This document shows positions 1 to 23,753 of a stretch of DNA of 23,753 bases, in pieces. The notes below the pieces were generated by a model, which had not been told where the DNA came from, ran no database searches, and worked only from the letters and a program-made list of their open reading frames with translations. The stretch lies in the IMG/VR virus record IMGVR_UViG_3300033149_001422, positions 1-23,753 of that record. One strand, written 5' to 3'. This DNA comes from a virus. Position 1 is the first letter of the stretch, and each line of letters starts with the position of its first letter. The position numbers and the translations under genes were made by a program.

Positions 1-520
1 AATAAAAAAATAACACGTATAAAATAAAAATATATATATATAAAATACATATACAACCAGCGAAAAGGACATGCGCAAGCGTGCGCGAGTAAAGGGGGTT
101 AAGCATGCGAAGCATAGCGAAGCTAATCAAGGGAATACATAGAACAAAAATATATATAAAGAAGAGCATAATACATACTTGTATATATACAGTATATATA
201 ATAAAAGAGCTAGCATATATATTATTCAATCCATACTAAAAAAATATATATATACATATAAGGGGAAAACCAGTTAACGAGAATAAAATACATAATATAT
301 ATATATCTTAAAATATATATATCTTAAAAATATATATGTGTATATAAATAAGCATATACGTATATATATATATTTATATATATATTTATATTTATTACAT
401 ATATATATAAACATATAAACTAAAAAAAATAAATATATATATAAACTAGAAACAAGTAATATATATATAAAACAAGCAAATATATATATAACAGAGAAAC
501 GCGCAAAAGGGGGTAAGAGC
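1..520. repeat. TA-rich low-complexity left end
   Basis: This stretch is dominated by runs of alternating TA and AT with short A tracts, most densely at about 285-500. Apart from one possible small gene inside it I see no long reading frame with normal codon use. The minus-strand frame through 274-579 is a by-product of TA repeats, encoding almost only Ile, Tyr, Phe and Leu. Such DNA melts easily and could hold an origin or promoter, but no iterons or DnaA-box cluster are visible. It may also be a low-quality assembly end. Confidence 0.7.
105..239 (+). CDS. Possible small basic protein, unknown
   Basis: This 44-residue frame begins MRSIAKLIKGIHRTK and is followed by Ile- and Tyr-rich sequence. 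The case for it is the start region: a run of five G at 94-98 sits about six bases before the ATG. The surrounding block (GCGCGAG, then AAAGGGGG, then CATGCGA) closely resembles the leader of the 97-codon gene at 521. The second half of the frame runs into TA repeat, so much of its composition is a repeat effect. I recognise no family. A 23-codon frame starting at 71 overlaps it and has a poorer ribosome site. Confidence 0.3.
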   Translation: MRSIAKLIKGIHRTKIYIKKSIIHTCIYTVYIIKELAYILFNPY

Positions 521-814
521 ATGCGACTAATAGAGTTAAAGAAGCGAAGGTTTACGGGTGAGATAAGCGGACTATGCAAGCGTAGCTACGAAATACTAAG
601 CGAGCATTACCAAGTAGAGCTAAAGGGCAATAGCATATATATACCGGAAAAAGACATAATAGTAGAATGTGGCAGCGAGTACGAAGAATTAGAAGAAAAC
701 GGTTTATATATATATCGTATAACGAACGAGCAAGAACTGCGAAGCATACTAGTACAATTAAGCAAGAATGGTAAATATATAATTAATAAACGTATTGTAG
801 GCAAAAAAGGGTAA
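521..814 (+). CDS. Hypothetical protein, 97 aa
   Basis: I do not recognise this protein. It opens with a basic helix (MRLIELKKRRF), followed by an acidic and polar middle with short beta-like stretches and a basic end (INKRIVGKKG). There is no signal peptide, membrane segment or cysteine cluster. The start is supported by AAAAGGGGG about seven bases upstream. It is the first convincing gene and is separated from the next operon by the dyad-bearing control region at 815-1116. It could be a small early or regulatory protein, but that is only inferred from position and size. Confidence 0.6.
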   Translation: MRLIELKKRRFTGEISGLCKRSYEILSEHYQVELKGNSIYIPEKDIIVECGSEYEELEENGLYIYRITNEQELRSILVQLSKNGKYIINKRIVGKKG

Positions 815-855
815 AAATGGGCAAGGTAACAAATAGCAAGAGTAGTATTCATGAG

Positions 856-925
856 GTTTTGAGCTGTTATGTAAATATTATGTATAAGATTGTACTACGT
901 ACAATCTATCAACCTAGCTCAAAGC
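856..925. repeat. Inverted repeat enclosing the first dyad
   Basis: GGTTTTGAGCT at about 856-866 and AGCTCAAAGCC at about 915-925 are complementary except for one position that would pair as G-U in RNA. The arms enclose the dyad at 887-907, so the transcript could fold into a two-level hairpin. No U-run follows it, so it is not a standard terminator. Confidence 0.45.
887..907. promoter_or_regulatory. Operator-like dyad 1
   Basis: The nine-base arms AGATTGTAC and GTACAATCT are perfect reverse complements around a three-base centre (TAC). This is the first of three sites of the same design in 160 bp, at start spacings of about 66 and 71 bases. The array lies just upstream of a promoter and a ribbon-helix-helix gene, which suggests binding sites for a dimeric repressor. 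Confidence 0.65.
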
Positions 926-952
926 CAGTCATAGCTTGATTTTTAAATTTCT

Positions 953-973
953 AGTTTGTATAAAATACAATCT
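953..973. promoter_or_regulatory. Operator-like dyad 2
   Basis: This is the same 21-base layout as the other two dyads, with arms AGTTTGTAT and ATACAATCT around AAA. One arm position differs (A replaced by T), making it the least symmetrical copy. Flanking T and A extend the symmetry by one more pair. Confidence 0.6.
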
Positions 974-1023
974 AGCGCTTAGAGTAGATATCATAAGGGT
1001 TTGAGGCTGGAAAAACTGGAGCT

Positions 1024-1044
1024 AGATTGTATTTTATACAATCT
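1024..1044. promoter_or_regulatory. Operator-like dyad 3
   Basis: The arms AGATTGTAT and ATACAATCT are perfect around a TTT centre. The site ends 25 bases before the -35 element of the following promoter, a position suited to a repressor or activator of that promoter. Consensus over the three sites is roughly AGATTGTAY-N3-RTACAATCT. Confidence 0.65.
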
Positions 1045-1069
1045 TGTATGTAAAAAATAAATAATTAAC

Positions 1070-1099
1070 TTGACAATAATTCATAAATAATGTTACAAT
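1070..1099 (+). promoter_or_regulatory. Sigma70-type promoter, extended -10
   Basis: A perfect -35 TTGACA (1070-1075) is followed after 18 bases by TACAAT (1094-1099), preceded by TGT as in an extended -10. Transcription would start near 1106, almost on the ribosome site of the gene at 1117, so the leader would be very short. Its core resembles the promoter at 5390, including the AATGTTAYAAT string, so one sigma factor probably reads both. Confidence 0.75.
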
Positions 1100-1116
1100 A
1101 TATAAGAGGTGAAAAA

Positions 1117-1293
1117 ATGAGGAAGAATTATACAGTATATTTAGAGAGCGGGCTAGTAGAGCAAGCGAAGAAGATAGCGGACGACAAGTGGTTAAGTTTT
1201 TCAGGGTTAATAAATAAGTTACTGGAAGCCTGTATAAATGAAAATAAAAACGAAGAAGGGACTAATAGAAGCCTCAACAAACAACGAGGTTAG
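1117..1293 (+). CDS. Ribbon-helix-helix (CopG/Arc-like) DNA-binding protein
   Basis: This 58-residue protein has the ribbon-helix-helix plan: a short beta strand (NYTVYLESGL, about residues 4-13), a first helix (VEQAKKIADDKW), a turn with LSFSG, and a second helix (LINKLLEACINEN), then a polar tail. Members of this fold bind DNA as dimers through the paired strands. I prefer the ATG at 1117 because AGAGGTG lies six bases upstream; the in-frame ATG at 1090 would lie inside the -10 promoter region. Three 21-base dyads sit upstream, so autorepression is the natural hypothesis. It could also be the antitoxin-like part of a control pair, but no toxin is evident next to it. Confidence 0.75.
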   Translation: MRKNYTVYLESGLVEQAKKIADDKWLSFSGLINKLLEACINENKNEEGTNRSLNKQRG

Positions 1294-1297
1294 GAAC

Positions 1298-1468
1298 ATG
1301 GAGATGGCGATAAGACATGGTGGTAACTTCTTGCCTAACAGGTTATTCAAGAAAACAGTGAGTATGCGTGAAAGGGAACTATACATGAGACTAAGGCGCA
1401 TGACATATACAAATAATGACAAGAATAGCTGGAACTATGGTTACAGTGTATTTACACAAAAACATTAA
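1298..1468 (+). CDS. N-terminal part of a winged-helix-like protein, apparently frameshifted
   Basis: This 56-residue frame follows the ribbon-helix-helix gene by four bases, with GAGG about eight bases before ATG 1298. An earlier in-frame ATG at 1238 has no ribosome site and would overlap the previous gene. Residues 22-35 (SMRERELYMRLRRM) look like a DNA-binding helix. The frame stops at 1466 just after a run of five A, yet the frame one base back stays open to 1557 and continues as a good recognition helix and wing. Adding one A would give an 85-residue winged-helix-like protein. As read, the product is truncated. Whether this is mutation, sequence error or recoding cannot be told here. Confidence 0.5.
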   Translation: MEMAIRHGGNFLPNRLFKKTVSMRERELYMRLRRMTYTNNDKNSWNYGYSVFTQKH

Positions 1469-1557
1469 AAGAGCTAGAAGCTCACAACTTAATATACGTA
1501 GAAGAGCAAAGGCCATTACACATAATAATGCGAAATCCGAGAGACTGGAGGATATAA
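1459..1557 (+). pseudogene. Out-of-frame C-terminal part of the winged-helix protein
   Basis: In the frame one base back from the preceding gene, the sequence encodes KTLKELEAHNLIYVEEQRP followed by LHIIMRNPRDWRI. This is the pattern of a recognition helix plus beta wing in winged-helix regulators and replication initiators. It has no ATG or ribosome site of its own at the start. Its stop TAA at 1555-1557 overlaps the ATG of the next gene as TAATG, a typical translational coupling, which argues that this frame was the real end of the upstream gene. Confidence 0.5.
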
Positions 1558-2039
1558 TGTATTGTAACAACTGTGGCGAGGAGACCGAAAGCCACAACTT
1601 GTGTATGCGCATATTACAAGACGACTCTGGCGCATGTAGCGCAAAATCACACAACATATGCAAGATTTGTGGTGGCAAAACACGCAACAACTCAATATTA
1701 TGTTCCGAATGCAGATACCCTAAAGAAGGTTACAAGCGTTGTAACGCATGTTTAGAGATTAAACCATATTCAGCTTATTACGCGGCGCAACATTCAACAG
1801 ACGGTTATGCGATGGTATGCGCAGAATGCAGGCGCAAGAGCAAGAAGGAAACTGAGAAGAAGCGTTGCTTAAACTGTGGGAAAGCGCCAGATAAATGGTT
1901 CATAATAGAGGGTAACGAGAGCGGTTTTTGTGAAGAGTGTGGCAAAGAATACGTTAAGAAATATAGCGGTCGCAAAACTACACTTGAGAGCTTAGCAGAA
2001 GCTCGCAAGAAAGTAATAATATTAAGGAGTTTAACATGA
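1557..2039 (+). CDS. Multi-zinc-ribbon protein, 160 aa
   Basis: The protein carries a series of paired Cys-x2-Cys knuckles: CNNC at residue 3, CKIC...CSEC, CNAC...CAEC and CLNC...CEEC. These suggest about four zinc ribbons joined by short basic linkers, ending in a basic helix (KKVIILRS). Such proteins bind nucleic acid or other proteins, and no enzymatic motif is present. The ATG at 1557 is chosen because GGAGG lies just upstream; the frame is open back to 1416, but that extension overlaps other reading and lacks knuckles. It overlaps the next gene by four bases (ATGA), so the two are probably coupled. No specific function can be assigned. Confidence 0.7.
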   Translation: MYCNNCGEETESHNLCMRILQDDSGACSAKSHNICKICGGKTRNNSILCSECRYPKEGYKRCNACLEIKPYSAYYAAQHSTDGYAMVCAECRRKSKKETEKKRCLNCGKAPDKWFIIEGNESGFCEECGKEYVKKYSGRKTTLESLAEARKKVIILRSLT

Positions 2040-2683
2040 ACTGGTTATACAAAATTGTGAACTACAATAAAATAAATAATCAACTTGCGAGTTTGCGCAA
2101 ACAATGCGAGCAATATCGTAACGAGATAACAACATTAACCGCGCAACTTAAGGCTTATCATAAGAGTATAGCAACGCATAAACCTTATACGAGCAAGAAC
2201 ACAGAACTATTATTGCTAAAAGAAGCGCATAAGTTAATAAAACGAGTATCAAACGACTATCAAATAGACGCGTGTTTAATAGAAGCAATAAGCGAGCATG
2301 AGAGCAGCATGCGCATGTTCGCGCTAAGATATGAATCACACTTAAAAGATAACATATATTTCAGAGAACATATGGACGAACATGGCAAAGACCCGGACTT
2401 GCCCTGGCACAGTTGCAGTTACGGGCTAATGCAGATTTTATACTGGAACATGGTAGCAAAACTACCCGCGAGCATAAAAGCATTACCTGCTTACGAGTTA
2501 GTAGGCATGCCTGATTTAACATTGCAACTTGCAGTAGAACACTTCAAAGAGTTGCTAACAAAATATCGAGATATCGAAGAAGCAGTTAGCGCGTATAACG
2601 CAGGCGAGCCTACGCATAAGAACTACAAGAACTATGTAAAACCTATAGTAGACAAATACACGGAGTTAAAAGGTTATGCGTAA
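2036..2683 (+). CDS. SLT-type lytic transglycosylase
   Basis: This 215-residue protein should cleave peptidoglycan glycan strands to form 1,6-anhydromuramyl ends. Residues 80-110 hold the catalytic region (IEAISEHESSM, with Glu89 the likely acid). SYGLMQI at 128-134 is the family GLMQ motif, and SAYNAGEP at 185-192 is the family AYNAG motif. Residues 12-45 form a likely coiled coil, after a short hydrophobic start that is not a clear signal peptide. The gene is coupled to its neighbours on both sides. Followed by a glycosidase and small membrane proteins, it could be the endolysin, though a virion-associated wall-opening role is possible. Confidence 0.88.
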   Translation: MNWLYKIVNYNKINNQLASLRKQCEQYRNEITTLTAQLKAYHKSIATHKPYTSKNTELLLLKEAHKLIKRVSNDYQIDACLIEAISEHESSMRMFALRYESHLKDNIYFREHMDEHGKDPDLPWHSCSYGLMQILYWNMVAKLPASIKALPAYELVGMPDLTLQLAVEHFKELLTKYRDIEEAVSAYNAGEPTHKNYKNYVKPIVDKYTELKGYA

Positions 2684-2885
2684 CTTATGCGGGACAACAA
2701 AACACGATTGGCAAATCGAGAATAAATTATTAGTATGCAAGCGTTGTGGTTTAATTCGTGAAAAAATAATAATATGCGATAAATGCAAGCGAGTAAGATT
2801 AAACAACAAATGGGTAAAACAATCTATAAATAACATAACAATACAGATAATACATAGCAAATGCGAGGAGTGTATGCAATGTTAG
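2676..2885 (+). CDS. Small zinc-ribbon protein, 69 aa
   Basis: Cysteine pairs CKRC (residues 21-24), CDKC (34-37) and CEEC (near 64) suggest one zinc ribbon plus a second partial site. The rest is basic. The frame overlaps the transglycosylase end by eight bases and the glycosidase start by seven, so it fits a tight operon. GGAG at 2662-2665 is about ten bases before the ATG, a weak but usable ribosome site. Function unknown. Confidence 0.55.
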   Translation: MRNLCGTTKHDWQIENKLLVCKRCGLIREKIIICDKCKRVRLNNKWVKQSINNITIQIIHSKCEECMQC

Positions 2886-4027
2886 GTTACACACTATGGC
2901 ATGAGAGCCATTATAAGAATCTTGATGAAATATTAAACCGCTTAGAAAAAATAGCCATAAAGCATGTATCAGTAGTCCTAGCTACGAGTATAGCTGGTAT
3001 AAATGATAAAATACTCGTAAAAGAAAAAACAATAGTAAAACCGCTATGCAAGCATAAAGATTGCATAAAAGAGAAAGACGCAGGCGGATTCATACCAAGA
3101 AAAGAAGTTATAAATATTATACACAAATGCCATGAGCGTGGGTTTCATGTAGCGCTTAAACCACATATCCATGCTCGTAACACAGACGGTTGCAAGCCTG
3201 CGTGGTGGAGCGGGTGGATAGGTCTAAGCGCGAGCAACAGATTCAAGCAAAAAGTATTAAATTGTATGATAAATAATACGAATAGAGTATTAGTTGATTA
3301 CGCATTAAGCAACAAATCAGGCAAGGGTAAAATAAGCGGGCTAATACTAGCAACAGAAATAGTATCGCTATTAGACACAACAATAAACGAAGTCTCGATG
3401 CTCAAAGCCTGGTATAAGTTACTAGGTAGTGTAATAAATAACGACTATCAAAACTTCGACTTCATAACATACGCGTCTAATGCGTGGATGCCAGAAGTAA
3501 GCGATTTATATTACTCAATATGGTTAGCGCGTATGCTTATGGGCGACAAATGGGTAGTGGATATGCTAATGAACAATACACCATTTGAAATTAACAATAA
3601 ATATATAACAGAATTATTAAACAACATAACTCGCAGTTACCACAATCCGGTATGGAAAGAGCAGACGCACGCGGGTTTAAACATGTATCCTTACTGGACA
3701 TTTGACAAAGAGTATCATAATATATATAAACAATTCACGAATTATACAATAGAATACGCGCTCAAGTTTGGCTGGTTCAAGTGGAACGTTGAGAAGACAG
3801 TTAACCACGTACAACTGGTAAATAACTGGAAAGGGAACAAGCCGTTAATAATAACAGAAGCAGGCATAGAATACTTTTCGCCAGTAATGAATGACGAAGA
3901 ATACAATCGTAAATGGTGGGACATAATGACATGCTTATTCGATAATGCTCATTTAATATATATATGGGACGACAGGCCGTATGGAACAAGCGTAGTATTA
4001 GACGCGATAGAGAGGATATTCGCATGA
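2879..4027 (+). CDS. GH113/GTA-TIM-barrel-like glycoside hydrolase
   Basis: The 382-residue protein follows the (beta/alpha)8 pattern of GH113-type glycosidases. HVALKPHIHA (residues 90-99) lies on an early strand, and a Trp-rich WWSGWIG follows. GLILATEI (155-162) would carry the acid/base Glu160. FITYASNAW (195-203), GLNMYPYW (266-273) and PLIITEAGIEY (322-332) follow, with the nucleophile likely Glu327. No signal peptide is visible. The start at ATG 2879 is preferred because GAGGAG sits eight bases upstream; the in-frame ATG at 2861 would contain that site. Beside a lytic transglycosylase it may act on the cell wall or a surface glycan. The fold call is fairly secure but the substrate is not known. 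Confidence 0.65.
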   Translation: MLGYTLWHESHYKNLDEILNRLEKIAIKHVSVVLATSIAGINDKILVKEKTIVKPLCKHKDCIKEKDAGGFIPRKEVINIIHKCHERGFHVALKPHIHARNTDGCKPAWWSGWIGLSASNRFKQKVLNCMINNTNRVLVDYALSNKSGKGKISGLILATEIVSLLDTTINEVSMLKAWYKLLGSVINNDYQNFDFITYASNAWMPEVSDLYYSIWLARMLMGDKWVVDMLMNNTPFEINNKYITELLNNITRSYHNPVWKEQTHAGLNMYPYWTFDKEYHNIYKQFTNYTIEYALKFGWFKWNVEKTVNHVQLVNNWKGNKPLIITEAGIEYFSPVMNDEEYNRKWWDIMTCLFDNAHLIYIWDDRPYGTSVVLDAIERIFA

Positions 4028-4275
4028 GTAAGAATACAACACGGAATTTAGATATGAAAGAAGATAAATTAGTAGCAATAATGTTGTTATCTATTGTGTT
4101 TATACCAATAGCTATGGTAGTTATGTTAATACTTTCGATATTTGACCTGGTAACTTTTAATCAGGCTGTATACATTATATTTGCTCCTGTAACGATAGTG
4201 ACTATACTTATATCAGCAGGGCTGATATATGATACAATCAAAACCTGTATTAATATGTTAAGAGGTAAGGAGTGA
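4024..4275 (+). CDS. Two-helix membrane protein, holin candidate
   Basis: The 83-residue protein has a polar N-terminus of about 15 residues, then two hydrophobic segments (LVAIMLLSIVFIPIAMVVML, about 16-35, and AVYIIFAPVTIVTILISAGL, about 48-67), and a short basic tail ending in RGKE. Size and topology suit a phage holin, and the position directly after two wall-acting enzymes supports that, but no holin family is recognised. The ATG at 4024 overlaps the stop of the glycosidase gene (ATGA). An upstream in-frame ATG at 3964 lies inside that gene and is rejected. Confidence 0.6.
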   Translation: MSKNTTRNLDMKEDKLVAIMLLSIVFIPIAMVVMLILSIFDLVTFNQAVYIIFAPVTIVTILISAGLIYDTIKTCINMLRGKE

Positions 4276-4407
4276 ACTGAAGTAGTTGCATTAGCAATGT
4301 TTAGCTAGTATTAAACTATATGTTTATATCTTATCAACATTAATCTTGCTAGTTTTCCTGTTTGCTTGTATATGAATTAGTTAGAACCTATATTTAAGAG
4401 GTGAAAA

Positions 4408-4563
4408 ATGAAAATAATATTATTAGCATTATTAGTAATAGTTGCAATATTTATATTGATTCTGGTATTTGGCGCAATTGCTGCTTGTATGTTAAGCAGC
4501 AAGATAAGCCAAGAGGAAGAAAAATGGAGGAGTAAGGAGAACGATAGAAAAAAAAGCATTTGA
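4408..4563 (+). CDS. Small single-pass membrane protein, 51 aa
   Basis: A strongly hydrophobic segment (about residues 3-30, LLALLVIVAIFILILVFGAI) starts near the N-terminus and is followed by a charged tail (SQEEEKWRSKENDRKKSI). AGAGGTG lies six bases before the ATG. The layout fits a small accessory lysis protein, such as a second holin, an antiholin or an i-spanin part, but also many other phage membrane peptides. It lies 132 bases after the two-helix protein; that gap shows no terminator or gene. Confidence 0.6.
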   Translation: MKIILLALLVIVAIFILILVFGAIAACMLSSKISQEEEKWRSKENDRKKSI

Positions 4564-4661
4564 ATAGGCAAATTAGGCTTTGTTCGTAGTTGTCAGGTAT
4601 ATCACCTATCGAAAAACAATATGAGCTTAATTTGATACCAATATGGCTGTTTATTAAGGCA

Positions 4662-4691
4662 TTAGACCTGAATGCTGCTAAATATTATAAT
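4662..4691 (+). promoter_or_regulatory. Possible promoter of the zinc-motif gene
   Basis: TTAGAC is followed after 18 bases by a perfect TATAAT (4686-4691). Transcription would begin around 4698, only about eight bases before the ATG at 4706. No Shine-Dalgarno site precedes that ATG, so the message may be near-leaderless. The -35 is weak and the region is AT-rich, so chance is possible. Confidence 0.35.
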
Positions 4692-4705
4692 TATATTATG
4701 ATGAT

Positions 4706-5212
4706 ATGAATAAAAACAAAACATACAAGGCGTTGCTTACACATGCGGGCGCAATGGTCGAGGCGAAAAAAATGGAAAAGCCAATAACTATTGAAAAGTT
4801 TCGGGAATTGATAGAAAACGCAGGTGATTTGCAGAGTCTGCAAAATCTGCGGGAATTATTTGACGAAATAAATCGGCTATTTTGTATCCATTATCAGAAA
4901 AGGGAAAAAGCAAAATTTTTGGAATGGCGGGGCATAAAAAACCCATGTCCTGCTTGTCACGGCTCGGGTATTCTTGCTTATCCAGATACTGCTGGTTGGC
5001 GTGGCGGTCCCGGTTGGGACATTATAACTAACGATGTCTGTCATCAATGCTGGGGTTCTGGTGACAGAAATAGGACTGGGGCAAACTTGAGAATCTTGAG
5101 CAGCTTGAGCGATGAATGTTTGAAAGAGATGCAGTTAAAGCTCGCAGAATCAGAAGAAATAAATGATGTTAGTACTGCAAGCATCAAGCGACAAGTCAAT
5201 CACCCCTCATAG
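4706..5212 (+). CDS. DnaJ-type zinc-motif protein, 168 aa
   Basis: Two motifs of the DnaJ central zinc domain are present: CPACHGSG (about residues 80-87) and CHQCWGSGD (about 111-119), enough for one zinc site. The rest of the DnaJ protein, including the J domain, is absent. The N-terminal half is helical and charged. Codon choice is unlike the surrounding phage genes, with fewer ATA and GCG codons and more GAA, CGG and GGG. With its apparent own promoter and missing ribosome site, this suggests later acquisition. The last codons lie in the first copy of a repeat (5192-5342), so the repeat supplies the tail RQVNHPS. No function is assigned. Confidence 0.7.
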   Translation: MNKNKTYKALLTHAGAMVEAKKMEKPITIEKFRELIENAGDLQSLQNLRELFDEINRLFCIHYQKREKAKFLEWRGIKNPCPACHGSGILAYPDTAGWRGGPGWDIITNDVCHQCWGSGDRNRTGANLRILSSLSDECLKEMQLKLAESEEINDVSTASIKRQVNHPS

Positions 5213-5342
5213 TCTTTCAGATCAGAAGGGGCTTGTGGGGGTGACCTGCAGGAGTAATTGGTTGATTAGCCTAAGCGCTTCGAGCGCTACGTTGGTTTAG
5301 TCATGACGCCTACATGGTCTTCTTGGCAAAAAAGATAAAACG
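5192..5342 (+). repeat. Structured repeat, copy A
   Basis: This copy shares a 5' box (CAAGTCAATCACCC), a middle AGAA-GGG-TTGT segment and a 3' box (GGTCTTCTTGGC, then A-rich, then GATAAAAC at 5316-5342) with copy B at 5473-5580. Between the boxes it can form a hairpin closed by CCCCT and AGGGG (5203-5231). A second, long hairpin lies at about 5264-5302 with AGCGCT-TCG-AGCGCT at its tip. The two copies differ in sequence yet keep hairpins at matching places, as expected for a folded RNA. It could instead be a DNA-level element such as a mobile-element end. Confidence 0.5.
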
Positions 5343-5389
5343 CATTCGCATGAGTATAAATTAAAAAAATATATAAAAAATAGAAGAAG

Positions 5390-5418
5390 TTGACAAAAGT
5401 TAGGTTTAATGTTATAAT
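5390..5418 (+). promoter_or_regulatory. Consensus sigma70 promoter
   Basis: TTGACA (5390-5395), a 17-base spacer and TATAAT (5413-5418) give an exact consensus promoter, with TGT in the extended -10 position. It is the best promoter in the window. Transcription would start near 5425 and, before any convincing gene, meet the terminator at 5627-5656. Confidence 0.8.
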
Positions 5419-5472
5419 AATTTTGATAGTTCCTCCAAAAAATGACACTTTACAAAACTGTTTTATCTGCCG

Positions 5473-5580
5473 CAAGTCAATCACCCTCCTGATTCACAGA
5501 ATTAGAAAGGGTTTGTAAGGCGCTAATTCATCCCGACTGATAATCAGTCGTGGTTTTCTTGGCGAAAAAAGATAAACTGC
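5473..5580 (+). repeat. Structured repeat, copy B
   Basis: This is the shorter partner of copy A. It keeps the 5' box CAAGTCAATCACCC and the 3' box at 5552-5580 (GGTTTTCTTGGC, A-run, GATAAAC). Hairpin 1 pairs CCCT and TGATTC with GAATTA and AGGG around ACA. Hairpin 2 is a perfect CGACTGA-TAA-TCAGTCG. The stem sequences differ from those of copy A while pairing is retained. Confidence 0.5.
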
Positions 5581-5626
5581 CTAAGTTTTGCATTTGCTTG
5601 GTTTTCATTCTTTTCTCCTTAAAACC

Positions 5627-5656
5627 GCAGGTAGCGTCCAGCTACCTGCTTTTTTT
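5627..5656 (+). terminator. Intrinsic terminator
   Basis: GCAGGTAGC and GCTACCTGC form a perfect nine-pair stem around GTCCA, followed at once by seven T. It ends 13 bases before the ATG of the nuclease gene, so it closes the short upstream transcript and could also limit read-through into the gene. Confidence 0.88.
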
Positions 5657-5669
5657 GAAAAGGTTAAAC

Positions 5670-5960
5670 ATGATACAGTATAAAAAAGGTAGCAAACGGG
5701 AGTATCAAACTCGTAATAAACTACGAAAACAGGGCTATAACGTATTACGCGCTGCAGGTTCGCATGGGGTATTCGATATCGTAGCTATCAATAGTGAAAG
5801 CGTAAGGCTTATACAGGTCAAAAACTGTAAGAAACGGTTATACATAGATAAAGGCGCTGAGCGGAGCATCGAGAACTTCAACTGCCCTGATAATTGCAGT
5901 AAAGAAATATGGGTGTACGTAGACTATGACAGGGAAAACCCGCACATCTTTAAATATTAA
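5670..5960 (+). CDS. Hjc-like Holliday junction resolvase (PD-(D/E)XK nuclease)
   Basis: The 96-residue protein has a core typical of Hjc and related archaeal-type resolvases. A basic N-terminal helix (KGSKREYQTRNKLRKQGYNVLRAAGS) carries the early Glu. HGVFDIVAI (about residues 32-40) supplies the metal-binding Asp, and VRLIQVKN (about 45-52) gives the QVK form of the ExK motif. It would cut branched DNA, for example before packaging. ATG 5670 is chosen because AAAAGG lies upstream and the longer frame from 5550 would run through the terminator. It is slightly short for the family, and other PD-(D/E)XK nucleases remain possible. Confidence 0.7.
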   Translation: MIQYKKGSKREYQTRNKLRKQGYNVLRAAGSHGVFDIVAINSESVRLIQVKNCKKRLYIDKGAERSIENFNCPDNCSKEIWVYVDYDRENPHIFKY

Positions 5961-6354
5961 CATCACACGTAATAATAGAGCATATATATATATAAAATAT
6001 TATATTTCTATTCTTTTTCGAGTAGATATTTCAGATTACGAAGACTTAATACTTGAATATATAGATAAAGCAGGTTATAATATCTATAATATAAAAATAG
6101 AAGGTAGAATACTCGACTTTGAAATCGAGTATTATGATGTGAACAAGAACGTATTCGCAGTGCTTAAATCGCTCAAGCATGTAATAGGCGAGAACCTAAT
6201 ACTCAATCTCCCTTTCCCGTTCGCGGATATTAGACCTTTAATGCCTACACATTTCGTATCAACTGTTCCTATACCTGATAATCTTAAGCAAGAGTGGATA
6301 AATAGGAGCAGGCATTTATTCGTATATGAGGAGGATATATATGGAAGCGCGTAA
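5926..6354 (+). CDS. Hypothetical protein, up to 142 aa
   Basis: I do not recognise this product. The convincing part begins around residue 30 (RVDISDYEDLILEYIDKAG) and alternates helix and strand to a C-terminus with proline-rich LNLPFPFADIRPLMP. The only upstream in-frame ATG, at 5926, lies inside the nuclease gene with no ribosome site. The next Met is far downstream, so the true start may be a rare codon in the AT-rich stretch at 5960-6010. Its end overlaps the next gene by 14 bases and contains that gene's ribosome site. The gene is probably real but its start is unresolved. Confidence 0.5.
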   Translation: MTGKTRTSLNINITRNNRAYIYIKYYISILFRVDISDYEDLILEYIDKAGYNIYNIKIEGRILDFEIEYYDVNKNVFAVLKSLKHVIGENLILNLPFPFADIRPLMPTHFVSTVPIPDNLKQEWINRSRHLFVYEEDIYGSA

Positions 6355-6952
6355 TATTAACGTATCAATTGACGTAAACCGTATGCAGTCTACGTTATCG
6401 TTTGATATATTTGATAATGGCAAGAAAATTGACCGTGTAAATATAGGCGATATTGTAAAAGATTTTTCAGATAATCCTACGCAAGAAGAACTAGAAGCAA
6501 TAGTAGAGCGCGCGCTGCGTTCTAGAGAACAAGTAATCAAGCGTAGGCAAGCAGCGCAAGAAGCTATGCGAGCTAAAGCTGAAAAGATTACAAAGATACA
6601 ACTACCTGAAGTTGTAACCAAAAGAGCTAGACCGGCGTTAGACGTTAAAGCTGAAATTGTGGCTAACAAACAACGAGTAACTGGCGCAACTACTGGTGAT
6701 GCGTATAGTGTTATAGTAGATGGTGAACATGTTGCATTAGAAGAAGGTCAAGAAATAGACATAGAAGTCAATGGTAAAACTGCAGTAGTAGCAACCTGGA
6801 ACAACATAGGGGGTAGAGAATACGACCGTGTAACCGAAAGAGTTAAGTTGCCAGAAATTGAAAGTCCGGATACGCCAGTTGAGAGCCCGGAACATACGCC
6901 AGTTGAAAGTCCACCGGTTGAAGGTCCAGATATAATTAGCTTTCCTGAATAA
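6341..6952 (+). CDS. Unknown protein with Pro/Glu repeat tail, 203 aa
   Basis: GAGGAGG at 6328-6334 places the start at ATG 6341. The N-terminal 45 residues look like a small beta domain (VSIDVNRMQSTLSFDIFDNG). A long charged helix rich in Arg, Ala and Glu follows (about 50-95). A second beta-like domain (YSVIVDGEHVALEEGQEIDI) covers about 125-160. The tail repeats TPVESP-type units (ESPDTPVESPEHTPVESP) and is probably unstructured. No catalytic motif is visible. Sitting just ahead of the packaging genes, it could be a virion or packaging accessory protein, but that is only a guess from position. Confidence 0.6.
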   Translation: MEARNINVSIDVNRMQSTLSFDIFDNGKKIDRVNIGDIVKDFSDNPTQEELEAIVERALRSREQVIKRRQAAQEAMRAKAEKITKIQLPEVVTKRARPALDVKAEIVANKQRVTGATTGDAYSVIVDGEHVALEEGQEIDIEVNGKTAVVATWNNIGGREYDRVTERVKLPEIESPDTPVESPEHTPVESPPVEGPDIISFPE

Positions 6953-7112
6953 GTTTATCCATATACTCGCGTAACTCTTTAACTTGTTTTCTAGCTATAA
7001 CTGGTGCTATATGGTCATTAAGTATGCGTTGTAGCTCTTGTTTAACTTTAGGGCTACACACAGGGCATATTTCACTTTTAGTGCCTAATCTATTACAAAT
7101 TTTACATCTCAT
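6936..7112 (-). CDS. Small zinc-ribbon protein on the minus strand
   Basis: This 58-residue frame is the only persuasive minus-strand gene. It begins MRCKICNRLGTKSEICPVC, a clean Cys-x2-Cys-x10-Cys-x2-Cys zinc ribbon, and continues as a charged helix (KQELQRILNDHIAPVIARKQVKELREYMDKL). Codon choice matches the phage (AGA, ATA, CGC, TTA). No plus-strand frame fills this gap. It converges on the preceding gene and overlaps its end by 17 bases. No Shine-Dalgarno site or clear promoter precedes it on its own strand, so expression is uncertain. Confidence 0.5.
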   Translation of the reverse strand: MRCKICNRLGTKSEICPVCSPKVKQELQRILNDHIAPVIARKQVKELREYMDKLIQES

Positions 7113-7131
7113 AATAAAGGAAGTATAACAT

Positions 7132-7593
7132 ATGCGACCTGCGGAAATCAATCATATGCGCGCGTTTATGGCGTTCTTACAATGCGATACAATAGAAGAA
7201 GTTGCAGAGGCTACGGGTCTGCCTGTGAGTACTGTGCAATACTTGAGTAACGAATATGACTGGCAAAAGCGTCGCGCTGAACATTTTGCTAAAGTTCAAC
7301 AGTGCATAAACGAGGACTTAGATAACTTTGCAATGAAGCAAGCGCGCTTAGCCTCGAAACTGGTAGACAAGTTAAGCGAGTTATTAGAGATAGATATCGA
7401 TGGCATACAAGTTAAAAGTTTGTCAGACTTGTTCGAAGCATTTGATACAGGCGTAGAGACTATACAAAAACTGATACGAGCTAAACCCGCTGATAGAGAT
7501 ACAATTCAGAATACTATTAACATTAATTTCGAGTCTAAAGCTGAAGAAGATGCGTTTATAGATATTATGAACGAAGCATACGAAGACTTATGA
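7132..7593 (+). CDS. terS: Terminase small subunit-like protein
   Basis: The 153-residue protein starts with a helix-turn-helix (about residues 20-45, IEEVAEATGLPVSTVQYLSN, followed by YDWQKRRAEH), the usual DNA-binding start of phage small terminases. A long helical middle and an acidic C-terminus (EEDAFIDIMNEAYEDL) follow. It would recognise the packaging start site and load the large subunit. AAAGGAAG precedes the ATG. The stop overlaps the large subunit start by four bases (ATGA), which strongly supports the role. Without that context the call would be a generic HTH protein. Confidence 0.75.
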   Translation: MRPAEINHMRAFMAFLQCDTIEEVAEATGLPVSTVQYLSNEYDWQKRRAEHFAKVQQCINEDLDNFAMKQARLASKLVDKLSELLEIDIDGIQVKSLSDLFEAFDTGVETIQKLIRAKPADRDTIQNTININFESKAEEDAFIDIMNEAYEDL

Positions 7594-9323
7594 ACCTCGA
7601 AAACCTTAAATCTACAGTTGAAAAAATAAAAGCGTTAGATACCACGCCAGAACGAAAGCGCGATTTATTGTCAGTAGTTAGGCGCAAGTATTTGAAACCT
7701 TTAGCGCGCATTAACCCTTGGGCATTCGCTGAGTATTGTGTGACTGATGATAAAGGTAGATTTTTACGGTTACAAAAGTTCCATAAAGAATGGTTAAACA
7801 TATACAAGAACGAGCAGAAAGTGTTAATAGAATCGCCTACTGGCACAGGTAAAAGCCAGATAACTTCTATAGTATGGCCATTATACAAGTTAGGCATAGC
7901 GCCAGAAACCACAATATTATTAGGCATGAAAACTGCTAAGCAAGCTCGTAAATCTATGCGAGCGTGCATGAGTTATATTTCACAATCTAAAGAGTTGCAT
8001 GAGATATTCCCCGACTTAAGACCTATGCCGGACCCGCAACGACCCTGGCAAGAGATGCAATGGAGCAAGCGTGACGGGTTCATAATTAAACGACCTAGCT
8101 ATATTAAAGACTTGAGCATGGAGCCCATAGGCACAGATACTAACACGTCAGGCAACCGTTGTAAACTGTTAATACTTGATAATATGCTTGATGATAATAA
8201 TACGCGTTCAAGGGAAGCGTGTCAGAAAGTAATAGAATGGTATGAGAGCGTAGCTGAAAGCAGGTTATTCAAGGACTCGCAGATAATATGTATAGATACG
8301 CCTTGGACTAACTGGGACTTATTAGCTTATCTAAGTAAGCGTCCAGAGTTTTACGCGCGTAAATATTCTATGGATAAAGCTGATAAAGATAGTGATGATT
8401 ATGTATATATAGAATGGAAAGAGCAGTTCGATGAAGAACGGTTGCAGATGGAAAAGCGCAATAAACCTGATACATATAAACGCCAGCGTCGTAGTCGCGC
8501 ATTGCTTGATACAGATAAAGAGTTTGAAACTTCTAAGATTCGTGTAGAAGATATAGACACAAGCTCGTGGGTAAGATATATAGGCGTGGACCTATCTACT
8601 AAGAAGCGTAGGGGCACGTGCATAATAACAATTAGCATAAGCCCTGATAACCAGCATAAGTGTGTAGAAGATGTAGTGTTCGGGCAATGGTCAGCGCCCG
8701 ATAGAGCTGATAAAATTAACGAAGTGTTCTTAATGTATAATCCTGTAAAAACACTAGTCGAAGATAACGCGTTACAAGACGATGTAATAGACTGGATGAA
8801 CGCCGCAGGTTACAAGCATATGCGTATAGAAGGCGTAACAACAACTGGCAATAACAAATGGGCATACATAGACTCGCGAGTAGTAGAAGTTCGTAATGGG
8901 ATATGGATATTTAAAGCGCCAGAACATTGTATAAATAATGGTAACTTGAGATTAGATTTAGACTCAACGCATTGCGCCTGGTGCAGGTTCATAAACGAAA
9001 TAGCGGATTACCCTAACGCGGCTACTAATGATGGCTTAATGGCATGGATAATAGCTAATGCGGGCACTAAAATTGATAGCGGGTTCAGAGTGCATAGCGC
9101 AGACTTGCAAGACAAGAAGATTAAAAAAATATTTGACAAATCATCTTATAGATGCTATAATGAAATATCAAGGAATCGAGGTTTTGAACCTCCAGAACAA
9201 TACGAAGAAATAGTTGATGCAATTAAGAACGATAAAGATTTATCTATATTCGATAAAAATAGCGTTAAGCTCGTGCAAGAGGACATTAAGGAGTTCGTGA
9301 GAATTATAAATGAACAGTGGTAA
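7590..9323 (+). CDS. terL: Terminase large subunit (packaging ATPase-nuclease)
   Basis: The 577-residue protein drives DNA into the prohead and cuts it. The Walker A motif is at 81-90 (ESPTGTGKSQ), Walker B at 193-198 (LLILDN), and a coupling-type motif at 232-237 (IICIDT). The C-terminal RNase H-like nuclease has its first Asp at 334 (YIGVDLS), an acidic pair at 391-392 (LVEDNALQDD) and a final Asp at 481 (TNDGLMAW). The residue after the Walker B Asp is Asn198, where an acidic residue is usual, so the catalytic carboxylate may be D197 or another nearby residue. It overlaps the portal gene by 14 bases. Confidence 0.92.
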   Translation: MNLENLKSTVEKIKALDTTPERKRDLLSVVRRKYLKPLARINPWAFAEYCVTDDKGRFLRLQKFHKEWLNIYKNEQKVLIESPTGTGKSQITSIVWPLYKLGIAPETTILLGMKTAKQARKSMRACMSYISQSKELHEIFPDLRPMPDPQRPWQEMQWSKRDGFIIKRPSYIKDLSMEPIGTDTNTSGNRCKLLILDNMLDDNNTRSREACQKVIEWYESVAESRLFKDSQIICIDTPWTNWDLLAYLSKRPEFYARKYSMDKADKDSDDYVYIEWKEQFDEERLQMEKRNKPDTYKRQRRSRALLDTDKEFETSKIRVEDIDTSSWVRYIGVDLSTKKRRGTCIITISISPDNQHKCVEDVVFGQWSAPDRADKINEVFLMYNPVKTLVEDNALQDDVIDWMNAAGYKHMRIEGVTTTGNNKWAYIDSRVVEVRNGIWIFKAPEHCINNGNLRLDLDSTHCAWCRFINEIADYPNAATNDGLMAWIIANAGTKIDSGFRVHSADLQDKKIKKIFDKSSYRCYNEISRNRGFEPPEQYEEIVDAIKNDKDLSIFDKNSVKLVQEDIKEFVRIINEQW

Positions 9324-10716
9324 TATATTCTCTAACATTAAAAAACAAGTTAAACAGTTTACTCGCGCTATAAAGTTTGCGTATTCTAATTCTGGCTTTA
9401 TAGACGTATTAGAGTATTACGTGGGTGATACTGAAGATTACTCTATAGAGAAAGCTGGAATAGAATCGTATTTACAAACGTACGAGAAACTGTTATGGAT
9501 ATTCAGAGGTACGCACGAGAAAGCCTCGCAAGCCGCAAGTGTTCCTTTCAGACTATGGGAACGCGTATCACCATCAGAACGGCGTGAGAATGTTATCCAT
9601 CCTTTAAACGAGTTATTAGCATGCCCCAACAACTTGCTTACCAGGTCAGAACTATTCCACAGGGTACACGCGTACGAAATATTAGCTGGCGACTGTATAT
9701 GGTTCATAGAGCGTGAGCCTAACGGTTTACCGCGAAAACTGCATGTGCCTATACCCACAACAGTAAAGATACGAAAATATAATAAAACTGACCAGCGTGA
9801 GTACAAGTATAATGGTGATTGGCGACACATGGACGATGTTGTGCACTTTAAGACCTTTAATCCCATTAAAGTGCAATGTGGCATGTCTGCAATATCGCCA
9901 TTAGAAGAAACTTCAGTACTTGAACTATACGAAACATTATACGGGCAATCATTCTTTGAGAATGCAGTTAACCCGTCATTATTATTCAAGAGCAATAGCA
10001 GTGTATCATCAGCGCAGTACGAACGGTTCTTAGCGGCTATGCGTAGAACACATCAAGGGGTTAAGCGTATGCATAAAGTAGACTTAATAGAAGGCGATAT
10101 TGAGCCCTTGAATATCGAGATGAAGAATCCAGCGGATGGCGACTTTATAAATGTTAAAGAACTTAATCGTGTAGATATATTAGGCGGTTTAGGATGCTGG
10201 CATCTCGTAGCTATGTATATGAAAGCTAGTAATATCCAAGAGTATAAGCGTATGTTCTGGGAATCGTTATTGCCTGACCTTACGAAAGTGCAAGAAACTA
10301 TAACTAAAGAACTGATTAGGCAGTATCCTAAATCTGAGAACATATACGGCGAGTTCGATGTGCGACAAGTATCAGGTTTAAGACCTTCATTATTAGAAGA
10401 ATCTCTCGCGTATTACAGGCTTAACCAGGTAGGCGCATATACAGCTAATGATATTAGGAGCAAGCTAGGCGAAGATGGTAAGAAACCTTGGGGTGATAAT
10501 CCGCCTCCCACTATTCCGAGAGCTCGCACTTCACATTTGACTAACGAAGAGCGTAGTAGCGTAGAAACTAATATACCGCATCCTGAACGCTATGTAGACA
10601 CATTCGCGGAAAATTTGTCTGAACGCATGGTAAAGAGTAACGGCGGACTTAATAAAGAAGTTGCTAAGAGTATAATTGTAGACGAGCTTCGAGAGCTATA
10701 CTGGAGCGCAACATGA
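9310..10716 (+). CDS. Portal protein, HK97/SPP1-type
   Basis: The 468-residue protein matches the Phage_portal pattern. It has an N-terminal helical region, then HPLNELLACPNNLLTRSELF (about 97-116), GDCIWFIER with PIPTTVKIRK (about 130-160), and HFKTFNPI with GMSAISPLE (about 175-200), followed by a long helical stem and clip region. It would form the dodecameric ring at the capsid vertex through which DNA passes. Its start lies inside the end of the terminase gene, and its end overlaps the ligase gene by four bases. The C-terminal 60 residues are helical and may contact scaffold or connector. Confidence 0.9.
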   Translation: MNSGNIFSNIKKQVKQFTRAIKFAYSNSGFIDVLEYYVGDTEDYSIEKAGIESYLQTYEKLLWIFRGTHEKASQAASVPFRLWERVSPSERRENVIHPLNELLACPNNLLTRSELFHRVHAYEILAGDCIWFIEREPNGLPRKLHVPIPTTVKIRKYNKTDQREYKYNGDWRHMDDVVHFKTFNPIKVQCGMSAISPLEETSVLELYETLYGQSFFENAVNPSLLFKSNSSVSSAQYERFLAAMRRTHQGVKRMHKVDLIEGDIEPLNIEMKNPADGDFINVKELNRVDILGGLGCWHLVAMYMKASNIQEYKRMFWESLLPDLTKVQETITKELIRQYPKSENIYGEFDVRQVSGLRPSLLEESLAYYRLNQVGAYTANDIRSKLGEDGKKPWGDNPPPTIPRARTSHLTNEERSSVETNIPHPERYVDTFAENLSERMVKSNGGLNKEVAKSIIVDELRELYWSAT

Positions 10717-12875
10717 AGAAACTTACACAAGAATATATATATCAATTAGACGAGGATAAACTGGTAAACCTGCATGGCAGGTTACATGCGTACTGGCATC
10801 GTGAAAATGTAGATAAAGACTTATTAAAAGAGTTGCATATATTTACGCTTAACGCTCTCATAGACCGTAACTTGAGGCATAAGCGAAGAGACGATTTAGA
10901 CGACTATTCATTAGATATACTAACAAAAGATAGCGAAGATATACAGTTTACAGGTTTAACTGGTGTATTATTGCCTTACGAACAGGTACACGATATAGTT
11001 GAAGGCAATACAAGCGAAATAGTAGTCCCTGAACCTCGACCTGTTGCTTTCGAGGGTATACCCACATACTTGATGGCGGATAGGACTAACGCAGGTATTG
11101 CAGATATATATGGTATAATAACAGTTGAAAATTCTCGTAAAGTTGATAACGGTTACAAGTATGAAGTTGAAGTACAAGAAGTGTATATGTCGCCAGAACC
11201 TGTTACGGGTGTGCCAGATAAAACATGGATAAATAATGTAGTTAAGCGACTTGATACGGGCATACTCGATTGCGCAAGCTCGTTAGAACATCTAGTGCTC
11301 GTGCCAGACTTTATCTCATTCACGGGTTCAGGCGCTACTGATAAAGTAGATAAAGAGCCCAACGATTACGATATGGTAGTAAGAGCTAAGTTCGATGAAG
11401 ACTATATATGTATACCTAAACGAGAACTATTCATGAAGTTTAAGCGTGCGTTCCCCGTAAAACTGCAAGACAAGATTAAATTTATCAGTTCACTAACTGG
11501 TCCTATATGGGATTCATATAGTTTATGCGACCTAGTATTAAGGTTTCACGAGCCTAAGAAACGAGAAGTTGACGAAAGCTACGCGTATCATAAATCAACT
11601 TCTGAGTGGGTTGATACCGGCGGAACTGATTACTGTTATTGTCCGAGATGCGGTTACAAGACTAAGCGTAATACAGCTTGCGAGTTATTAGTATGTCCGA
11701 GATGCGATTTACAGTTAGTAAGTAGGAAATTCGAACTTATGAAACCGTTTCACCCTATTAAGAGTAAAGCAGGATACCATAAGAACGAGTTTACTGTAGG
11801 GGAAGAAGAAGAGCTGTGGGCTACATGGGCAAAGGGTAATACGATTGTAGTTGAGCCTAAATACGATGGTATTCGAATGGTTATACATCGTGATGGCGAT
11901 AATGTTAAAATATTTACTGAAGATAAGTTAAGAGAACGGCAACAGGTATTACCACAAGTAGTTGATGCGGTTAAGCAGTATGTTAAGAGTGATAAAGTTA
12001 TACTCGATGCTGAGTTCGTATTATACGAAAATAATAAACCGCAACCTCGTGAAGAAATGCTTGAACTGGTAGTGGGTAAAGAGCCTATTAAGCAGGATTT
12101 ACGAGTGTTTGCGCATGATTGTGTATACGATGGTGAGCCTATAAATGAGCAGGGCTATTTAGACCGTATTAAGCATGCGCATGAGATTATTAAAGATAAT
12201 AATATATTGATACCATCAATTTACTGGGTAGCGGATAATAAAGAAGCATTCATGGAAGCGCTTAAAAAGGCTTATGAGTTCGAGGGTTCTGAAGGGAGTA
12301 TGCTTAAGTATGCTGATAGTAAATATATGCCAGGCGCAGGACGAACAGTTGACTGGGCTAAGATTAAGAAAACTGTTGAATACGCAGGTCAGATAATAGG
12401 CATAAGCAAGAAAGCTAAACCGTTTGATAAGAAGCCTAAGCGCAGCTTAACTGGGCAAGAAGCAGTTGAAACTTATAAGAAACTACAAGAAGGTTCTAAC
12501 GCGTATAGGTTTCGTGTAGCTGTATTAAGAAATGGCAAACTTATACCTATGGAGAGTAAGGTAAAAGTAGCTGAGAGTATGCAACAGTTGAAGTGGAACG
12601 CAGATTTAGAAGAACCCAAATGGCAAGGGTTAGATGACCCTGAGATATGGGAAATTGATGAACAGTTCCCGCCGAGAGAAGTGGGTGATTATTCGTATGC
12701 TACTACTTATGTTAAAGCGTTTAAGGATTATAAACCTAAGCTCGGAGACATAATAACTGTAGCGCCCGTACGAATAGACGTTTTTGATGGTAACCATTAT
12801 TCGCATATGTTCCCGCGTGTTAAAGAAGTTAAGCCTGAACGAGATAAACCTGATAATATCGAGGATATTATATGA
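10713..12875 (+). CDS. Multidomain ATP-dependent DNA ligase with nucleotidyltransferase-like domain
   Basis: The 720-residue protein seals DNA nicks. Ligase motifs are clear: I KYDGIR (Lys383 the adenylated residue), III LDAEF (Glu434), IV EGSMLK (527-532) and V WAKIKK (548-553). An OB domain at about 670-705 ends HMFPRVKEVKPERDKPD. Before it lie a helical module (about 14-62, LHAYWH), an ASCH/PUA-like region (about 85-175), and a nucleotidyltransferase-like GS-x11-DYD motif (Gly205-Ser206, Asp218, Asp220). A zinc ribbon has Cys310, 313, 328 and 331. It overlaps the portal gene and sits within the head operon, which suggests packaging into the virion. The ligase call is secure; the N-terminal assignments are less so. 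Confidence 0.9.
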   Translation: MKKLTQEYIYQLDEDKLVNLHGRLHAYWHRENVDKDLLKELHIFTLNALIDRNLRHKRRDDLDDYSLDILTKDSEDIQFTGLTGVLLPYEQVHDIVEGNTSEIVVPEPRPVAFEGIPTYLMADRTNAGIADIYGIITVENSRKVDNGYKYEVEVQEVYMSPEPVTGVPDKTWINNVVKRLDTGILDCASSLEHLVLVPDFISFTGSGATDKVDKEPNDYDMVVRAKFDEDYICIPKRELFMKFKRAFPVKLQDKIKFISSLTGPIWDSYSLCDLVLRFHEPKKREVDESYAYHKSTSEWVDTGGTDYCYCPRCGYKTKRNTACELLVCPRCDLQLVSRKFELMKPFHPIKSKAGYHKNEFTVGEEEELWATWAKGNTIVVEPKYDGIRMVIHRDGDNVKIFTEDKLRERQQVLPQVVDAVKQYVKSDKVILDAEFVLYENNKPQPREEMLELVVGKEPIKQDLRVFAHDCVYDGEPINEQGYLDRIKHAHEIIKDNNILIPSIYWVADNKEAFMEALKKAYEFEGSEGSMLKYADSKYMPGAGRTVDWAKIKKTVEYAGQIIGISKKAKPFDKKPKRSLTGQEAVETYKKLQEGSNAYRFRVAVLRNGKLIPMESKVKVAESMQQLKWNADLEEPKWQGLDDPEIWEIDEQFPPREVGDYSYATTYVKAFKDYKPKLGDIITVAPVRIDVFDGNHYSHMFPRVKEVKPERDKPDNIEDII

Positions 12876-13030
12876 AAGATTATAAAGAATTTATACACGA
12901 GAACGAAGAATGGTTGAAGAAGCTGTTTGAGAAGATTAAGAGTAAGAACTGGTACGGTAGCATGACAGTATCAGTTACAGCTTCAAAGATTAACCATATA
13001 GTCTGGCGAGAAACTGATAAAGTTAAATAA
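12872..13030 (+). CDS. Small DUF2292-like protein, 52 aa
   Basis: The sequence KIKSKNWYGSMTVSVTASKINHIVWRETDKVK (about residues 21-52, given here in pieces: KIKSKNWYGSM, TVSVTASK, INHIVWRETDKVK) matches the plan of DUF2292. In that family a helix is followed by YGSV/I, a beta hairpin and a final ER-x-EK-like stretch. The helical N-terminus is MKDYKEFIHENEEWLKKLF. The ATG overlaps the ligase stop (ATGA), so it is probably coupled to it. The biochemical role of DUF2292 is not known to me. A strong terminator follows 31 bases later. Confidence 0.6.
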   Translation: MKDYKEFIHENEEWLKKLFEKIKSKNWYGSMTVSVTASKINHIVWRETDKVK

Positions 13031-13061
13031 TTATCACGCTTAATTACATAAACAACTAAAA

Positions 13062-13107
13062 GGGAAGTAGGATAAGCGTTACATGCTTGTTCTGCCTCCC
13101 TTTTTTT
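13062..13107 (+). terminator. Intrinsic terminator after the ligase block
   Basis: A long imperfect stem runs from GGGAAGTAGGATAAGC to GCTTGTTCTGCCTCCC around a seven-base loop, with several G-U pairs. Seven T follow directly (13101-13107). It separates the terminase-portal-ligase unit from the tail-spike group. No strong promoter is visible in the 32 bases before the next ATG, so expression downstream may depend on read-through or antitermination. Confidence 0.8.
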
Positions 13108-13139
13108 GTTATTAATTTGCAAAAAGGAAAAGTGATTAT

Positions 13140-13472
13140 ATGAAACCTATTACTACTACATGGACTGGCGATAGCAGTTATACCACGAGCATAGGCACAA
13201 GGTTTACGGTTTTAAGAGTATCTTTAACCTATAGAGATGGTTCTGGTAACCTCACGAGTATTACTAATGATTGTACTGTATCTATTGATAAGACTGAAGG
13301 CGATAATTATGATGAGATAGTAACAGTATTTGATAATGCGAGCGGCGCCACAAGTAATCTTGCTTTGTTTGAACCTGGCGAGTTGCGTATAGATACTGGT
13401 AGCCAGTTGAAGGTCGCATGTAATGTGGGCGCTAATAACGCATACTTAACTATAGATTATGACTTATTATGA
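13140..13472 (+). CDS. Small beta-rich virion protein, 110 aa
   Basis: The sequence is rich in Thr, Ser, Gly and Asn with alternating hydrophobic strands (RFTVLRVSLTY, DEIVTVFDNASG, LKVACNVG, YLTIDYDLL). It has no cysteine cluster or catalytic motif. AAAGGAAAAG precedes the ATG, and the end overlaps the tail-spike gene by four bases. The pattern suits a virion surface or fibre-associated jelly-roll-like protein. It and the beta-rich 142-residue protein at 15171 flank the spike. The structural role is inferred from composition and position. Confidence 0.6.
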   Translation: MKPITTTWTGDSSYTTSIGTRFTVLRVSLTYRDGSGNLTSITNDCTVSIDKTEGDNYDEIVTVFDNASGATSNLALFEPGELRIDTGSQLKVACNVGANNAYLTIDYDLL

Positions 13473-15157
13473 ATAAATATATTAACGGAATATTAGAACA
13501 CGATAAAATAAATATTGCTACTGGCAATATAGATAATTTACGAACCAAGAATTCGCCATTTGTAGATGTTACGCATCCTGATTATGGTGCTAAAGGCGAT
13601 GGCGCAACTGATGATACAACTGCTATCCAGACTGCTATAAATGCTTCTAATGGTAACCCCGTATTCTTACCCGCTGGCGCTTATAATATTAGTAGCGCGT
13701 TAACATTACCAGCTAATACAACTGTTATGGGCAGTGGACTTACAACTATTGCGCATACTAGCGCGGGCACAATCTTCGATGGTAGCGCGACTGATGCTTC
13801 TAATATACGTGTAGCTGATTTAACTTTGAACTCGGCAGTTGCTTCAACTACACCGATAATAGACGCGACAGACTGGGAGCATGGTATTATCGAGCGTTGT
13901 TATGTTAAAGGTTCAAGCCAAGCTGGTATAGGTATAGAGGTCGCTGGTAACGCAGTTAATATAGATTTAATCAAGAACCGAGTAGAAAGTACAGATATAG
14001 GCTATAGATTTCAAGCTAGTGGCGGGTCTAACCCTGATTCTGCATCCGCGTATAGCTGTTACACATATAAATGTAATAAAGGGTTTCAGTTGAACGCTGG
14101 AACTTTATTAACATTGATTAAAAGTAGATGCGATAGTTATTATACTACAGGCATCGAGATTAACAATGTTTCTCAAGTTATGGTATTATCGCCCTTATGC
14201 AAGAGCTCAGAAACGCCAGATTATGATATATATATAGATTCGACTAATTCTGCTACTATATGGGTATTGAACCCGCAGATAGCTGGTAATGCTACTAACT
14301 CGCCAGTATACGCAAACGCGCATGTGTGGACTGATGCTGGTATTCTAAGCGCTTATTCATTGAACTCTAACTTCTTTATAACAGGTAATTACCCGCAGAG
14401 CTTCGAGAATATTTGTCCTTATCCTAATTTCCCGTTCAGCCCCGCTGACAGGCTAATAGGCTGGAGCACGGGCGGCGCTACAGTTAGTAGGGTAGATTCA
14501 GACGAATATGCGCCTACTATTTATAGCGCAGAAGTTGTAAACGATACGGGTGGAGCAATCACTTTAAGCGCTAATAATGACCATAATAACCAGTTTATGC
14601 GTTATGTTGCGAATGATACAGGTTCTGTATCATTTACTGCTCAATTAGTATGTAAGACTAGTTTAGCAAATCATGTAAGGTTTAGGATAGGTATAGAAGG
14701 CGCTAGTGGTACTCAGTATAGTGATTACTCAAGCTATCATACTGGTGGTGGCAGTTATGAAGTATTGACACTTGAAAAAACTTTTACTTATACAGAAGAT
14801 TATTTTGATGTAGATGTAAAATTCTTAATAGATATTTCTAACAATGTTGCTCCTGTATATTTAAACTATGCGCAATTGTTAATCGGACGCTTGCATATGT
14901 CGCTGATTGAACCTGTAGACCTCGCGGCTAAACGAGCAGTAACAAGCACACTAAAAGTTGATAAAGACGGGCATTTGTGTGTTAAAGAGCTTACGTCTGC
15001 GCCTGCGCTGGCTGATTTAGAGCCCGGAGAAGTGGGAGTAGGCGATGGCACTGGCGCAAGTGGCGAGGATGAATTGTTCTTTAAACCTGATGCGGATAAA
15101 ATTGTGCGAATAACCGCTGATACGTCTCAATCTTTTATTAGTACAATAACTTCGTAA
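13469..15157 (+). CDS. Tail spike with pectate-lyase-type beta-helix
   Basis: The 562-residue protein contains the Pectate_lyase_3 start pattern at about residues 35-75 (DYGAKGDGATDDTTAIQTAI, then VFLPAGAYNISSAL). Parallel beta-helix rungs run to about 290 (ASNIRVADLTL, IERCYVKGS). A carbohydrate-binding-like beta-sandwich (about 310-480) follows FENICPYPNF. The C-terminus resembles a trimerisation or knob motif (LEPGEVGVGDGTGASGEDEL, then FFKPD). Phage proteins of this design bind and often cut host surface polysaccharide. Catalytic residues vary among families and I cannot place them. It probably sets host range. Confidence 0.82.
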   Translation: MNKYINGILEHDKINIATGNIDNLRTKNSPFVDVTHPDYGAKGDGATDDTTAIQTAINASNGNPVFLPAGAYNISSALTLPANTTVMGSGLTTIAHTSAGTIFDGSATDASNIRVADLTLNSAVASTTPIIDATDWEHGIIERCYVKGSSQAGIGIEVAGNAVNIDLIKNRVESTDIGYRFQASGGSNPDSASAYSCYTYKCNKGFQLNAGTLLTLIKSRCDSYYTTGIEINNVSQVMVLSPLCKSSETPDYDIYIDSTNSATIWVLNPQIAGNATNSPVYANAHVWTDAGILSAYSLNSNFFITGNYPQSFENICPYPNFPFSPADRLIGWSTGGATVSRVDSDEYAPTIYSAEVVNDTGGAITLSANNDHNNQFMRYVANDTGSVSFTAQLVCKTSLANHVRFRIGIEGASGTQYSDYSSYHTGGGSYEVLTLEKTFTYTEDYFDVDVKFLIDISNNVAPVYLNYAQLLIGRLHMSLIEPVDLAAKRAVTSTLKVDKDGHLCVKELTSAPALADLEPGEVGVGDGTGASGEDELFFKPDADKIVRITADTSQSFISTITS

Positions 15158-15170
15158 GGGAGAGTTGTGA

Positions 15171-15599
15171 ATGAGTAAAATATATATTAATGGTAAAGAG
15201 CCTACGAAATCAAACGATAAATCTTCGCAAGCTATAGGTAGCCAGCAGACTAATGTTGATAATGTTACTGATACATATCTCGGCGAAATAGATTTACAAG
15301 ATGCTTCTTGGCAAAGTTTTACACTAGAGGTGAAGATAGCGCAACCTGCGGGTGACGAGAGCGCTAATGACTTTACATTATTCTGGGGCTTTTGCTCGAG
15401 TTCTTTAACTACTAACGGGCCAACTCAACTTTCAACTTGTGAATCTTCGTTAACCTGTAATCTTACAACCGGTAATACAACGAGGTATTATATGACTGAT
15501 GCGCTCTCTCCTAAGGCGAGATATTTGAATGTCTGGTACGATTGCGATAATTTGACTGCTCCTATTACGTCTGTAGACGTAAGCATAAATAAGCTCTGA
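15171..15599 (+). CDS. Beta-rich virion protein, 142 aa
   Basis: The product is Thr/Ser/Asn-rich with strand-like stretches (TYLGEIDLQDASWQSFTLEV, NDFTLFWGF, RYLNVWYDCDN) and ends TSVDVSINKL. Three cysteines are scattered rather than paired as a zinc site. GGGAG precedes the ATG. It follows the tail spike at once and may be a partner, an attachment or a decoration protein. I do not recognise a family. Confidence 0.55.
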   Translation: MSKIYINGKEPTKSNDKSSQAIGSQQTNVDNVTDTYLGEIDLQDASWQSFTLEVKIAQPAGDESANDFTLFWGFCSSSLTTNGPTQLSTCESSLTCNLTTGNTTRYYMTDALSPKARYLNVWYDCDNLTAPITSVDVSINKL

Positions 15600-15612
15600 T
15601 GAGGGTTTTAAC

Positions 15613-18015
15613 ATGATTTATAAAATTCAAGACTTAACTGAATATAATCCACGAAGCGTAAGCACACGGGTATTACTGGATGATTTGCGTATGCTATACG
15701 CGTGGTATGCGACTGCTAAGAAGAACGAGGATTTTAAGCATACTAAACAGCAAATTATTGATACTTATAAGAAAGCTCTAGAAGAAGCGGTTAAAAGAGG
15801 TGTAACTATTCATTATGGGGAATTGAGGAATTCTTCTAAGGAGTTGTTTGAGCTCGCTAATGTTGATGTGCCTGATAACCAGTTAGTTAAAGGTATTAAG
15901 CAAGTGTTTGGTAGTCCTGGTGGTAGTTTGTCGCAGGCTGTTAAAATCAAGCGGTATCTAAATAAGATAAATTATAAGTGGTATGTTGAACCGTTTTGCG
16001 GAGGCGCGGCTGTATTCTTCTCGTTAGATGAGAAACCTGAGAATGCTGTTCTTAATGATATTGATAACGATATCATATTTATGTATAGATATATACAAGA
16101 GAATAAGGATGCGAGTAACCTTAAACGGTTCAACTGGCGAGGTTCTCAAGCGTTGTATGAGAAGTTGTGCAAGAAGTATGAGACTAGAAACTTTAGCAAT
16201 GACCATGACCGTTTTTATACATTATACACGCTTAAACGTATTAGCTATGCTAACTCTATGCGAGATTTTGATAAGCGATATGTTAATGTGGATATATTTG
16301 AAAAAGCAGGCATGGAGAAAGCATTTGAACGCTGGAAAGAGCGACTTGATGGCGCGCATTTGTCTTGTGATGATGCTATTAAGGTTATTAAGAAATATGA
16401 TAAGAATAAAGATGTTGTGTTCTTTGTTGACCCGCCATATATAACTAAGTCGCAGAAGGGCTTTAAGAGTAAATATACTGAGGAAGATTATGAGAAGCTA
16501 ATAAATGCGCTTGATAACTTGAATAATAAGTTCTTATTAACTGTTGCTACTGATATGGATGTGCGTGGTAACTGGCATACGACTAAGCTAAAAACTCGAC
16601 ATTCTATAGCAGATGGTGGTGGCGATAAGTTTAGGTACGAAACCCTAGCGGCTAATACTGTGCTTAAAACACGAGAAGAACAACGGGAACAGCTTGCTGA
16701 AGAAATAGGCGATTACTATATGGTGGAACAGCCTAAGGGTAAAAAGTTTGATTCTGTTATCCAGTATCATTTACGCGGTATTTGGTCAAATAGACGCTGT
16801 AAACAGCTTAAAGAATGGTTTAAATCACTTAAGAAGGGTAATATACCGAGAGAGTTAAAAGGGGACGATATTGAGGCTATATATAAGCAAATATGGACAA
16901 AATACGATTGCGAGTATTTAACTGGTAGTTTAGAAGATATGAGCAAGGAAGCTACACGAGTAGACGACCGTAGAGGCGATGTTACAAGAGCTATTGATAA
17001 GTTCTTGAATAGGAACGCGCCTGATTTAGATGAGCTGGATATTGCGAAGATTGTTAATCGCGGCAATGCGCATAGCGACTGGCGTAATCTTGCTCCTAAC
17101 GGTGAATACTTGATTGGTTGGACTAATAATGTTGTTAAAGTATGTATACAAGATTTAGATGATAATATATTCTATCCGCTACGCGATAGAATACTCGAGA
17201 ACGAGGAGGGCGATAACTGGTTGTGCGAGAAGAAGGCGTTACAACCTCTTGCTTGGCTTACGCTTGTTACTCCTGATGAGCCTGTATACGAAGCTGAACC
17301 TGAGCAAGTGGGCGCTACGAGAGAGACTGCTGGTAGATTTTACTTGATGGCTAGAGCTAAGGTTGAATACGGGGTGCAGAAAACAGATTTCCACGAGTAC
17401 TTTTATGAGTTTATTCGCGTATATGATAATAAACATTTTAAGAGCGAGAAAGAACTAAGCGGTAGATGGGATTTTAAACTTATACCTTCTAGTAAGGAAT
17501 ACGCTAAAGCTCCTGAAGATGAGTTCTGGATGGGTAATAGACCTACTATACAGTTGCCATACAGCGCGACACACGACAAAGAGGAAGAAGAAGAAAAGGC
17601 TAAGAAAGAAGGTATAGAGATAATTTGGAATGCTATTAAGAGCTCGATATTGAAGGTTGATAAGAAGCATCGCATTATTAAGGGGCCGTTCTTAGTGCCT
17701 GGCGAAGTTGATGCGCAAGGCGATATTATCACACCTGAGCAAGTCGAGCAAGCGTTTTATAGATACGCGAAGCGACATAGAAAGTATGTAAGTATTATGC
17801 ACGACCGCAAAACATTTAATCGCGGCGGGAACGAAGTGGTCGAGCTATGGTTAACTGAAGAACCGCGCATGTGGCAAGGCGCGCGCTTACCAGCTAAAAC
17901 TGGTATGGTAGGTGTATATCTTGGCAACGATAAAGACTGGCATGATGCTCAAGTTGGTAAACTAGGCGGTTTCTCAATAGGAGGTGCAGGTATACGTTAT
18001 GTCAGAAAGAATTAG
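15613..18015 (+). CDS. Fusion: Dam-type adenine methylase, LigD-like phosphoesterase region, XkdF-like prohead protease
   Basis: The 800-residue protein has several parts. Residues 15-75 form a helical module (LLDDLRMLYAWY) like that of the ligase. The D12-class N6-adenine methylase has motif I EPFCGGAAVFF (126-136), NDID (148-151) and DPPY (273-276). Residues about 480-655 resemble the 3'-phosphoesterase domain of LigD, with HSDWR (His487, Asp489, Arg491) and IGWT, then a GRW strand. The conserved second His and Tyr of LigD are not evident. Residues 686-796 match XkdF-type protease (VDAQGDIIT, IMHD with His730, GGFSIGG with Ser788). The protease would process the prohead and may release the upstream enzyme. 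Methylase and protease are well supported; the middle is tentative. Confidence 0.82.
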   Translation: MIYKIQDLTEYNPRSVSTRVLLDDLRMLYAWYATAKKNEDFKHTKQQIIDTYKKALEEAVKRGVTIHYGELRNSSKELFELANVDVPDNQLVKGIKQVFGSPGGSLSQAVKIKRYLNKINYKWYVEPFCGGAAVFFSLDEKPENAVLNDIDNDIIFMYRYIQENKDASNLKRFNWRGSQALYEKLCKKYETRNFSNDHDRFYTLYTLKRISYANSMRDFDKRYVNVDIFEKAGMEKAFERWKERLDGAHLSCDDAIKVIKKYDKNKDVVFFVDPPYITKSQKGFKSKYTEEDYEKLINALDNLNNKFLLTVATDMDVRGNWHTTKLKTRHSIADGGGDKFRYETLAANTVLKTREEQREQLAEEIGDYYMVEQPKGKKFDSVIQYHLRGIWSNRRCKQLKEWFKSLKKGNIPRELKGDDIEAIYKQIWTKYDCEYLTGSLEDMSKEATRVDDRRGDVTRAIDKFLNRNAPDLDELDIAKIVNRGNAHSDWRNLAPNGEYLIGWTNNVVKVCIQDLDDNIFYPLRDRILENEEGDNWLCEKKALQPLAWLTLVTPDEPVYEAEPEQVGATRETAGRFYLMARAKVEYGVQKTDFHEYFYEFIRVYDNKHFKSEKELSGRWDFKLIPSSKEYAKAPEDEFWMGNRPTIQLPYSATHDKEEEEEKAKKEGIEIIWNAIKSSILKVDKKHRIIKGPFLVPGEVDAQGDIITPEQVEQAFYRYAKRHRKYVSIMHDRKTFNRGGNEVVELWLTEEPRMWQGARLPAKTGMVGVYLGNDKDWHDAQVGKLGGFSIGGAGIRYVRKN

Positions 18016-18538
18016 AATTACTGGCGATTGTCCGCCGGGCGAAGTCTGCGACCTTGAAGACGTGCTAATTGAAGAAATAGCAGTTGTTGACGAGGGCGCA
18101 GTTGGCAAGGCTAACGCTGTTATCACGAAGAGGAGGGATAACATGGAAGAACAACTCGAACAAATAATCGCTAAGCAAGACGAGATAGTTCGTGAAATTG
18201 AAACTTTGAAAGAAACTGTGTATGACAACAAATCAGTTGACAAGAAAGATGATGAGCAGGATAACGAGTCAATTGATAAATTGCTTGAGAAAGCTATAGA
18301 CACGATTTCTCGCGCTTTAGATGTTTCCGCAGATAAAGTGCGCGAAGCGCTTGATGTCCTTAAAAAACCGAAGGAGTATAAGGAACCTGAGGATTATTAT
18401 GATGAAGAGGACGAGAAGAAAAGTAGTACTGCGAAGTCTACGAAGTATCGTGAAGCGTTAGAAGACTTGAAAGAGTTAGCTAAGGAAGGGTTTATTAAAC
18501 CTGAAGAATTAGCTGAAGCACTAGGAGGTGTTGAATAA
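17999..18538 (+). CDS. Scaffold-like protein carrying the end of the protease domain
   Basis: The 179-residue frame overlaps the protease gene in a different phase. Its first 45 residues (RIRITGDCPP, then DVLIEEIAVVDEGAVGKANA) look like the strand-plus-VD-x-A segment that normally follows the catalytic Ser in prohead proteases. After that come a coiled coil (MEEQLEQIIAKQDEIVREIE), an acidic disordered stretch and C-terminal helices (EDLKELAKEGFIKPEELAEALGGVE), as in capsid scaffolds. ATG 17999 lies 14 bases after GGAGG; a GTG at 17984 is the alternative. It may be expressed by frameshift from the protease gene or by its own start. Confidence 0.65.
   Translation: MSERIRITGDCPPGEVCDLEDVLIEEIAVVDEGAVGKANAVITKRRDNMEEQLEQIIAKQDEIVREIETLKETVYDNKSVDKKDDEQDNESIDKLLEKAIDTISRALDVSADKVREALDVLKKPKEYKEPEDYYDEEDEKKSSTAKSTKYREALEDLKELAKEGFIKPEELAEALGGVE
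18143..18538 (+). CDS. Internal-start scaffold protein, 131 aa
   Basis: Inside the preceding frame, AGGAGGG (18131-18137) stands five bases before an in-frame ATG at 18143. This is the strongest ribosome site in the neighbourhood. Translation from it gives just the coiled-coil and acidic scaffold part, without the protease tail. The lambda C/Nu3 genes use the same layout, a scaffold nested at the end of the protease frame. The stop TAA overlaps the capsid gene ATG (TAATG). Confidence 0.55.
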   Translation: MEEQLEQIIAKQDEIVREIETLKETVYDNKSVDKKDDEQDNESIDKLLEKAIDTISRALDVSADKVREALDVLKKPKEYKEPEDYYDEEDEKKSSTAKSTKYREALEDLKELAKEGFIKPEELAEALGGVE

Positions 18539-19938
18539 TGCCACAGAGATTTACTAAAGAAGAAGGACAACTTATTCGAGATTTAGCTGGTTTAGTAGCG
18601 CTTGGCAAGGAGCGTAAGAATAAGGAACTGTTCAAGAACGAGCTACGCTCAGAGTTTAAAGAGGAATTTGAAAAGAAAATGAAAGCTCTTGAAGATTCCT
18701 CGCTTATGCCTGTTAATAAGAGTTATGGTGGTGATTTCCAGTATGTTGATATAGACAAGAGTTATGATGAAACTAATCCTATACAGAAAATGGTAAGTAC
18801 ACCATCAGAGCTGGCAGAGGATACCAAACTCGCCAAGTCTATACAGTTGGCTAATGATAGAGCTTTAATCTGGGGCGCAGTTAAGAAGATATCGCCCACA
18901 CATACGCCGTTTTATCAAGAAATGTTTAACGGCACGTCTAAATTAAGTAAAGCATTAGCAGATGTTACAGGCGCGGGTGCTGAATGGCGACCTACGGTTA
19001 CGTCCGCAGACTTCATCGAGCAGACGTGGGCTAAGAGTAAACTTGCTTCTTATTTCCATCACGAGCCTATACCTATGCACGTAGGTAAAATTGAACGACC
19101 CGGTGGCGAAGCTAGTATTAGCTGGTATAGACGGTCTGCGAGTTCAGAGGATGATATTGCGGCTATTACTGCATCTACGCCTGATACAACTTCAGTTGAG
19201 TGGGATCCAGAGGAGCTAGCCGCGCGTGTGCAATATGAACAGAAAATGTTGGAAGATTCGCCTGTAAATTTTACAGATTGGGTTAGACGCAACTTGCAAA
19301 CCAGCGGCGCAATTCAACTTGACTGGGTTACTATGAATGGTGATACGAATATCTCAAGCCCTATGGATTCCGACCTTACTAGTAGCGCTGATGTGCGCGC
19401 ATGTTTTGATGGCGTTCGTAAACTTACTCAAAGCGACCATAAGATAGATGTATCAGATACTATATCAGTTACTACTTTGCGAGAAGTATGGAAAGAGCTC
19501 GCGCCTACAAGCGGTTTCTACGATTATTCTGATACCGAGAATCTCGTATTAGCGTTGCATCGTAGAGGTTGGCTAAGATTCCTTGTCATCGCCGAGCTAT
19601 TAACTAAAGAGGAATATGGCGAGGGCGCGACCATACTTAGCGGTAAACTCGATGATATATTTACTATACCAATCGAAGTTACGCCAGTTGTGCGCGCAGA
19701 CCTTAACGCGTCTGGTGTGCATGACGGTTCAACTACTAATTATACAATTGGTCAGTTTATCAACCATAGAAGTTTCGCATATGGTGATAAGCGTAGTATA
19801 ACAATTGAATCTGATAAGAATATTAAAACTGGCAGATACGATGTTGTAGCTACTATGCGTATAGATTTCCAGCCGTTGTATGATGCTAGCTCTGAGCCTT
19901 TAACTGCTACAATGTATGGTATAAATATTAATACTTAA
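18538..19938 (+). CDS. Major capsid protein, HK97-fold
   Basis: The 466-residue protein follows protease and scaffold, as the HK97 head order requires. The N-terminal 65 residues are helical and charged (KELFKNELRSEFKEEFEKKMKAL), a delta-domain-like region that may be removed in maturation. The body has an N-arm-like stretch, a spine-helix region (DPEELAARVQYEQKMLED) and beta-rich P and A domains with VTMNGDTN (about 264-271) and a strand-rich end (GRYDVVATMRIDFQPLYDAS). The family call rests on length, secondary-structure pattern and context more than on a strict motif. It overlaps the scaffold gene by one base. Confidence 0.8.
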   Translation: MPQRFTKEEGQLIRDLAGLVALGKERKNKELFKNELRSEFKEEFEKKMKALEDSSLMPVNKSYGGDFQYVDIDKSYDETNPIQKMVSTPSELAEDTKLAKSIQLANDRALIWGAVKKISPTHTPFYQEMFNGTSKLSKALADVTGAGAEWRPTVTSADFIEQTWAKSKLASYFHHEPIPMHVGKIERPGGEASISWYRRSASSEDDIAAITASTPDTTSVEWDPEELAARVQYEQKMLEDSPVNFTDWVRRNLQTSGAIQLDWVTMNGDTNISSPMDSDLTSSADVRACFDGVRKLTQSDHKIDVSDTISVTTLREVWKELAPTSGFYDYSDTENLVLALHRRGWLRFLVIAELLTKEEYGEGATILSGKLDDIFTIPIEVTPVVRADLNASGVHDGSTTNYTIGQFINHRSFAYGDKRSITIESDKNIKTGRYDVVATMRIDFQPLYDASSEPLTATMYGININT

Positions 19939-19955
19939 TTGAAAGGTGAAAATAA

Positions 19956-20495
19956 ATGGTAACGCTACAATTTATGCAAGAAGGCGCTTATAAAAGCCCG
20001 TATGTCCGTTTTGATAAATACGGGCAACAAAAACAAGTCGCGGGTGATGTAGCCGTAAGAATGCTCGAAGCTCATCCCGACAAGTTTAAGCTAGTAGAAG
20101 GTAAACTGCCAGAAATACCAGTAACAGAAACTGGAAATACGATACCTATAGAATTTGTGCGTGATGATGACGATATTAAGAAGTATAATAACGCGTTTGG
20201 TGTTCGATTTGAGGAGTATGGCGAGATTAAAGATGTGGAAGCATCTGTTGCTGAACTCATGCTGAAAATGCATCCCACGAAATTCAAGAAAGTTGATAAT
20301 AGCGATAGTGATTACGCCGATATAATAGCTGTACTAAATAAACAACCGCAGACTATCAAGGAAATCGCGCATGAGCTAGGTGTAAGCTGGCATAGCTTAA
20401 CGTTTAAGCTGAATAGAATGGTTGATGAAGGATTAATAGTTAAAGACGAAAATCCTGACAACCAAAAGGTTTATTCTCTGAAAGAGGAGGGATAA
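19956..20495 (+). CDS. Duplicated virion-like domain fused to a winged helix, 179 aa
   Basis: Residues 17-49 and 83-115 are two copies of one unit: VRFDKYGQQKQVAGDVAVRM and VRFEEYGEIKDVEASVAELM, each followed by an HPxKFKxV ending. Residues 118-179 form a winged helix (IIAVLNKQPQTIKEIAHELG, then VSWHSLTFKLNRMVDEGLIV) of the MarR/ArsR style. The gene lies between major capsid and a decoration-like protein and has AAAGGTG upstream. The repeat suggests two-fold or quasi-symmetrical binding to a partner, and the wHTH suggests DNA contact. Head completion, genome contact or late regulation are all possible. Confidence 0.6.
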   Translation: MVTLQFMQEGAYKSPYVRFDKYGQQKQVAGDVAVRMLEAHPDKFKLVEGKLPEIPVTETGNTIPIEFVRDDDDIKKYNNAFGVRFEEYGEIKDVEASVAELMLKMHPTKFKKVDNSDSDYADIIAVLNKQPQTIKEIAHELGVSWHSLTFKLNRMVDEGLIVKDENPDNQKVYSLKEEG

Positions 20496-20496
20496 T

Positions 20497-21579
20497 ATGT
20501 CATTTAATTTAGTTAGATATGCAGATTATATGGAGGCTAAGAAAAAATCCTTAGCGGGTTTAACTGATACTCTATGCGATAACGGTTTAGATAATGTGCT
20601 TATGCAGATTGGCGCTGGCGCAGGGTGGAACCCTGTTTATCTTGTAAATACTTGCGATAGCGATTCGCCTACTACTTACTGGACTGAGTCTGATAATGGG
20701 ACATTTGATGTGAGTAGTAATAGCGCAGATAACAGAGTAGCAACTAATGCGTTGTTGTTAGTAGGCACAGCGGCAACTGATGGTTCACAATATGTTGAAA
20801 CTCGATATATAGATGGTGGAGCTCAACCGCCTGCTGATATTCTTACAGGCAAACGCGCTATGGACTGGCGAGATAGTAACTATTTAGGGTTCTGGTTAAG
20901 CGCGTACACAGCCAGCGATTACAATACTGCTGGCGAGTTATTAGTAGCTATTGTTAATTTGCAAGGCGGAGAAGAAGTAGTACAAACCAAACACGAGGTT
21001 CAAGCCGCAGTTAACGCTATCCACCAGAGAGTAGAAATAGATATATCAAGCGATAATCGTGATAACGTGGTAGCATTACGATTCTACTCGGATAATTCTG
21101 CAACTGGCGAAGGCGTAGAAATAGACTCTATAGTCCGTTATCGTGTGGGTACGGGTCTTGGACCCGCTTTAGGACAAGTTACGTTATTACCGGTAGTTAG
21201 CGGTTCTACAGTTAGTAGAGGTGATATCGTAAGTGTAGAAGTTGATGACCCGCTTGCTGGTATGGCTGTTAAATCTGAAAGCGCGGCAGACCAGGTTAAT
21301 GATATAGGCGTAGCGTGTGGCACAGCAACTGGTACTTCAACTGGTAAAGTTGTAGTCCCCGTTCTTGTAAGCGGATTGTGTTACTTGCGGGCTAATGCTG
21401 CGACAGTTGCTGGCGAGGGCATAATCTGGCAATCTGATAATGCTACTTATGGACATCTAGTCGAAGGTGTGGCTACAGGTGAAGAAGAATACGCATTTGC
21501 GCGCTGTTATGAAGCCGCAGGCACTCAATACGATGATATATTATGCTGGATACTGCAGTCTAACGTGTTCATAAGCTAA
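20497..21579 (+). CDS. Head decoration-like structural protein, 360 aa
   Basis: The N-terminal half (about 1-220) is a beta-rich domain with lectin-like features (YLGFWLSAYTASDYNTAGELL, RVEIDISSDNRDNVVALRFY). The C-terminal part (about 225-360) resembles DUF2190-type capsid decoration domains: GDIVSVEVDDPLAGMAVKSE, then VVVPVLVSGLCYLRA and DILCWIL. AGGAGG precedes the ATG. Position two genes after the major capsid supports a capsid surface role. Other tail or head fibre roles are possible. Confidence 0.6.
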   Translation: MSFNLVRYADYMEAKKKSLAGLTDTLCDNGLDNVLMQIGAGAGWNPVYLVNTCDSDSPTTYWTESDNGTFDVSSNSADNRVATNALLLVGTAATDGSQYVETRYIDGGAQPPADILTGKRAMDWRDSNYLGFWLSAYTASDYNTAGELLVAIVNLQGGEEVVQTKHEVQAAVNAIHQRVEIDISSDNRDNVVALRFYSDNSATGEGVEIDSIVRYRVGTGLGPALGQVTLLPVVSGSTVSRGDIVSVEVDDPLAGMAVKSESAADQVNDIGVACGTATGTSTGKVVVPVLVSGLCYLRANAATVAGEGIIWQSDNATYGHLVEGVATGEEEYAFARCYEAAGTQYDDILCWILQSNVFIS

Positions 21580-21593
21580 GGAGGCGATAGATA

Positions 21594-22511
21594 ATGGCTT
21601 TCACAATGACATCTACAGTTAAGAAACTATTGCAAGAGCGCGCTAACTCATTGAAAGAAGTACGTAGCGAGCTGGCTGAAGGGACAGATTTGTTCGATTT
21701 ATTAAGCGAAGTGCAAGATAAGTTTGATAGTAGCGCGGGGCATACACACGCGGGCACAAGTGAAGATGCGCCCCAACTGGACTGGGATACTTGCTGGAGT
21801 GATGCTGAACATTCGCATGAGAGCAGCGCAGAGGGCGCGCTCCTAACGCCTGGTAAGTTCTTGAATACTGCTTCTTATGTATACTTTTTCGATGACTTTC
21901 TCGGTTACGATTTGAATGTTACAGATGGGTTCTGGCAGGAAACTGATACATCAGCCGCTGGTTCGCCAACGCTAGGAATAGCGACTGATGCGCATGCTGG
22001 CGAGTATCAGTTGAAATGTGATAATACAGATGAAGCTCAATATCTTACATTGAGTTTTGGTGACCAGTTGCAGTTCGATATAGATAAAGATATAGTATTC
22101 GAGGCTCGATTCAAGGTGTGCGCGACTGACATTACAACTAATGAACGAGTTGTTATAGGTATGGCAGGTAATAGAAATGATACTCTTGATAGTGTGGCGC
22201 AACACGCATGGTTCAGACTTGAGGCTAATATGAACATACTGCTCGAGTCTGATGATGGTACTAATGATAATAACGATAAAGATAGCGGAGTAGATGCAAC
22301 TGCTGATTCTTATAATACATTGAAGATAGATTTCTCTGACACTAGCAATGTGTTATTCTATATAGATGGTACTAACTATACCGCATCAACCACATTCGAC
22401 ATGAGCAACTACAATGGCGCATTACAACCAATAGTCGAGCTCCAAAAGGATAGCGGGACAACTACACCTGAAGTGCGCATAGACTATATTAAAATAACCT
22501 GCGCGAGGTAG
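21594..22511 (+). CDS. Virion protein with concanavalin-like beta-sandwich, 305 aa
   Basis: A short N-terminal coiled coil (VKKLLQERANSLKEVRSEL) and a GHTHAG motif, common near metal-binding or trimeric phage fibres, precede a beta-sandwich from about residue 92 (YVYFFDDFLGYDL). The pattern EARFKVCATD, AWFRLEANMNILLESDDGT and YNTLKIDFSDTSNVLFYIDG resembles LamG/concanavalin-type lectin domains. It could bind surface glycans or act as a head fibre. AAGGAGG lies upstream. No family is firmly identified. Confidence 0.6.
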   Translation: MAFTMTSTVKKLLQERANSLKEVRSELAEGTDLFDLLSEVQDKFDSSAGHTHAGTSEDAPQLDWDTCWSDAEHSHESSAEGALLTPGKFLNTASYVYFFDDFLGYDLNVTDGFWQETDTSAAGSPTLGIATDAHAGEYQLKCDNTDEAQYLTLSFGDQLQFDIDKDIVFEARFKVCATDITTNERVVIGMAGNRNDTLDSVAQHAWFRLEANMNILLESDDGTNDNNDKDSGVDATADSYNTLKIDFSDTSNVLFYIDGTNYTASTTFDMSNYNGALQPIVELQKDSGTTTPEVRIDYIKITCAR

Positions 22512-22519
22512 GGTAACAA

Positions 22520-23410
22520 ATGGCTGAGCTAATACCTGAATGTTTAACTGACTTGAATAGGTTAAGCGAGTTTGCAAGTATAAGTTCTAATTACTCTAGC
22601 GATGATAAAGAAATGTATAAACAACTTATTAACAGTTGTTCAAGGTTCATACTCAGCTTCTTGAGAACAGATTCACTTAAATACCGTACGGTATCAGACG
22701 AGATTCATAACGGAGAAGGTTCTGATACTATACTAACTAAATATACGCCTATATTAAGTGTATCCTCTTTATATTCTGATTCTACACATGACTTTGACGA
22801 TGCTACACTAGTTGATGCGGACGATTATTATATAGAGAACGCAGATGCAGGTATTGTAAGGCTTAAACACGGCGAGTTCCCAAGCGCATTATATTCGGTT
22901 AAGATTTCGTATTCAACTGGCTACTCGCTTATACCTATTAACAACTATAGCTTAGTATTTAATGAGGGTGGCGATGATTTAACTGCTACTATAAGCGCTG
23001 GGAACTATAATGCCAGCGCGCTCGCTGCTGAACTGCAAACACAGCTTAATGCAACTGGTAATGACACGCATACAGTTACCTATTCAGAAGTTACACATAA
23101 ACTAACATTCAGTTCTGATGGCGATGCATTAGAATTCAAATGGACAAGCTCAACTCAACTTGGTTACGAGATAGGCGTAGACACAAGTAGCGACTATACT
23201 GGCGCAACTGAATATGATACTGATTACCCGTTACTATCTATACCTGAAGACATAGCGCTTGCATGTAACCAGTTAGTACGCTGGTTACATACAGAAATCG
23301 TGGATAATAATATAGGTAAAATAGCTGATGACCAGTACAGTTTTGACTTTTCTAATATTCCTATGTATATACTAGATAATATTAAGCATCATCAGAGGAT
23401 AACAAAGTGA
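22520..23410 (+). CDS. Head-tail connector (adaptor) with an inserted domain
   Basis: Residues 1-50 (helical, ISSNYSSDDKEMYKQLINSC) and 52-135 (beta region with YTPILSVSSLYSD and ADDYYIENADAGIVRL), together with the C-terminal helices (PEDIALACNQLVRWLHTEIV, 245-270), match phage adaptor proteins of the HK97 gp6 type that join portal to tail. Between them, about 138-240, lies an extra beta domain (YSLVFNEGGDDLTATISAGN, SALAAELQTQLNATGNDTHT, HKLTFSSDG). This inserted domain resembles a module found in phage structural proteins and is not part of the usual adaptor. The connector call rests on both halves and the position. Confidence 0.65.
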   Translation: MAELIPECLTDLNRLSEFASISSNYSSDDKEMYKQLINSCSRFILSFLRTDSLKYRTVSDEIHNGEGSDTILTKYTPILSVSSLYSDSTHDFDDATLVDADDYYIENADAGIVRLKHGEFPSALYSVKISYSTGYSLIPINNYSLVFNEGGDDLTATISAGNYNASALAAELQTQLNATGNDTHTVTYSEVTHKLTFSSDGDALEFKWTSSTQLGYEIGVDTSSDYTGATEYDTDYPLLSIPEDIALACNQLVRWLHTEIVDNNIGKIADDQYSFDFSNIPMYILDNIKHHQRITK

Positions 23411-23753
23411 AGCGCGAGTTATCAGTGGGGTTCGTGGTTAAAGATACAGTTAAGAATAAGATTGTTAATCTTGACATGATACAAGATAGCGTACGCGATA
23501 TTCTAATAGGCGCGATATGGGACGCGTTTCAATATACAATGGCAGAAACTGCCGCTGATTACTGGAACGCTACTAACGATGAAACTGGCACACATATCCA
23601 GAGTGAACATATAAGCTCGATGCTAAGGTTCAGGTTAGGCAGAAGCCAGCCTATAACTTTTGATAGATTTACGCGGGAAAAGCCACGTTCTGTAAGAGTT
23701 ACGCCACAAGATGTAACACCGCGCACGCCTCGTGATTATCATATGTTCTACAG
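23407..23753 (+). CDS. Partial protein, likely head completion or tail gene
   Basis: A GTG start overlaps the previous stop (GTGA), with AGAGG eight bases upstream. The frame is open to the end of the window, so only about 115 residues are visible: (M)KRELSVGFVVKDTVKNK, IVNLDMIQDSVRDIL, then IHSEH-like polar helices and a basic segment. Its place after the connector suggests a neck or tail-completion protein. No family is recognised. Confidence 0.6.
   Translation, partial: MKRELSVGFVVKDTVKNKIVNLDMIQDSVRDILIGAIWDAFQYTMAETAADYWNATNDETGTHIQSEHISSMLRFRLGRSQPITFDRFTREKPRSVRVTPQDVTPRTPRDYHMFY

Follow-up and report, generated by a model that had tools for sequence, protein, structure and literature searches.

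Why should a viral head gene join a DNA methylase and a relative of a DNA end-healing enzyme to a prohead protease? The question is raised by an IMG/VR virus record, which consists of one metagenomic contig, 23,753 bases long, and was analysed over its full length (hereafter the window). A first-pass annotation of the letters had described one 800-residue frame in which a D12-class adenine methylase, a LigD phosphoesterase-like region and an XkdF-like protease are joined, and had proposed that the enzymes are carried into the capsid, in line with the published idea of polyvalent phage proteins. The frame at 15613-18015 is intact, with 800 codons, and we call its product P0001. What had not been noticed is that larger proteins of this kind recur in other viruses, that the present fusion is a pared-down version of them, and that a ligase gene is adjacent.

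The locus and its gene order

The head genes of the window (Table 1) are arranged in the order terminase, portal, nucleotidyltransferase-ligase, a few structural genes, fusion gene, possible scaffold gene and capsid gene. The start of the fusion gene (15613) falls between those of the portal (9310) and capsid (18538) genes. For the possible scaffold protein, profile matches in Pfam and PHROGs were weak. The head operon also encodes, at 13469-15157, a pectate-lyase-like protein, the gene of which follows that of the ligase and precedes that of the fusion. Elsewhere in the window, a protein with a transglycosylase SLT domain (2036-2683) is likely a lysis or entry enzyme, and an archaeal-type Holliday junction resolvase (5550-5960; Pfam Hjc, 4.9e-9) hints at an archaeal host.

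Table 1. Head genes of the window and domains of the fusion protein P0001 (PE, LigD-type 3'-phosphoesterase)
Feature	Position	Strand	Basis or content
Terminase large subunit	7590..9323	+	phrog_38, 4e-42
Portal protein	9310..10716	+	PF04860, 2.8e-42
Companion protein P0007, 720 aa	10713..12875	+	Nucleotidyltransferase, zinc ribbon, ATP-dependent ligase
Fusion protein P0001, 800 residues	15613..18015	+	N-terminal helical domain, D12 methylase, LigD-PE-like domain, XkdF protease
N-terminal helical domain N96, residues 1-95	15613..15897	+	Common to the giant relatives
D12-class N6-adenine methylase, residues 96-350	15898..16662	+	Pfam PF02086, 4.2e-17
Probable first PE strand, residues 361-391	16693..16785	+	Profile match; VIQYHLRG at 382-389, Gln384 = LigD Gln40, His386 = LigD His42
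Insertion of ~92 residues (392-483) inside the PE domain	16786..17061	+	No relative found
LigD 3'-phosphoesterase-like core, residues 484-655	17062..17577	+	Foldseek, family alignment; His487, Asp489, Arg491, Gln544, Trp548
XkdF-type head maturation protease domain, residues 678-793	17644..17991	+	Pfam PF14550, 1.5e-12
Possible scaffold, charged, coiled-coil-like, overlapping the end of the fusion gene	17984..18538	+	Sequence, and position between protease and capsid
Major capsid protein	18538..19938	+	PF05065, 8.6e-9; phrog_1623, 3.7e-14

The companion protein P0007 begins with a weakly N96-like N-terminus, followed by the nucleotidyltransferase, the zinc ribbon, the ATP-dependent ligase and a presumed OB-fold tail. 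Its nucleotidyltransferase retains both aspartates (Asp218 and Asp220) and its ligase retains the catalytic lysine and the motifs (Lys383, Glu434, Glu527 and Lys550). In the window, the ligase is therefore encoded by a gene of its own, downstream of the portal gene and without a protease domain.

Methylase and protease domains of the fusion protein

Both ends of the enzymatic part were as first described. The MethyltransfD12 profile of Pfam matches residues 110-307 with 63.1 bits, against a cut-off of 22, and the match includes motif I, EPFCGG (126-131), and motif IV, DPPY (273-276), of which the DPP is invariant in the 13 sequences compared. This part of the protein was modelled mostly at high confidence. 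Judged by its motifs, it is a D12-class N6-adenine DNA methylase, with methyl transfer as the predicted activity. At the C-terminus, the Peptidase_S78_2/XkdF profile scores 48.1 bits against a cut-off of 24, and the two candidate catalytic residues that had been pointed out, His730 and Ser788, are invariant in 23 out of 23 XkdF domains. By the same kind of evidence the C-terminal domain is an XkdF head maturation protease, predicted to cleave head proteins. The N-terminal domain, which is named in neither Pfam nor PHROGs and which we call N96, has helices at 18-37, 45-61 and 68-82 in the predicted model. It exists in two flavours and is repeated across most of the giant proteins described below; a role in packaging or interaction may be suspected.

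The middle region is a relative of LigD 3'-phosphoesterase

Residues 355-655 gave no match of their own in Pfam or PHROGs. A tblastn search led to the ligase of ANMV-1, a virus of an uncultured archaeon, with 28% identity over 114 residues. Across this domain the full-length model of P0001 was poor, with mean pLDDT values per block of 20-45, but residues 455-672 modelled separately reached moderate confidence (pLDDT 70, pTM 0.68). When this model was compared to the PDB with Foldseek, the best four matches (3p43, 3p4h, 3n9b and 5dmp) were all LigD-type phosphoesterases, with E-values of 4.7e-5 to 5.4e-3 and target TM-scores of 0.52-0.78, followed by a sharp drop to a START domain with a probability of 0.13. 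The PE domain of one relative just exceeds the Pfam LigD_N cut-off (31.2 versus 31.1 bits), and LigD-type 3p4h is also the top match, though not a significant one, of the family profile against PDB sequences, with a second co-linear segment (E 0.069). Finally, the family motif VxQxHxRGKSxHxDxR...GWT bears the LigD metal ligands. By its modelled fold and by these sequence comparisons, the middle region is a relative of LigD 3'-phosphoesterase, as the first reading of the letters had it.

Whether the domain is still an enzyme is another matter. The manganese ligands of LigD are His42, His48 and Asp50, and its phosphate contacts are Arg52, His84 and Tyr88; point mutants of the last two are inactive in the Pseudomonas aeruginosa enzyme (PMC8656161). 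His487, Asp489 and Arg491 of P0001 correspond to His48, Asp50 and Arg52, three positions that are invariant in 21 out of 21 aligned relatives (alignment A1); the equivalent of His42 is kept in all 21 as well. The second conserved His and the Tyr of LigD, reported missing at the outset, are replaced by Gln544 and Trp548. At the first of these positions Glu is the most frequent residue in the relatives (10/21), with His in one case only, and at the second all 21 have Trp.

No equivalent of His42 is found beside the HSDWR of P0001. A probable explanation lies further upstream, at residues 361-391, where a profile match suggests that the first metal-binding strand is present and has been displaced by the insertion of ~92 residues; the inserted segment matches only itself in the profile mapping of the relatives' regions. 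With 361-391 spliced onto the PE core, the local score rose from 8.1 bits to 20.0, which is more than was reached by any of 492 segments taken from P0001 outside the PE core (15.2 at best) or by any of 2000 shuffles, of which the best came close with 19.1. Given this displaced strand, outright loss of the first metal-binding His is the less likely interpretation. The domain thus keeps, according to model and alignment, the fold of LigD and the greater part of its metal site, without the full canonical site. Since His84 and Tyr88 are replaced, we regard it as a homologous fold and do not class it as a canonical LigD phosphoesterase. The suspicion that the middle part is inactive or altered was thus justified by the family-wide replacement of these two residues, and has to be refined as regards the first metal-binding strand; on these residues, catalytic activity is doubtful.

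A recurrent family of giant head-gene proteins

Pattern-based searches of IMG/VR starting from single proteins gave no close relative and one distant terminase match. A degenerate DNA pattern derived from the shared PE core, on the other hand, retrieved 42 IMG/VR loci, about 40 of which are true relatives. Thirty-two regions surrounding relatives were retrieved, their domains were mapped with purpose-built profiles and 31 relatives were analysed. Two pairs (L066/L074 and L055/L079) are near duplicates, so that the independent counts are slightly lower than those given here.

The fusion genes of the relatives mix N96, an ANMV-type nucleotidyltransferase, the D12 methylase, the ATP-dependent ligase, the PE domain (PE1), a second PE-like repeat in which the HxDxR motif is mostly lost, and XkdF. 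The most complete case, L063 (from the same record as L030), has every domain of the family, and two methylases, in a single frame of 1784 residues; nucleotidyltransferase, ligase, methylase, PE and XkdF are found in one chain in L063 and in L060, which is cut at its 5' end. Besides the window, the combination of methylase, PE and XkdF in one frame, for which a search had been suggested, occurs in six of the 31 relatives, all virus records (L049, L053, L054, L060, L063 and L070). PE and XkdF share a frame in 18 of the 31, and in about 13 the PE domain has no XkdF in the same frame. At all 16 loci where the three genes were found, the PE fusion lies between portal and capsid, with the three genes on one strand in 15 of them. 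L014 aligns with P0001 in the same order from N96 through XkdF, and L061 is split in a way that resembles the window, with nucleotidyltransferase and ligase in one gene and PE and XkdF in another. Judged by domain content, the window encodes, divided over two genes, a cut-down version of the giant head-gene proteins that recur in these relatives and reach 1784 residues.

No conserved cleavage motif could be established in the family: one candidate, the KQxDP found ahead of many PE domains, was dropped because it coincides with the start of the domain and is not repeated at other junctions.

Several relatives have peculiarities of their own. In L061 (7045-9260) the PE domain is divided between two genes, the strand with HNDLR being apart from the remainder; between the halves lie genes that by inspection look radical-SAM-like, methyltransferase-like and glycosyltransferase-like, and an Rfam search of this break showed no intron. 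Intein-like parts occur in L055:1807-4011 and L075:3245-8473; one position is inside the nucleotidyltransferase gene, with a LAGLIDADG match, and the other immediately precedes the ligase domain (HNYFVGEILVSNS). For the proteins of L019:1855-5529 and L036:9925-12525, Pfam gives weak hits with pyrimidine dimer DNA glycosylase which, if real, would add another DNA repair enzyme. In L007 (5489-9175), a stretch of 96 residues (515-610) is 56% identical to part of a Thermoanaerobacterium phage THSA-485A protein encoded after the portal; by this identity it is a further domain that the family shares with cultured phages.

Among 50,697 annotated phage records the PE domain was found in ANMV-1 only, and there was no plasmid match. 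Family members are present in 4 of 392 sampled Planctomycetota genomes, a count that includes two metagenome-assembled genomes. In L082 (5443-7956) and L081 (1167-3896), which come from Planctomycetota genomes, they are virus genes with the order PE-methylase and no XkdF in frame, located near a capsid gene and, in L082, also near a portal gene. Together, ANMV-1 and the Planctomycetota members indicate that the hosts of the family include an archaeon and probably planctomycetes too. Among annotated phages, the protease domain of the window is closest to those of the methanogen viruses psiM2 and psiM100; for this virus an archaeal host is plausible on sequence grounds.

Comparison with known systems

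The nearest annotated protein is AJP62006 of ANMV-1 (KP703175, 'ATP-dependent DNA ligase'), which is encoded directly after a portal-like gene and combines a nucleotidyltransferase, a ligase and the same PE domain, the latter being absent from the annotation of the record. It differs from the window in that ligase and PE form one chain, without methylase or XkdF, and in that the prohead protease has a separate gene. Conversely, phrog_13242 (450 positions, function unnamed) has a methylase-like and an XkdF-like half in one profile, both of which match P0001, but no PE domain is recognised in it. Bacterial and archaeal LigD 3'-phosphoesterases, which function in end joining, share with the PE domain of P0001 the fold, the His-x-Asp-x-Arg motif for metal and phosphate and the partnership with an ATP-dependent ligase; P0001 differs by the replacement of His84 and Tyr88, the insertion in the domain and the viral head context, and no LigD polymerase domain was seen among the proteins scanned.

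Another enzyme is joined to XkdF in gp18 of Arthrobacter phage Salgado, beside the head genes. It is annotated 'RNA ligase', although we take its sequence to resemble a 2H phosphoesterase. This fusion has neither methylase nor LigD-type PE, and another annotated head protease gene adjoins it. Rhizobium phage RHph_TM16 has a protein annotated 'DNA methyltransferase/prohead protease', which was considered and rejected, for it has 210 residues only, in which only the protease is recognised. In Otagovirus, the genes of 151-152 residues located between portal and capsid (L095:2498-2953, from phiPsa374, and L096:2432-2890) are annotated 'DNA methyltransferase' and match XkdF. The label fits phrog_1530, the aligned part of which (positions 218-351) is protease; going by these alignments, the name has probably been wrongly propagated.

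The fusion of an enzyme to XkdF is thus a known database pattern, given the methylase half of phrog_13242 and the other enzyme in Arthrobacter phages. What is new is the PE- and ligase-bearing class of XkdF fusions, methylase-XkdF alone being already present, unnamed, in PHROGs. We found no description of this class in the open-access literature, a scope which leaves aside most subscription papers and all preprints.

The polyvalent proteins invoked in the first-pass annotation are large multi-enzyme proteins of phages with terminase and portal genes, proposed to be packaged and injected, with the adenine methylase as a hub among their domains (Iyer et al. 2017, PMC5512222). P0001 fits this idea in spirit, since it too belongs to a phage with terminase and portal genes and unites several enzymatic domains. 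The published work, however, is centred on zincin metallopeptidase, SNF2 ATPase, ParB and further domains (PMC5512222), and zincin MPTase, SNF2, ParB and LPD domains gave no Pfam match in P0001 or in the relatives scanned, so that the only node shared with that network is the N6A methylase. The text of PMC5512222 mentions neither 'LigD' nor 'DNA ligase', and 'prohead protease' appears once, in the title of a reference. The same article reviews DarB of phage P1, a methylase-helicase which is located in the virion head and protects phage DNA in cis; DarB thus offers a genuine earlier example of a methylase that is packaged.

What may the fusion be for?

The head protease of tailed phages is made as part of the prohead, and anything fused to XkdF is therefore placed to enter the shell. 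We favour, at a probability only slightly above one half, the reading that P0001 is a head-maturation polyprotein in which XkdF is the prohead protease and the N-terminal part is an enzyme cargo that acts on the viral genome at or after injection. P0001 would be made in the head operon and would enter the assembling prohead by means of its protease, and perhaps also of N96. XkdF would then act inside the shell, and the methylase and LigD-PE-like parts, free or tethered, would stay with the packaged DNA alongside the companion nucleotidyltransferase-ligase. At injection or later, the methylase might shield the viral genome from restriction while ligase and PE tend DNA ends and nicks. The fusion, its three domains, the gene order, the recurrence and the intact motifs of methylase, protease, nucleotidyltransferase and ligase are read directly from sequences and models. 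From these we infer packaging, self-cleavage and injection, a PE activity and a biological purpose; packaging, cleavage and injection of the cargo fit a protein that is fused to the head protease and encoded between portal and capsid. That the ligase of P0007 bears no protease speaks against this reading; its packaging may be argued from gene position and the weak N96 match.

A broader and more tentative proposal, to which we give somewhat less than even odds, is that the family constitutes an undescribed class of tailed-virus head polyproteins, in which the prohead protease would carry nucleotidyltransferase, ATP-dependent ligase, tandem LigD-type domains and adenine methylase into the capsid, and proteolysis would free the kit; the genome would then be injected together with enzymes for its repair and protection. 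As to the favoured reading of P0001 itself, the repeated linkage of ligase, nucleotidyltransferase, methylase and PE across the relatives counts in favour of a packaged cargo; against it stand a PE domain without His84 and Tyr88, the roughly 13 relatives whose PE has no XkdF in frame, ANMV-1 with its separate prohead protease, and the failure to establish a conserved cleavage motif.

Those relatives in which methylase or PE has no XkdF in frame, and the stand-alone late methylases that are common among phages, would agree with a reading in which the enzymes act in the infected cell. The fusion would then fix their ratio to late head proteins, the protease would cut itself off early and enter the prohead alone, and methylase, PE and ligase would mature the replicated genomes before packaging. 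We consider this rather unlikely, because XkdF is fused in 18 of 31 relatives and because the genes lie between portal and capsid wherever all three are found, which is the position of a virion part and not that of a replication gene. It is more improbable still that PE, perhaps along with the methylase, serves the protease precursor for DNA binding or as a scaffold and so couples shell maturation to DNA entry, the chemistry being dispensable. Such a role would agree with the family-wide lack of LigD His84 and Tyr88, with the large insertion in P0001 and with the loss of HxDxR from most second repeats. Yet a scaffold does not need invariant equivalents of His48, Asp50 and Arg52 and a His42 kept in 21 out of 21 relatives, and the motifs of methylase, ligase and nucleotidyltransferase are intact. 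As to the possibility that assembly produced a chimaera, or that neighbouring genes were joined by chance, a single metagenomic contig of this length for which no near relative was found might raise the suspicion, but the six other virus records with methylase, PE and XkdF in one frame, and the collinearity of L014 from N96 to XkdF, make it extremely improbable; we consider it already refuted by these independent recurrences.

If the fused enzymes do travel in the particle, then many uncultivated viruses of archaea and bacteria would enter already equipped for DNA repair and protection from restriction, which they would otherwise have to make once inside. The prohead protease would gain a second role, that of cargo carrier, and LigD-type end-healing domains would have a viral home beyond cellular end joining. 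The idea of polyvalent proteins would become testable on a clear and recurrent architecture.
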